Shown one piece after another: positions 1 to 64,000 of a stretch of 64,000 nucleotides of DNA. How positions within the stretch are numbered: position 1 is the first letter of the stretch; each line of letters starts with the position of its first letter. Under the pieces are notes generated by a model. The model did no database searches. It saw nothing but the letters and a program-made list of their open reading frames with translations, and was not told where the DNA came from. This stretch comes from Pleomorphomonas sp. T1.2MG-36 (lineage in GTDB: Bacteria > Pseudomonadota > Alphaproteobacteria > Rhizobiales > Pleomorphomonadaceae): assembly GCF_950100655.1 (NCBI RefSeq), contig NZ_CATNLY010000045.1:186001-250000 (forward strand), given 5' to 3'. The position numbers and the translations under genes are program-made.

Positions 1-249
1 GCCGACCCGGAGACGGCCGAACGATTGGCGGTGGCGATCCGCGCCGTCATCGGCGAGGCGATCGAAGCCGGCGGTTCGACCCTGCGCGACCATATGCGGA
101 CCGACGGCACCCTCGGCTATTTCCAGCATCGCTTCGCCGTCTACGGTCGCGAAGGTGAAGCCTGCCGGCGGCCGGGCTGCGGCGGAACGGTGGCACGGAT
201 CCGACAGTCTGGACGTTCAACCTTCTTTTGTCCGTCCTGCCAGCGCTGA
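1..249 (+). CDS. mutM: Formamidopyrimidine-DNA glycosylase, C-terminal part (cut by window edge)
   Basis: The frame is open from base 1 and ends at TGA 247-249, giving the last 82 residues of MutM/Fpg. This base-excision enzyme removes oxidised purines such as 8-oxoguanine and cleaves the abasic strand. The visible part has the stretch [14 protein letters not shown] and a C-terminal zinc finger with Cys pairs in CRRPGC and FFCPSC. The conserved Arg in QSGRSTFF is the finger residue that contacts DNA in this family. The N-terminal catalytic proline lies outside the window. It sits just upstream of rpsT, an order seen near dnaA in other alphaproteobacteria. Confidence 0.93.
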
Positions 250-297
250 CGGCGTTGACGGCGGCCGCTTCACCGTCTATAAGCCCGCCCCAAGGAT

Positions 298-331
298 GGT
301 GGCCGGCGGTCGTCGGCCGCCTGAAGTTTTT
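298..331 (+). terminator. Possible terminator after mutM
   Basis: An 8-bp stem (298-305 with 314-321, one G-U pair) around an 8-nt loop is followed after five bases by T5 at 327-331. The gap between stem and T tract makes it a weak candidate. Confidence 0.4.
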
Positions 332-414
332 ATGTCGTCCGTGTGGCCGGGTTCGGCATCCGCGGCGGCTCCACAACAAGTCCCAGCGCGGCTGGGAGAG
401 AGAAAGGCTTGAGC

Positions 415-681
415 ATGGCCAATACGTCGTCGGCCAAGAAGGCGACCCGCAAGATCGCGGCTCGCACCGAAGTCAACAAGGCCCGGCGGAGCCGCATGCG
501 GTCTTTCGTGCGCAAGTTCGAGGAAGCCGTTGCTTCCGGCGACAAGGCCGCCGCTACCGAGGCCTTCAAGGTCGTCGAGCCGGAGATCATGCGGGCAGCC
601 ACCAAGGGCATCGTTCACAAGAACACTGCCTCCCGCAAGGTGTCGCGTCTCGCAGCCCGTCTGAAGTCGGTCGGCGCTTGA
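415..681 (+). CDS. rpsT: 30S ribosomal protein S20
   Basis: S20 is a primary 16S rRNA-binding protein that helps assemble the small subunit body. The 88-residue product begins [13 protein letters not shown] and is Lys/Arg-rich, with the expected three-helix bundle and the conserved segments near [18 protein letters not shown] and [17 protein letters not shown] chose the ATG at 415 over upstream in-frame starts because a purine-rich ribosome site (GAGAGAGAAAGG) precedes it and the N-terminus matches the family. A strong terminator follows. It is flanked by mutM and the dnaA region, a common alphaproteobacterial order. Confidence 0.96.
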
Positions 682-739
682 GTCTAGGCGCCTGACGACG
701 TCGGATTGACTCCAATTTCGTCCATTGCAAGCCTATCTA

Positions 740-766
740 GGCCCGGCTTCAAGCTGGGCCTTTTTT
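740..766 (+). terminator. Rho-independent terminator of rpsT
   Basis: An 8-bp GC-rich stem (740-747 with 753-760, one G-U pair) with a 5-nt loop is followed directly by T6 at 761-766. Confidence 0.85.
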
Positions 767-1254
767 GCTTTTCCGGCTCATGCGGCCAGGTCGAACGGCC
801 TCGTTGGGGCAGGAGTCGGGTGTCAGATTTTTTATTTCATAAACAATGACTTAGATATACGTCAGATTTACGCAAGGAAGAATCCGCGACCCCGGAAACG
901 AAAACGCGGCTAATGAATGGCGGGGCAGCCGGCGTACGACCAAAGAGGGTTTGGCAGGAAGGGTGGCCGCAAATCTTTGAATCCCCTAGGGTTCGCCGCT
1001 CACGCCTTCCGGGGCGCCCTCTCCGGTAAAAAGCGGGTTAACGACATAGGAAGATTCGGCTCTTGCTCCCCCCATGGGGCCTGTGTATGGTCAGCCCAGT
1101 TGACGCGAGCGAGCCAAGAACTCGGTTGCGAAAGTAAACTAAAGCAGGGGGCTAGCCGTCGGTAGTTCATTAAATTCGAAGGCCGAGGCAAGTAGCCAAC
1201 TCAATCCAGGAAAGGTAATTCAGTATATATGCGCATTTCGCGCATGGATCTGTT
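767..1254. other. Gene-free interval between rpsT and the rhodanese gene
   Basis: No convincing gene is visible. The middle (830-900) is less GC-rich than its surroundings. Near the right end a perfect dyad, ATGCGC-ATTTC-GCGCAT (1229-1245), lies ten bases before the proposed TTG start of the next gene and may be an operator. I looked for DnaA boxes (TTATCCACA and close variants) on both strands and saw none. Confidence 0.5.
1229..1245. promoter_or_regulatory. Perfect dyad upstream of the rhodanese gene
   Basis: ATGCGC and GCGCAT flank a 5-nt spacer directly after an AT-rich TATATA stretch. It could be an operator or a small leader stem-loop. No binding protein can be named. Confidence 0.3.
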
Positions 1255-1752
1255 TTGTCTTTTCTGTTTGGTTCATTTTTGGGTGGTGGGGCAATCTTGG
1301 GTGCGGGGTCATTCAACGAAGATCCAGGCTATTCGGGAGACGTTGGCGTGCGCGAGACTTGGAAGGCGCTTGCCGCCGATTCCTCGTCAGTGCTGATCGA
1401 TGTTCGGACCGTGGCGGAATGGAACTTCGTCGGCCTTCCGGATCTCGAAAGCATCGGCAAGCGCGTGCTGCTCATCGAATGGCAGCGCTTTCCGGACATG
1501 GCCGTCAACCCGGCCTTTGCCGAAGAGCTGAAGGATGCGCTTGCTGATCTCGGTGCCGGTATGGATGCATCGCTCTACTTCATTTGCCGGTCGGGCGCGC
1601 GCAGTCGATCTGCGGCGGTCGCGGCAACGGCCGGCGGTTTCGCGCGGGCCTTTAACGTGGCAGGCGGTTTCGAGGGGGCGCTCGGTCCGGATCGGCACAG
1701 GGGCTGTGTCGATGGCTGGAAAGCGAGCGGGCTTCCCTGGATTCAGAGTTGA
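1255..1752 (+). CDS. Rhodanese-like domain protein
   Basis: Rhodaneses move sulfane sulfur through a persulfide on an active-site cysteine. This 165-residue protein has one rhodanese domain. VLIDVRTVAEW (residues 46-56) is the first core motif, and the active-site loop is CRSGARS with the cysteine at residue 111. The segment GKRVLLIEWQRFPDM is typical of a subfamily found in alphaproteobacteria. The start is uncertain: the longest frame begins at a TTG at 1255 with no clear ribosome site, and a GTG at 1348 would give a shorter but still complete domain. The sulfur acceptor is unknown. Confidence 0.85.
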   Translation: MSFLFGSFLGGGAILGAGSFNEDPGYSGDVGVRETWKALAADSSSVLIDVRTVAEWNFVGLPDLESIGKRVLLIEWQRFPDMAVNPAFAEELKDALADLGAGMDASLYFICRSGARSRSAAVAATAGGFARAFNVAGGFEGALGPDRHRGCVDGWKASGLPWIQS

Positions 1753-2083
1753 TCCGATGCGTCGGACGAGGGCGGCCATGCGGCCGACGTGGTGCGCGCA
1801 GATCGGGAGAGCCGTCATACTGATCACATGCTGAATTCCGGAGATTGCAGCTCCGGTAGATGACGGGTTTCCCGCCCGTCATGCGTATTATCGTCGGCCT
1901 TGTGGCCGACGGAGTTTGAAGGAACGTCCTCCTTTCAGGGGAGGTTCCGCCCGCCGCTCAGAACGCGGCGGAAAAAGAAAGGTCTTCCGGACGTTGCGTC
2001 CGGGGGGCTGACGAAGGGCGCTCCAGGCGGAGCGCGCTCTTCGCGTGGAAGACTGGTATAGAGTTTAGGATGGAGGCCGAGAA
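1753..2083 (+). other. Structured dnaA 5' leader with seven consecutive stem-loops
   Basis: No gene lies here. Between 1838 and 2035 I count seven stem-loops in series: 1838-1856 (6-bp stem, 7-nt loop), 1860-1882 (8/7), 1892-1911 (8/4), 1921-1948 (5 plus 4 bp with a bulge, loop 7), 1951-1971 (7/7), 1987-2003 (7/3) and 2018-2035 (7/4). Six are perfectly paired. None has a T tract, so they do not look like terminators. The dnaA ribosome site GGAGG (2072-2076) lies outside the array. CCTCCTTTC at 1928-1936, in the fourth hairpin, resembles the anti-Shine-Dalgarno tail of 16S rRNA and could pair with that site. Confidence 0.6.
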
Positions 2084-3547
2084 ATGTTGGAAGCGGAAGC
2101 CTGCGGCGTCGCTGGTGCGGCAGTTGGTCATGCCGATGCGTGGGCGCACGTTCGTGGCCGCCTCAAGGCCGATCTCGGCGACGAGGTGTTCTCCTGCTGG
2201 TTTGCCGGCATGAATGTCGAGCAGATCGATGGTGGCACCGTTTGGCTTTCGGTGCCGAGCCGTTTCCTCAAGACCTGGATCTCCACCCACTATCGCGACA
2301 AGCTGGCCGCTCTCTGGCAGGCTGAAGGACCGGCTTACCGCAAGGTCGAGGTGTCCGTACGGTCTGCCATGCGAGCCAAGGTCGAGACGCCGGCTCGCTT
2401 TGCGGCGCCGGAAGCCGCTCGCACGACCGGCGCGTCATTGCCGCGCGTCGCCACGCCCGTGCGTCCGGCAGCCGATTCTGCCTCTGCCCGCCTGTTCGAC
2501 GATATCTCGTCACCGCTCGATCCGCGCTACACCTTCGAGAACTTCGTCGAGGGCGCCTCAAACCGCCTGGCGCTTGCCGCAGCCCGCCAGGTCGCCGACG
2601 GTTCGGCCTCCGGCGTGAAGTTCAATCCGCTCTACATCCATTCATCGGTCGGCCAGGGCAAGACGCATCTTCTGCAGGCCCTTACCCATCGCCTCAAGGC
2701 CGAGCACCCGGAAATGCGCGTGCTGTATCTCACGGCCGAGCATTTCATGTATCGCTTCGTGCAGTCGCTGCAGACCCAGTCGGCCATGGCCTTCAAGGAG
2801 GCGCTCCGGACCATCGATCTCCTGGTCATCGACGACATGCAGTTCCTGCACGGCAAGCAGATCCAGCAGGAATTCTGCCACACCGTGAACACGCTCATCG
2901 ATGGCGCCCGGCAGGTGATCGTCGCCGCCGATCGGCCGCCGGTCGAGCTTGAAACCATGGACGAGCGCGTTCGCTCGCGCCTCTCCGGTGGTCTCCTCAT
3001 CGAGATCGGCGCCCCCGACGCGGCCTTGCGCCGCTCCATCGTCGAGCGCCGCATCGCGCTCACCGCCCAGCACATGCCCGGCTTTTCCGTTCCTGACGAC
3101 GTCATCGACTTTATCGTTCGCAACGTCACCACGTCGGGCCGCGACCTTGAGGGCGCGGTGACGCGCCTTGCCGGCCACAATCAGCTGACCGGCCTGACGC
3201 TGTCGCTCGCCATGGCCGAGACCACGCTGAAAGACCTCATTCGCGTCACCGATACTCGGCGCGTCAAGATCGAGGACATCCAGCGCGTCGTCTCCAAGCA
3301 CTACAACGTCTCCAAGCAGGATCTGCTGTCGTCGCGCCGTACCCGGTCCATCGTCTGGCCGCGCCAGATCGCCATGTACCTGGCCAAGTCGCTGACGCTG
3401 CGCTCGCTGCCCGAAATCGGCCGGCGCTTCGGTGGTCGCGATCACACCACCGTTCTGCATGCTGTGCGCAAGGTCGAGGAGATACTCAGCTCCGACGAGG
3501 CGCTGACGCAGGAGATCGAGGTCCTGAAGCGCATGCTCGAGGCTTGA
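2084..3547 (+). CDS. dnaA: Chromosomal replication initiator protein DnaA
   Basis: DnaA is the AAA+ ATPase that binds origin boxes and melts oriC. The 487-residue protein has all four domains: domain I (about 15-95), a short linker with RAMRAK-type sequence, the AAA+ core with an unusual P-loop [11 protein letters not shown] (about 186-196) and Walker B LLVIDD (246-251), and the C-terminal helix-turn-helix with the signature [13 protein letters not shown] (about residues 448-460). The start is ATG 2084, seven bases after GGAGG. The P-loop has SSVG where most DnaA proteins have GGVG; the Lys and Thr are kept. The preceding leader is highly structured and may control expression. Confidence 0.97.
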
Positions 3548-3872
3548 TCTCAGGGCCGGTACGGAAAAACGCCTGCGAAAACCCGTGCCGTTGACGGCAT
3601 GCTGGCTTGCGGAAATCGGCAGTTGCCGTAATGTGCTTTTCCCCGCTGCCGCCCTGGTGGCGACGGGGAGAACGGCCTAGAGCGTTCGCCGGCCCGACCG
3701 CAAGATCGGGCGATAGGTGGGCGCTTCGGATTGTTTACGGGAGCAGCCGTGTTTCGGTCAGGCGTGTCCTGCCTGATCGACGGGTGTTCATCGCCAGATT
3801 TTCCGGAGGCCGCGCCGGTCGTGCCCAGCGCGACCGTCCTGTGCGCGGCAGCCACGACAGACGGGTTTATCC
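3548..3872. other. Gene-free interval between dnaA and dnaN
   Basis: No gene is visible. The interval holds a long imperfect inverted repeat at 3641-3668 (CCCCG and CGGGG outer arms) with no T tract on either strand. TTATCCATG at 3867-3875 matches the DnaA box consensus at 7 of 9 positions but overlaps the dnaN start codon and stands alone. Confidence 0.4.
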
Positions 3873-4991
3873 ATGCGCGTTACGCTGGAGCGGTCGCACC
3901 TCCTCGCTTCCCTTACCCACGTCCACCGTGTCGTCGAGCGTCGGAATACCATTCCGATTCTCTCGAACGTGCTGATCCGGACCGACGACGGCCAGCTCAA
4001 GCTGAAGGCGACCGACCTCGATCTCGAGGCGCAGGAGTCGGTGCCGGCCGTGGTCGAGCGCCCCGGCGCCACGACGGTGCCGGCGCACATGTTCTACGAC
4101 ATCGTGCGCAAGCTGCCCGAAGGCTCGCAGGTTTCGCTGGAGGCATCGGCCGACGGCGCCACGCTTTCCATCTCCTCGGGTCGCTCGCGCTTCTCGCTGC
4201 AGATGCTGCCGGAGAGCGATTTCCCCGACATCACGGTCGGCGATCTCAGCCATTCGTTCACGCTGGAAGCCGGAGATCTCAAGCGGCTGATCGATCGGAC
4301 GCAGTTCGCCATCTCCAACGAGGAGATCCGCTACTATCTGAACGGCATCTTCCTGCACACGGTCGACGGCCCTGACGGCGCGCTGTTCCGGGCCGTCGCC
4401 ACCGACGGTCATCGTCTTGCCCGGGCCGATATCGCCGCTCCGAAGGGCGCCGAGGGCATGCCGGGCATCATCGTGCCTCGCAAGACGGTTGGCGAAATCC
4501 AGCGTCTCATCGAGGATCCCAAGGCTGAGCTCAAGGTCGAGCTGTCGGACGCCAAGATCAGACTGACGGTCGGCAACGTGGTGCTGACGTCCAAGCTGAT
4601 CGATGGCACCTTCCCCGACTACGGCCGAGTGATCCCGCAGGGCAATGACAAGGAACTGCGCGTCGACAAGGCCGAGTTCGCCGAAGCGGTCGATCGCGTT
4701 TCCACCATCTCGTCCGAGCGCGGCCGCGCCGTGAAGCTGGCACTTGCCGAAGGGCGCCTCATTCTCACCGTCGTCAACCCGGACTCGGGTACCGCCACCG
4801 AGGAGGTGATGGTCGACTATGCCGACACGCCACTCGAGATCGGCTTCAATGCCCGTTATCTCCTGGACATTGCCGGGCAGCTGACGTCGGAGACGGCGGT
4901 GTTCCATCTTGCCGATGCCGGCTCTCCGACACTGATCCAGGATGCCGGCGACGGCGCCACGCTTTATGTGCTGATGCCGATGCGGGTGTGA
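3873..4991 (+). CDS. dnaN: DNA polymerase III beta subunit (sliding clamp)
   Basis: The clamp encircles DNA and holds Pol III and other enzymes on the template. The 372-residue product has the normal length for three repeated clamp domains. Family landmarks include RRNTIPILSNVL near residue 27, SLEASADGATLSISSGRSRF in domain I, and the C-terminal VLMPMRV, whose hydrophobic pocket binds client proteins. The ATG at 3873 is the only start that gives the usual N-terminus MRVTLERSHLL. recF follows almost at once, as in the classic dnaA-dnaN-recF-gyrB order. Confidence 0.97.
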   Translation: MRVTLERSHLLASLTHVHRVVERRNTIPILSNVLIRTDDGQLKLKATDLDLEAQESVPAVVERPGATTVPAHMFYDIVRKLPEGSQVSLEASADGATLSISSGRSRFSLQMLPESDFPDITVGDLSHSFTLEAGDLKRLIDRTQFAISNEEIRYYLNGIFLHTVDGPDGALFRAVATDGHRLARADIAAPKGAEGMPGIIVPRKTVGEIQRLIEDPKAELKVELSDAKIRLTVGNVVLTSKLIDGTFPDYGRVIPQGNDKELRVDKAEFAEAVDRVSTISSERGRAVKLALAEGRLILTVVNPDSGTATEEVMVDYADTPLEIGFNARYLLDIAGQLTSETAVFHLADAGSPTLIQDAGDGATLYVLMPMRV

Positions 4992-5011
4992 TCTGCCGCC
5001 GCTGGAATGCC

Positions 5012-6163
5012 ATGACAGAATCCCGTCCGGAGGCGAAGGTGCGCGTGAGCCGCCTTCGCCTCAACGATTTCCGCAACCATGCCGACCTCTCGCTCGATTT
5101 CCCGGGCCGGTCGGTGGTGCTCGTCGGCCAGAACGGCGTCGGCAAGACCAATGTTCTCGAGGCTCTGTCGCTGCTTTCCCCGGGCAGGGGTTTCCGGCGG
5201 GCGACGCTCGCCGAGATGGCGCGGCTTGGCGGTTCTGGCGGCTTTTCCGTGCTGGCCAATGTGGAGGGTGCCTACGGCGCGGTGCGCATCGGCACCGGGT
5301 CGGGCCCGGACGAGCCGGCGCGGCGGCTGCTTGTCGATGGTGAGCCCCAGAAAGGCAGCGAGCGGCTTTCCGATCATCTGCGGCTCATCTGGCTCGTCCC
5401 GGCCATGGATGGCCTGTTCATGGGGCCTGCGGGCGATCGACGCCGCTTCCTCGACCGGCTGGTGCTGGCGGTCGATCCGGCGCACGGTCGGCGCGTGTCG
5501 TCCTATGAACAGTCGGTTGCCTCCCGCAACCGACTGCTTGAGGCACGCGATGCCGATGCTGCTTGGCTCGACGCCGTCGAAGCCGAAATCGCCGCGACCG
5601 GCGTCGCCGTGGCTGCGGCTCGGCGCGAGACGGTGCATTGCCTTGCCCGCTTGATCGCGGCGCGTCCGGATGGCGACGATGTCTTCCCGCGTGCCTCGGT
5701 TCAGCTGACCGGCGACGTCGATGCGGCGCTCGATGGCGCGGCGGCGGCCGACGTCGAGGACTGGTTGAGAGCCGATCTCAGGGCGGGTCGCTCCCGCGAC
5801 CGTGCGGCCGGCCGAACGCTCGTCGGTCCGCATCGCTCCGATCTTTCGGTGCGCCACGCTGAAAAGGACATGCCGGCGTCGGCGTCTTCGACGGGCGAGC
5901 AGAAGGCGTTGCTCACCGGCCTCGTGCTGGCGCAGGCGGCCTTGGTCACCGAACTGACCGGCAGCCCTCCGGTGCTTCTGCTCGACGAAGTGGCCGCCCA
6001 CCTCGATGCCCGCCGACGGCGATCGTTGGTCGATCTCGTCGCCGCGCTTGGCGTTCAGGCCTTCATGACGGGTACTGACGCGGCTCCGTTCGAAGCCTTT
6101 GCCGGCGAAGCGGAAATCATCGCGATTCCAGACAACGGCAGGCCGGATTTCCGGCAATTTTGA
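5012..6163 (+). CDS. recF: DNA replication and repair protein RecF
   Basis: RecF is an SMC-like ATPase that, with RecO and RecR, loads RecA at single-strand gaps. The 383-residue product has the N-terminal motif LRLNDFRNH, Walker A GQNGVGKTN, the ABC-type signature SSTGEQKALL and Walker B VLLLDEVAAHLD near the C-terminus. A GTG at 4988 overlapping the dnaN stop would add eight residues. I prefer ATG 5012 because MTESRPEAKVRVSRLRL fits the family. The tight spacing suggests co-transcription with dnaN. Confidence 0.94.
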   Translation: MTESRPEAKVRVSRLRLNDFRNHADLSLDFPGRSVVLVGQNGVGKTNVLEALSLLSPGRGFRRATLAEMARLGGSGGFSVLANVEGAYGAVRIGTGSGPDEPARRLLVDGEPQKGSERLSDHLRLIWLVPAMDGLFMGPAGDRRRFLDRLVLAVDPAHGRRVSSYEQSVASRNRLLEARDADAAWLDAVEAEIAATGVAVAAARRETVHCLARLIAARPDGDDVFPRASVQLTGDVDAALDGAAAADVEDWLRADLRAGRSRDRAAGRTLVGPHRSDLSVRHAEKDMPASASSTGEQKALLTGLVLAQAALVTELTGSPPVLLLDEVAAHLDARRRRSLVDLVAALGVQAFMTGTDAAPFEAFAGEAEIIAIPDNGRPDFRQF

Positions 6164-6251
6164 GCCTGATTCGCCGCATTTCCACCCGATTGGCGGACCA
6201 TGGTATCGCCAACATTTGACCGCTGGAATGAACCCTCGGCGAGGTCATTGA

Positions 6252-8786
<2,535 letters not shown>

Positions 8787-9275
8787 CATCGGTCCCGCCT
8801 GGCCGAACCTCGGCGTACGGCAGCTGAATTGGGTGACCTTGGCAGGCTCTTCAGGCTTGCCGAGGCTACTCGGCGAGATTCTTGTCGCTTGCCGCCATGC
8901 CCCGCTCGCAAAGCCGTCCGAATTCTCCGGGCGGCCCTCCTGAACGAGACGGCGGCCCGCGATTTTGGCGCGGGCCTGGGCCATGCACCTCGGCTGGGCG
9001 CGTAAAATCCGATTGGGCCTCCGCTATCCGGATGGACCTTCACCCAAACCCTACGAAGCTTGAAGTGTTGATCGCAACGCGTCATGCCGCGGCGACGAGC
9101 TCGGCAGCTTGGCCGGTTCCCCAAACTTCAGGCCCGAGGCGTACCCACTTCAAAACCCCGACCCAGTCTTCACATTCATGGACCATCTTTCGTCGCCGGC
9201 AGTCCCGCAGGGTTTTGTCGCTGTGACTATGGTCTCCGGGCAGCGCCGACATCCAGGGACGCCGCGACTATTCCA
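8787..9275. other. Gene-free interval downstream of gyrB
   Basis: The interval lies between convergent gyrB and the DUF429 gene. It has one strong structure, a perfect 8-bp stem (8954-8961 with 8969-8976) with a 7-nt loop ATTTTGG. There is no T tract after it, so it may be a transcript-stabilising hairpin rather than an intrinsic terminator. Nothing else was recognised. Confidence 0.45.
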
Positions 9276-10070
9276 TCAACGGCAAGTGACGCCCTGCGGC
9301 ACCCAAACCGCCGATGCCGCATCGCCATACGGCCGCGCCCGACCGTCAAGCGCCATGGCGCCGGCAAGTGCGGCGACGACGGCGTCGAGGCGATCTTCGA
9401 ACGCCTTGAGAGTCCTGCCGCGTGCGCCCAGTGGCGGGAGTGTAAGGGCGGCGGCGCTGCCGGCCAACATGCCGTCAAGCGTGGTGACGATGGTCGCCCA
9501 AATCTCGTAAAGCCGCAGGCGGCGCTCGGCGAGCGGCAGGCCGCGCCAGTATTTGCCGGTGTTTCCAGCCTTGTACGGCAGGCGGTAGGCCGCGCCGAGA
9601 AGCTCGATCAGCGCCGGATGCGGGTAGATTTCCACCCTACAGGGCGGACGGATGTCGAGGGTGGCGAGCGGATAGCCCGCGGCGGAAAGTCCCGCCTCCA
9701 GTGCGCGGCCGACAGCGCCGGGCCGATCCGCGGTGGGCGAATGGGTTCCGGCGCCTCGACCGGAGTAGGCGCGATTGACGGCATTGTCGGCGGCCCGGCG
9801 CGTGAGGATCGGTGCGTCCATCATCGGCATGTCCACGGCGACGAGATCGGGCGCCCTCCCGGCGAGACGACAAGCAGCTGCGATCAGGGCGGAGGGGCCG
9901 CTGCCGACATTGTCACCTGTGAGGCCGATGAACTCTTCGAATGAGGCTGCCGCTGCGATCAGATGCCAGACTGTGCCGGTCTTGGCGGCCAGGGCCACGC
10001 CGCTCGGGTTGGCCGAAGTCCAGGCCGCATCGATCCCGAGCACGACTTTTTCAGATGGTGAAGCCGACAT
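9276..10070 (-). CDS. DUF429 family protein (RNase H-like fold, function unknown)
   Basis: The 264-residue product matches DUF429. It has an N-terminal VVLGIDAAWTSANPSGVAL, the motif DLVAVDMPM near residues 75-83, and a middle block RRAADNAVNRAYSGRGAGTHSP followed by RVEIYPHPA. The conserved acidic residues in LGIDAAW and AVDMPM suggest an RNase H-like fold. No reaction is established. Its start overlaps the last 20 bases of the small membrane protein gene upstream, so the two are probably translated together. Confidence 0.85.
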   Translation of the reverse strand: MSASPSEKVVLGIDAAWTSANPSGVALAAKTGTVWHLIAAAASFEEFIGLTGDNVGSGPSALIAAACRLAGRAPDLVAVDMPMMDAPILTRRAADNAVNRAYSGRGAGTHSPTADRPGAVGRALEAGLSAAGYPLATLDIRPPCRVEIYPHPALIELLGAAYRLPYKAGNTGKYWRGLPLAERRLRLYEIWATIVTTLDGMLAGSAAALTLPPLGARGRTLKAFEDRLDAVVAALAGAMALDGRARPYGDAASAVWVPQGVTCR

Positions 10071-10383
10071 GTCTCCTCGTCGGACGCTGCGATCGGCGTG
10101 CGCCGGCCAGCATCAGGAAGATGCCGGAAATGCCGGCAACGGCGAGAGTCGGCCAGGCAAGTATCGCCGAGCCCCATTCTGTCCATGCCGCGTCGCCGAC
10201 GAGAGGCTTCAACAGCCCCTCCACCCGATCGACGAAATCGGGAGCAATGAGAGAAAGGCTTTCGGACAGCGGAGTCATCACCACCGTATCGGCGGCGATC
10301 GATGAAATTCCGTCGGAAATCAGCGCCACAACGCCGATGGCAAACAGCACAAGCCCAACCACACGCGCAACAAAGGACAACAT
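10051..10383 (-). CDS. Small two-helix membrane protein, PetM-like
   Basis: The 110-residue protein begins MLSFVARVVGLVLFAIGVVALISDG, a membrane helix at residues 3-23. A polar middle with ESLSLIAPDFVDRVEGLL follows, then a second helix around residues 70-95. The layout resembles small proteins annotated as PetM family in Rhizobiales; this is pattern recognition, not a search. I used the ATG at 10383 because GGGGGAG lies seven bases before it and it matches the first helix. A longer frame from 10521 would add 46 polar residues with no support. Function is unknown. Confidence 0.7.
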   Translation of the reverse strand: MLSFVARVVGLVLFAIGVVALISDGISSIAADTVVMTPLSESLSLIAPDFVDRVEGLLKPLVGDAAWTEWGSAILAWPTLAVAGISGIFLMLAGARRSQRPTRRHVGFTI

Positions 10384-10594
10384 GCTAGTGCTCCCCCGCC
10401 CGAACACGGGGCGTATCTTGTGGCTTTCGCGTCTTCCGTGCAACGTCGACGATAGGCATTTGTTTCTATTTTCAAGTTTTTTCAGCCTCCGGTTCCCCTT
10501 CGGGACCGGGGCAGCTATCATCGGCCGCCATGATTGGAGAGAATCACGCCGGGAGCCACGGCGTCCTCTTCCCGTCCCTTGGGAGCCTCACCTG

Positions 10595-11107
10595 ATGCGC
10601 ATCACCGCCACCGTCTCCGTCGTTTCCGTCCTCGCGCTCGCTGCCTGCGGCAGCTACGCGCCGCCGCCGCCGCGCATCGCTCCGTTGGCGCCCCAGCCGG
10701 TCAATCCGGTGGCAAGTCAGGCACTGCCGGCGCCGGTGGCTCCCGCCATGCCGCAGCCGACGACCGATGTGGCCCTCGGACAGCCGACGGCGATGCCTGC
10801 CAATCCGGCCGCTGCCGCCGATGTGCGCAAGGCCGACCTGATCGGTGGATGGACATTGGCCTCGGCCGGAGAAACTTGCCAGCTCTCCATGAACCTGACC
10901 ACCTGGAGCGGCGGCTATCGTGCGTCGACGCGCGGTTGCGTATCCGACGAACTGAAAGCCGTGGGCGCGTGGGATGTCTCCGGCAAGGAGATCTTGCTGA
11001 AGGACGCTTCCGGCGCCGTTGTCGCTCGTCTCTACGCCGCGGCTCCCAATCGCTATTCCGGCCAGACCGACGTCAGCAAGCGCGGCGTGCAGTTCTTCCG
11101 CGGCTGA
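10595..11107 (+). CDS. Omp19-like outer-membrane lipoprotein, AprI/Inh protease-inhibitor family
   Basis: The 170-residue product starts with a lipoprotein signal whose lipobox is LALAAC (lipidated Cys18). A Pro/Ala-rich linker follows to about residue 75, then an AprI/Inh domain (ADLIGGWTLASAGETCQLSM to GVQFFRG) with two cysteines likely to form the family disulfide. Brucella Omp19 has the same plan and inhibits proteases. By homology this protein probably sits in the outer membrane and blocks metallo- or serine proteases. The ATG 10595 is the only start that yields a proper signal peptide. zapE follows eight bases later. Confidence 0.85.
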   Translation: MRITATVSVVSVLALAACGSYAPPPPRIAPLAPQPVNPVASQALPAPVAPAMPQPTTDVALGQPTAMPANPAAAADVRKADLIGGWTLASAGETCQLSMNLTTWSGGYRASTRGCVSDELKAVGAWDVSGKEILLKDASGAVVARLYAAAPNRYSGQTDVSKRGVQFFRG

Positions 11108-11115
11108 TCGCGGGA

Positions 11116-12288
11116 ATGACGGCGGAGGCTCCGGCCGGCGAAATCGCCCTCTGGCTCGATGGCGAAGTCTCCGCCGGCCGTTTGACGGCTGACGCCGCGC
11201 AGCGGCACGCCGCCTTTGCCCTTGACCGGTTGCTCAAAAAGCTCGCGATGCCACGTCGGCGCCGTCGTTTGCTCGGTCTCATTCCGGTGGGGCGGACGCC
11301 GACGGTGCGTGGCCTCTACCTCTGGGGCGGCGTCGGGCGGGGCAAGACGCTGTTGATGGACCGCTTTCACGCGGCAGCGCCGGTCAGCAGGAAGCGGCGG
11401 CAGCATTTTCACGCCTTCATGGCCGACATGCACGATGCCATCGCCACGGCGCGGCGGGCCATGGCGGCCGGCGACCCGCGCGATCCCGTCGAGATCGTGG
11501 CGCGGACCCTTGCGGACGAGGTCAAGCTCCTTTGCTTTGACGAGTTCTCGGTAACCGATATCGCCGATGCCATGCTGCTCGGCCGCCTGTTCGGCCGCCT
11601 CTTCGACCTCGGTCTGACCCTGGTCGCGACGTCCAACGTCGCGCCCGACCGGCTCTATTTGAACGGCCTCAATCGCAACAGCCTCCTCCCCTTCATCGGC
11701 ATTCTCAGGGAACATTGCGAGATCGTGCATCTCAGGGACGGCGCCGATCATCGGCTTGAGGGTCTCTCGGCGGCCGACGTTTATCTGTCTCCGCTTGGGC
11801 CGGCCACCGACGTCGCCACCGAGCGTCTTTGGGCGAGCCTGTCGGATGGTGGCGAGATGACGTGCGATCTTCACGTCAAGGGGCGCCTGCTCCACGTGCC
11901 GCGTGCTGCCGGCCGGCGCGCGCGCTTCACTTTCCCGGAACTTTGCGACCAGCCGCTCGGCGCGGTTGATTATCGAACGATAGCCCGCCACTTCGAGCTG
12001 GTGATGGTGACCGGCGTACCCCGCATCGCGGCCGGCGAGCGCAATCGGGCAAAGCGCTTCATCACACTGGTCGACGTGCTCTACGACGCAGGTTGCGCGC
12101 TCGTGCTGACCGCCGACGGCGAGCCCGGCGACCTTTATCATGCACCGGATGGCAACGAAGCTTTCGAGTTTGCTCGCACGGCGTCTCGGCTCATCGAAAT
12201 GCGCACGGAGGCATGGCTTCGCCGGGCGGCGAGCAGGCCGCCAAAGGCAACCAAAGAGGGTGTTACGTTGACGTCACCTACTTCATGA
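11116..12288 (+). CDS. zapE: Cell division protein ZapE (AFG1-like ATPase)
   Basis: The 390-residue protein is an AFG1/LACE1-family P-loop ATPase. In E. coli ZapE acts at the Z ring during late constriction; mitochondrial relatives handle misassembled proteins. Walker A is GGVGRGKT (71-78), followed by MDRFH. Walker B is LLCFDEF (139-144, Asp142-Glu143), and ATSNVAPDRLYLNGLNR is the family block after it. The gene starts at ATG 11116, eight bases after the Omp19-like gene. In alphaproteobacteria zapE commonly lies just upstream of mdh, as here. Confidence 0.92.
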   Translation: MTAEAPAGEIALWLDGEVSAGRLTADAAQRHAAFALDRLLKKLAMPRRRRRLLGLIPVGRTPTVRGLYLWGGVGRGKTLLMDRFHAAAPVSRKRRQHFHAFMADMHDAIATARRAMAAGDPRDPVEIVARTLADEVKLLCFDEFSVTDIADAMLLGRLFGRLFDLGLTLVATSNVAPDRLYLNGLNRNSLLPFIGILREHCEIVHLRDGADHRLEGLSAADVYLSPLGPATDVATERLWASLSDGGEMTCDLHVKGRLLHVPRAAGRRARFTFPELCDQPLGAVDYRTIARHFELVMVTGVPRIAAGERNRAKRFITLVDVLYDAGCALVLTADGEPGDLYHAPDGNEAFEFARTASRLIEMRTEAWLRRAASRPPKATKEGVTLTSPTS

Positions 12289-12432
12289 AGAAGAAGGCCG
12301 GCAAACCGGTATCGTCTTCGTGAAAAGTTGACTTTCCCCGATAGTCTCGCTTGCACGCGACTGACGATCATTGTAATTCCATGCCGATCGATTTCGATCT
12401 AACTAACCTTTACGTAAAGGGAAAGGTAATAA

Positions 12433-13398
<966 letters not shown>

Positions 13399-13413
13399 TC
13401 TGTTGAAAACATG

Positions 13414-13445
13414 GGCCGGGCCGCCAGACGGCGACCCGGCCTTTT
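13414..13445 (+). terminator. Terminator between mdh and sucC
   Basis: A GC-rich stem (GGCCGGG at 13414-13420 with CCCGGCC at 13435-13441, extended by an inner helix) is followed by T4. It probably separates mdh transcription from the suc genes, at least in part. Confidence 0.7.
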
Positions 13446-13512
13446 CGTCTCCGGCGAATCCATCCGCATTTTCACTCAGTCAGCCTCTCCCACCTCAGCC
13501 AAGGACTTCCGG

Positions 13513-14709
13513 ATGAACATCCACGAATACCAGGCCAAGGCCCTGCTCAAGGGGTTCGGCGCGCCTGTCGCCGCTGGCGTACCCGTCTTTTCCGCCGATC
13601 AGGCGGAGGCGGCCGCCCGGTCTCTTCCCGGCCCTCTTTGGGTCGTGAAAAGCCAGATTCATGCCGGCGGTCGTGGCAAAGGTCGGTTCAAGGAAGCCTC
13701 TGCCGGTGACAAGGGCGGCGTTCGCCTTGCCCGCTCGGTGGACGAGGTGGTGGGATTCGTCCGCGAGATGCTGGGCTCGACACTGGTCACCAAGCAGACC
13801 GGCCCGGCCGGCAAGCAGGTGAACCGACTCTACATCGAGGATGGCGCCGACATCGCCCGCGAGCTCTACTGCTCGCTGCTGGTCGATCGCGCGGTCGGTC
13901 GCATCGCCTTCGTCGTCTCGACCGAGGGCGGCATGGACATTGAGACCGTCGCTCACGATACGCCGGAAAAGATCGTCACGGTGGCCATCGATCCGGAAGC
14001 CGGCGTGACTGCCGCCGACGTGGCGGCCATCGTGTCCGCTCTGCAGCTCGACGGAGTGGCGGCCAAGGATGCCGAGAGCCTCTTCCCGCTGCTCTATCGG
14101 GCCTTCGCCGACAAGGACATGAGCCTCCTGGAGATCAATCCGCTGATCGTGCTGAAGGATGGTCATCTGCGTCTGCTCGACGCCAAGGTGTCCTTCGACG
14201 GCAACGCGCTGTTCCGTCACCCCGACGTCGAGGCGTTGCGCGACCTTTCCGAGGAAGACGCGAAGGAGATCGAGGCCCACAAGCACGATCTCGCCTACGT
14301 GGCGCTCAGCGGCAATATCGGCTGCATGGTCAATGGCGCCGGGCTTGCCATGGCCACCATGGACATCATCAAGCTCTACGGTGCCGAACCGGCCAACTTC
14401 CTCGATGTCGGCGGCGGCGCTTCCCGCGAGAAGGTGACGGCGGCCTTCAAGATCATCACCGCCGACCCGGCCGTGAAGGGCATCCTGATCAACATCTTCG
14501 GCGGCATCATGAAATGCGACGTCATCGCCGAGGGCGTCATCGCCGCCGTGCGAGAGGTTGGGCTGAAGGTGCCTCTGGTCGTTCGCCTGGAAGGCACCAA
14601 CGTCGAGCTTGGCAAGAAGATCATCGCCGAAAGCGGTCTCGACGTCATCGCCGCGGACGACCTGGACGATGCCGCCCGCAAGATCGTCGCCGCCGTGAAG
14701 GGAGCCTGA
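13513..14709 (+). CDS. sucC: Succinyl-CoA synthetase (ADP-forming) beta subunit
   Basis: SucC is the nucleotide- and succinate-binding subunit of succinyl-CoA synthetase, which makes ATP or GTP from succinyl-CoA. The 398-residue protein begins [16 protein letters not shown] and has an ATP-grasp domain ([26 protein letters not shown]) and a C-terminal CoA-ligase domain ([28 protein letters not shown]). ATG 13513 fits the family; in-frame codons upstream to 13411 cover the terminator and are not coding. The sucD start follows four bases after its stop. Confidence 0.97.
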
Positions 14710-14713
14710 CGCG

Positions 14714-15628
14714 ATGTCCATCCTCGTCAACAAGGACACCAAGATCATCGTCCAGGGCCTGACCGGCAAGACCGGCACGTTCCACACGGAGCAGGCACTC
14801 GGCTACTGCGGCACCAGGATGGTCGCCGGCGTCACGCCCGGAAAAGGCGGATCGACCTGGGAAGGCACGCTGCCCGACGGCAGCAAGGCGGTTCTGCCGG
14901 TGTTCGACACCGTCGCCGAGGCGCGTGAGAAGACCGGAGCCAACGCCTCCGTCGTCTACGTGCCGCCCAAGGCGGCCGGCGCCTCGATCATCGAGGCGAT
15001 CGAGGCGGAAATGCCGCTGATCGTCACCATCACCGAAGGCATTCCCGTGCTCGACATGGTGAAGGTGAAGGCCCGGCTCGACCGCTCGACGTCGCGTCTG
15101 CTCGGCCCCAACTGCCCGGGCGTGCTGACGCCCGGCGAGTGCAAGATCGGCATCATGCCCGGCTCCATCTTCCGGCGCGGTTCTGTGGGTATCGTGTCGC
15201 GTTCGGGAACCTTGACCTATGAGGCGGTGTTCCAGACGACGAACGAAGGCCTTGGCCAGACGACCGCCGTCGGCATCGGCGGAGACCCGGTGAAGGGTAC
15301 CGAGTTCATCGACGTGCTGGAGCTGTTCCTCGCCGATCCCGAGACGAAGTCGATCGTCATGATCGGCGAAATCGGCGGCTCGGCCGAAGAGGCGGCTGCC
15401 GAGTTCCTGAGAGACGAGGCCAAGCGCGGCCGCATGAAGCCGACGGTCGGGTTCATCGCCGGCCGCACGGCGCCGCCCGGCCGCACCATGGGCCACGCCG
15501 GCGCCGTGATTTCCGGCGGCAAGGGAGGGGCCGAGGACAAGATCGCCGCCATGGAGGCGGCGGGCATTGTCGTGTCGCCGTCACCGGCGCAGCTCGGCCG
15601 TACGCTGGCCGAACGCCTGAAGGGTTGA
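14714..15628 (+). CDS. sucD: Succinyl-CoA synthetase alpha subunit
   Basis: SucD binds CoA and carries the phospho-histidine of the reaction. The 304-residue product starts [21 protein letters not shown], has the CoA-binding segment [14 protein letters not shown], the block [20 protein letters not shown], and the active-site His at residue 261 in [13 protein letters not shown]. The four-base gap to sucC implies one transcript and coupled translation. A GC-rich hairpin lies between sucD and sucA. Confidence 0.97.
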
Positions 15629-15657
15629 GGCGTAGCGTCTCACCATCCGAAAGGACG

Positions 15658-15686
15658 CCGCGGGGGCCGATTGCCGCCGCCCGCGG
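15658..15686 (+). other. Intercistronic hairpin between sucD and sucA
   Basis: CCGCGGG (15658-15664) and CCCGCGG (15680-15686) form a 7-bp stem around a 15-nt loop, with no T tract. It could be a processing or stability element that sets the ratio of sucCD to sucAB mRNA. Confidence 0.4.
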
Positions 15687-15763
15687 GGTCCCCATCTACC
15701 CACGGCGAAGCGATCCTGCTTTCGCCGGAACGCGAGGGCGGAGCGGACGGCTCCGAAACGCAT

Positions 15764-18733
15764 ATGGCACGGCAGAACGATAACGACGCTTTCGCCGGAA
15801 CCTCGTTCCTCTATGGCGGCAACGCCGCCTATATCGAGGCGCTTGAGGCTCGCTACCTTGCCGATCCCACGTCGGTCGATCCCGAATGGCGGGAGTTCTT
15901 CGACGCCCTTTCCGAGCCGGCGACGGCGCGCGGCGCGCGGGGCGCCAGCTGGACGCGGTCCGACTGGCCGCCGAAGGTCAATGGCGAACTGGTCTCCGCG
16001 CTTGACGGCAACTGGCCAGAAGCCAGCAAGGTCCTCGAAAAGAAGATCGAGGCGAAGGCGCAGCCGGCCGGCATCAGCGCCGAGGAGCTCCGGCAGGCGA
16101 CGCTCGATTCGGTGCGCGCCATCATGATGATTCGCGCCTATCGCATGCGCGGCCATCTCCATGCCGATCTCGACCCGATCGGCGTCGCCAAGAAGCTCGA
16201 CCATGAGGAGCTGCATCCGACGAGCTACGGTTTCACCGAAGCCGACATGGACCGGCCCATCTTCATCGATCACGTGCTCGGCCTCGAATACGCCACCGTG
16301 CGCCAGATGATCGATATCCTGAAGCGCACCTACTGCGGCACGATCGGCTACGAGTTCATGCATATCTCCTCGCCGGAGGAGAAGGCCTGGATCCAGGAGC
16401 GCATCGAAGGGCCGGACAAGCAGATCGAGTTTACCGATAATGGCAAGAAGGCCATTCTGAACAAGCTGATCGAAGCCGAGGGCTTCGAGAAGTTTCTGGA
16501 CGTCAAGTACACCGGCACCAAGCGCTTCGGCCTCGACGGCGGCGAAAGCCTGATTCCGGCGCTTGAGCAGATCATCAAGCGTGGCGGCAATCTCGGCGTG
16601 AAGGAGATTGTCCTCGGCATGCCGCATCGTGGTCGCCTCAACGTGCTGACGCAGGTGATGGGCAAGCCGCACCGGGCGCTGTTCCACGAGTTCAAGGGCG
16701 GCTCCTACGCCCCTGACGACGTCGAAGGCTCGGGTGACGTCAAGTATCACCTCGGTGCATCCTCGGATCGCGAGTTCGATGGCAACAAGGTTCACCTCAG
16801 CCTGACGCCCAACCCGTCGCACCTCGAGATCGTCAATCCGGTGGTGCTCGGCAAGGTCCGCGCCAAGCAAGACGTCTCCACCACGGTCTGGGAGGGCGAC
16901 ATCATCCCGTTGCGTGAGCGGGTCAAGGTGCTGCCCTTGCTGCTCCACGGTGATGCGGCCTTCGCCGGTCAAGGCGTGGTTGCCGAGTGCTTCGGCCTCA
17001 GCCAACTGCGCGGTCACCGCGTCGGCGGTTCGATCCACTTCATCGTCAACAACCAGATCGGCTTCACCACCAACCCGCATTTCTCGCGGTCTTCGCCCTA
17101 TCCGTCCGATGTGGCCAAGATGGTCGAGGCGCCGATCCTGCACGTCAACGGCGACGATCCAGAGGCGGTGGTCTATGCCGCCAAGGTCGCCATCGACTAC
17201 CGTCAGAAGTTCCACAAGCCGGTGGTGATCGACATGATCTGCTACCGTCGCTTCGGTCACAACGAAGGCGACGAGCCGGGCTTCACCCAGCCGATCATGT
17301 ATTCCAAGATCCGCGGCCATGCGACGACCCTGCAGATCTACGCCAAGAAGCTGATCGACGAGGGTACGGTCACCCAGGACGAAGTCATCGGCATGCAGGC
17401 CGCCTTCCGCCAGAGGCTCGACCAGGAGTACGAGGCGGGACAGGCCTACAAGCCCAACAAGGCCGACTGGCTCGATGGCGCCTGGGCCGGCCTCAGGGTG
17501 GCCGACAGCTTCGACGAACAGCGGCGCGGCCAGTCTGGCGTCAACATCGAGACGCTCAAGGAGATTGGTCTCAAGATCAACACGGTGCCGCCGACGTTCA
17601 ACGTTCACCGCACCATCCAGCGCTTCCTCGACGCTCGCAAGAAGGCGATCGAGACCGGCGAGGGCATCGACTGGGCGCTTGGCGAGGCCCTGGCCTTCGG
17701 CTCGCTCGCCTTCGGCGGTCACAAGATCCGCCTGTCGGGCCAGGACTGCGAACGCGGTACCTTCAGCCAGCGTCACAGCGTGCTCTACGATCAGGAGACC
17801 GAAGCCCGCTATATTCCGCTCGCCAATCTCTCGCCGGAACAGGCGCCCTTCGAAGTCATCAACTCGATGCTGTCGGAAGAGGCGGTGCTCGGCTTCGAAT
17901 ACGGTTACTCGCTGGCCCGCCCCAACGCGCTCACCCTTTGGGAAGCGCAGTTCGGCGACTTCGCCAACGGTGCGCAGGTGGTGTTCGACCAGTTCATCTC
18001 CGGCGGTGAGCGCAAGTGGCTGAGAATGTCCGGCCTCGTCTGCCTGCTGCCGCATGGCTATGAGGGGCAGGGGCCGGAGCATTCGTCCGGCCGTCTCGAA
18101 CGCTGGCTGCAACTCTGTGCCGAAGACAACATGCAGGTCGCCAACTGCACGACGCCGGCCAACTACTTCCATATCCTCAGGCGGCAGCTGACGCGCGATT
18201 TCCGCAAGCCGCTGATCCTGATGACGCCGAAGTCGTTGCTGCGCCACAAGCGGGCGGTGTCCAAGCTCGCCGATATGGGAGCGGAGACCTCCTTCCACCG
18301 GCTGCTCTGGGATCATGCCGAGTCGGATCCGGAAACGGTGACCGTGCGCCTGAAGCCGGACGCCGAAATTCGCCGCGTGGTGATGTGCTCCGGCAAGGTC
18401 TATTACGATCTCCTCGAGGAACGCGAGAAGCGCGGCATCGACGATGTCTATCTCCTCCGCGTCGAGCAGCTCTATCCCTTCCCGGCCAAGGCGCTGGTCA
18501 ATGAGCTCGGTCGCTTCCCGAACGCCGAGCACGTCTGGTGTCAGGAGGAGCCCAAGAACATGGGCTCCTGGACCTTCATCGACCCCTATCTCGAATGGGT
18601 TCTGAAGCAGATTGGCGCCAAGACCCCCCGCGCCCGCTATGCCGGCCGGGCTCCGGCCGCCGCCACCGCCACGGGCTTGATGTCCAAGCACCTCGCCCAG
18701 CTCGCCGCCTTCCTCGACGAAGCGCTCGGCTGA
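15764..18733 (+). CDS. sucA: 2-oxoglutarate dehydrogenase E1 component
   Basis: This thiamine-diphosphate enzyme decarboxylates 2-oxoglutarate and transfers succinyl to the lipoyl arm of E2. The 989-residue product has the N-terminal peptide [20 protein letters not shown] that docks on E2, the central block [23 protein letters not shown], and the ThDP/Mg region [20 protein letters not shown] followed by [10 protein letters not shown]. The C-terminal half has [16 protein letters not shown] and [14 protein letters not shown] 15764 gives the family N-terminus; upstream in-frame codons to 15671 run through the hairpin. No strong ribosome site is visible. Confidence 0.97.
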
Positions 18734-18794
18734 CCGGCCATCGGGGCGGCCAACCGGCCGCCTCCATCCCTTTCGCATCTGGAGAGAAGCTCAA

Positions 18795-20015
<1,221 letters not shown>

Positions 20016-20127
20016 CGATCGGCGCCGCACTCAGGCCTCCCTCCAAGGCGGAGGGAGGATGCCTGTCGGCGCCCGCCTGCGGTCCGCCGCCCTCGACGGG
20101 GGCGATGCGGCAATCGAAAGGAAACCG

Positions 20128-20760
20128 ATGTCTCCTTATCTCGGCGAGCTTGCCGGCGTCATGGCGGTCTTCTCCTTTGCCATCGTGGCACCCGGCGCGG
20201 ACACCGCCATGGTCATGCGGCAGAGCCTCGTTCACGGCAGGCGGGCCGGTATCCTCACGGCCTTCGGCGTCGGTACCTCGCTGCTGTTCCACCTCACCTA
20301 CACCATCCTCGGTCTGGGGCTGATCGTCTCCCAGTCCTTGCTGCTGTTCTCGGTGATCAAGTGGGCCGGTGCCGCCTATCTGGCCTACATGGGCATCATG
20401 GCGCTGCGAGCGCCCGCACCGACGTTGCCGGAGCCCGGCACCCGGCTTGCGGTGCCCACGAGCAATCTCAGGGCCTTCGGTCTCGGCTTCCTGACCAATG
20501 CCCTCAATCCCAAGCCGATACTGTTCTTCCTGTCCCTGTTCTCCGCGCTGGTCAGTCACCAGACCCCGGCGCTGGTAAAGGGCGGCTACGGCTTGGTCAT
20601 GGCGGCCTGTCTCATTCTTTGGTTCTCCGCCGTGTCCTGCTTTCTGACCATGCCCAGGGTGAGAAACGCCTTTTCGCGAGCCGGCCTCTGGATCAATCGC
20701 GTAACCGGTGCTGTCTTCATCGCCTTCAGCATCCGTCTGGCTCTTTCCCGAGCCGAGTGA
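20128..20760 (+). CDS. LysE/RhtB-family amino acid exporter
   Basis: The 210-residue membrane protein has about six hydrophobic helices and the family motif [25 protein letters not shown] near residues 17-41, plus [14 protein letters not shown] around 130. LysE/RhtB proteins export amino acids or related metabolites; the substrate cannot be read from sequence. It lies between odhB and lpdA on the same strand, so it may be co-expressed with the TCA enzymes. ATG 20128 has GAAAGGA before it; an upstream ATG at 20059 would add a polar tail not seen in the family. Confidence 0.88.
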
Positions 20761-20816
20761 GTCCCCCGCACTGCGCACCTGAACACAAGCCGCTGCAGCC
20801 TCAGAGGAGTGCCTTC

Positions 20817-22205
20817 ATGTCCTTCGATCTCGTTGTCATCGGTACCGGTCCCGGCGGTTATGTGGCAGCCATCCGCGCCTCCCAGCTCGGCATGAACGTC
20901 GCCGTCGTCGAAAAGCGCGCGAGCCACGGCGGCACCTGTCTCAATGTCGGCTGCATTCCGTCCAAGGCGCTGTTGCATGCGTCCGAGATGTTCCACGAGG
21001 CCGGGCACGTCTTCGCCAAGCTCGGCGTCAAGGTCGGAGAGCCCGAACTCGATCTGCCGGCCATGATGGGCCACAAGGACGCAACCGTCCGCAGCAACGT
21101 CCAGGGCATCGATTTCCTCTTCAAGAAGAACAAGATCACCGTCCATCGCGGTACCGGCCGCATCGTCGCCGCGGGCAAGGTGGAAGTGACTGGCGAAGGC
21201 GACGACAAGACGGTCGTCGAAGCGAGGAGCATTCTGATTGCCACCGGCTCCGATGTGGCGGGCTTGCCCGGCATCGCCATTGACGAGAAGAGCGTGGTCT
21301 CCTCGACCGGCGCGCTGTCGCTGGAAAAGGTGCCCGGGCATCTGGTGGTGATCGGTGCCGGCGTCATCGGCCTCGAACTCGGCTCGGTCTGGCAGCGCCT
21401 GGGCGCGCGCGTCACGGTGATCGAGTATCTCGACCGTATCCTTCCAGGCCTCGACGGAGAGGTGGCGAAGACCTTCCAGAAACTCCTGGAGCGTCAGGGA
21501 TTTGCCTTCAAGCTCGGGCGCAAGGTAACCGGCGTCGACGGCGGAAAGGTGCGTTTCGAGCCCGCCGCCGGGGGCGAGGCGGAAACCGTCGATGCCGACG
21601 TCGTGCTGGTGGCGGTCGGCCGCAAACCCTTTACCGAGGGTCTCGGCCTTGCCGAAGTCGGCGTCAAGCTCGACGGCAAGGGGCGCGTTGAGATCGATGG
21701 CCATTACGCGACGAACGTGCCGGGCATCTACGCCATCGGCGATGTCGTTGCCGGGCCCATGCTCGCCCACAAGGCCGAAGACGAAGGTATCGCCGTGGCC
21801 GAACTCCTGGCCGGCAAGGCGGGCCACGTCAATTACGACGTGATCCCGGCGGTGGTCTACACGTCGCCCGAGGTCGCCGCCGTCGGCCGGACCGAGGAAG
21901 ATCTGAAGACCGCCGGCGTGCCCTATAAGGTCGGCAAGTTCAGCTACATCGCCAACGGCCGCGCCAAGTCGATCCTCAAGACCGATGGCTTCGTCAAGGT
22001 GCTGGCCCATGCCGACACCGACCGCGTGCTCGGCGTACACATTGTCGGACCGGGCGCCGGCGAAGCGATCGCCGAGGCGGCGGTGCTGATGGAGTTCTCC
22101 GGATCGGCCGAGGATCTTGCCCGTACCTGTCATGCCCATCCGACGCTGTCGGAGGCGGTGAAGGAAGCGGCGCTCGCCGTCGACAAGCGAGCAATTCACG
22201 CCTGA
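20817..22205 (+). CDS. lpdA: Dihydrolipoyl dehydrogenase (E3)
   Basis: E3 reoxidises the dihydrolipoyl arm of 2-oxoacid dehydrogenases with NAD. The 462-residue flavoprotein has the FAD motif [15 protein letters not shown] (7-21), the redox disulfide Cys41/Cys46 in [13 protein letters not shown], the NAD motif [15 protein letters not shown], the second FAD block [20 protein letters not shown], and the C-terminal HAHPTLSEA with catalytic His and Glu. GAGGAG precedes ATG 20817. Its position after sucA-odhB marks it as the E3 of that complex. Confidence 0.97.
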
Positions 22206-22208
22206 CGG

Positions 22209-23174
22209 TCAGCGGCGCCGGTCGACGATGGTGAACAGCCCGACGCCGCCCACCACCAGCGCGGTGCCGAGAAGATCGACGCCGCGCAACGGCTCGCCCA
22301 GGATCAGCACGGCGAGGAACAGCGTCACCACCGGCGACAGCGTGCCGATGGTGGAGTTGGCCGCCGCCGAAATGCGCGACAGCGCGGCGCTCATCAGGAA
22401 GCTGGGCAATATCGTCGCGCCGATGGCCAGCGCCACGGCGAGCGCAAAGGCGCGGCTGGACACGACGAGGGCCGATAGCGGGTGCGTGAGAAGAAACAGC
22501 ATCAGGATCACCGCCGCCGCACCGGTCATGGCGACCGAGGTGAACAGAGGCGCCCCCATGACGGCAATGCTGCCTCCGGCCAGCAGCTGATAAAGCGCGA
22601 AGGTGACGGCGGCGCCCAATACCCAGAGCGCGCCGACGACGATGTCGCCACCGCCCGTCTTAAAGTCGGCCAGGAACACCACGGCGAGGCCCAGATAGGC
22701 GATGCCAAAGGCGGCGAGCGGCTTCCAGCGCAGCGGCATGTGGAACAGGGCCGCGCCGAGCAGCAGCACGAACAGCGGATAGGTGAAGAGAATCAGCCGC
22801 TCGAACTGCGGCGTCAGCGTCTCCAGGCCCTTGAAGTCGGCATAGGACGAAAACCAGTAGCCGATCACCCCGATCAGCAACGCCTTGGCATAGGCCGGCA
22901 TCGGCACCGCCCGCTGGCGCTCCCGGGCATAGGCCAGAACGCCGACGGCAACGTAGACGGGCACGGAGAGCCCCATTCGGAGCGCTAGCAGCGTCAGCGT
23001 GTCCACGCCCTCGGCAAAGGCGAGCTTGATGAGGATGCCCTTGGCGGCGAACAGCACGGCTCCGAGAGCGGCGAATCCGTAGCCGAGCCAAGGCGTATCG
23101 GTTGAGGGAGCAGCGGAAGCGTTCAAGAGGCGATGGCCCTGATGGGCCTCCCGGGAGGTGGACTTAAGTCGCAA
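22209..23174 (-). CDS. EamA/DMT-family transporter
   Basis: The 321-residue protein has ten predicted membrane helices in two five-helix EamA repeats, starting near LGYGFAALGAVLFAAKGILI and near DIVVGALWVLGAAVTFALYQ. The C-terminal repeat ends with SPVVTLFLAVLILGEPLRG, a conserved segment of the drug/metabolite transporter superfamily. The substrate is unknown. The start is uncertain: the longest frame begins at TTG 23174, and a second TTG at 23126 is possible. Its stop is four bases from that of convergent lpdA, so transcripts overlap. Confidence 0.85.
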   Translation of the reverse strand: MRLKSTSREAHQGHRLLNASAAPSTDTPWLGYGFAALGAVLFAAKGILIKLAFAEGVDTLTLLALRMGLSVPVYVAVGVLAYARERQRAVPMPAYAKALLIGVIGYWFSSYADFKGLETLTPQFERLILFTYPLFVLLLGAALFHMPLRWKPLAAFGIAYLGLAVVFLADFKTGGGDIVVGALWVLGAAVTFALYQLLAGGSIAVMGAPLFTSVAMTGAAAVILMLFLLTHPLSALVVSSRAFALAVALAIGATILPSFLMSAALSRISAAANSTIGTLSPVVTLFLAVLILGEPLRGVDLLGTALVVGGVGLFTIVDRRR

Positions 23175-23230
23175 GCCTTAAGCCATCGGGCAGGCCAAGG
23201 AAAGCCGATCGGCGAAACGGGTATCCTGCC

Positions 23231-24175
23231 TCATGCGCGCGGATGTGCGCCCTTCCAGGCGGCGACCAACCGTTCGGCGTCGACCGAGGTGTAGACCTGC
23301 GTCGTCGACAGGTTGGCGTGGCCCAACAGTTCCTGGATGGTGCGGAGATCGCCCCCGGACCCGAGAAGATGCGTGGCGAACGAGTGCCGGAGCGCGTGTG
23401 GTGTCGCCGTTTCGGGAAGACCAAGGGCGCCGCGCAGGCGTTGAACGGCGAGCTGGATGATGCGGGGCGACAGCGGCCCTCCCTTTGCGCCGCGAAACAG
23501 GGGCTCCTGCGGGGCGAGACGGAAGGGGACGAGGCGAATGTAGGCCGCCACGGCCCGACCGACCGCGGGCAGCACGGGGACAAGTCTCGTCTTGCCACCC
23601 TTGCCGGTGACGCGCACCGCGCCGCCCGCTTCCGGCGGCGCTTCGGCGGCGGTCAGTGAAAGAGCCTCGGAAATGCGCAGACCGGCGCCGTAGAGCAGCG
23701 CCAGCACGGCGGCGTCGCGCGCGGCGATCCATGGCTCGTCCACCAGTGCTCCGGCTTCGGACACGATGGAAAGCGCGTCGGAAACGCCGAGCGGGCGCGG
23801 TAACCGGCGGGGTGCTTTCGGCGCCGCGATAGCGGAGACGGCGGCGCTGGTTGCTTCCCCTCGCTTCTCGAGGAACCGAATCAGCGAACGAATGCCGGAG
23901 AGGCCGCGTGCGAGGCTTGGCGCGGCGAGGCCGTCACGTCGGCGGCGCGCGAGGAAAGCACGATAATCCGCTGGCGACAGCCGACCGAGGTCGACAATGG
24001 CGGGAGGCGCGCCAAGGTGCCCCGTCAGGAAGCGAACGAAATCGTGCGCGTCACGGCCGTAGGCCTCGACGGTGCGTGGGCTGAGGCGGCGCAGATCGGC
24101 CAGCCAGCGTTGCCAGTCGAGGACGGCAACGGCGAGATCGGGCGCCATGGTGACAAGAGGGGTGGTATCGGTCAT
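23231..24175 (-). CDS. xerC: Tyrosine recombinase XerC
   Basis: XerC with XerD resolves chromosome dimers at dif. The 314-residue protein has the SAM-like N-terminal DNA-binding domain (about 12-110) and the catalytic domain with Arg167 (GAGLRISEAL), a Lys in GKGGKTR (192 or 195), His260 and Arg263 (HALRHSFATHLL), His286 and nucleophile Tyr295 (VYTSVD). All catalytic residues are present. The sequence is a chromosomal Xer and differs clearly from the element integrase at 42-43 kb. Confidence 0.93.
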   Translation of the reverse strand: MTDTTPLVTMAPDLAVAVLDWQRWLADLRRLSPRTVEAYGRDAHDFVRFLTGHLGAPPAIVDLGRLSPADYRAFLARRRRDGLAAPSLARGLSGIRSLIRFLEKRGEATSAAVSAIAAPKAPRRLPRPLGVSDALSIVSEAGALVDEPWIAARDAAVLALLYGAGLRISEALSLTAAEAPPEAGGAVRVTGKGGKTRLVPVLPAVGRAVAAYIRLVPFRLAPQEPLFRGAKGGPLSPRIIQLAVQRLRGALGLPETATPHALRHSFATHLLGSGGDLRTIQELLGHANLSTTQVYTSVDAERLVAAWKGAHPRA

Positions 24176-24330
24176 CGGCTTCGGCTTTCGCTTCGGACTG
24201 TCGGCTGAAAAGCTGAATGGCCGATGAACGCAGGCCTCAGGGTTGGTTCAAGGGAAACGGTGTAGAAATCCGCTCAAGATGACCCGCCGGCAGGAAACCG
24301 GTGAGTCCGCGCTCCAAGGAGGGCCCTGCC

Positions 24331-24684
24331 ATGTTCCATAGGCGTCTTCTCAATACCCTTGTCGCTTCTCTGGCGGTGGCATTGGTCGCTGCCGCCGGCC
24401 TCGCCGGCACGGCTTCGACCGCGGCAGCCGATGGTTTCTATTTTGGCTATCACGACGGTCCGCGCATGCCGCCCCCGCCCCCGCGTTGGGGGTGGGGGGC
24501 GCCCCCGCCTCCCGGGCCGGGTTGGGGCCGGCCGGGTTGGGGACCGCCGGGTCACAACTGGGGACCGCCGCCGATGTGCAGGCCGCGCTGGGTCGATCGG
24601 CCGGTCGTCGATCCGTGGGGCCGGATTGTCCGCTATCAGCGGATGCAGGTCATGGATTGCGGCCCGCGCCGTCACCGCTGGTAA
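24331..24684 (+). CDS. Small secreted Pro/Gly/Trp-rich protein
   Basis: The 117-residue product has a classical signal peptide (residues 1-33, cleavage likely after TAAADG or nearby) and a mature part made of proline, glycine and tryptophan runs such as PPPPRWGWGAPPPPG, ending with a Cys-containing segment PPMCRPRWVDRPVVDP and VMDCGPRRHRW. The two cysteines may form a disulfide. Similar low-complexity exported proteins are common in Rhizobiales without known function. AAGGAGGG lies just upstream of ATG 24331, which supports translation. Confidence 0.7.
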   Translation: MFHRRLLNTLVASLAVALVAAAGLAGTASTAAADGFYFGYHDGPRMPPPPPRWGWGAPPPPGPGWGRPGWGPPGHNWGPPPMCRPRWVDRPVVDPWGRIVRYQRMQVMDCGPRRHRW

Positions 24685-24708
24685 TCGCAACCTGAACGTC
24701 GGCCCGCA

Positions 24709-26196
24709 CTATGGGACGACGACGTCCGTCCCGCCGCCGGCTATGACGTCGATCACCTCGAAGCCCGCGCCTCGGTTGTAGGTGTGAAGGCCTGAAAGCG
24801 GCGGCGCCGGCCGCAACGCCACAAGCGCGGTCTCGGCATATCCCCCGGCATCGAGACGATCGATGCGGGCGAAGCCGAGGCCGGCGCCATAGCCGCCGGC
24901 GCTGTCCTGAAAGGGCCGAATGATGTTCGCGCCGAGCGAGAACATCCGGCCGGCCGGTCGCGCCGACGCGACGTCGACCTTGGCCGGGCCGGCGAACAAT
25001 GGAACCCACGGACCGGTGAGAGTCTCGGCCGTGAAGATGGCAAGCCCATCCCAGCTGGAGCCCCAGTTCGGGCGCACGGTGCCGAACAGATGGCGGCGGC
25101 CGTTGGCCTGAAGCAACGTGGCGTCCCCAAGGTCGATGTCGTCGATCAGGACCGCCACCTGCTCCCAGCGGTCGGGAAACTCGACTGCCCGCCAAAGCTG
25201 AACCTGACGCTGTCCGGACGTTTCCGGGATCATGTAGAGCGTGCCGTCCTCCTCGAAGACGAAGGGGTAGGACAGATGGCAGTTGCCCTCGATCACCGGT
25301 CGCGGCGTACCGATGGGGCCGCCGGTACCGACGTCAACCGCCGATATGATGCCCTTTTGCGTCGCGAACGGAAATTCTTCCACCAGCAGGACGGTGCGGT
25401 CACCCTGTCGCACCAGAAAGGGGTCGGCGTAAAAGCGCTCGCCGTCATCGGCGAGCCGCCGCCAGGGACGCCCGGCAATGGTCGGCAACGCATCGTCGCC
25501 GGTCTCGTCGGTCCGCCAGGCTACCGCCCAGTTGGGCGGGTTGCGCACGAGGCGCTCCAGGCGACTGGCGAGCGACCGTGCGAAGGTGGTGGCGGCGAAG
25601 CGGCCCGGATTGCCGGTTCGGCGGGGCGGCGGATCGGTCTCCACACGCGGCAGCGTGAGATCGTGGAGCGTGGCGCCGCCGGCCAGATGCCCGGCTGCCA
25701 GCGTCAGCATCTCGATTGCCCGGCCGGTGGTGATGGACATTCCCGATCCGAGTTGCCGCCGGTCCTCAACGGCGATGTGCCAGCGGCCGACCAGGCGGTG
25801 GGTCTCGCCGGTAACCGCAATGAGATCGAGAAACGGCTCCTCTCCGGCCATGATGGCGTCCGCGGCGCCGGCCGCCACTCCGGTCCCGCTTACGCTGATC
25901 AGCAGCCGGTCGCGAGAGATATCGGTCGCGGCAGCCAGATCGACGACGAGATCGGCATCCTCATCGCCGACGGACAGGCCGAGCGCGGAGGGCGACAGCC
26001 GCGCAAGCGGTTCGTTGAGGGGCCGGCGAAAGGCGAGAGCCTCGAAGGCAAGACAGAAATCGAGCAGACTGGCAGGTGGCGGGCCGGCTACCGTGGCAAT
26101 GGCGCCGCTGCCGCCGGTGGCGGCCAGGACGCCCGCGATCGCTTCGGCCTGCCAGCGTCTGAGATCAGTGGAATCGATTAAGAACAAGACGTGCAT
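24709..26196 (-). CDS. Glycosyltransferase-associated beta-propeller protein (GT64-linked family)
   Basis: The 495-residue protein seems to have two parts. Residues 1-200 look like a formyltransferase-type alpha/beta domain (MHVLFLIDSTDLRRW, DLVVDLAAATDI). The C-terminal half resembles the propeller domain found at the N-terminus of glucosamine inositolphosphorylceramide transferases, with FYADPFLV, LLVEEFPF, CHLSYPFVFEEDGTLYMIPE and LFGTVRPNWGSSWDGLAIF. Proteins with this plan occur near polysaccharide genes. The start ATG 26196 follows GGGAGGG. It overlaps the LacI-type gene upstream by 32 bases, so the two form one operon. Activity is unproven. Confidence 0.65.
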   Translation of the reverse strand: MHVLFLIDSTDLRRWQAEAIAGVLAATGGSGAIATVAGPPPASLLDFCLAFEALAFRRPLNEPLARLSPSALGLSVGDEDADLVVDLAAATDISRDRLLISVSGTGVAAGAADAIMAGEEPFLDLIAVTGETHRLVGRWHIAVEDRRQLGSGMSITTGRAIEMLTLAAGHLAGGATLHDLTLPRVETDPPPRRTGNPGRFAATTFARSLASRLERLVRNPPNWAVAWRTDETGDDALPTIAGRPWRRLADDGERFYADPFLVRQGDRTVLLVEEFPFATQKGIISAVDVGTGGPIGTPRPVIEGNCHLSYPFVFEEDGTLYMIPETSGQRQVQLWRAVEFPDRWEQVAVLIDDIDLGDATLLQANGRRHLFGTVRPNWGSSWDGLAIFTAETLTGPWVPLFAGPAKVDVASARPAGRMFSLGANIIRPFQDSAGGYGAGLGFARIDRLDAGGYAETALVALRPAPPLSGLHTYNRGAGFEVIDVIAGGGTDVVVP

Positions 26197-27301
26197 GCGG
26201 CCCTCCCCCGCCGATGCTGCCGCGACGACTTCGCCTGCCACGCGCCGGTACCATGCCGCCGACTTTTCGTGGTGTGCGCTCGCCGGGTGGTGGCCCAACG
26301 GTGGTGCCCGCGATGAGTTCCGTGCCGAACTCTACCAGGATGCAGGAACGAGCCGGCTTGGGGACCATGAGCCGCGATTCCATGATGGCCAAGGCCGATA
26401 CGGCAAGTTGCTCGTAGCCGACACTGACGGTGGCAAGACCGGTCGGCCGGGCTTCCCGTATGCCGTCGCAACCGATCACCGACACGTCGGCCGGCACATC
26501 GAGACCGGCGGCCGAAAGTGCCTTCAAGGCCCCTTCGGCCAGCGGGTCCGAAAGACAGAAGATGGCGGTTGCGCCGCCGAGATCGCCGGTTTCGCCAAGC
26601 CGCGCCGCCACGGCTGCCTCGCCGGCCTCCACGCTGTCCTCGGCGGCGGTGATGGTCTCGTGGGCGTTCAGCTCGTGGGCTTCGATCGCTTCGGCAAACC
26701 CGGTGCGCCGTGTCGTCAGATGATCGCGGCCCGTCGTGCCCAGCATCAATACGTGGCGGTGTCCCGCATCGATCAGGTGCCGGACCGCGACACTGGCGGC
26801 GAACCCATTGGCCGGTACGACCGCGTCGGCCCGTCGCAGTTGCTCCTCGCCGTTCATGACCACCATCGACAGGCCCGTCTTGACGAGGTCGCCGAGATCG
26901 AGCTTTTCGCCGCAGCTCATCAGGATGACGCCGCTGGCTTTCTCGGTGCGGGCGATCTCTTCCACCTTGTCGGCGTCAAAACCGGTCCCATCGGAAATGG
27001 AGGTCGTGATCTTGAGCGACCGTCGTTCGCATTCCCGCTTGAGCCCCTGGTAGAGGGCTCGATTGCGGAAAGCGGCGTCGCCCGAAGTTTCGAAGTTCCG
27101 ATCGAAGGCGACGACCACGCGCTCCATGGTGGCGATGGTCGCCTTGGCTCGCCGCTGGTCGAGATAGCCGAGATCGCGTGCCACGGCCAGAACGCGGTCG
27201 CGCACCTCACGGCTTATCGAGGCGGTCCCATTGAGGACATGCGACACGGTGCTGACCGCAACGCCCGCCTCCCTGGCAATATCGCGAACCCCGACTTTCA
27301 T
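26165..27301 (-). CDS. LacI-family transcriptional regulator
   Basis: The 378-residue protein has an N-terminal helix-turn-helix (VRDIAREAGVAVSTVSHVLN, residues 5-24) and a periplasmic-binding-protein-like sensor domain with the usual segments (GVILMSCGE, HLIDAGHRHVLMLG, VPADVSVIGCDG). LacI regulators bind operators and release or bind DNA when a sugar-like ligand is present. The start is ATG 27301; a longer frame to 27364 adds residues not found in the family. The Arg/Gly-rich C-terminal tail extends beyond the usual end and overlaps the next gene. Its likely target is its own operon, but no operator was identified. Confidence 0.9.
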   Translation of the reverse strand: MKVGVRDIAREAGVAVSTVSHVLNGTASISREVRDRVLAVARDLGYLDQRRAKATIATMERVVVAFDRNFETSGDAAFRNRALYQGLKRECERRSLKITTSISDGTGFDADKVEEIARTEKASGVILMSCGEKLDLGDLVKTGLSMVVMNGEEQLRRADAVVPANGFAASVAVRHLIDAGHRHVLMLGTTGRDHLTTRRTGFAEAIEAHELNAHETITAAEDSVEAGEAAVAARLGETGDLGGATAIFCLSDPLAEGALKALSAAGLDVPADVSVIGCDGIREARPTGLATVSVGYEQLAVSALAIMESRLMVPKPARSCILVEFGTELIAGTTVGPPPGERTPRKVGGMVPARGRRSRRGSIGGGGPHARLVLNRFH

Positions 27302-27544
27302 CACACTCTTTCCGCGCTGCGCAGCATGCGCCGGACGACCAAAGGCCAAAAGCAACGCCAACAAAGGCCTAGAAAGACCTTTGTGGCCGGGTGTTTGTAA
27401 CTTTCGTATCTGACGGCTTATTCATCATCCGATTTGGCCGGTGGATGCAAGACCGGCAACGGAAGATGGTGGCAATTTCAGCGAGGGGCCGTTTTTGAGG
27501 TAAACGCCTTGAAGCAAATCGCTCCGACAGGGTGTCGCGACCGT

Positions 27545-28015
27545 TCAGTCTTGTGTCCGGTCGAGGCGATAGCGGAAATCGCACCGCCGGCCGCCGGCCA
27601 TGATGGTTTCGGTGCGTTCAAGCTTCATGGACGGGTTGTAGCCTTCGCAAAAGGCGGCGTCGCGATTGCAGGAGAGCAGCGCGCCGATCTCGGCCAGTCC
27701 CATCTCCTTGTATGTCTCGGCGTACTGGCAGCGCGTGACGTCGTAGGAAAGACGCTCCGGGCTCGCCTCCTTCACTTCGATCGTCAGGGCGTCATCGGCT
27801 GTCCAGGCCGGCAGAATGGCCTCGAAATCCTTGAAATCCGGCATGTGGCCGAGGTCGGCGCGGCAGGCCTCCCCATGGGCGATCGCGGCTTTTCGGATGG
27901 CCCCGTCGATGATGTCCCGTGCCTCCTCCTCGCCCATGCGTCCCACGAGTTCGCGATAAAGGTGGCCGACGATCTCCGCCTCGATACGGCGGCGCTCTAT
28001 GATGGGCAACGGCAT
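27545..28015 (-). CDS. L-2-amino-thiazoline-4-carboxylic acid hydrolase family protein
   Basis: The 156-residue protein resembles the ATC hydrolase family: RRRIEAEIVGHLYRELVGRMG at the N-terminus, the central VTRCQYAETYKEMG, and the C-terminal LSCNRDAAFCEGYNPSMKLERTETIM. The conserved cysteines in TRCQYAE and LSCNRDAAFCEG are family hallmarks. In Pseudomonas, ATC hydrolase takes part in L-cysteine formation from the thiazoline, but most members have unknown substrates. It stands alone, divergent from accD. Confidence 0.82.
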   Translation of the reverse strand: MPLPIIERRRIEAEIVGHLYRELVGRMGEEEARDIIDGAIRKAAIAHGEACRADLGHMPDFKDFEAILPAWTADDALTIEVKEASPERLSYDVTRCQYAETYKEMGLAEIGALLSCNRDAAFCEGYNPSMKLERTETIMAGGRRCDFRYRLDRTQD

Positions 28016-28251
28016 GGGGCTCTCCTGGAACGGTTCGAAGCTAATCCGATCGGCGGTCGCTGAAAAGCGGCATCTCCGCAGTGACGGAAGTGGCGGTTCC
28101 GCGTCAGGCGAAACGGCTTTGGTCCCGGGGAAGGCTGTGCTATGAGAGCCTCGACGAAGGAACGGCGGCGCCCGAGGCTTGGCTGCGGCCGGTTCCGCGC
28201 CGGGAACGGCATGGCCGGCCGGTGTTCCGCGAGCAAAGGTCGAAACTCCCC

Positions 28252-29127
28252 GTGAACTGGATCAACAACGTCGTCCGCCCGAAAATCCGCTCCCTCTGGT
28301 CCGCCAAGCGCGATGTGCCCGAGAATCTCTGGGTGAAGTGCCCGGAGACCGGCGAGATGGTTTTTCACCGTGACCTCGAAGCCAACCAGTGGGTGATCCC
28401 CAACTCCGGCTATCATATGCGCATGCCGCCGAAGGAACGCTTCGTGCAGCTCTTCGACGGCGGAGACTATGAGGCGATTTCGACGCCGGCGGTGACGCAG
28501 GATCCGCTCAAGTTCCGCGACGAGAAGCGTTACGTCGACCGCCTGCGCGACTCGCGCGCCAAGACTGGCAACGACGATGCGGTGCTGGTGGGCGCCGGTC
28601 GTGTCGAGGGCAACGCCGTGGTCGCCGCGGTGCAGGACTTCGACTTCATGGGTGGTTCGTTGGGTACGGCCGCCGGCGAAGCGATCATTCGCGGCATTGA
28701 GGAAGCCGTGGCCCGTTCGGCCGCCTTCGTCATGTTCACGGCGTCCGGCGGCGCTCGCATGCAGGAGGGAATCCTGTCGCTTATGCAGATGCCGCGCACC
28801 ACGGTGGCGGTCGAGATGCTGCGCGAGGCGGGACTGCCCTACATCGTCGTGCTCACCAATCCGACGCTCGGCGGCGTCACTGCCTCCTATGCCATGCTGG
28901 GCGACGTTCACATCGCCGAGCCGGGCGCGCTGATCGGCTTTGCCGGTCCTCGCGTCATCGAGCAGACCATTCGCGAGAAGCTGCCGGAAGGCTTCCAGCG
29001 TTCCGAATATCTTCACGAGCACGGCATGATCGACCTTGTGGCGCACCGGCACGAGCTGCGGGCCACCATCGGCCGCCTTGTTCGCCTGCTGACCCACGCC
29101 AAGGGCACAGCGCTCATTCCTGCCTGA
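28252..29127 (+). CDS. accD: Acetyl-CoA carboxylase carboxyltransferase subunit beta
   Basis: AccD with AccA transfers CO2 from biotin to acetyl-CoA in fatty acid synthesis. The 291-residue product begins at GTG 28252 ([15 protein letters not shown]), the family N-terminus. The longer frame to 28081 is not supported. The crotonase-like core has [24 protein letters not shown] and [16 protein letters not shown]. The N-terminal zinc ribbon has lost all but one cysteine (VKCPETGEM, then VIPNSGYHM where CxxC is usual). folC follows, as is typical, but the trp genes that often precede accD are 11 kb away. Confidence 0.95.
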
Positions 29128-29158
29128 CGGTTCGCGGCCACAGTCTTTCAACCTTCCG

Positions 29159-29176
29159 CGCCGCCGTCAGGCGGCG
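29159..29176 (+). terminator. Hairpin after accD
   Basis: CGCCGCC and GGCGGCG form a 7-bp stem with a GTCA loop, followed by TTCCTTTT after two bases. It is a weak terminator or attenuator between accD and folC. Confidence 0.4.
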
Positions 29177-29214
29177 TGTTCCTTTTGGGGTCTCCCCATT
29201 TTCGGATCTATGCC

Positions 29215-30537
29215 ATGGAAACGCCGCTCGACATCATCGACCGCCTTGGCGCGCGCTGGCCGAAGGGCTTCGACCTCTCGCTTGGCCGCATTCGCCGGCT
29301 GCTCGCCGCGCTCGGCCATCCCGAGCAGCGCTTGCCGCCGGTCTTCCATGTCGCCGGCACCAACGGCAAGGGGTCGACGGTGGCATTTCTGAGGGCCATC
29401 CTTGAGGCCGAGGGGCTTCGTGTTCACGCCGATACCTCGCCGCACCTCGTCCGCTACAATGAGCGATTTCGTCTTGCGGGCGGGCCCGGCATATCGAGCT
29501 TCGTCGACGACGACGCTCTCGCCGATGCGCTTTCCCGCACCGAAAAGGCCAACGGGGACGAAGCGATCACCCTTTTCGAGCTTCTGACCGCCGCCGGCTT
29601 CCTGCTGTTTGCCGAGCGGCCGGCCGACGCGCTGCTACTTGAGGTCGGTCTGGGCGGCCGGTTCGATTCCACCAATGTGGTCGACCGTCCGGCCGTGTCG
29701 GTCATCACGTCGATCTCGCTCGACCATCAGGCCTATCTCGGCAATACCGTCGAGAAGATCGCCTTCGAGAAGGCCGGCATCATCAAGGCGGGCGCACCGG
29801 TCGTGCTGTCTCCGAACCCCGATGGCGTCGTGGCCGTGGTCGAACGGGTGGCGGCGGAGGTTGGCGCCGGGCCGCTGATGATCGGTGGGCAGGATTGGAC
29901 GGCCTTCGAGGAGCATGGCCGCCTGGTGTTCCAGGATATCGACGGTCTGCTGGATTTGCCGAGGCCGCGCCTTCCCGGTAGCCACCAGATCGTCAATGCC
30001 GGCACGGCTATCGCCGCGGTGCGGGCGGCCGGCTTTCACGTTGGGCACGATGCCCTGGAGCGGGGCATGGAGCGCGTCGAATGGCCGGCGCGTCTGCAGC
30101 GCCTGACGGTCGGCGCCATCGTCGATGCCGCGCCGCAAGGAGCGGAGATCTGGCTCGACGGCGGTCACAATCCCGGCGCTGGCGAGGTGATCGCCTCGGC
30201 CATGGCCGATCTCGAGGAGCGCGTCGCCCGGCCACTGGTCCTCATCGCCGGCATGCTCGCCACCAAGGATCCGGTCGGCTTCTTCGAGGCATTCGCCGGT
30301 TTGGCCCGGCGCGTCTATACGGTGCCCATTCGCGGATCGGACTCGGCGCGCGAACCGCAGGCGCTTGCCGCCGAGGCACGCGGCGCCGGCGTCACGGCCA
30401 TGGCGACGACCGGAGTCCCCGCTGCGCTGTCCCATCTTCGCGACACCTGGTCCGGTCCTGCACCGCGCATTCTGATCTGCGGTTCGCTCTATCTCGCCGG
30501 TGAGGTGCTGGCCGACAACGGAACGCCGCCGGCTTGA
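29215..30537 (+). CDS. folC: Folylpolyglutamate synthase / dihydrofolate synthase
   Basis: FolC adds glutamate to dihydropteroate and to folates. The 440-residue protein has the P-loop HVAGTNGKGSTVAFL, the omega-loop motif TSPHLVRYNERFRL, EVGLGGRFDSTNVVD, the phosphorylated-intermediate region SISLDHQAYLGNTVEKIAFEK (Lys after FE), and the Mur-ligase C-terminal domain with WLDGGHNPGAGE. ATG 29215 gives the family start MET-PLDIIDRL; a GTG at 29176 is possible. It follows accD by 87 bases. Its stop faces that of the cysZ-like gene seven bases away. Confidence 0.95.
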   Translation: METPLDIIDRLGARWPKGFDLSLGRIRRLLAALGHPEQRLPPVFHVAGTNGKGSTVAFLRAILEAEGLRVHADTSPHLVRYNERFRLAGGPGISSFVDDDALADALSRTEKANGDEAITLFELLTAAGFLLFAERPADALLLEVGLGGRFDSTNVVDRPAVSVITSISLDHQAYLGNTVEKIAFEKAGIIKAGAPVVLSPNPDGVVAVVERVAAEVGAGPLMIGGQDWTAFEEHGRLVFQDIDGLLDLPRPRLPGSHQIVNAGTAIAAVRAAGFHVGHDALERGMERVEWPARLQRLTVGAIVDAAPQGAEIWLDGGHNPGAGEVIASAMADLEERVARPLVLIAGMLATKDPVGFFEAFAGLARRVYTVPIRGSDSAREPQALAAEARGAGVTAMATTGVPAALSHLRDTWSGPAPRILICGSLYLAGEVLADNGTPPA

Positions 30538-30544
30538 GTGGTCG

Positions 30545-31213
30545 TCAAGGCCGTCTCTGGCGTTCGGTGAGCTTCACCACATGGACCATCAATGCCGTCG
30601 CATAGAGCGGCGTCAGGATGTTGACCACGGGCACGGCGAGAACGACGGCGATGGTAAGGCCGGCCAGCATGACTTTTCCGGAATGGGCGCGCCGGAGCGC
30701 TCGCGCCTCCTCGAAGGGGCGAAAGCGCATGGCCACCTGTTCGAAATACTCCCGCCCCAGGAGATAGGCGTTGACGGCCAGGAAGATGGGCACGTTGATC
30801 CCGGGCAGGAAAAGAAGCGGCAGCATGGCGATGTTGACCAGGACTACGAAGCCGGTGAACCGCAGCGCGGTGAGGAGCCCCGTCATCAGCGGCTGCGGCA
30901 CGCCGGGCCGGTCGGTCGGGTAGCGCGTCCGCTCGACGACGTCCGCGACCTCGTCGGCATAGAGGCCGGCGAACAGCGCCGCCACCGGCGCCACCAGAAA
31001 GCCGAGGCCGACGAACAGGAGCAGGCCGGCCAGCCAGTCGGCAGCCGTCTGCCATTCGGCCGGCAGCATGACGACGAGGTAGTCCGCCGCCGCGAAGGTG
31101 CCGATCCAGACGACGGCGAGCAGCGCCAGCGTCAGGCCGATCGACTTCCACAACACCGTCCGGAACGGTGGCGTCGGGATGTCGCGGAGCGCTGTCAGCA
31201 CGGCGTTCAACAT
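30545..31213 (-). CDS. EI24/CysZ-like membrane protein
   Basis: The 222-residue protein has four or more membrane helices: about 20-42, 57-80, 110-135 and 175-200. Family segments are YLVVMLPAEWQTAADWLAGL, APVAALFAGLYADEVADVVE and PLLFLPGINVPIFLAVNAYLLGREYFE. EI24-domain proteins include CysZ, a sulfate importer. Rhizobial members are usually annotated only as EI24-domain. ATG 31213 has GGAG upstream; a longer frame to 31303 lacks support. Substrate is not established. Confidence 0.82.
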   Translation of the reverse strand: MLNAVLTALRDIPTPPFRTVLWKSIGLTLALLAVVWIGTFAAADYLVVMLPAEWQTAADWLAGLLLFVGLGFLVAPVAALFAGLYADEVADVVERTRYPTDRPGVPQPLMTGLLTALRFTGFVVLVNIAMLPLLFLPGINVPIFLAVNAYLLGREYFEQVAMRFRPFEEARALRRAHSGKVMLAGLTIAVVLAVPVVNILTPLYATALMVHVVKLTERQRRP

Positions 31214-31329
31214 TCTTGGAATTCTCCATTCGATGCCGTGTTGGCGCGGCTTGCCGGTCACTTGGGAATGGTCTAGGCCAAATGGAAGAGCCGTCCGCAT
31301 CAATGCCGGACCAAGGAGACGTTTTTCCC

Positions 31330-32334
31330 ATGAGCCTCGATTTCGATGTGCTGACCATCGGCAATGCCATCGTCGACATTCTCTCGCCGACCGAAGAGGA
31401 TATGCTCGTCAAGCTCGGCGTTACCAAGGGCATGATGCGGCTGATCGACGCCGAGGAGGCCGAGCGCATCTACGGCATGATGGGACCGGCCGTTGAGGCG
31501 TCGGGCGGTTCGGCTGCCAACACTGCAGCCGGCGTCGCTTCGTTCGGTGGTCACGCCGCCTACATCGGCAAGGTGGCGACCGATGCCTTCGGCGAGGTCT
31601 TCACGCACGACATCCGCTCCCAGGGGGTGCATTTCGAGACTCGACCGCTGTTCGACGGCGCACCCACTGCCCGCTGCATGATCCTGATCACGCCCGATAG
31701 CGAGCGGACGATGAACACCTATCTCGGCGCCTGTCATCACCTTACCGTTGACGACATCGAGGAGAAGGTGGTGGCCGCTGCCCGCTATACCTATCTCGAG
31801 GGCTTCCTGTGGGACCCGCCGGCGGCCAAGGAGGCCTTCCGCAAGGCCGCCGCCATTGCCCACGCGCACGGCCGCCTCGCCTCGATCACCCTGTCCGACA
31901 GCTTCTGTGTCGATCGCTTCCGCCCCGAATTCCTCGACTTGATGCGCTCGGGCACGGTCGATCTCGTCTTCGCCAACAAGGAAGAGGCCAAGGCGCTTTA
32001 CGAAACGCACGATCTCGACACGGCGGTGAGCTGCCTCAGGCGCGATTGCAAGGCGGCGGCCGTGACGCTGGGCGGCGACGGGGCGCTCGCCTTTGAGGGA
32101 GCCGAACTGGTATCGGCGCCGGCTTCTGAAGTGGACGAATTGGTCGATATGACCGGAGCCGGCGACCAGTTCGCCGCCGGCTTCCTCTATGCTCGCTCGC
32201 GCGGCCTCTCGCTGGCCGAGGCGACGCGGCTCGGCTGCCTCGCTGGTGGCGAATGCGTCGGCCACATCGGCCCGCGTCCGGCAGTCAGCCTTGCCCAGCT
32301 TGCGCGCGATACCGGGCTGAAGCTGCCGGCCTGA
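31330..32334 (+). CDS. Adenosine kinase (PfkB family)
   Basis: PfkB sugar kinases phosphorylate a hydroxymethyl group with ATP. This 334-residue member has the N-terminal motif VLTIGNAIVDIL, the signature GGSAANTAAGVASFGG (about 58-73), and the C-terminal signature DMTGAGDQFAAGF with catalytic base Asp279. The segment YLEGFLWDPPAAKEAF and the late block GGECVGHIGPRP match alphaproteobacterial proteins called adenosine kinase. Another nucleoside or sugar cannot be ruled out. The region after its stop holds tandem repeats. Confidence 0.88.
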   Translation: MSLDFDVLTIGNAIVDILSPTEEDMLVKLGVTKGMMRLIDAEEAERIYGMMGPAVEASGGSAANTAAGVASFGGHAAYIGKVATDAFGEVFTHDIRSQGVHFETRPLFDGAPTARCMILITPDSERTMNTYLGACHHLTVDDIEEKVVAAARYTYLEGFLWDPPAAKEAFRKAAAIAHAHGRLASITLSDSFCVDRFRPEFLDLMRSGTVDLVFANKEEAKALYETHDLDTAVSCLRRDCKAAAVTLGGDGALAFEGAELVSAPASEVDELVDMTGAGDQFAAGFLYARSRGLSLAEATRLGCLAGGECVGHIGPRPAVSLAQLARDTGLKLPA

Positions 32335-32757
32335 GTCAATTCTCCGACGTCGAAATCAAGCTGAAGCCGCGTTAGCGGCTTTCCGGCGCCAAGGGCGCCG
32401 CGCGAAGCGTTTCTTCCGTGGCGGAGCCTCGGAAGACGGAAAGCGAAGCGTAAGCCAAGGCGCGGAGCGCCGCCGGCGACTGAGGCAAGAACAGATCGAA
32501 GCCGCGACGCGGCTTCCGGCGCCAAGGGCGCCGCGCGAAGCGTTTCTTCCGTGGCGAAGCCTCGGAAGACGGAAAGCGAAGCGTAAGCCAAGGCGCGGAG
32601 CGCCGCCGGCGACTGAGGCAAGAACAGTCGAAGCCGCGACGCGGCTTCCGGCGCCAAGGGCGCCGCGCGAAGCGTTTCTTCCGTGGCGAAGCCTCGGAAG
32701 ACGGAAAGCGAAGCGTAAGCCAAGGCGCGGAGCGCCGCCGGCGACTGAGGCCGAAAA
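32335..32757. repeat. Tandem repeat array, 2.9 copies of a 132-135 bp unit
   Basis: Three nearly identical units start at 32363, 32498 and 32630 and end near 32751, giving periods of 135 and 132 bp. Each unit starts GAAGCCGCG and carries several inverted repeats, including GAAGCCGCG with CGCGGCTTC, GGCGCC-AAG-GGCGCC, and CCGT with ACGG arms. The array fills the space between the stops of two convergent genes. Minus-strand frames across it repeat the same peptide three times, which is a by-product of the repeat and not a gene. It looks like an intergenic repeat family of this lineage. Confidence 0.9.
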
Positions 32758-33744
32758 TTAAAGCATGGCCGGCAATACGCGATCCGGCAGGTGATGCTCG
32801 TCCATGAAGGCGCGGATGTTGACGATCACCTTCTCGCCCATCTCGATGCGGCTTTCGATGGTGGCCGACCCCATGTGAGGCAACAGCAGCGCGCGGCCGC
32901 ATTTGACGAGTTTCGGGTTGATGGACGGCTCCTGCTCATAGACGTCCAGGCCTGCGCCGGCCAGCTCGCCGGCAACCAGCATGCGCGTCAACGCCGCCTC
33001 GTCGACGATCTCGCCGCGGGCGGTGTTGATCAGATAGGCCTCCGGGCGCATCAGCTTCAGCCGGCGCGCCGACAACAGGTGGTATGTCGCCGGCGTATGC
33101 GGGCAATGAACGGTGACGATGTCCATCCTGTTCAGCATCTGGTCGAGGCTCTCGCACCAGGTTGCCGAAAGCCTGTCTTCGATCTCCGACGGCAGGCGGT
33201 GGCGGTTATGGTAGAAGACCGACAGGCCGAAGGCGCTCGCGCGGCGTGCGACCGCCTGGCCGATACGACCCATGCCGACGATACCGAGCTTCTTGCTGCG
33301 CAGGCGGCTGCCCAGCATGCCGGTCGGCGACCATCCCTGCCACTCCCCGGCCTGGAGAGCCCGCATGCCCTCGGCCATGTGGCGCGGCACGGCAAGGATC
33401 AGGGCCATGGTCATGTCGGCGGTGTCCTCGGTGAGGACGCCGGGCGTGTTGGTGACGGCGATCCCGCGTTCGGTCGCCTTGATCACGTCGATATTGTCGA
33501 CGCCGTTGCCGAAATTGGCGATCAGTTTCAGGCCTGGGCCGGCCTGGGTGATCACGCCGCCGTCGACGCGGTCGGTGACGGTCGGCACCAGCACATCGGC
33601 AATGCGGCTGGCCTCGACCAGTTCGGCCTGGGTCATCGGCCGGTCGGTCGAGTTGAGGCGGACGTCGAACAACTCGCGCATGCGCGCCTCGACGACGTCG
33701 GGCAGTTTGCGCGTCACCACCACCAGGGGCTTCTTGCCGGCCAT
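32758..33744 (-). CDS. D-2-hydroxyacid dehydrogenase (glyoxylate/hydroxypyruvate reductase type)
   Basis: The 328-residue protein is a D-isomer 2-hydroxyacid dehydrogenase. It has the nucleotide motif GMGRIG (157-162), followed by YHNRHR, where Arg181 after the second strand suggests NADPH. The catalytic set is Arg243 (NTARGEIVDE), Glu272 and His290 (LLPHMGSAT). Rhizobial homologues are annotated D-glycerate dehydrogenase or glyoxylate reductase. ATG 33744 (MAGKKPLVVVTRK) was chosen over an upstream frame to 33813. The stop abuts the tandem repeat array. Confidence 0.88.
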   Translation of the reverse strand: MAGKKPLVVVTRKLPDVVEARMRELFDVRLNSTDRPMTQAELVEASRIADVLVPTVTDRVDGGVITQAGPGLKLIANFGNGVDNIDVIKATERGIAVTNTPGVLTEDTADMTMALILAVPRHMAEGMRALQAGEWQGWSPTGMLGSRLRSKKLGIVGMGRIGQAVARRASAFGLSVFYHNRHRLPSEIEDRLSATWCESLDQMLNRMDIVTVHCPHTPATYHLLSARRLKLMRPEAYLINTARGEIVDEAALTRMLVAGELAGAGLDVYEQEPSINPKLVKCGRALLLPHMGSATIESRIEMGEKVIVNIRAFMDEHHLPDRVLPAML

Positions 33745-33958
33745 AGTTCGTTCCGTCCTTCCTTGAAGCCACCGCCGGGCGGCAGCTTGTCTCTGCAAGT
33801 TTCGGCCAGCCACTGCCGGGCGTCAATCCGGCTGAGGTCCGATCCGCGTCATTCCATGCGGCGGCTGCGTTGACGCGACGTTAACTCCGACCGGTAACCA
33901 TAAAGAGGAGCGCCATTTTGGCGAGCGGCGGTGTTTCTGGCATGGAAGGCGGACGACG

Positions 33959-34471
33959 ATGACGGCGGCGTGGGGGCGGGCGGCGGCAATTCTGGTCGCG
34001 GGTATGATGCTCGTGGGTCCCTCGCTGGCGCAGACCGTCGGCAGTTCCGGTCTGCCGGTGCCTCGTTTCGTCAGCCTCAAGTCGGATTCCGTCAACGTTC
34101 GCCAGGGACCGTCGCGCGATCAGGCGGTGATCTGGCGCTATGTTCGTGCCGGCATGCCGGTAGAAATTACCCAGGAGTTCGAGAACTGGCGTCGCATCCG
34201 CGATTTCGAGGGTGGCGAGGGCTGGGTGTTCCATTCGCTGCTGTCCGGCACGCGCACGGCTATCGTCGCGCCCTGGGCCGCCGACAAGACGATGATCGAT
34301 CTGCATGCCGGCCCGGATGACACGACCCGCGTCACCGCGCGCGTCGAGCCAAAAGTCCAGGCGCCGGTCGAAAAGTGTGACGGCACCTGGTGTCGGCTCG
34401 ACGGAAAGGGCTTTTCCGGCTGGATCGCCCAAGCCTCTCTCTGGGGTGTCTATCCGGACGAGAAGTTCTGA
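33959..34471 (+). CDS. Exported protein with two bacterial SH3 domains
   Basis: The 170-residue product has a signal peptide (residues 1-24, ending SLAQ). An SH3-like domain follows (FVSLKSDSVNVRQGPSRDQ to GWVFHSLLSG), then a second, weaker repeat (IDLHAGPDDTTRVTARVEP to GWIAQASLWGVYPDE). Such proteins usually act in the periplasm and may bind peptidoglycan. The two cysteines in EKCDGTWCRLD may form a disulfide. It is divergent from the hydroxyacid dehydrogenase and convergent with gshB. The exact role is unknown. Confidence 0.85.
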   Translation: MTAAWGRAAAILVAGMMLVGPSLAQTVGSSGLPVPRFVSLKSDSVNVRQGPSRDQAVIWRYVRAGMPVEITQEFENWRRIRDFEGGEGWVFHSLLSGTRTAIVAPWAADKTMIDLHAGPDDTTRVTARVEPKVQAPVEKCDGTWCRLDGKGFSGWIAQASLWGVYPDEKF

Positions 34472-34482
34472 TCCCTCAAGGC

Positions 34483-35421
34483 TCAGAAGTGTGATTCGAT
34501 GGCGTCCCACACCAAGGCCGCGACATCGGGGCCGCCGAGGCGCTTGATGGCGCGGATGCCGGTCGGCGACGTCACGTTGATCTCGGTCAGCTTGTCGCCG
34601 ATGACGTCGATGCCGACAAAGATCAGGCCGCGATCCCTGAGTTCCGAACCGATTGCCTCGCAGATCTCAAGATCCCGCTTGCTCACCTCCGTGGTGGCCG
34701 CCGCTCCGCCGCGTACCATGTTGGAGCGAAGATCGCCTTCTGCCGGCACGCGATTGACGAGGCCGGCGAACTTGCCGTCGACGAGGATGATGCGCTTGTC
34801 GCCGGCCCTGACGGCGGGCAGATAGCGCTGGGCGATGAAGGGATCGCGCGACTGGGTCAGGAACAGCTCGAGAAAGGCGCTGAAATTGTCGTCGTCGGGC
34901 TTCACGTGATAGACGCCTTGGCCGCCGGCGCCGTAGAGCGGCTTAAGCACGATGTCCCCGAACTCAGCGCGGAAGGCCCGGATTTCGTCCGGGTCGCGGG
35001 TGATGATCGTCTCCGGCATCAGCTCGGGGTAGTTCATCACCAAGAGCTTTTCCGGTGCGTCGCGCACCTCGGCCGGGTCGTTGACCACCAGCGTTGCCGG
35101 ATGGATACGCTCCAGCATGTAGGTGGTGGAAAGATAGGCCATGTCGAACGGCGGGTCCTGACGGAGCAGCACCACATCGAGCGTCGAAAGGTCGGTCTTC
35201 TCGGGCAAACCGAGCGTGAAGTGGTTGCCCGGCTCGTCGCGCACCGCGACCGGTTCGATCGCCGCCGTCACCCGGCTCGAGCGCAGCGTCAGCTTGTCGG
35301 GGGTGTAGTGGAAGAGGCTGTGGCCTCGCTTCTGCGCCTCCAACATAAGAGCGAAGGTGGAGTCGCCGGCGAGGCGGATCGAGGCGATGTGGTCCATCTG
35401 GACGGCGACGGAAAGGCTCAT
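34483..35421 (-). CDS. gshB: Glutathione synthetase
   Basis: GshB joins gamma-glutamylcysteine and glycine with ATP. The 312-residue product is a typical prokaryotic Gsh[21 protein letters not shown] at the N-terminus, [18 protein letters not shown], the ATP-grasp segment [39 protein letters not shown], and the end [24 protein letters not shown] 35421 is the family start. It follows yraN, LysE-type and rsmI genes on the same strand; rsmI-yraN-gshB is a common rhizobial order. Confidence 0.96.
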
Positions 35422-35496
35422 GGCGACAACTCGTCTTCGGAAAGGGATGCCGCCGTTTATGGGCGGCTTCCGGCCGCCGCGCAACGGGAAAGCGCT

Positions 35497-35853
35497 TCAC
35501 GAAAACGCGTTCTCGACATGGTGCGGCCAGCGGCGCGGTCTGACGACCACCAGGTCGAAGCGCAGTGTGAAATCCACGAATTGCGGATGTCGGGACAGAT
35601 AGAGATCCGCCGCTGCCTCGATGCGGCGGTAGCCTTCGGCGGCGATGGCTTCGAGACCGGCTTCGATGGTCGGACGCGCCTTGACCTCGACGAAGGCCAG
35701 CACCTTGCCGCGTCGGGCCACGATGTCGATCTCGCCGAGCGGCGTGCGATAGCGGGTTGCCAGCACGCGGTAGCCCTTGAGGCGCAGCAACCAGGCGGCG
35801 ATGCCTTCGGCAACGAGGCCTCGGGCATATCCCGCCCTGCGGTCGGCGGGCAT
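35497..35853 (-). CDS. yraN: UPF0102 family protein YraN (endonuclease-like)
   Basis: The 118-residue protein belongs to UPF0102, which has a restriction-endonuclease-like fold. The core motif GEIDIVARRGKVLAFVEVKAR carries the E-D-EVK type residues of that superfamily. A biological role is not settled. ATG 35853 begins two bases after the stop of the LysE-type gene, so translation is likely coupled. An upstream in-frame extension reads through the LysE gene and is not real. Confidence 0.92.
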   Translation of the reverse strand: MPADRRAGYARGLVAEGIAAWLLRLKGYRVLATRYRTPLGEIDIVARRGKVLAFVEVKARPTIEAGLEAIAAEGYRRIEAAADLYLSRHPQFVDFTLRFDLVVVRPRRWPHHVENAFS

Positions 35854-35855
35854 TC

Positions 35856-36485
35856 TTAACTTCTCTCCAGCGCGAGGCGTGCGCCGAGACCGATGAGCAG
35901 CGACCCGGCCGCCCGCTTCAGCCATTTCCCCCACGCCGGTGAGGACCGAAGATTGGACAGGATGCCGCTTGCCCCGAAGACCGCGATGAGGTCGGCAAGG
36001 GAGAACATGACGTTGGTGATCACGCCGAGGACAAAAAACTGGAGCCACATCGGCGCGGCGGCTTGGGCACTGACGAACTGCGGAAGAAAGGCGAGGAAGA
36101 AAATCGCGGTTTTGGGGTTGAGCAGTTCGACGAGGATGCTCTGGGCGAAGGCGCGCTGCGAGTCCCGCGGGCTCTTGTCGCCCACGATCGCGCCCCTGTT
36201 CTCGGCGGTTGCAAGGCGCCATCCCATGACGATCAGGTAGGCGCCACCACCAAGCTTTACGATCGTGTAGACGACGGGAACGGCATGAAACAGCACCGAA
36301 AGCCCCATCGTCGCGGCAAGTACGTGGGCATAGCCGCCGACATGCACGCCAAGGGCGGCCATCAGGCCAGCCCGTCGACCGCCGGCAAGCGTGCGGGCCG
36401 CGGCATAGAGCATCGCCGGGCCGGGGACGAATGCGAACAGAGCCGTCGACACAAGAAAGGCGATCAGAAGGTCGAGCGGCGGCAT
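35856..36485 (-). CDS. LysE/RhtB-family exporter
   Basis: The 209-residue membrane protein has six hydrophobic helices and the family segments FAFVPGPAMLYAAARTLAGGRRAG (near 18-41) and VELLNPKTAIFFLAFLPQFV (near 118-137). It probably exports an amino acid or derivative; the substrate is unknown. It sits between rsmI and yraN, two genes usually adjacent in rhizobia, so it may be a later insertion into that operon. It shares little beyond family motifs with the other LysE gene in the window. Confidence 0.9.
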   Translation of the reverse strand: MPPLDLLIAFLVSTALFAFVPGPAMLYAAARTLAGGRRAGLMAALGVHVGGYAHVLAATMGLSVLFHAVPVVYTIVKLGGGAYLIVMGWRLATAENRGAIVGDKSPRDSQRAFAQSILVELLNPKTAIFFLAFLPQFVSAQAAAPMWLQFFVLGVITNVMFSLADLIAVFGASGILSNLRSSPAWGKWLKRAAGSLLIGLGARLALERS

Positions 36486-36503
36486 CGCATGTCTCCTGCA
36501 GGT

Positions 36504-37451
36504 TCAGGTCCCCGTCGGAGGGGCATCATCGTCGCCGTCGCTGCCGGCATCGAGCACCGCCTTGAGTTTCAAGGCGAGCGCGTAGACCTCCTTGCGGGGG
36601 CGACCGGTGGTCTTCGCCACCTCAGCGGCCGCCTGCCCGGTTCCCTTGGTTTCAAGGGCGGCCGACAGAAGGGCTTCGATGTCGGCTTCGCCGGCCTCGT
36701 CGCCGAGCGGCGCGCCGATCACCAGCACGATCTCGCCGCGCGGCGGATCGTCTTGGGCGCCGGCCGCCAGCTCGGACAGCGTGCCGCGCCGCACCTCTTC
36801 GAAACGCTTGGTGAGTTCGCGGCAAAGCGCTGCCGGCCGATCGCCGCCCAGCACCTCGGCCATGTCGGCGAGTGTTTCGGCCGCGCGGTGCGGCGACTCG
36901 TAGATCACGAGCGTCGTCGGCACGGCGCGAAACTCGCCCAGACGATTGCGGCGCGTGCCGGCCTTGTGCGGCAGAAAACCAAGGAAAAGGAAGGTATCGG
37001 TCGGCAAGCCGGCAGCCACCAGCGCCGACAGGATGGCCGAGGCGCCGGGAATGGGAATGACGCGGATGCCCTCGGCGATCGCCTCTTCGACCAGTTTGTA
37101 ACCGGGGTCGGAAATCAGCGGCGTGCCGGCGTCGGATACCAGCGCGAGGCGCATGCCGCCCCGGAGCATGGCCAGAAGGCGCGGTCGCTCGCGGGCGGCG
37201 TTGTGCTCGTGGTAGATGGCAAGCGGCTTGCGGATGCCGTAGCGGTCGAGGAGGACGGCGGTGACGCGGCTGTCCTCGCAAACGATGAGATCGGCACTGG
37301 CCAGCACATCGAGCGCGCGCAGCGAGATGTCCGAGAGATTGCCGATCGGCGTCGCCACCGGGTACAGGCCGGGCTCGACCGGCTTGCCGGCGAAGGCGGT
37401 GCCGTCGATGGCGTAGCCCGTCGTAGTGGTCTTGCCGCCTGCCTCGCTCAT
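36504..37451 (-). CDS. rsmI: 16S rRNA (cytidine-1402 2'-O)-methyltransferase
   Basis: RsmI methylates the 2'-OH of C1402 in the 16S decoding centre using S-adenosylmethionine. The 315-residue protein has PVATPIGNLSDISLRAL near residue 32, CEDSRVTAVLLDRYGI, HEHNAARE, LVSDAGTPLISDPGYKLV and the late block LVIGAPLGDE, all diagnostic for this tetrapyrrole-methylase-fold family. Its start codon overlaps the end of the Dabb gene by four bases. Confidence 0.96.
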   Translation of the reverse strand: MSEAGGKTTTTGYAIDGTAFAGKPVEPGLYPVATPIGNLSDISLRALDVLASADLIVCEDSRVTAVLLDRYGIRKPLAIYHEHNAARERPRLLAMLRGGMRLALVSDAGTPLISDPGYKLVEEAIAEGIRVIPIPGASAILSALVAAGLPTDTFLFLGFLPHKAGTRRNRLGEFRAVPTTLVIYESPHRAAETLADMAEVLGGDRPAALCRELTKRFEEVRRGTLSELAAGAQDDPPRGEIVLVIGAPLGDEAGEADIEALLSAALETKGTGQAAAEVAKTTGRPRKEVYALALKLKAVLDAGSDGDDDAPPTGT

Positions 37452-37753
37452 GACGACTGCCGTTCCCGTCGCGCAACGACATCGGCCGCCATGCGAAGTT
37501 CCCGAAGCGGCCGCACCGAGGCGATCGAAGCTTCATAGCTCGGATGCGCCTTGAAGGCGTCGAGTGCGGCGGCGTCAGTGAACTCGCCGTAAACGACGAA
37601 GTCGACCTCGTTGCCGAGGCTGTCGAGCTTCAGATTCTCCTCGACCTCGAGGAGCAGGGCGTGCGGATTGGCCTCGAGCAGGCGAAGGCCGTCGAGAACC
37701 CGCTGGCGGTCGTCGGCGGAACGGACGGAGAAGTAGACGATGTGCCTGATCAT
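37448..37753 (-). CDS. Dabb (stress-responsive alpha/beta barrel) domain protein
   Basis: The 101-residue protein is a single Dabb domain: MIRHIVYFSVRSADDRQRVLDGL at the start, then FVVYGEFTDAAALDAFKAHPSYE in the middle, with the conserved His in the first strand. These ferredoxin-like dimers occur in plants and bacteria; no activity can be assigned. The stop overlaps the rsmI start by four bases (ATGA type), which indicates translational coupling. Confidence 0.85.
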   Translation of the reverse strand: MIRHIVYFSVRSADDRQRVLDGLRLLEANPHALLLEVEENLKLDSLGNEVDFVVYGEFTDAAALDAFKAHPSYEASIASVRPLRELRMAADVVARRERQSS

Positions 37754-37935
37754 ATAATTCCCTTGGACGGCGTCTGAGCACCGTGTTTCCTAGCTCCCAA
37801 AACCACACTTCGGCGGGAAAATCGAGCCGTCCGGGCCGATTCCTCGCCTCTCCACCGGTAAATGGCATGTAAGGAGTTGCATCTACGGCCGTTTGTCATT
37901 GAAATGGCGCGGATACTTTTGCGGCGGAAGGTAAG

Positions 37936-39192
37936 ATGATGACCCGTGACGATGGCAGGGTTGCGAGCGGCGTGGCCGGCACGGCCGTGTCCCCGGAGAC
38001 GAGCGATCCGCGTTTGGAGGCTGCCGGGCTGAGCCGGCGTCTCGCGCTGGTCCTGTTGGGTGGCGCGGCGCTCGCGGCTTGTTCGCCGACCAGTCGGCCG
38101 AGTGGCGGCGACACTCTCCTGCCAGCCCCGACCGGGCCGGCCATATCGGGCGAGGTGCTGGGTACCGGCACGGTGCGTGTGGCGCTGCTGCTGCCGAAAA
38201 CGGCGCCCGGTAACGGCGCCGCGTTGGCTGTCGCCATGCAGAATGCCGCATCGCTCGGTCTCAACGATTTTTCCGGCAACGACCTGACCGTTCTTGTGAA
38301 GGATACGCGCGGTACCGCCGAGGGTGCCGCCGAAGCGGCGCGTCAGGCGATCTCCGAAGGTGCCGAGTTGATCATCGGGCCGATCTTTGCCGCCGAAGTG
38401 GGCGGTGTCGGCCCGGTGGCGCGCGCGGCATCCGTGCCGGTGATTGCCTTCTCCTCCGATCCTTCCGTGGCGGCAGCCGGCGTCTACATCCTCGGTTTCC
38501 TGGTCGATGGCCAGGTGCGTCGCGTTGTTGCTGAGGCGGCCAGGTCCGGTCGCAAGTCGATCGCCGCCATCATGTCGCAGAGCGCCTTCGGCAATCTGGC
38601 CGAGGCCGCCTTGCGCCAGGAGGCCGGTCGCTATGGCATGCGTGTCGTGGCCGTCGAACGCTTCGCCGCCGGTGGCGAGGCCCAGTCCGTGGCGGCGATC
38701 GCCGCCGTGGCCTCCCAGATCGACTGCATCCTGGTGCCCGAAGGCGCGGGCGTGGCGCCGACCATTGCCAGGTCGCTGCGGACGGCTGGTGTCGATCTTG
38801 CCCGTATCAAGCTGTTGGGGACCGGCGTCTGGAACGATCCCTCCGTCTACAACGACCCGGCGCTCACGGGCGGCTGGTTCCCTTCGCCGGAGATATCCGG
38901 CTTCTCGGCCTTCGCCAGTCGCTACCGGTCGACCTACGGCGGCGAGCCGCCACTGACAGCTTCGCTCGCCTACGACGCCGTGGTGTTGGCCGCCGGCCTT
39001 GCCAAGACTGCCGGCGCCCAGCGCTTCCAGCTCTCGGTCATAACCAACCCCGAGGGTTTCCTCTCGGCGGTCAACGGTCTGTTCCGCTTCAATGCCTTCG
39101 GCACCAACGATCGCGGTCTGGCCGTCTACGAGGTGACTGGCTCGACGCCGTCGCTGGTCTCCGCCGCTCCACGCGCCTTCACCGGTGCCTGA
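37936..39192 (+). CDS. Penicillin-binding protein activator (LppC/LpoA-like lipoprotein)
   Basis: The 418-residue product has a lipoprotein signal with SRRLALVLLGGAALAAC (lipidated Cys49). A periplasmic-binding-protein-like domain follows, with VRVALLLPKTAPGNGAALAV, IIGPIFAAEVGGVGPVARAA and SVPVIAFSSDPSVAAAGVY. LppC/LpoA proteins are outer-membrane lipoproteins that stimulate peptidoglycan synthases. The gene is divergent from the rsmI operon, as it is in many rhizobia, which supports the call. Two adjacent ATG codons (37936, 37939) follow GGAAGG. Confidence 0.87.
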   Translation: MMTRDDGRVASGVAGTAVSPETSDPRLEAAGLSRRLALVLLGGAALAACSPTSRPSGGDTLLPAPTGPAISGEVLGTGTVRVALLLPKTAPGNGAALAVAMQNAASLGLNDFSGNDLTVLVKDTRGTAEGAAEAARQAISEGAELIIGPIFAAEVGGVGPVARAASVPVIAFSSDPSVAAAGVYILGFLVDGQVRRVVAEAARSGRKSIAAIMSQSAFGNLAEAALRQEAGRYGMRVVAVERFAAGGEAQSVAAIAAVASQIDCILVPEGAGVAPTIARSLRTAGVDLARIKLLGTGVWNDPSVYNDPALTGGWFPSPEISGFSAFASRYRSTYGGEPPLTASLAYDAVVLAAGLAKTAGAQRFQLSVITNPEGFLSAVNGLFRFNAFGTNDRGLAVYEVTGSTPSLVSAAPRAFTGA

Positions 39193-39258
39193 CGGTCGGC
39201 ATTTCTTTGATCGGACATGCGGCGGCCGCGAGCCGCCGCTTCCTGTCAGGCTGTTGTC

Positions 39259-39918
39259 ATGATGTCTCCGTTCCTCGTCAAGATTTGCGGCCTTTCTACG
39301 CCGGAAAGCCTGGAATGGGCGCTTTCAGCCGGCGCCGATCTCGTCGGCTTCGTGCATTTCCCGAAAAGCCCGCGCCACGTCTCCGCCGAGGTCGCCGCGG
39401 CGCTCGCCCGTCAGGTGGCCGGACGGGCGAAAACGGTGGTGCTGACGGTCGACGCCAGCGACGATCTTCTCGACCACCTCGTTGCGACGATTGCCCCGGA
39501 CGCCATCCAGTTGCACGGGCACGAAACGCCGGCGCGCGTCGCCGACGTGCGGCAGCGCCTCGGGCGAACGGTGATCAAGGCTCTGGGGATCGGAACCGCC
39601 GAGGATGCGGCAGCCGCTCACGTTTATGCCGGAACCGCCGACCTTCTGCTCTACGACGCCAAGCCTCCGAAGGACGCGACCCGGCCCGGCGGCCTGGGCG
39701 TCACGTTCGACTGGTCGCTACTGGCGGGGGCGCCTATGCCCTTCTTGCTTTCCGGCGGGCTTGATCCTACCAACGTTGATGATGCGGTGCGGAGGGTGCA
39801 CCCCTCCGGCGTCGATGTTTCGTCGGGCGTCGAGAGCGCACCGGGCCAGAAAAACGAGGCTCGCATCCGCGCCTTTGTGGCAGCGGCACGCGCAGCGAAT
39901 GAAGAGGGGCAACGATGA
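39259..39918 (+). CDS. trpF: Phosphoribosylanthranilate isomerase
   Basis: TrpF converts phosphoribosylanthranilate to CdRP in tryptophan synthesis. The 219-residue TIM-barrel protein has the catalytic Cys in [11 protein letters not shown], the Asp in [35 protein letters not shown] and the phosphate-binding end [14 protein letters not shown] with [12 protein letters not shown] 39259 or the next codon is the start; the frame upstream to 39217 lacks support. The end overlaps trpB by four bases. Confidence 0.95.
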
Positions 39919-41138
39919 GTGAGGCGACGCCGCTGAATTCCTACCGGACCGGCCCGGACGAGCGCGGCCATTTCGGCATCTTCGGCGGTCGCTACGTCGC
40001 CGAGACGCTGATGCCGCTGATCCTCGAGCTCGATCAAGCCTACGGGGCCGCCAAGGCCGATCCGGCCTTTCAGGGCGAGCTCAAGGCGCTGCACGCCACA
40101 TATACCGGCAGGCCGAGCCCGCTCTATTTCGCCGAGCGGCTTTCCGCCCATCTCGGTGGCGCCAAGATCTACCTGAAGCGCGAAGAGCTCAACCACACCG
40201 GCAGCCACAAGATCAACAACTGTCTCGGCCAGATCCTGCTCGCCCGCCGCATGGGCAAGACGCGGATCATCGCCGAAACCGGCGCCGGCCAGCATGGCGT
40301 CGCCTCGGCCACCGTCTGCGCCCGCTTCGGCTACCCTTGCGAAGTCTACATGGGCGCCACCGACGTCGAGCGGCAGAAGCCCAACGTCTTCCGCATGGAG
40401 CTCCTGGGGGCGGAGGTTCATCCGGTGACGGCGGGCAACGGCACGCTGAAGGACGCCATGAACGAGGCGTTGCGCGACTGGGTGACCAACGTCGAGACGA
40501 CCTACTACATGATCGGCACGGCCGCCGGTCCGCATCCCTATCCGACCATGGTGCGCGACTTCCAGTCGGTGATCGGCAACGAGACGCGCGAGCAGATCGT
40601 CGCTGCCGAGGGCAGGCTGCCCGACCTCGTCATCGCGGCCGTCGGCGGTGGCTCCAATGCCATCGGCATCTTCCATCCCTTCCTCGACGATCCGGATGTC
40701 CGCATCATCGGCGTCGAGGCCGGCGGTCACGGCATGCACGTCTACAACGGCCATGCCGCCTCGTTGAATGGCGGCAAGCCGGGCGTGCTGCACGGCAACA
40801 GAACTTATCTGCTGCAAGACGATGACGGTCAGATCCTCGAGGGGCACTCCATTTCCGCCGGCCTCGACTATCCCGGCATCGGCCCGGAGCATTCCTGGCT
40901 GAGCGATAGCGGACGCGTCAGCTACGTGCCCGCCACCGATCAGGAGGCGCTCGACGCCTTCCAGATGCTCACCAAGGTCGAGGGCATCATCCCTGCCCTT
41001 GAGAGCGCCCATGCCGTCGCCGAGGCGATCAAGCGTGCGCCCGAAATGGCCAAGGATGAGATCATCGTCGTCAACCTGTCCGGTCGCGGCGACAAGGACG
41101 TCTTTACCGTCGGCAAGATCCTGGGAGTCGACCTGTGA
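39915..41138 (+). CDS. trpB: Tryptophan synthase beta chain
   Basis: TrpB condenses indole with serine using PLP. The 407-residue protein starts at an ATG overlapping trpF. It has [15 protein letters not shown], the PLP lysine at residue 99 in [10 protein letters not shown], the block [16 protein letters not shown], the phosphate-binding glycines in [15 protein letters not shown], and [19 protein letters not shown]. The stop overlaps the GTG start of trpA. Length and motifs are normal. Confidence 0.97.
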
Positions 41139-41971
41139 GTTCCCTTCCCGTCACCCGCATCGATACCCGTCTTGCAAAGCTGAAAGCCGAGGGACGGGCG
41201 GCCTTGGTCACCTTCGTCACGGCCGGTGATCCGGATGCCGAAACCTCGCTGTCCATCCTGAAGGCGTTGCCGGGCGCCGGCGCCGATATCATCGAGTTCG
41301 GCATGCCCTTTTCCGATCCGATGGCCGAGGGGCCGCCGATCCAGGCCGCTGACATCCGGGCGCTTACGGCCGGTCAGACCATGGTGAAGACGCTGGAGCA
41401 GATCCGCGCCTTCCGTGCCGGCGATAACGAGACGCCCATCGTGCTGATGGGCTATTACAACCCCATCTACATCTACGGCGTCGAGCGTTTCGTTGCCGAC
41501 GCCAAGGCAGCCGGCGTCGACGGCCTGATCGTCGTCGACCTGCCACCGGAAGAGGACGAGGAGCTGTGTCTGCCGGCGATCAGGGCGGGCATCAGCTTCA
41601 TCCGACTGGCGACGCCGACGTCGGACGACAAGCGTCTGCCGGTGCTCCTCAGGAACTCCTCGGGCTTTGTCTATTACGTGTCGGTGCTCGGCGTCACCGG
41701 CGTCAAGTCGGCGGCGGCGGGCGACGTGGCCTCGGCCGTTGACCGCATCAAGGCGCACACGTCTCTGCCGGTGATGGTCGGGTTCGGCGTCAAGACCGGA
41801 GAGCAGGCGGCGGCCATCGCATCCCATGCCGACGGCGTGGTGGTCGGTTCGGCCCTGGTGAACGCGGTGCGCGATTCGCTGGATGACGGCAAGGCGACTG
41901 CCGCGACGGTGAAGGCGGTTGCCGATCTGGTCGCCGATCTCGCAGCTGGCGTCCGACGCGGACGTAGCTGA
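41135..41971 (+). CDS. trpA: Tryptophan synthase alpha chain
   Basis: TrpA cleaves indole-3-glycerol phosphate and channels indole to TrpB. The 278-residue protein starts at GTG 41135 inside the trpB stop. The catalytic Glu54 and Asp61 lie in [16 protein letters not shown], and further motifs are [31 protein letters not shown] and [11 protein letters not shown]. It is the last host gene before the tRNA-Ala element; accD, which often follows trpA in rhizobia, is elsewhere. Confidence 0.96.
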
Positions 41972-42133
41972 CCGAAGTCGCAACAGCTCACGGATCCTGC
42001 CATCCTCACGGGTGGAAGGGCCGTGTTGCCGTGGCTGCGTCTGCGGATTTTTCCGGCCTGCAAGGCATAAAGACAATCGGCGCGATCACTCGCTCAAGCG
42101 AACACTACCGTCAAACCCGTCATGAGAAATAAA

Positions 42134-42151
42134 TGGTGGAGCTAAGCGGGA
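42134..42151. repeat. attL core (18-bp direct repeat)
   Basis: The sequence TGGTGGAGCTAAGCGGGA is identical to 50523-50540, the 3' end of tRNA-Ala read on the plus strand. The flanking bases differ on both sides, so 18 bp is the exact core. Confidence 0.93.
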
Positions 42152-42213
42152 ACTCTGTTTGCAGACCGTCGAATGGCGGAGTTCCGGAATTTGTGGACAA
42201 ACCCAATGGTTTA

Positions 42214-42247
42214 GGGTACGCACTAGGGGTACGCAGCGGGGTACGCA
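42214..42247 (+). repeat. Left integrase arm-site array (three GGGTACGCA repeats)
   Basis: Copies of GGGTACGCA start at 42214, 42227 and 42239. The 34-bp block matches 50427-50460 at 30 of 34 positions and lies 62 bp from the core, as on the right. The layout fits arm-type binding sites of a lambda-like integrase. It also shows that codons here are not part of the integrase gene, supporting the ATG at 42258. Confidence 0.85.
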
Positions 42248-42257
42248 GAGGCTCCAA

Positions 42258-43661
42258 ATGGCCCAATCGGCATCTACTGAAACGCGCTTTCTCGAAATGC
42301 ACTCTGGGAAGTGGCGAGTAGTTGTCTCAGTTCCCCGCAGCCTTCAGCCCAAGCTCGGAACCAAGCTCAAGCGCTCCCTTGACACCGACAGTCTTGCCAT
42401 CGCCAACGCACTTAAGTGGCGAGTTGTCGCAGAGTTGAAAGCAATTATTGCGGAAGCGCAGGGCGAGAAATCTGATCTTCGCGAGGCCCGGACGCGGGCG
42501 GCCCTCAACATCCTGAAGCGTCGCCGCGCTATAATAGACCCCTTGGAGTTGAACGAGATTGCTGACGAGACGGCGCATGTTGCCGCCGAGCTGCTTGGCG
42601 ATCCGATCGGGACCGAAGCGGGACCGGACGGGGAACTTCAAGAGGTCTTCGATCCCTCTCGGGAAGCTATGGCGAACAGCTTCTTTGACGTGGCGAGCGG
42701 TAGGGCGGTGCCGATCGACCTTTATCGGCCCGACTATCTGTCGCAGCTCAAAGTCAAGCCCAGGACCCGCGCCGACGATAAGCGTGCTGTCGTTCTCCTC
42801 GCCGACTGGTGTAGGACCAACAGCATTCCCGCAACGCTTCAGGCTATCACTAGGAAGGTCGCTATGCGCTTCGTTGATGCCATGACCAACGCCGGAAATG
42901 GCCGGAATCCGGTCACCATGAAGAAGTACTTCAGCCGGCTTTCGATTTATTGGCAATGGCTGCTTCAGCGCGAACATGTCGAGCTTAATCCTTGGCAGGG
43001 CATCAAACGGCCAACTGACACAAGCCCACATGATGAGAAGGAGCGTCCGTTCACTCGCGAGGAGATGATGGCTCTTCTCAACGGTCCCGCCTCGGCGGCA
43101 ATGCACGATTTGATGCGCATCGGAGCGCTGACAGGTGCTCGGCTCGACGCCGTTGTCTCCCTGACGGTAAAGGACTGTCGGGATGGCCTGTTCCTGTTCA
43201 AACCTCAAAAGAAGGAGCCAGCACCGAGAGTCGTTCCCATCCATTCCAGCCTTCTCGGGATCGTAGCGGCTCGTGTCGCCGGCAAATCGGAGGGCGATGA
43301 TCTTTTCCCCGAGTGGCCACCGCCGAAGTCGTCTATGTCCCTGCGCGAAAGGTCCTTCAAGGCGTCAAACGCGTTTACAGCTTACCGTCGCAGCATAGGG
43401 GTTGATGACTGCGTGGCAGGCAAGCGGCGGTCTTTGGTGAACTTCCATTCATTCCGTCGCTGGTTCATCACGGAAGCCGAGCGGGCGGGTCAACCGGAAC
43501 ATATCATTGCCGCCGTGGTCGGCCACAAGCGGCAGGGAATGACGCTCGGACGATATTCGAGTGGGCCGGCCATTGAGCAGGCAAGGGTATGTGTCGAGGC
43601 TGTCAGATTGCCGGAAGGGAACGAGCTGGCCACCGTGGCTGGTTCGGCCACCAGTCATTGA
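42258..43661 (+). CDS. Tyrosine-type site-specific integrase of the tRNA-Ala element
   Basis: The 467-residue protein is a phage-type integrase. The N-terminal part has a SAM-like core-binding region (about 180-265), and the catalytic domain carries Arg295 (TGARLDAVVSL), a Lys in KPQKKEPAP, His397 and Arg400 (HSFRRWF), His423 (VVGHKRQG) and nucleophile Tyr433 (LGRYSSG). The frame is open from 42159, but the first 33 codons cover the arm-site repeats (they read GTQRGTQR), so ATG 42258 is preferred. It recombines attP with the 3' end of tRNA-Ala. It is not related closely to XerC. Confidence 0.92.
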   Translation: MAQSASTETRFLEMHSGKWRVVVSVPRSLQPKLGTKLKRSLDTDSLAIANALKWRVVAELKAIIAEAQGEKSDLREARTRAALNILKRRRAIIDPLELNEIADETAHVAAELLGDPIGTEAGPDGELQEVFDPSREAMANSFFDVASGRAVPIDLYRPDYLSQLKVKPRTRADDKRAVVLLADWCRTNSIPATLQAITRKVAMRFVDAMTNAGNGRNPVTMKKYFSRLSIYWQWLLQREHVELNPWQGIKRPTDTSPHDEKERPFTREEMMALLNGPASAAMHDLMRIGALTGARLDAVVSLTVKDCRDGLFLFKPQKKEPAPRVVPIHSSLLGIVAARVAGKSEGDDLFPEWPPPKSSMSLRERSFKASNAFTAYRRSIGVDDCVAGKRRSLVNFHSFRRWFITEAERAGQPEHIIAAVVGHKRQGMTLGRYSSGPAIEQARVCVEAVRLPEGNELATVAGSATSH

Positions 43662-43813
43662 ATCCCGACTAAGCCAAGGGTCGCTCATCCGAAAAGCCAT
43701 ATACGTGACAGCGGATCGGGATTTCCCCCCGGCCGCATTCTAGGAATTCCCTGCTATCCTCGCCCATCCTGCGGCATTTGTCCGGGATGGCGGATTAAGG
43801 AGAAGCGAGGCAA

Positions 43814-44245
43814 ATGGAAACCATCCTTCTCACGTCCCTGACATCCATCTTGGCTGCGCTGATCGCCGCAGGAGTTACCTCCATACTGACCCGCCGAAGA
43901 GAGCACGAGGCCGAGTGGAGGAAGCTGAAGCACGCCTGTTATCAGGAGTACATCTCAGCCATGTCGGAGATCGTCGAAGGACGCTCGACGGTGGAGGCTC
44001 AGCGCCGATTCGCCAACGCGGTTAACGGCCTGATACTTGTTGCCCCCGAGGATGTCCTCCTAGCCAGAGATGCATTCTTGAGAGAAAATTCTGTGCGGAA
44101 CCCATCTCGTTCCCAATCCGAGCATGATCGTCTTCTCAATGTTCTTCTCCGGGCGATGCGGCAGGATATTCACAAGAAAGCCCGAGTCTCAGAGGCCTAT
44201 GAGTTCTATTTGCAAGCGCCGCCACCAGGAACGCCACCGTCCTGA
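43814..44245 (+). CDS. Membrane-anchored hypothetical protein
   Basis: The 143-residue protein has one N-terminal membrane helix (ILLTSLTSILAALIAAGVTS, residues 4-23), a positive RRRE stop, and a helical cytoplasmic part. EHEAEWRKLKHACYQEYISAM and FANAVNGLILVAPEDVLLARDAF are segments I have seen in widespread hypothetical proteins of the same plan. GGAG precedes the ATG. No catalytic motif is visible and the function is unknown. Confidence 0.7.
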   Translation: METILLTSLTSILAALIAAGVTSILTRRREHEAEWRKLKHACYQEYISAMSEIVEGRSTVEAQRRFANAVNGLILVAPEDVLLARDAFLRENSVRNPSRSQSEHDRLLNVLLRAMRQDIHKKARVSEAYEFYLQAPPPGTPPS

Positions 44246-44319
44246 AGAGAGCTGGTAGTAAGCGCCCAGTCGCCCAATAGACCCTGCCTCAATGGACGTG
44301 TCCGACCGCAGCCGAAGTG

Positions 44320-44351
44320 TGTCCAAAAGAATGGCATTGACATTTTGGACA
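44320..44351. promoter_or_regulatory. Inverted repeat TGTCCAAAA-N14-TTTTGGACA, possible recombinase site
   Basis: Perfect 9-bp arms at 44320-44328 and 44343-44351 lie 51 bp before the serine recombinase start. Resolvase subsites are about 28-34 bp inverted repeats with TGTC-type ends, often just upstream of the resolvase gene. Other GGAC/GTCC words occur nearby (44294-44303 and 44382-44386) and could be further subsites. It could instead be an operator for another regulator. Confidence 0.5.
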
Positions 44352-44401
44352 TATAGGAGTCCGATGGTCTTGACCCTATTGGACGTCTCGGAGCATCCGC
44401 C

Positions 44402-44980
44402 ATGCTGATTGGATACGCCAGAACCTCAACCACCGAACAAGAAGCCGGCCTTGAAGCCCAGCTTAGGGACCTCAAAGTAGCGGGATGTGAAGAGGTCTAT
44501 TCAGAACAGGTCTCATCCATCGAAGCCACGCGGCCGGAGCTTGAAGCCGCCATCAAATTCACTCGCAAAGGTGACACGTTGGTGGTGACAAAGCTGGACC
44601 GCCTCGTGCGCTCGACGCTCCGCTTATGGACCATCGTTGAGGAGTTGGAGCGAAAGGGCGTCGGCCTCCGCATCCTCAATCTCGGTGGCGAACTGGTTGA
44701 CACCAAGTCGGCAACGGGCAAGCTCCTCCTCAATGTCTTCGCCGGCTTCGCTCAGTTTGAACGCGAGATGATGCTGGAGCGGCAGCGCGAGGGCATCGCC
44801 AAGGCCAAGGCTGAGGGCAAATACAAAGGACGAAAGCCGAGCGCCCGCCTTAAGGCCGGTGAGGTCCGGTCCATGTCGGCGGCCGGAAAGACCCCCACTG
44901 AGATCGCCAAGGCCTTAGGGATCGGCCGTGGAAGTGTCTATCGGGCGCTGGTGAAGGACGCCAACTCGGCGGCGGAATAG
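44402..44980 (+). CDS. Serine recombinase (resolvase/invertase family)
   Basis: The 192-residue protein is a small serine recombinase. The N-terminus MLIGYARTSTTEQ has the nucleophile Ser9. VVTKLDRLVRSTLRLW holds the conserved active-site arginines, and GKLLLNVFAGFAQFEREMMLERQREGIAKAKAEGKYKGR is the dimer and hinge region. The C-terminal helix-turn-helix is KTPTEIAKALGIGRGSVYRAL. Such enzymes resolve dimers or invert DNA. Within this element it may resolve multimers of an excised circle. A perfect inverted repeat upstream is a candidate site. Confidence 0.93.
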   Translation: MLIGYARTSTTEQEAGLEAQLRDLKVAGCEEVYSEQVSSIEATRPELEAAIKFTRKGDTLVVTKLDRLVRSTLRLWTIVEELERKGVGLRILNLGGELVDTKSATGKLLLNVFAGFAQFEREMMLERQREGIAKAKAEGKYKGRKPSARLKAGEVRSMSAAGKTPTEIAKALGIGRGSVYRALVKDANSAAE

Positions 44981-45004
44981 CTAAGGAGCAAGCGCGGCAA
45001 CTAC

Positions 45005-45523
45005 CTATCGCGGAAGATAAGATAGTACGTCGTTCCCTTGGTTCATCCGCTCTGCCATCCGGATGCAGGTAGGAATCTGACCGCAAGCCGTCATTGCCGC
45101 CCGTTGGGCCTGCGCCTCAACCGTCTGCTGTGCTTCCGTGCTTTCCCAGATCAAGGCCAACCCGATGCCAAGCAGCAAAATGACGGGATATCCGTATTGC
45201 CTAGCCCACAGCCTGGCGCGACCCTCCCACAGCTTACCATAAGGGCTATCCATGAGGATAAGCATCAAGCTGCCACTCATTACGGTTGCGGCAAGGCCAA
45301 ACCAACCGAACCACCAGGGAAGCTCTGGTGAGAGCCAAGCAATGCAGCGCGTCACGCCAATGACCAAAATAAGCGCCAAGCCCCAGATGATCGCATAGAA
45401 GGCGATCTGTTCAAACAGGCCTCGCATCGCCTCAGTACCGGGATCGGTTAGGTTTTGATTGCGCTTGGCCTCCGAGGCATACAATTTCCGCCAAAGTAGT
45501 GCTTCAGGCTGGTCCTCAGACAT
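45005..45523 (-). CDS. Three-helix membrane protein, unknown function
   Basis: The 172-residue product has predicted membrane helices near residues 42-64, 70-92 and 111-126. The N-terminus is polar (MSEDQPEALLWRKLYASEAKR). The C-terminal tail has two cysteines (MTACGQIPTCIRMAERMNQG). I do not recognise the family. It lies 48 bases downstream of another membrane-protein gene on the same strand, so the two are probably one operon. Confidence 0.65.
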   Translation of the reverse strand: MSEDQPEALLWRKLYASEAKRNQNLTDPGTEAMRGLFEQIAFYAIIWGLALILVIGVTRCIAWLSPELPWWFGWFGLAATVMSGSLMLILMDSPYGKLWEGRARLWARQYGYPVILLLGIGLALIWESTEAQQTVEAQAQRAAMTACGQIPTCIRMAERMNQGNDVLSYLPR

Positions 45524-45571
45524 TTTGGAATGCCCCTATTCGCGCCAGAGCAAAAGACCGTCGATAGCAAT

Positions 45572-45859
45572 CTATTTCCCCGCAGCCCGGTTTCCCAAAT
45601 GAGCTTTGACCTTCAAGAACAGCCATGTCGGCATCAGCGCCAATATCGTAATGCCGATACCATAGCCCAAGAGCTGGCCAATTTGATTAGCGGTGCCCAG
45701 TGGGTCGGGAGCCAAAACGCCACGCACCGTGCTGACAAACAACGCCAGTATACAAAATGCCACGGCTGCGGATGTGATCCGCTGAAGCTGCAAGAAGGCA
45801 AAGCCGAGGACAATGACAACGGCGCCGGCAACTGCCCAATGGGTCCAAAGCGGCTGCAT
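45572..45859 (-). CDS. Small three-helix membrane protein, unknown function
   Basis: The 95-residue protein has three hydrophobic stretches (about 8-24, 31-47, 62-83) and short polar ends. GGGGAA lies seven bases before the ATG. It is the first gene of a two-gene minus-strand operon with the 172-residue membrane protein. No motif of a known family was seen. The paired small membrane proteins could form a holin-like, toxin-like or transport unit, but nothing in the sequence decides this. Confidence 0.6.
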   Translation of the reverse strand: MQPLWTHWAVAGAVVIVLGFAFLQLQRITSAAVAFCILALFVSTVRGVLAPDPLGTANQIGQLLGYGIGITILALMPTWLFLKVKAHLGNRAAGK

Positions 45860-46259
45860 TTTAGCATTCCCCGAAGTCAGGTGCCTGCGGTGCGCCCCCG
45901 CAAGCGTGCTCCATGACTCTGGTGATCGGGGAGTTGGAAAACCGACCGAGGGCGGTCCCCGTGGCCTTTAGTTCGGAGAACCTGGACATACGCCACAGGC
46001 TCCCCGACCATAGGTCGAGGATTGGCGGCATTTCCGGTTGCCGCCCTTACCACTCGGTAGGGGTTTCCACGCCCCAGAGCGCTGCGTCTGCGCTCCAAAA
46101 CCATCATAGAGGGGGAGGTCGGGACTTGTCACCTCCACTGAAGTGATTAATCTTTTTGAGCTTCGAACTTCTGGTGGCTGCCGAATTAGGGTGGAAGCTG
46201 AGGAAGCGCCGTGGCAAAACCGGTAGCGCCAGTTTGAAGCTCTCTGCTTCTGAAGTCTT
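45860..46259 (-). other. Gene-free divergent region with at least five stem-loops
   Basis: The region separates divergent genes. Between 45944 and 46136 there are five inverted repeats: 45944-45957, 46002-46020, 46024-46045 (perfect 7-bp stem), 46060-46075 and 46114-46136. The second pairs completely only as minus-strand RNA, where its C-A mismatch becomes a U-G pair, so a structured minus-strand RNA, perhaps the leader of the 95-residue membrane protein gene, is plausible. A 76-codon minus-strand frame here (45877-46107) has no coding features. Confidence 0.45.
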
Positions 46260-47033
46260 ATGACCGATCCCTATCAGACCTTTATCAAAAGCAAGAAGCG
46301 CGGCGAGGACATCCGGCGCCGTGCAGCCGACCCCGAAGGATTCGAGGCCCGTTGCGTCATTCCGGGTTGCGGACAGCCGACCATGCGAGCCGAAGGCACT
46401 GGGCTCGCCGCCTTCCATTGCAAACGTCATGTCGACCATAAGGCTCGCCATGGTAGCCACTGGCACGGCACCTACAGGGCGGCCGACATTGCGCCTTACC
46501 GCAAGGCTGCCGATAGGTGGCTCAAGGCCAACGCCGCTGACAGCGCGGTGGTTTCGGCAGTCGGCGCTCTCCGTGGCCTTCTCGACGGCTCCGGCCCCTT
46601 CACGCCCTCCACCTCGCTCCGGGGCCTCCCAGTTCGCGACAGGGCACGCATCGCCTTCGTGCGGCTCGCAAGGGCAGAAATCAAACCGGAAACCATCCTC
46701 GCAATCCACCTAGCCATGTCCGCTTTGATCGAGGAAGACCCCGGCTCGCATCGGGTCCGTGAGTTCCGCGTCGTGCAGGTGGCGAAGGCAGTCCACCGGC
46801 TGGCTTCGGGCTATCACAGGAAATGGGAATTCGAGGGAGCGGACGGCAAGACGAGGGCGACCGAACTGCACGGCTACGCAAGGTCGACTGGAAGAGTCTT
46901 GCGGCTCATCGGCGAGGAAATCGATAGGGCTTGCGAGATGTTGGCGGCGGACCATATGGCCGATGTGATGGCACTGAAGGTCGAGCGCTACGGGACGCAT
47001 CCGAGGAAGCCGCAGGGACCGGCTGATCGTTGA
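46260..47033 (+). CDS. Hypothetical protein with N-terminal Cys/His-rich motif
   Basis: The 257-residue protein has a possible zinc-binding segment near residues 32-68 (CVIPGCG, then HCKRHVDHKARHGSHWH). A helical region follows with LRGLPVRDRARIAFVRLARAEIKP and a basic C-terminus (YHRKWEFEGADGKTRATELHGYARSTGRVLR). Such proteins recur in alphaproteobacterial mobile elements without assigned function, in my recollection. A DNA-binding role is plausible but unproven. The ribosome site is weak (TGAAG). Confidence 0.65.
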   Translation: MTDPYQTFIKSKKRGEDIRRRAADPEGFEARCVIPGCGQPTMRAEGTGLAAFHCKRHVDHKARHGSHWHGTYRAADIAPYRKAADRWLKANAADSAVVSAVGALRGLLDGSGPFTPSTSLRGLPVRDRARIAFVRLARAEIKPETILAIHLAMSALIEEDPGSHRVREFRVVQVAKAVHRLASGYHRKWEFEGADGKTRATELHGYARSTGRVLRLIGEEIDRACEMLAADHMADVMALKVERYGTHPRKPQGPADR

Positions 47034-47386
47034 TCGGTGTTAGGGCGACGCCATTCAAGCAGATGGTGCCACTTTCCCGAGAGATAAGGCGAGGCCGAGC
47101 GGTCCGTACAGATTGGGGTGCTGTTCGTGCGCCTATGGCACATGCAAAAGCAAATCTGCGCTCCCTATGGTTGTTGGCCTTACTCCGTCGGAGAAAATGA
47201 AGCGCAAATATGCTATACTTCACGGTGTCGCTTGTAGCTATGACCACGAGCGAGCAGCTGGCACAGTCCAAAAGGATTGACCCGTCGCGCTGCGATCTTT
47301 GGCAAGTGAGCCCAACAAGCTAAACCGCGTGTCCAATCGGCCTGGACTCGTGGCTTCACCCCTAGGCCGAACAATAGGTATCAATA
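47034..47386. other. Gene-free interval inside the element
   Basis: Between the Cys/His-rich protein gene and the RNase H-like gene I see no coding frame and no strong hairpin or repeat. The composition becomes less GC-rich from about 47150 on, consistent with acquired DNA. Confidence 0.4.
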
Positions 47387-47872
47387 TTGAGTAGTTCGCC
47401 TACCGACAACATAGTTGCGTCATGTCGTCACCAAGCCATTCTTTACATGCAGGCCAACAAAGGTCCTCATTATGGAGTTGTGTGGTGGGAACTAGAGATT
47501 GATGGCGTGGTTTCTGGGTTAAACAGATCCAAGATTACCTCAGAGATGCCTCTCACCGACGCCCCAGACGAACTGTATGCTGCCGCGCTTCTGGACGCGT
47601 TGAGTTTTGTTCCTCCAAATTCGGATGTAAGGCTCTTTAACGACTATGAAGCGTTCCACGGCGCATTCTCAAAGGACTTCCTCATCAAGTGGGAGAGAGA
47701 GAATTTCAAGGGACGCCCTATCTGGCGTGAAGTGTCTCGTTGCTTGAACGAGAACCACATCACCGTAGGCCGGAGCAAAGCCGAAAAAGGCTCGCCAGAC
47801 TTGAAACGTCTGAAAGCTCTTCAAGCCCCTCAAATCGGCTTCAACGGCTTCAACGGGAAAGATGCCGCCTAA
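47387..47872 (+). CDS. RNase H-fold protein, probably lacking one catalytic Asp
   Basis: The 161-residue protein can be aligned by eye with bacterial RNase HI. AILYMQANKGPHYGVVWWEL corresponds to the first strands, DELYAAALLDAL (Glu62) to the helix with the second catalytic acid, VRLFNDYEAF (Asp86) to the strand with the third, and IKWERENFKGRPIWREVSRCL to the helix-loop before the last strand. The first catalytic Asp position appears to be Gln22. The start is TTG 47387; ATG 47447 would cut off the first strand. Codon use is less GC-rich than neighbours. The activity is unproven. Confidence 0.5.
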   Translation: MSSSPTDNIVASCRHQAILYMQANKGPHYGVVWWELEIDGVVSGLNRSKITSEMPLTDAPDELYAAALLDALSFVPPNSDVRLFNDYEAFHGAFSKDFLIKWERENFKGRPIWREVSRCLNENHITVGRSKAEKGSPDLKRLKALQAPQIGFNGFNGKDAA

Positions 47873-48216
47873 GCCCATGACTGCGGTTGTGGCATTTGTA
47901 CCGCTAACCCACATCGTTGATGTGACGCCCCTGTTAGTCAGTGACCGAGCAGGGTGATCCGGATGACGGCATGATCGAATGCAGTCTTCCGTGAGGCATT
48001 TCAAACTCGCTGCGTACTCGCGCCCTGTTGGGGTCTAGCCCTTTGAATGCCGCTATTCCGCTCTGCCGTCATGGCCTGAGCGATACCGTTTTCCGTGGCA
48101 GATCGCCTTGCGTGGTTTTGCAGGGGCTCCTCACGTATGTTGACTCTCCGAGAGGTTGGCTGCCGTTGGTGGTCGACCTCTCGGTTGCCCTCTTCCCATG
48201 AGCCGCACTTTCCACC
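47873..48216. other. Gene-free interval inside the element
   Basis: No gene is supported here. A minus-strand frame from 48004 overlaps the RNase H-like gene and is antisense to it. No strong terminator or repeat was found. Confidence 0.4.
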
Positions 48217-49545
48217 ATGCCTCATCACCGCACCGCCGATAACTCCGATGTCGCTAGCTTGGAGGATATCTCCGAGTGGGCGAGCATGTTTGACCCGTGG
48301 CTGGCTTTGCGCAGTCCCGAGGCCAGCGATGGCCACCTCCATCCGCTTGTTGGACATCTCATTGCTGAAATAACCTCTATGGAACGGCGGAAGCGCAGTC
48401 GCTCCAGCAGCATGGAGGACGGCTTGCGGCTTGGCATCGAGAGCGTCACGGCGAATCTCGTTCGGGCCGCGCTCTACCAGCCAGAGGGAAAGCTCCTCGT
48501 CCTCCTGGCGCGACCGACAGACAAGCAAAGCCGATACGACCGGCCGGGCTTCCGAAAGCTGAGGGAGTGGCTCCTCACCCTAGAAACCTTGGGCTACGTC
48601 GAGGTCCGTGCGTCTAGAAAGATCGGCGTTGCCAGCCATGTTGTTGTAACCGGGAAGTTCTGTTCCCTGCTGGATCAGGCGTCGATAGCAGCCACGGATA
48701 GGGACCTTCAGAGGCTTGACGGGTGGGAGTTAGTTATCCTCCGCCGCAACGTGAGACTGCGGCCAGGTGGCGTCAAGTTCGGCCAGAATCTCGATTATGT
48801 GGACACCGCCGAGACCCGAAAATTCCGTGAGGAACTGGTCATGATCAACCGGTGGCTCAGGAACGCCGACATCGGTTTCTTCGGTAATGTCGCAGTAGAC
48901 CTTACGCGAAAGACCCTGCACCGCTCTTTCATCCTCCCGCCATTCATAGAGACCGACCGAGCCATCTTCGATTACGGTGGCCGGCTTGGCGGTGGCTGGT
49001 GGATGTCGCTGCCAAAGGCCGAACGGCGGTTTATCAGGATCGACGGCGAGGACCAGATTTCCGACCTCGATTTTTCCTCAATGTTCGTCCGCTTAGCGCT
49101 GCATTCCGTCGGCGCCCCGTTGCCAGATGGAGACCTCTACGGCGCCATTCCGGGAGTTGAGACGGAAGAACATCGACAGGCGGTAAAGACCGTCGTTCTC
49201 AACCTCCTCGGTCGCTCAAGTCCGTTGGCGAAGTTGCCGGCGGGTGTTGGTCCCGGCCTGCCGCCTCAGCTGCGTTCCGCCGTAGCCGTCCGGTCGGCCA
49301 TTCTCAACAGCATCCCCGGCCTTGAAGCCGCCGTTGAGCGTGGCCTTTGCTACAGCCTGTTCCGGACGGAGAGCAACATTTTGGTCCGCGCTCTGTTGAA
49401 GCTGACGGCACTGAATATCACCGGGCTAGGCATGCACGACGGCATCATGGTCGCCGCGTCAAGGGCCGAGCTAGCCAAGGCGGCGCTTCAGGAAGCCGCT
49501 CGCGAAGAGATTGGTGTTGAGTTGCCAGTCGTCCGCAAAATGTGA
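48217..49545 (+). CDS. Putative single-subunit polymerase-like protein (palm motifs A, B, C)
   Basis: The 442-residue protein has a C-terminal half that resembles family A / T7-type polymerases. The block FDYGGRLGGGWWMSLPK (251-267) leads into DLDFSSMFVRLAL (Asp285, like motif A), then Arg320-x3-Lys324 with VVLNLLGRSS (like motif B), and GMHDGIMVA (His407-Asp408, like motif C HDE or HDSF). The N-terminal half (1-230) is helical with a possible winged-helix segment (REWLLTLETLGYVEVRASRK). I recall hypothetical proteins with GGRFYGGWW and DYSGLH blocks in other mobile elements. Polymerase activity is inference. Confidence 0.5.
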   Translation: MPHHRTADNSDVASLEDISEWASMFDPWLALRSPEASDGHLHPLVGHLIAEITSMERRKRSRSSSMEDGLRLGIESVTANLVRAALYQPEGKLLVLLARPTDKQSRYDRPGFRKLREWLLTLETLGYVEVRASRKIGVASHVVVTGKFCSLLDQASIAATDRDLQRLDGWELVILRRNVRLRPGGVKFGQNLDYVDTAETRKFREELVMINRWLRNADIGFFGNVAVDLTRKTLHRSFILPPFIETDRAIFDYGGRLGGGWWMSLPKAERRFIRIDGEDQISDLDFSSMFVRLALHSVGAPLPDGDLYGAIPGVETEEHRQAVKTVVLNLLGRSSPLAKLPAGVGPGLPPQLRSAVAVRSAILNSIPGLEAAVERGLCYSLFRTESNILVRALLKLTALNITGLGMHDGIMVAASRAELAKAALQEAAREEIGVELPVVRKM

Positions 49546-49805
49546 ACTCCGAGGGGTGCGCTTATCTGGCTTCTAAAGGGGTTTCCCTCTCGGTATATAG
49601 AGAAGTCTTTGCCAGTTATCCTCTCAACATCAACGCGTTAAGGGCTATTCAAGGCCGTCCTCAGGCCGCCCGCACGGATCATTTCGAGCCCTGCTAGAGG
49701 CCCCCGTGCACCGTTCTGAGGGAGGAGGTGGTGAAAGGAGAATAGACCATCTCTATCCATCCCCTCCCGCTGAGAGACACCCCGGATGGTCACATCAAGC
49801 GCATC

Positions 49806-49845
49806 CCATGCCAACATCGAGCCTGCCATCAAGAGAGCGGCATGG
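49806..49845. repeat. Dyad 1: CCATGCC-N26-GGCATGG
   Basis: Seven-base arms at 49806-49812 and 49839-49845. The interior has ACATCG near the left arm and AAGA near the right, shared with the second dyad at 49913. Confidence 0.6.
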
Positions 49846-49912
49846 CCTTATGAACCACATGGTCGACTTGAAGTCTCCTTCATGCACCTTTGCTCACTAC
49901 CAAGGAGGGCCA

Positions 49913-49949
49913 CCATGCCGGACATCGGGTGGCACTAAGATCGGCATGG
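49913..49949. repeat. Dyad 2: CCATGCC-N23-GGCATGG
   Basis: Arms at 49913-49919 and 49943-49949 are identical to those of dyad 1, and the interior again has ACATCG-G and AAGA. The module is therefore duplicated, about 105 bp apart. Confidence 0.6.
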
Positions 49950-50426
49950 TGCATGGCTGTGGACTTAGGGGGAGTGAGGAGGAATGAGGGCAACCTCTCC
50001 TATGGTCCCAAGACCTAAGGGTCTGACATGGAGGTGTCCGGGAGAATGCCTTGAGGTATGCCCTGGCGCCCTGCCCCAGCAAGACCGAGGAGAGGCATGA
50101 GGTGAGCTGAGGAAGAGCACCAAGTGAGCATGAAGCCGATGACTTCAAGTCTATGCTTCAAGTGTCCAGCATGCCCCATGAAGCGCCGCCCTTGATGGGG
50201 AGGGAGATGCAAGAGCATCGAATAGGACATATCCCCAAAGCGCATGGTGCCAACCCAATGCCACCGCCAAGCTCTTCCGACTGTCCTTAGGGTCTACGAC
50301 TGCCGAGAGGGTCGGCTTGTTGCCTGCCTCTGGTACCCTAGCGATGAGACTTTGGGCTTCCGCGTAAGGGCGGGGCTCGGCGGTCTTTTCGGCTGCCGAA
50401 ACGGCGCCTCGAATGTGTGGACCACG

Positions 50427-50460
50427 GGGTACGCAATTAGGGTACGCGGCGGGGTACGCA
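50427..50460 (+). repeat. Right integrase arm-site array (three repeats)
   Basis: GGGTACGCA, GGGTACGCG and GGGTACGCA start at 50427, 50440 and 50452, with the same 13- and 12-bp spacing and the same orientation as the left array. The distance to the core is 62 bp, equal to that on the left. Confidence 0.85.
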
Positions 50461-50522
50461 CGCAATCTAACCTTCAGCCTAAGGCCTTGATTTAGCTTCT
50501 ATATTATCGAAGAAAAGAAAAT

Positions 50523-50540
50523 TGGTGGAGCTAAGCGGGA
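50523..50540. repeat. attR core (18-bp direct repeat within tRNA-Ala)
   Basis: Identical to 42134-42151 and forming the 3' end of the tRNA gene including CCA. This keeps a functional tRNA after integration. Confidence 0.93.
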
Positions 50541-50598
50541 TCGAACCGCTGACCTCCTGCATGCCATGCAGGCGCTCTCCCAGCTGAGCTATAGCCCC
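50523..50598 (-). tRNA. tRNA-Ala (anticodon GGC)
   Basis: The minus strand folds into a full cloverleaf of 76 nt with encoded CCA. The acceptor pairs GGGGCTA with TAGCTCC (one G-U), and the D arm contains GCTCAGCTGGGAGAGC. The anticodon arm CCTGC-ATGGCAT-GCAGG gives anticodon GGC, and the T arm has GGTTCGATCC. It reads GCC/GCU alanine codons. The last 18 bases are the attachment site of the element, which lies downstream and leaves the tRNA intact. Confidence 0.97.
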
Positions 50599-50814
50599 AT
50601 CAGGTGTCGTTTCCGGTTTCGGAAGGGCCGTCCGGCTTTCGCTTTCGGGCGCCGCCGGTGTGGGTGCCGGCTCAACGAGGCGGGATATACTCAGCATTCC
50701 GTCGCCGATCAAGAGGTTTTTCAGGCTCTCGCGATTTTTCCGTCATCTTTTTGGAAAAGAGGCGGATTTCCGAGCTTTTCTAATAGGTTGCCGTGTCTCG
50801 GGGCGTTCGTCGCC

Positions 50815-50848
50815 AAAAACAAAGGCCGACTGGGAGCGCCAGCCGGCC
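50815..50848 (-). terminator. Rho-independent terminator of the TIGR02300 gene
   Basis: On the minus strand a 10-bp stem (50824-50833 with 50839-50848, one G-U pair) and 5-nt loop is followed by TTTGTTTTT. Confidence 0.8.
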
Positions 50849-50876
50849 TTGTCTGTCTCTCAACAAGAGGAGGAGC

Positions 50877-51257
50877 TCAGTGCTCTTCCTCGTCGCCGAC
50901 GTCGCCGATCAGGTCGGACATGTCGCCGCCGTCCTCGTCCTCTTCTTCGAGGAACACGTCGTCTTCCGGCGTCTCGTCCTCGATATCGGGATCCTCGATG
51001 TCGGGCACGTCGTCACCGTCGGCATCCTCGGCATCTTCGAGGCTGACGAACTCTGGCGTGAGAGTGCCCACCTCGGTGACCTCCTCCTCATTGTCTTCTT
51101 CGTCGTCAACGGCGGTCGCTGGCCGTGCCCGCGCCGCCAGTCCGGCGTCGAACTGGGTGCCGCATTTCGGGCAGAGAATGGGGGAACGGTTCAGATCGTA
51201 ATACTTCGCGCCACAGCTGGGGCAAAGACGCTTCAGCCCAAGTTCAGGTTTCGCCAC
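50877..51257 (-). CDS. TIGR02300 family (FYDLN acid domain) protein
   Basis: The 126-residue protein has an N-terminal zinc ribbon (LCPSCGAKYYDLNRSPILCPKCGTQF) and a very acidic tail rich in Asp and Glu. This is the alphaproteobacteria-restricted TIGR02300 plan, named after the FYDLN motif, here YYDLN. The role is unknown; acidic tails with zinc ribbons often contact RNA polymerase or ribosomes. GTG 51257 is the start. A promoter-like TTGACA-N16-TATATG lies 37 bp upstream and a terminator follows, so it is a single-gene unit, divergent from aroA as in many relatives. Confidence 0.9.
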   Translation of the reverse strand: MAKPELGLKRLCPSCGAKYYDLNRSPILCPKCGTQFDAGLAARARPATAVDDEEDNEEEVTEVGTLTPEFVSLEDAEDADGDDVPDIEDPDIEDETPEDDVFLEEEDEDGGDMSDLIGDVGDEEEH

Positions 51258-53602
<2,345 letters not shown>

Positions 53603-53620
53603 ACCTTCTCCGAAGAGGGT

Positions 53621-53645
53621 AAAAGGCGCTAAATTCCGCCTTTTT
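53621..53645 (+). terminator. Rho-independent terminator of cmk
   Basis: AAAAGGCG (53621-53628) pairs with CGCCTTTT (53637-53644) around an 8-nt loop, with T5 on the 3' side. Confidence 0.75.
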
Positions 53646-53828
53646 ATGCCTTGATGCCGTCGGCAACCTCCGCTATAGAAGCCCGACTTTCGGGAGGTGC
53701 CCCAGGCCCCGCCCGTGAAGCTGTTTATCCTCGTCCATCCGGTCGAAGTCGCGTCGGCACCCTGCCTATGGCCGGGTCAGGTGTTTCACCGGATCGGAGG
53801 GACGGGGCAACTCTTACCAGCCGACGCC

Positions 53829-53844
53829 GCCGGGCGAGCCCGGC
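53829..53844 (+). promoter_or_regulatory. Leader hairpin just before the rpsA ribosome site
   Basis: GCCGGG and CCCGGC form a 6-bp stem with a CGAG loop, ending about 6 bp before the CAGGAG ribosome site of rpsA. S1 controls its own translation through leader structure in E. coli, so a similar role is possible here. Confidence 0.35.
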
Positions 53845-53859
53845 ACCCCAGGAGTTTCA

Positions 53860-55554
53860 ATGTCTCAACTCAATCCCACCCGCGAGGACTTCGCCGCCCT
53901 GCTCGCCGAGAGCCTCACCGCTTCGGACGTAGCTGAAGGCACCGTCGTCAAGGGCACCATCGTCGCCATCGAGAAGGACCTCGCCGTCATCGACGTCGGC
54001 CTGAAGGTCGAGGGGCGCGTGCCGCTCAAGGAGTTTGGCGCCCGGGCTCGCGACGGCGAGATGAAGGTCGGCGATACGGTGGAAGTCTACCTTGAGCGCG
54101 TCGAGAACGCGCTCGGTGAAGCTGTTCTGTCGCGCGACAAGGCTCGCCGCGAAGAGAGCTGGGTCCGTCTCGAGGTTGCCTTCGAGAAGAACGAGAAGGT
54201 GGTCGGCCAGATCTCCAACCAGGTCAAGGGCGGCTTCACCGTCGACCTCGATGGCGCCATGGCCTTCCTGCCGCGTTCGCAGGTTGATATCCGCCCGGTG
54301 CGCGATGTCGCCCCGCTGATGCACACGCCGCAGCCCTTCCAGATCCTGAAGATGGACAAGCGCCGCGGCAATATCGTCGTGTCGCGCCGCGTCGTCCTCG
54401 AAGAGACCCGCGCCGAGCAGCGCTCCGAGCTGGTGTCGAGCCTCGAAGAAGGCCAGATCGTCGACGGCGTCGTCAAGAACATCACCGATTACGGTGCGTT
54501 CGTCGACCTCGGCGGTATCGATGGTCTGCTGCATGTCACCGACATCGCCTGGCGCCGCATCAACCACCCGTCCGAGGTGCTGTCGATCGGTCAGCAGGTC
54601 AAGGTTCAGATCGTCCGCGTCAACCAGGAGACGCACCGCATCAGCCTCGGCATGAAGCAGCTTGAGAACGATCCTTGGGATGCCATCGAGGCCAAGTATC
54701 CGGTCGGCGCCAAGTTCTCGGGCCGCGTCACCAACATCACCGACTACGGCGCCTTCGTGGAGCTGGAGCCGGGCATCGAGGGCCTGATCCACGTCTCCGA
54801 GATGAGCTGGACCAAGAAGAACGTCCATCCCGGCAAGATCGTTTCGACCAGCCAGGAAGTGGAAGTCATGGTTCTCGAGGTGGATTCGGTCAAGCGCCGC
54901 ATCTCCCTCGGCCTCAAGCAGACGCTGCAGAACCCCTGGGAAGCCTTCCTCGAGAAGTATCCCGTCGGTTCGGTGGTCGAAGGCGAAGTCAAGAACAAGA
55001 CCGAGTTCGGTCTGTTCATCGGCCTCGACGGCGATGTGGACGGCATGGTCCATCTCTCCGACCTCGACTGGAACCGTCCGGGCGAGCAGGTCATCGAAGA
55101 GTTCGGCAAGGGTGACGTCGTCAAGGCGCAGGTTCTCGACGTCGACGTCGAGAAGGAGCGCATCAGCCTCGGCATGAAGCAGCTCGGCGGCGACCCGATG
55201 GAGTCGGCTGGCGAGATCCGCCGCAACTCCGTGGTCACCTGTGAGGTGGTCGAGGTCAAGGAAGCCGGTCTGGAAGTGCGGATCGTCGACACCGACATCA
55301 CCGCCTTCATCCGTCGTGGCGACCTCGCTCGCGACCGCAACGACCAGCGCGCCGAGCGCTTCGCTGTCGGCGAGAAGTTCGACGCCCGCGTGACCCAGTT
55401 CGACAAGAAGACCCGCAAGGTCGGTCTGTCGATCAAGGCCCTGGAGATCTTCGAGGAGAAGGAAGCCGTCGCTCAGTTCGGCTCTTCCGACTCGGGCGCC
55501 TCGCTCGGCGACATCCTCGGTGCCGCCCTCAAGGCCCGCCAGGAAGGCGAATAA
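53860..55554 (+). CDS. rpsA: 30S ribosomal protein S1
   Basis: S1 captures mRNA on the small subunit. The 564-residue protein contains six S1 OB-fold repeats, for example VVKGTIVAIEKDLAVIDVGL, GQIVDGVVKNITDYGAFVDL, GAKFSGRVTNITDYGAFVEL and GSVVEGEVKNKTEFGLFIGL, each about 75-90 residues apart. Repeats 3 and 4 are the best conserved. The start ATG follows CAGGAG. A strong terminator follows the stop. Cotranscription with cmk is broken by the terminator at 53621-53645. Confidence 0.97.
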   Translation: MSQLNPTREDFAALLAESLTASDVAEGTVVKGTIVAIEKDLAVIDVGLKVEGRVPLKEFGARARDGEMKVGDTVEVYLERVENALGEAVLSRDKARREESWVRLEVAFEKNEKVVGQISNQVKGGFTVDLDGAMAFLPRSQVDIRPVRDVAPLMHTPQPFQILKMDKRRGNIVVSRRVVLEETRAEQRSELVSSLEEGQIVDGVVKNITDYGAFVDLGGIDGLLHVTDIAWRRINHPSEVLSIGQQVKVQIVRVNQETHRISLGMKQLENDPWDAIEAKYPVGAKFSGRVTNITDYGAFVELEPGIEGLIHVSEMSWTKKNVHPGKIVSTSQEVEVMVLEVDSVKRRISLGLKQTLQNPWEAFLEKYPVGSVVEGEVKNKTEFGLFIGLDGDVDGMVHLSDLDWNRPGEQVIEEFGKGDVVKAQVLDVDVEKERISLGMKQLGGDPMESAGEIRRNSVVTCEVVEVKEAGLEVRIVDTDITAFIRRGDLARDRNDQRAERFAVGEKFDARVTQFDKKTRKVGLSIKALEIFEEKEAVAQFGSSDSGASLGDILGAALKARQEGE

Positions 55555-55589
55555 GCCGGCGCAAGCCTGCAGCTTTCGGACAAAGAGAA

Positions 55590-55614
55590 GGCCCGCCCCG
55601 CGCGGGCCTTTTTT
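55590..55614 (+). terminator. Rho-independent terminator of rpsA
   Basis: GGCCCGC (55590-55596) and GCGGGCC (55602-55608) form a 7-bp stem with a 5-nt loop, followed by T6. Confidence 0.9.
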
Positions 55615-55651
55615 CTTTCTACGAATTATTACCAGTGCTCCCAAGGTATCC

Positions 55652-55680
55652 TTGACGAACGCAAGCATCGGGGCAATATT
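55652..55680 (+). promoter_or_regulatory. Promoter of the candidate small RNA
   Basis: TTGACG (55652-55657), a 17-bp spacer and AATATT (55675-55680) form a good sigma-70 type promoter. It lies just after the rpsA terminator and faces the small RNA. Confidence 0.55.
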
Positions 55681-55686
55681 AGTAAC

Positions 55687-55815
55687 TGTCCACTCGATAA
55701 GAGTCCGGACGTCAAGACGGGCCTCAACCTTCGAGGCTTGCCGACCTCAAACGATGCTTGGCATCGCAAGGTCATAAACGAGGGCGTCGCTGAACACGAC
55801 GCCCTTTTTCTTTTT
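55687..55815 (+). ncRNA. Candidate intergenic small RNA with its own promoter and terminator
   Basis: Transcription from the promoter at 55652-55680 would start near 55687. The RNA of about 125 nt has three stem-loops: 55721-55737 (GCCTC with GAGGC); a two-part stem 55743-55773 (GACCT with AGGTC enclosing CGATGC-TTG-GCATCG); and the terminator 55782-55804 (8-bp stem, 7-nt loop) with T5CT5. No coding frame is visible. It stands between the rpsA terminator and sppA. I cannot match it to a named family. Confidence 0.6.
55782..55815 (+). terminator. Strong terminator of the candidate small RNA
   Basis: GGGCGTCG (55782-55789) and CGACGCCC (55797-55804) form a perfect 8-bp stem with a 7-nt loop, followed by TTTTTCTTTTT. 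Confidence 0.88.
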
Positions 55816-55962
55816 ACCAGTATAGCAGTGTTTGACTAGACTTGTAGTCAACTTCCGGTAGCGCTGCCTTGCGCTCCTGAGCCGGCCGTCGGTTTGCCTT
55901 GCTCGTTGATCGGCGGGCTGCTACCTCAGGGTAATCTGAACCGGCAAGCGGAGAGGCGCCTG

Positions 55963-56919
55963 ATGACCCTTGATGCGGATGCGATCGTGGAGCGGCGGCG
56001 TCTGCGACGGCGGCTGTACCTGTGGCGTGGCATCACCCTGGTGCTTGCCATAGGACTCGCGGTGGCCCTCGGAGTGTTTGCCGGCGGAGGGGTGTCCGGC
56101 AAGGGGAGCCCACACATCGCTCGCGTTACCGTCTCCGGCATGATCCTCGCCGATGCCGGCCAGCGCAAGATGCTGAAAGAAATAGCGTCTTCCGACGCGG
56201 TCAAGGCGGTGGTGGTTTTCATCGACAGTCCCGGCGGAACCACCGTCGGAGGCGAGGAACTCTACGACGGCTTGCGCGAGATTGCCGCGAAGAAGCCGGT
56301 GGTCGCCACCATGGGTACGCTCGCCACCTCGGCCGGCTACATGACCGCGATCGCCACCGATCGCATCTTCGCCGAGCGCACTTCCATTACCGGCTCGATC
56401 GGTGTGCTGTTTCAGTACGGCAACGTCGGTGCGCTGATGCAGAATATCGGCGTCGAGGTGAAGACAATCAAATCGGCGCCGCTCAAGGCCGAGCCTTCGC
56501 CATTCACCTATCCCGAGCAACCGGGCGCCGCCGCCATGATCCAGCGGCTCGTCGACGACACCTACGCCTGGTTCGTCGATATCGTCGCCGAGCGGCGCGG
56601 TCTTCAGAGAGCCGACGTCCTGAAGGCCGCCGATGGTTCCATCTATTCAGGACGGCAGGCGCTCGACCTCCGCCTCGTCGACGAGATCGGCGGCGAGGAC
56701 GAGGCCATCGCCTGGCTGGAAGGCACCAAGGGGATCGACAAGGATCTCAAGGTCGTCGACTGGTCGCCAGAGCGGCCCTATGCGGGCCTGGGTCTGGCCG
56801 ACCGCGCGATGGCGGCGGTCGGTCGCATGGTCGGCATTGACCTTTCCGCATGGAACGGCGAAGGTCGGCTTGACGGGCTCGTGTCGGTTTGGCACCCTCA
56901 AAGCTCGGACCTTCAATGA
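55963..56919 (+). CDS. sppA: Signal peptide peptidase SppA (short form)
   Basis: SppA is a membrane-bound serine protease that degrades released signal peptides. The 318-residue protein has one N-terminal membrane helix (23-43) and a single catalytic domain with VVVFIDSPGGTTVGGEELY, the nucleophile Ser123 in GTLATSAGYM and the general base Lys175 in IKSAPLKAEPSPF. The block TSITGSIGVLFQYGNV is typical. It is the short type that works as an oligomer. ATG 55963 with GAGAGG is preferred over an upstream frame to 55894. Confidence 0.93.
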   Translation: MTLDADAIVERRRLRRRLYLWRGITLVLAIGLAVALGVFAGGGVSGKGSPHIARVTVSGMILADAGQRKMLKEIASSDAVKAVVVFIDSPGGTTVGGEELYDGLREIAAKKPVVATMGTLATSAGYMTAIATDRIFAERTSITGSIGVLFQYGNVGALMQNIGVEVKTIKSAPLKAEPSPFTYPEQPGAAAMIQRLVDDTYAWFVDIVAERRGLQRADVLKAADGSIYSGRQALDLRLVDEIGGEDEAIAWLEGTKGIDKDLKVVDWSPERPYAGLGLADRAMAAVGRMVGIDLSAWNGEGRLDGLVSVWHPQSSDLQ

Positions 56920-56958
56920 CTTTTTTCATTCGCTCAGCCGGCAGGGAGCTTTTCGCCC

Positions 56959-57249
56959 ATGATCAAGTCTGAACTGGTTGCGCGTATCGCGGCCCAGAAT
57001 CCGCACCTCTACCAGCGCGACATCGAGAACATCGTCAACACCATCCTCGGCACCGTCGTCGATGCCATGAAAAGCGGCGATCGCGTCGAGCTCCGGGGCT
57101 TCGGCGCCTTTTCGGTGAAGAGCCGGCCAGCCCGCACCGGACGCAACCCGCGCACGGGCGAGAAGGTGCCGGTGTCCGAGAAGTTCGTGCCTTTCTTCAA
57201 AACGGGCAAGGAAATGCGCGAACGCCTCAACGACGGCAAGGTAAGCTGA
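56959..57249 (+). CDS. ihfB: Integration host factor subunit beta
   Basis: IHF bends DNA and assists replication, transcription and site-specific recombination. The 96-residue protein begins [21 protein letters not shown] and has the DNA-binding arm [25 protein letters not shown] with the intercalating proline. The N-terminal residues match IHF-beta rather than alpha or HU. The order sppA-ihfB-lapA-like is conserved in rhizobia. IHF could also serve the integrase of the tRNA-Ala element. Confidence 0.94.
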
Positions 57250-57277
57250 CCTCGGTCGGCGCAGGAGTGACGCCCCC

Positions 57278-57616
57278 GTGAAGACCTTTCTCCGGATCGT
57301 CGTCCTTGGCCCGCTGGCCATCGTGGTAGTGGCGCTCGCCGTCGTCAACAATCAGCCGGTGACGCTGGTGCTCGACCCGTTCAACCCGTCGGCACCCTTC
57401 TTCTCGCTCACGGTGCCCCTCTACGTGGTGTTCTTCGCCACGCTGGCGCTTGGCGTGCTGATCGGCGGCGTCGGCTCCTGGTTCGGCCAGGGCCACGTCC
57501 GGCGTGCCGCTCGGCAGAGCCGCCGAGAGGCCGCTCGTCTCAAGGCTGAGGTCGAGCGCCATCGCGGCGGCGATGGCTCCGACACGCTCAGCATCGGCGG
57601 CCCGAAGGCCGCCTGA
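57278..57616 (+). CDS. LapA-domain (DUF1049) membrane protein
   Basis: The 112-residue protein has two membrane helices (about 4-25 and 46-66) and the conserved NNQPVTLVLDPF segment between them. A basic, coiled-coil tail follows (RRAARQSRREAARLKAEVERH). In E. coli LapA (YciS) acts with LapB in controlling lipopolysaccharide synthesis. The start is GTG 57278 with CAGGAG. Its position directly after ihfB matches the order in E. coli and rhizobia, which supports the assignment. Confidence 0.85.
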   Translation: MKTFLRIVVLGPLAIVVVALAVVNNQPVTLVLDPFNPSAPFFSLTVPLYVVFFATLALGVLIGGVGSWFGQGHVRRAARQSRREAARLKAEVERHRGGDGSDTLSIGGPKAA

Positions 57617-57669
57617 TCTGGCGGATGGGATGCCAGCCTTGGCGCTATGGATCCCCGGGAGTGAACTCC

Positions 57670-58152
57670 GTGATCACCTGCAGGTTTGAAAGCGGCCACG
57701 GCGCGGCATTGCGGCATGTCGTAACGGACAACATCGTCTTGCGCGGCAACGAGGTATTGCTGGTCAAGCGGAGCCAGCATTTGCTCGAAGGCGGCAAATG
57801 GGCGCTCGTCGGAGGTTTTGTCGAGCGCGACGAGACACTGCCGCAAGCCGCCGCGCGGGAAATCCTGGAAGAGACCGGCTATCGGATTCGTGACATCGCT
57901 CTGCTGCGGATCATCGATCGGCCGGATCGTCCGGGCGAAGATCGCCAGAACATCAGCTTCGTGCACATGTGCGTTGCCGGCGAAAAGGTCGGCATGGCCG
58001 ATGACGAGAGCGACGAGCAGCGCTGGTTTTCGCTCGCTGCCCTGCCGCAGGCGTCCGAGATCGCCTTCGATCATTTCGAAAGCCTGGAGCTATTCAGCGC
58101 CTACCGCCGCCAGCCGTTCGACCTGCCGCTCTATGGACATTCGCAGCGCTGA
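57670..58152 (+). CDS. Nudix hydrolase
   Basis: Nudix enzymes hydrolyse nucleoside diphosphates linked to another group. The Nudix box is intact: GGFVERDETLPQAAAREILEETGY, with the metal-binding REILEE. The N-terminal VTDNIVLRGNEVLLVKRSQHLLEGGKWALVGGF is the usual first strand and loop. The start is uncertain: GTG 57670 (160 residues) follows GGGAG at eight bases, while ATG 57625 and GTG 57661 would give longer forms. The substrate cannot be told from sequence. Confidence 0.88.
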   Translation: MITCRFESGHGAALRHVVTDNIVLRGNEVLLVKRSQHLLEGGKWALVGGFVERDETLPQAAAREILEETGYRIRDIALLRIIDRPDRPGEDRQNISFVHMCVAGEKVGMADDESDEQRWFSLAALPQASEIAFDHFESLELFSAYRRQPFDLPLYGHSQR

Positions 58153-58174
58153 AGCGCGGCAGACGCATTCCGTC

Positions 58175-59167
58175 TCACTGCTCGTTCGCTTCAAACTCTT
58201 TCGGGTCGAAGTCGTAACGCGTCGAGCAGAACTCGCATGTCACGCCGATCCGGCCGTTTTCCACCATGTCCACGCGTTCGGCGGGTGAAAACGAGGCGAT
58301 CATCGCCTTGACGCTGTCGCGCGAGCAGCGGCACCGCTCGATGAGCGGTTGCGGCTCGAACACGCGGGCGCCACGCTCGTGGAACAAGCGGTAGAGCAGC
58401 GTCTCAGCACTGACGCCGGGGTCGGTCAGCTCGACATCCTCCACCGTGCCGGCAAGGCTCTGCGCTTCGACCCAGGCGTCATCCTCTTCGACGGTTGCCG
58501 GCGTTCCTTCCGGCGCATCGCCCGGATGCAGGTCGCGGTGCCCGGTGCGCTCGGAGGACTCCGGCAGAAACTGCAGGAACAGTCCGCCTGCCCGCCAGGC
58601 GCGCCTCGGTTCACGGCCGGGGTCGCGCGTCAGGACCTCCGCCACGGCCAGGCGTACGCGGGTCGGGATCTGCTCGGACTGCAGGAAGTAACCGTGGGCG
58701 GCCTCTTCCAGCGATCGGCCGTCGAGCTCGACGATGCCCTGGTAGCGGCTCATGTGGGCGCCCTGATCGACGGTCATTGCCAGATGCCCGCGACCGAGGA
58801 GATCCTCAGGGCGGTCACGCCCTGCGGCGACGGCCTCAGCCACCGCGTCGGTATCGAAGCGGGCGCAGGCGCGCAGGGCATCCGGTGCCTTGAAGTCGAC
58901 GACCAGCATGCCGACCGGCCCGTCCGACTGCGTTTGCAGGATGAACCGCCCCTGGAACTTCATCGAGGTGCCGATCAGGGCGGTAAGTGCCACCGCCTCG
59001 GCCAGGAGGCGCGAGACGGCCGGCGGATAGTCGTGGCGTCCGAGCAGGGCGTCGATCGCCGGCCCAAGCCGCACGACGCGGCCGCGCAGGTCGAGGGCCT
59101 CGACGGCGAACGGCAGCACGGCATCGTCGATGCCGGCGGTCATGAGGGGGCGATCGACGGCGCTCAT
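58175..59167 (-). CDS. hslO: Redox-regulated chaperone Hsp33
   Basis: Hsp33 is a holdase that is switched on by oxidation of its zinc-binding cysteines. The 330-residue protein has the N-terminal domain with GRVVRLGPAIDALLGRHDYP and MKFQGRFILQTQSDGPVGMLVVD. The redox switch carries Cys279, Cys281 (CRCSRDSV), Cys311 and Cys314 (VTCEFCSTRY), all present. The ATG overlaps the argF stop by one base (TGATG), so it is coupled to argF. Confidence 0.95.
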   Translation of the reverse strand: MSAVDRPLMTAGIDDAVLPFAVEALDLRGRVVRLGPAIDALLGRHDYPPAVSRLLAEAVALTALIGTSMKFQGRFILQTQSDGPVGMLVVDFKAPDALRACARFDTDAVAEAVAAGRDRPEDLLGRGHLAMTVDQGAHMSRYQGIVELDGRSLEEAAHGYFLQSEQIPTRVRLAVAEVLTRDPGREPRRAWRAGGLFLQFLPESSERTGHRDLHPGDAPEGTPATVEEDDAWVEAQSLAGTVEDVELTDPGVSAETLLYRLFHERGARVFEPQPLIERCRCSRDSVKAMIASFSPAERVDMVENGRIGVTCEFCSTRYDFDPKEFEANEQ

Positions 59168-60096
59168 CAGTCCTCCATGGCTCCAAAGCACCAGGCCAGG
59201 ATGCCCTTGTGGGCATGCAGGCGGTTCTCGGCTTCGTCGAAGACGATCGACCGCGGTCCGTCCATCACCGACGAGGTCACCTCGTCGCCGCGATGGGCCG
59301 GCAGGCAGTGCATGAACACGGCGTCCTTGTCGGCGGCAGCCATCAGGCGCTCGTTGACCTGATAGGGCGTGAGGAGGTTGTGGCGGCGGCGTTCGCCTTC
59401 CTCGTCGCCCATCGACACCCAGGTGTCGGTGAAGATGGCATCGGCGCCGTCGACCGCCTCGAAGGGGTCGTTGGTCACCTCGATGCGGCCACCATTGGCG
59501 CGCGCCCAGTCGATCGGTCCTTGTGCGGGCGCGAGTTCCTTGGGCGTCGCGATGCGCATCGTGTAGCCGAAGCGGGCGGCGGCGTGAACGAGCGAGTTCA
59601 GCACGTTGTTGCCATCGCCGGTCCAGGCGAAGGTCTTGCCTGCCACCGAACCGCGATGCTCCTCGTAGGTCATGATGTCGGCCATCACCTGCGTCGGATG
59701 GCTGACCTTGGTCAGGCCGTTGATCACCGGAACGGAGGCGTATTCGGCCAGCTCGTGCAGGGCGTTGACGTCAAGAATGCGGATCATCATGGCGTCGACG
59801 TAGCGCGACATCACGCGGGCGGTGTCGGCGATCGTCTCGCCGCGGCCGATCTGCATCTCGGCGCCGGTCAGCATCACCGTCTCGCCACCCAGTTGACGCA
59901 TGCCGACGTCGAAGGAAACGCGGGTGCGCGTCGATGGGCGCTCGAAAATCATCGCCAGAACCTTGCCGGCCAGCGGGCCGACGCCCGGACGGCAGCCGTT
60001 TATCTTCGACTTCAGGTCGCGGGCGCGATCGAGAATGGCGCGTAGGTCCTCGCCGGAGAGTTCGGTGAGATCGAGAAAGTGCTTGGGCTCGGTCAT
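59167..60096 (-). CDS. argF: Ornithine carbamoyltransferase
   Basis: ArgF makes citrulline from ornithine and carbamoyl phosphate. The 309-residue protein has the carbamoyl phosphate site [12 protein letters not shown] (STRTR at 55-59), the ornithine-side residues in [19 protein letters not shown], the Asp loop DTWVSMGDE and the catalytic Cys264 in [11 protein letters not shown] 60096 gives the family start [10 protein letters not shown]. It lies 14 bases after argD. The argD-argF-hslO order is usual in rhizobia. Confidence 0.97.
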
Positions 60097-60110
60097 GTCT
60101 GTGGTCTCGT

Positions 60111-61340
60111 TCAGGCCGACTTGGCGGCGGCCGCCCCGTGGGCAGCGGAAGATGCGGTGGAGAGGGCGATCGCGGCGTCGTCGACGCGCTTCACTGCCTC
60201 GAGGATCTCCTCGTCGCTGACGATCAGCGGCGGCAGCAGGCGCACGACGCCATCGCCGGCTGCGATGGTCAGCAAGTGCTGGTCGCGGAAGGCGGCGTTC
60301 ATCTCGGCCACCGGGCGCTTGCACTTGAGGCCGATGAGCAGGCCTTCTCCGCGCACCTCTTCGAAGAGGTCCGGATGACGATCGACGATGCCGGCCAGCG
60401 CCTGCTTGAACCGCAGGCTGGCGGCACGCACCCGCTCGAGAAAACCATCGGCCAGCACGACGTCCAGAACGGCATTAGCGACGGCCATGGCCAGCGGATT
60501 GCCGCCATAGGTCGTGCCATGCACGCCCGGCTTCATCGCTGCGGCCGCGGCTTCCGTGGCAAGGCAGGCGCCGAGCGGGAAGCCGCCGCCGATGCCTTTG
60601 GCCACGGCCATCACGTCCGGCGTCACGCTGGCCCATTCATGGGCAAAGAACCGGCCGCTGCGCCCGTAGCCGCACTGAACCTCGTCGAAGATCAACAGCA
60701 GGCCGTTGTCGTCGCAGATCTGCCGGAGCGCCCTGAGGCTCTCGGGGGGAATGACGCGCACGCCGCCTTCGCCCTGGATCGGCTCCACCAGGATGCCGGC
60801 GGTCTCCGCCGTCACCGCCGCCTTGACCGCCGCGATGTCGTTGAAGGGGACCTGGTCGAAGCCGTCGACCTTCGGTCCGAAGCCCTCGAGATACTTTTCC
60901 TGACCGCCGGCGGCGATGGTCGCCAATGTCCGGCCATGGAAGGCGCCTTCCATGGTGATGATGCGGAAGCGCTCGGGATGGCCGTTCGCCCAGTGATAGC
61001 GGCGCACCGTCTTGAAGGCACATTCTAGCGCCTCGGCACCCGAATTGGTGAAGAAGCAACGGTCGGCGAAGGTGTTGGCGACGAGACGCTCGGCCAGCCG
61101 CTCCTGATCGGGAATGCGGAAGGCGTTGGAGACATGCCAGACCTTCTCAGCCTGCGCCTTCAGGGTCGCGACGAGATGCGGATGGGCATGCCCAAGGGCG
61201 TTGACGGCGATACCGGACCCGAAGTCGAGCCAGCGCTCCCCTCGGCTGTCGATGAGCCAGGCCCCCTCGCCTCGTTCGAAGGCCACGTCCGCGCGCGAGA
61301 ATGTCGCATAGAGCGGAGAGGTGGAACCGGGGGCGGTCAT
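60111..61340 (-). CDS. argD: Acetylornithine aminotransferase
   Basis: ArgD is a class III PLP aminotransferase of arginine synthesis (N-acetylglutamate semialdehyde to N-acetylornithine). The 409-residue protein has [43 protein letters not shown], the block [13 protein letters not shown], and the PLP lysine 248 in [14 protein letters not shown]. The C-terminal Ala-rich tail is longer than in E. coli. A promoter followed at once by a terminator-like hairpin lies upstream and may attenuate the operon. Confidence 0.96.
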
Positions 61341-61410
61341 GACAGTTTCCTTTTCAGTGATAGGGTTTTCCTGCGGAGCCGGTGCCGGTTGTCGCGAGGC
61401 CGGCGGGATG

Positions 61411-61451
61411 AAAAAAGCAGGCCGCGCCCCCGGCTTATCGGCGGCGCGGCC
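61411..61451 (-). terminator. Terminator or attenuator in front of argD
   Basis: On the minus strand a 9-bp stem (61443-61451 with 61420-61428), with a further inner helix, is followed after three bases by T6 (61416-61411). It lies between the promoter at 61466-61496 and argD. Confidence 0.7.
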
Positions 61452-61465
61452 TCTCGCAAGGCGGG

Positions 61466-61496
61466 TCTATACCACGGGAAAAGCCGGATCTGTCAA
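61466..61496 (-). promoter_or_regulatory. Promoter upstream of argD
   Basis: On the minus strand TTGACA (61496-61491) and TATAGA (61471-61466) are 19 bp apart. Both hexamers are close to consensus, though the spacer is 1-2 bp longer than ideal. Transcription would begin near 61459 and meet the hairpin within ten bases. Confidence 0.5.
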
Positions 61497-61819
61497 GGTT
61501 TTTGAGCCTGGAGCGCCCGAAATTGCAGCAGCGGGACAAGCACTTCCCGTCAAAACGAATCAGATCATGCAGTGGCGGTTGAACAGATGCGGCGTAGCCA
61601 CGATATTTGTTGAAAAGTCGTAAAGCGCCACAAGGCGTGACTCAGTGGTCATTGCGCCGAAGAGAACGCCCATTGTAGCCTAGAAGTCGTCGCCACGAGA
61701 TATCGTGGCGGGACGCTCCAGCGATACAATCGCATGTGTTTTGCGTTGCCGGACCTATTGATGGACCGGGCGTCTCCCTAGGGATTCCCCGGATGATGCG
61801 GCGAAGAGAGGATGACAAG
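61497..61819. other. Interval between the argD promoter and gcrA
   Basis: The divergent intergenic region contains a perfect dyad, CGCCACGA-GATA-TCGTGGCG (61691-61710), about 110 bp before the gcrA start. An in-frame ATG for gcrA at 61736 is not supported by the family N-terminus. No small gene was found. Confidence 0.45.
61691..61710. promoter_or_regulatory. Perfect 8-bp dyad upstream of gcrA
   Basis: CGCCACGA and TCGTGGCG arms flank GATA. It could be an operator for a dimeric regulator of gcrA or a transcript hairpin. It does not resemble the CtrA site TTAA-N7-TTAA. Confidence 0.4.
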
Positions 61820-62371
61820 ATGTCCTGGACCGACGAACGCGTCGAGCGCCTCAAGACGCTCTGGTCTGAAGGGTTGAGCGCCAGCCAGATCGCGGCTGAA
61901 CTCGGCGCCGTGACCCGAAACGCGGTGATCGGCAAAGTGCACCGGCTTGGATTGTCGGGCCGGTCGAAGCCTCAGGTACAGCCGGCACGGCCGACGGTTG
62001 CCGCGCCGCCGCGCGTCAAGTCCGCTGCCAGCCGCCCGGTTGCTCAGGTTCAGCCGGCGAGCCGGCCGACGGCGCCCGTACGGCCGATCACCATCGGCGC
62101 CACGGCTCTCAAGGCGGACTCGCAGGCCGAAGAGGCAATGGCTCTGGCGCCTGTCACCGAGATCGAGCCGCCCGTGTTCGAGAAGGTCACCATCCTGTCT
62201 CTGACCGAGAGCACCTGCAAGTGGCCCGTCGGCGACCCCGGCAAGCCGGACTTCTTCTTCTGTGGCCGGAAGTCCGAGGTTGGCATCCCCTATTGCGCCT
62301 TCCACGCCCGCATCGCCTATCAGCCGTCGGCCGAGCGTCGCCGCGAGCGCGATCGCAAGGCGGCCGGCTGA
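61820..62371 (+). CDS. gcrA: GcrA cell-cycle regulator
   Basis: GcrA is an alphaproteobacterial factor that binds sigma-70 and methylated GANTC promoters to drive cell-cycle transcription. The 183-residue protein has the helix-turn-helix domain SWTDERVERLKTLWSEGLSASQIAAEL and TRNAVIGKVHRLGLSG. A Pro/Ala-rich linker follows, then the C-terminal sigma-interacting domain with CKWPVGDPGKPDFFFCGRK and YCAFHARIAYQP. ATG 61820 is preceded by GAGAGGA. It confirms the alphaproteobacterial origin. Confidence 0.96.
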   Translation: MSWTDERVERLKTLWSEGLSASQIAAELGAVTRNAVIGKVHRLGLSGRSKPQVQPARPTVAAPPRVKSAASRPVAQVQPASRPTAPVRPITIGATALKADSQAEEAMALAPVTEIEPPVFEKVTILSLTESTCKWPVGDPGKPDFFFCGRKSEVGIPYCAFHARIAYQPSAERRRERDRKAAG

Positions 62372-62380
62372 TCTTCCGCC

Positions 62381-62833
62381 GTGGCTGAAAAGGACGCTGT
62401 GAGGCTGAGGGGGCACCACCTCCTCTGCCTCCTCACCTACAAGGGGCTGGGTTATTCGCCGGAGTTCGTCGCCGGAATGACGGCGACCGCCGCCCGGCTC
62501 GTGGCGGGCGCAACGGCCGAGATCGTCGAGGGGCCGGACGACATCTGCGAGCCCCTTTGCCGCGCCGAGGAGCACCCACATTGCCATGAGGCAACGGTCC
62601 CCGAGCGTGACCGGCGCGCACTTTCTCTCGTTTCCAGTCTTCTCGGCAGGCCGCTCAAGTCGGGCGACCGCCTCGCTATCGAAGAAGAGCTCCGGGGGCG
62701 CCTGCGATCGGCCTATCGGGACGGCGCGTTCGAAGCTGCCTGCGCCCTCTGCGAATGGCAGCCTCTGTGCCGCGACATCGCCGCCGACGGCTACAGGGGG
62801 ACACTGTTCAGGTCGGCCCACGACCCCGTTTAG
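62381..62833 (+). CDS. DUF1284 domain protein
   Basis: The 150-residue protein begins with RLRGHHLLCLLTYKGLGYSPEFV, the hallmark of DUF1284, and has several conserved cysteines (CEPLC, HCHE, CALCEWQPLC) that suggest a metal or iron-sulfur site. No function is known. The start is GTG 62381, nine bases after the gcrA stop, so it is probably in the gcrA transcript. Its stop overlaps that of the convergent ABC ATPase by four bases. Confidence 0.85.
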   Translation: MAEKDAVRLRGHHLLCLLTYKGLGYSPEFVAGMTATAARLVAGATAEIVEGPDDICEPLCRAEEHPHCHEATVPERDRRALSLVSSLLGRPLKSGDRLAIEEELRGRLRSAYRDGAFEAACALCEWQPLCRDIAADGYRGTLFRSAHDPV

Positions 62834-64000
62834 GTTTCCGCGGTGACGCCCACAGCCTCCAAACGGAAGGCCGCCGCCATCAGCGCTCGCGTGTAGGGCT
62901 CTTTCGGCGCTGCGAAGACTTCGGCCGCCGGCCCGGCCTCCACGACCTTGCCATCTTTCATGACAATCAGGTCGTTGGCCAGCGCCCTCACGACCTTGAG
63001 GTCGTGGGAAATGAACATGTAGGCCAACCCATGCCGCGCTTGCAGGTCGCGCAGAAGGTCGACCACCTGGGCCTGTACGCTCATGTCGAGAGCCGAGGTC
63101 GGCTCGTCGAGCATGACGAACTTGGGCTTCAGCACCATGGCGCGGGCGATCGCGATGCGCTGACGCTGCCCGCCGGAAAACTCATGCGGGTAGCGGTGGC
63201 GCGTTTCCGGGTCGAGGCCGACCTCGACAAGCGCTTCGACGACGCGGGCGTCACGAACGTTCGCCGTGAGGCCCGGCTCGTGAACCGCCAGCCCCTCGCC
63301 GACGATGTCGGCCACCGTCATGCGCGGAGAGAGCGAGCCATAGGGGTCCTGGAAGACGGCCTGCACGTCGCGTCGCAGCGGCCGCATGGCGCGAGAATCC
63401 AAGCCGTCGATGCGTCGGCCGAGCACGGCGATCGGTCCCTCGGAGGAAATCAGGCGAAGAAGGGCGAGGCCGAGCGTCGTCTTTCCCGAACCGCTCTCAC
63501 CAACCACGCCCAGCGTTTGCCCGGCCCTGAGCTTGACATCGACACCGTCGACCGCCTTGACATGGCCGATGGTCCGCCGAAAGAAGCCGGCCTTGATCGG
63601 GAACCAGATTCGCAGGCGCTCGGCCTCGACGACGACCGGCGCCTCCGGCGCGCCCGAGGGCGGCTCACCCTTGGGCGCCGCCGCCATCAGGTGGCGGGTG
63701 TAGGCGTGTTTCGGTGCGGCGAATACCTCGGCGGTGGGGCCGGCTTCGACGACTTCGCCCTTTGTCATCACCACCACGTCGTCGGCGAAGCGCTCGACGA
63801 TGCCGAGATCGTGGGTGATGAACAGGATGGCCATGCCATGCCGTGCCTGAAGCGTCTTCAGGAGCGTCAGGATCTGCGCTTGCACGGTCACGTCGAGCGC
63901 GGTGGTCGGCTCGTCGGCGATCAGGAGGTCGGGTGCGTTGGCGAGCGCCATGGCGATCATCACGCGCTGGCGCTGGCCGCCGGAAAGCTGGTGCGGGTAG
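62830..64000 (-). CDS. Peptide ABC transporter ATPase, tandem-domain (YejF-like), cut by window edge
   Basis: The gene enters from the right edge and ends at 62830. The visible 390 residues hold the end of the first ABC domain (LSGGQRQRV signature, [12 protein letters not shown]alker B, H-loop [15 protein letters not shown]) and a full second domain with Walker [13 protein letters not shown], signature [16 protein letters not shown], Walker [14 protein letters not shown] and [15 protein letters not shown]. Fused oligopeptide-type ATPases of this plan include YejF of the YejABEF microcin C/peptide importer. The permease genes would lie beyond 64000. Confidence 0.92.

Follow-up and report, generated by a model that had tools for sequence, protein, structure and literature searches.

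The integrase of phage lambda joins an N-terminal arm-binding domain to core-binding and catalytic domains, with arm sites that flank the core and IHF bending the DNA between them (PMC4880445). Mycobacteriophages Pixie, L5 and Giles are described as having arm sites that run in the same direction on either side of the core; for Pixie attP the prediction is of direct arm-type sites, a pair flanking the core on one side and three sites on the opposite side (PMC3203893). The rhizobial IntS of ICEMlSymR7A has five arm motifs, TGKTGGTATC, all reported as required for efficient integration (PMC11963761). For KplE1 IntS, negative autoregulation of int is reported, with an int promoter that overlaps the attL region at a tRNA (PMC2951348).

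The element described here lies in a window (the whole stretch of DNA that was analysed) of 64,000 nucleotides from Pleomorphomonas sp. T1.2MG-36. In a literature search that left most subscription journals and bioRxiv preprints outside its scope, we found no paper on DUF6538, the N-terminal domain of its integrase, and none that describes this att layout for DUF6538 integrases.

Results

The window sequence contains a mobile element of 8.4 kb inserted in tRNA-Ala(GGC) (Table 1). Both 18-bp cores read TGGTGGAGCTAAGCGGGA, and they bound the element as the preliminary description had proposed. Genome comparison revealed an empty tRNA-Ala site in one genus mate (G013). No relaxase or type IV secretion gene scored over cut-off among the eight ORFs scanned, and no structural or packaging genes were found in them with PHROGs, so the element classifies neither as an integrative and conjugative element nor as a prophage. 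PHROGs matched nothing but the integrase, the resolvase and o442, the last to one family of unknown function; a T4SS_pilin match of the 95-aa ORF fell below cut-off (E 0.0084, 16.6 of 26.6 bits), and the ORFs of 172, 95 and 161 aa are unassigned. No excisionase family exceeded the Pfam or NCBIfam cut-off in the same eight ORFs, and the C-terminal part of the resolvase gave a weak PHROGs excisionase match (E 0.074). A homologue of o257 occurs in four of the nine complete elements, that of the window included.

Table 1. Features of the tRNA-Ala element and its target in the window
Feature	Coordinates	Strand	Basis
Left core, 18-bp copy of tRNA-Ala 3' end	42134..42151	+	Identical to 50523-50540
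Left array (putative arm), GGGTACGCA at 42214, 42227, 42239	42214..42247	+	Arrays in same place in relatives
Tyrosine integrase, 467 aa: DUF6538 (residues 12-67), Phage_integrase (269-433)	42258..43661	+	Pfam, predicted model, structural matches
143-aa ORF	43814..44245	+	Pfam: no match over cut-off
Palindrome TGTCCAAAA...TTTTGGACA upstream of resolvase gene	44320..44351	+	9/10 paired; 4/100 shuffles reach that
Small serine resolvase/invertase, 192 aa	44402..44980	+	Pfam Resolvase, 1.5e-40
172-aa ORF	45005..45523	-	ORF list, Pfam scan
95-aa ORF	45572..45859	-	ORF list, Pfam scan
Conserved intergenic block	45883..46095		Folds better than shuffles; many alphaproteobacterial plasmids carry one too
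257-aa ORF (o257)	46260..47033	+	No Pfam match
161-aa ORF	47387..47872	+	ORF list, Pfam scan
o442, 442-aa protein	48217..49545	+	Predicted fold family A DNA polymerase-like
Right array (putative arm), GGGTACGCA at 50427, GGGTACGCG at 50440, GGGTACGCA at 50452	50427..50460	+	Sequence
IHF-like site AATCAAGGCCTTA, 30 bp from core	50480..50492	-	0 mismatches to WATCAANNNNTTR
Right core, inside tRNA gene	50523..50540	+	Last 18 bases of tRNA-Ala(GGC)
tRNA-Ala(GGC), integration target	50523..50598	-	Sequence

Between the left array and the integrase ATG lie 10 bp. At both ends of the element the copies are spaced by 13 and then 12 bp, the distance from core to array is exactly 62 bp, and the two 34-bp blocks share 30 of 34 positions, the middle copy of the right block having a final G. 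These coordinates bear out the preliminary description of triplet blocks in one orientation, with the same steps, core distance and identity. Its term 'mirrored' holds for the distance to the core but not for orientation, as the blocks are direct copies rather than inverted ones. In a comparison of every ungapped pair of 34-bp segments within the element, an identity of at least 26/34 was reached on just one diagonal, that of the array pair. A scan of the 5,198,610-bp genome for the triplet pattern gave two matches, both of them in the element, and none for the reversed-pattern control. Single copies of GGGTACGCA with up to one mismatch are not rare in the window (14 observed, 10.9 expected); the signal is carried by the arrangement of the copies.

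The integrase passes the Pfam cut-off for the catalytic Phage_integrase domain (PF00589, 29.4 bits against 27.1). Residues R295, K318, H397, R400 and Y433 are invariant and H423 nearly invariant among 60 sequences, which we take to be the catalytic R..K..HxxR..H..Y set. In the structure model, the N-terminus is predicted to form strands at residues 12-15, 18-24 and 36-43 and a helix at 46-68; this predicted fold fits the three strands plus helix reported for arm-binding domains (PMC8138268). With the full-length model as query, the alignments of lambda Int chains 1z1g, 1z1b and 5j0n begin at model residue 2 or 4; they have a large rmsd (13.7-16.3) and test the N-terminal part little. Membership of the DUF4102 (IntSXT/P4-type) island integrases was rejected, as Pfam gave no DUF4102 match in the N-terminus up to E 0.1 and DUF6538 stands there instead. 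In genome samples, DUF6538 occurred in 70 of 150 from the order (66 over the curated cut-off) and in 60 of 249 from the phylum (53 over it).

Protein searches with the integrase and o442 scored the approximately 8,000 candidates sharing most words; 936 of these were similar to the integrase at E <= 0.001. A separate integrase search gave 19 loci, 15 of them (L020-L034) at 50-56% identity, with L035, L036 and L038 left out of the array reading. By eye, an array lies directly upstream of the integrase gene in all 15. Both ends were readable in 13 of them and in a Shinella element (L037, 37% identity), with arrays at both; the distal ends of L026 and L031 were unread, and these loci are absent from the two-arm comparison. 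With the window included, arrays stand at both ends of 15/15 readable tRNA-Ala elements, an arrangement that by sequence matches arm sites flanking a core; these elements are homologous and so not independent. In the 14 relatives, the arrays run in the same direction at a similar core distance, and the motif matches within an element and differs between elements. Their two ends lie on one contig in nine cases and on different contigs in five, for which the pairing of ends is therefore presumed. The first repeat of the right arm of G067 is degenerate; G063 and G065 have a third core copy, and that of G063 (L068) lacks an array. Relatives of the integrase without repeats, which the preliminary description had named as evidence against its arm-site reading, were searched for and none was found among the 15 loci, supporting that reading.

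We compared the two arms directly rather than by a best-triplet scan, which mis-registers some arrays and misses the right arms of G067 and G060. The comparison covered 31 elements, the 15 in tRNA-Ala and 16 at other sites. For the latter, 40 regions were taken from the DUF6538 loci of the genome survey, mainly in order of E-value, with some at contig ends passed over; with L119 left out, 39 were read. A candidate distal copy was found in 17, reduced to 16 when L149 was dropped (a 14-bp match inside the repeat itself), and the 22 regions with no distal copy in range are uninformative. The same-direction match beat the reverse complement in 29 of 31 elements (means 18.2 and 13.5 of 22) and in 14 of the 16 at other sites (16.6 and 13.5; arms of different elements among these 16 also averaged 13.5). 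The exceptions were L118, which scored higher reverse-complemented, and L126, which tied; L147, L124 and L148 barely differ.

Among 57 DUF6538 loci, 36 have a direct 9-mer pair (at least 8/9) just upstream of the integrase, against 14 with inverted pairs, 3 with direct pairs inside the gene and 4 with pairs further upstream; in the other 21 no strong direct pair is present. Nor do loci usually have three clear copies, a triplet score of at least 20 of 24 being reached by 4/30 loci and 0/30 controls. Direct repeats, two or three in number, recur upstream of many other DUF6538 integrases and often at the far end of their elements, so the layout is common among DUF6538 integrases and no oddity; the geometry called unusual in the preliminary description also has precedents in the mycobacteriophage systems described in PMC3203893. 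Two weaker integrase relatives (L004, L005) had seemed to lack arrays, an impression overturned by reading from further upstream; by eye, the same reading gave a GTTGTGGTCAG triplet in L164, a degenerate array in L163 and a pair in L007.

The motif shared across 77 upstream regions, TG[GCT]TACACA, is close in sequence to TGNTACACA (log-likelihood 124.5, against 16-25 in shuffles). Its score of 1.62 per sequence is partly non-specific, because the far-upstream control scored 0.85. A match is absent in L182, L185, L149 and L006, the last bearing its own triplet, GGGTAGC. Covariation was analysed in 42 of the 77 integrases, those that had a 330-aa frame and two or more motif hits of score 5 or above. 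Motif similarity tracks DUF6538 with the rest of the protein controlled (partial r 0.257, p 0.0005), a correlation that shared ancestry can inflate, and showed no association with the rest of the protein once DUF6538 was controlled (partial r 0.022, p 0.38). The 'clear integrase specificity' of the preliminary description stands in this statistical sense and not at the level of binding. Ancestry confounds the associations of single columns with bases (window V22 with motif base 7, for example), which serve as leads only.

IHF-like sites were scored against WATCAANNNNTTR, which we assume to be the IHF consensus. With up to one mismatch they occur in 52% and 42% of the two core-to-array gaps in the 31 elements, compared with 8% and 7% in mononucleotide shuffles, and are often mirrored, 30 bp from the core. 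The left gap of the window has a weak site with two mismatches.

Discussion

The sequence and geometry of the arrays, their conservation at both ends, the tracking of the motif with the N-terminal domain and the predicted fold make it very likely that this is a tRNA-Ala-integrated element whose lambda Int-like integrase binds GGGTACGC repeats through DUF6538 as putative arm-type sites. From these observations we infer a scheme of binding, bending, autoregulation and excision. The C-terminal domains would cut and rejoin the 18-bp core, while DUF6538 would bind the arms. In the excised circle, the core in attP would have an array 62 bp away on each side, and all six sites would point the same way; IHF-like proteins would bend the DNA between core and arms so that arm meets core, and after integration attL and attR would each retain one three-site arm. 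Arm binding probably also represses int, because the left array ends so close to its start codon.

It is possible, if unlikely, that the arrays mainly serve some regulator coded by the element, such as a directionality factor, and that Int uses other, unnoticed arm sites. At the attP of ICEMlSymR7A, the binding of RdfS covers a putative arm site, so directionality factors can share the arm region (PMC11963761), and the left array lies directly before int. However, no regulator is common to the nine complete elements (ORFs of at least 50 aa, BLASTP 1e-5): the families present in 9/9 are the integrase and the serine resolvase, the other two such groups being ORFs opposite the integrase gene. Motif similarity, moreover, follows the integrase N-terminus. 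Less probable still is that just one array is in use, its partner having been left behind by an earlier insertion or by duplication. Tandem remains may exist, as in L163 a further core is, by eye, preceded by a TTGGGGCGCA triplet, resembling a neighbouring element, yet both arms hold one same-direction motif in 29/31 elements although the motif varies between elements.

Binding of the arrays by the small serine resolvase of the element is very improbable. Its presence in all nine complete tRNA-Ala elements overturned our idea that Int alone is common to them, so gene sharing by itself fails to single out Int. The palindrome upstream of the resolvase gene is possibly a res-like site, but it is clear in the window only: our impression by eye that every resolvase has its own palindrome was rejected, since the best inverted repeats of eight relatives were reached by 25-96 of 100 shuffles. 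Against resolvase binding, the window resolvase has no tblastn match in L114, L124, L128 or L139, all with arrays at two ends, where a distant resolvase could escape detection, and the motif goes with the integrase N-terminus. That the repeats are functionless chance, as common single near-matches to GGGTACGCA might suggest, has a negligible probability and is rejected by the single 34-bp diagonal, the genome-wide uniqueness of the triplet and its conserved placement across elements.

The arm-site reading would give DUF6538, a domain of unknown function, a testable function, and would supply a rule for locating both ends of an element without an empty-site genome. Naturally paired arm motifs and N-domains covary, so the family already offers data with which arm-site reading can be studied, and could be used to define short attP sites for integration tools. 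More tentatively, and with rather less confidence than doubt, we speculate that DUF6538 integrases are a class of their own, marked by a two-faced attP of same-pointing lambda P'-like units and by a readable N-domain code. Each unit would then comprise the core, 30 bp, an IHF bend and an array of two or three sites. With both units pointing the same way, a classical Xis switch would have no distinct P arm to act from, and direction would have another basis, such as an unrecognised factor or Int autoregulation via the left array. Variants of TGNTACACA would be read by the N-domain according to that code.

The element resembles lambda in its domain plan and in having putative arm sites on both sides of the core, and the predicted model aligns with lambda Int. 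Lambda attP carries H1, H2 and the Xis sites on one arm and H' on the other. Its arms are thus unlike, whereas the window element has a three-site array at equal distance on both sides and, unlike in lambda, the IHF-like sites of its relatives are often mirrored. ICEMlSymR7A differs in its five sites of a different motif and its dedicated directionality factor RdfS (PMC11963761), and KplE1 in having a known directionality factor, TorI. Among the mycobacteriophages, as described in PMC3203893, Pixie adds a sixth, inverted site and L5 adds further sites, in hosts unrelated to that of the window. Same-direction arms are already in print; what is new, as read from the sequences, is the putative family-wide assignment of arm arrays to DUF6538 integrases.

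Ends of the element and its host site

The tRNA-Ala insertion is bounded by two core copies, and at each end, 62 bp from the core, lies an array of three putative arm sites, with steps of 13 and 12 and both arrays running in the same direction. The arrays are identical at 30 of 34 positions, and a search of the host genome for the triplet found none besides these two. The preliminary description had given the same 18 bp bounds, steps, direction, distance and identity, which re-measurement reproduced exactly. The G+C content of the element is ~53–62 %, against ~64–68 % in element-free windows on either side (1 kb windows). In a genus mate (G013), the joined flanks form a single contiguous 1517 bp alignment (85 % identity), and we therefore regard this as an empty site.

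Features of the tRNA-Ala element (window coordinates)
Feature	Position	Description	Basis
Left core	42134–42151	18 bp; bounds element	
Integrase gene	42258–43661	N-terminal DUF6538, C-terminal Phage_integrase	Pfam
Small serine resolvase gene and upstream palindrome	44320–44980		
442 aa protein gene	48217–49545	family A DNA polymerase-like	predicted fold
Right core	50523–50540	final 18 bases of minus-strand tRNA-Ala(GGC); bounds element	

In genome G010, positions ~1417–1500 of region L080 are 92 % identical to window 50440–50522. No integrase relative was detected in G010, DNA deeper inside L080 has no match to the element, and this right end is a truncated or replaced element. In a further genus mate (L071), a different arm-like pair, TTGGTCGGAA twice, was seen by eye adjoining the same tRNA-Ala; elements that differ in arm specificity may share this target.

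Relatives at tRNA-Ala

An integrase search returned 19 loci, and in all 15 of those at 50–56 % identity (L020–L034) an array was seen by eye directly before the integrase gene. The tRNA-Ala core was present in 15 of the 16 genomes searched, with integrase-side and tRNA-side copies in 14 (same contig in nine, two contigs in five); G074 has a tRNA-side copy only, with no array there. The core is absent from G070 (Bradyrhizobium, L031), where a GGGTACGC array adjoins a different core-like sequence, so that arm and core specificity may be separable.

All 14 relatives with paired cores carry same-direction arrays at both ends. With distances taken to a 7-base unit, the left array lies 59–62 bp from the core in 13/14 (54 bp in G075) and the right array 64–66 bp in 12/14, the other two being G060 and G067, whose right arrays were mis-registered by the scan. 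The motif varies among elements and agrees between the two ends of each: GGGTACGC in the window element, GGGTACT in most Rhizobium elements, GGGACT in G067 and TTGGTCTGA in Shinella. At a further locus, L163, a triplet resembling TTGGGGCGCA was seen by eye upstream of the integrase and of a TGGCTGGGGGACCTGGA core; it may be the distal arm belonging to another element that abuts in tandem.

The putative reader of the arms

Very probably, the integrase uses the arrays through DUF6538 as arm-type sites, in the manner of lambda Int. Arm-motif similarity between integrases tracked DUF6538 similarity with the rest of the protein removed (0.257, P=0.0005), and not the rest of the protein with DUF6538 removed (0.022, P=0.38), which points to DUF6538 as the putative reader. 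The N-terminus of the predicted model consists of three strands and a helix, a layout described for arm-binding domains in the cited section of PMC8138268. Full-length lambda Int chains align over 310–314 residues from model residue 2 or 4, and a chain lacking the arm-binding domain over 245, although the rmsd is large and the N-terminal part is little tested by these alignments.

It is most improbable that the serine resolvase binds the arrays instead. The palindrome upstream of its gene exceeds shuffles in the window only; those of the relatives are no better than shuffles, which shifts slight weight from the integrase to the resolvase. A resolvase of this family occurs in all nine complete tRNA-Ala elements, which suggests that they pass through a circular or replicating form and that multimers of this form are resolved.

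The 442 aa protein is represented in five of these nine. Family A DNA polymerases account for each of its 50 best-ranked Foldseek matches, with TM-scores that are modest (0.23–0.32); the protein carries the motifs DLDFSSMF and MHDGIMV, and its homologues are mostly unnamed or 'hypothetical'. The remaining ORFs had no Pfam match above cut-off, and no relaxase, secretion or virion gene exceeded cut-off among the eight ORFs scanned.

Across 31 elements, IHF-like sites (≤1 mismatch) occur in 52 % of integrase-side gaps and 42 % of distal gaps; mononucleotide-shuffled gaps give 8 and 7 %, respectively. When the best match per gap (≤2 mismatches) is taken in the 15 tRNA-Ala elements, 13 have it at 30 bp from the core on the integrase side; nine, including the window element, have it at that distance on the distal side, oppositely oriented. 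The left gap of the window element has no good IHF-like site. The predicted bends thus look mirrored, and the arms direct.

The DUF6538 family

DUF6538 was found in 70/150 sampled genomes of the order and 60/249 of the phylum. We read 57 family loci (30 and 27): in 41, a complete tRNA or tmRNA gene whose 3′ end faces the integrase lies no more than ~200 bp before the point where DUF6538 coding begins, and in 36 a direct 9-mer pair (≥8/9) lies directly upstream, against three and four in two control regions; inverted pairs numbered 14. Triplet scores were ≥20 (maximum 24) in 4/30 loci and 0/30 controls; three clear copies are not the family rule. Motif finding in 77 upstream regions gave TG[GCT]TACACA, often at steps of 12–13, scoring 1.62 per sequence against 0.85 in far-upstream DNA, and 124.5 in total against 16–25 in shuffles. 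Among 16 non-tRNA-Ala elements with a distal core in range, the two arms matched better forward than as reverse complement in 14 (one tie, one loss), and in 29/31 with the tRNA-Ala set included. The preliminary description was right in kind in reading a real att structure; the geometry it called unusual is unexceptional within this family, and the worth of the window structure lies in the family-wide rule that it exposed.

A conserved intergenic block

At least six sister elements share intergenic block 45883–46095 at 75–82 % identity, compared with only ~66–69 % for their integrase genes. The block folds better than shuffles, with RNA z-scores of −3.1 (plus strand) and −5.4 (minus strand) and, as DNA, about −2.9 on either strand; pair covariation is slight, and an Rfam search gave no match up to E 0.5. 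The block matches 197 of 72 556 plasmid records, 161 of them typed conjugative, and two of 50 697 phage records. Among the plasmid matches listed, no annotated gene lies beneath the block, the gene table being incomplete. Copies precede ParB-like, antirestriction and DUF932 genes in pAt, toprim/DUF1419/DUF3085 genes in Afipia pOC167 and repA-parA in Ketogulonicigenium; other plasmid contexts are less clear. Its candidate roles are a structured RNA and a single-stranded-DNA promoter, likened to Frpo as described in part of PMC11541004; a promoter of this kind would hint at movement of the element in single-stranded form.

Comparison with known systems

In the literature searched, we found no paper on DUF6538 by name, nor any account of it as an arm-binding domain or of its shared motif. 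Direct-orientation arm sites are published for Pixie (on both sides of the core), L5 and Giles, and N-terminal residues have been proposed to track arm-motif changes among related phages (both in the cited sections of PMC3203893). An excerpt on KplE1 IntS describes autoregulation from a promoter overlapping attL (PMC2951348). The window system would work like lambda Int as portrayed in the cited part of PMC4880445, with arm binding, bending, excision and direction control all putative.
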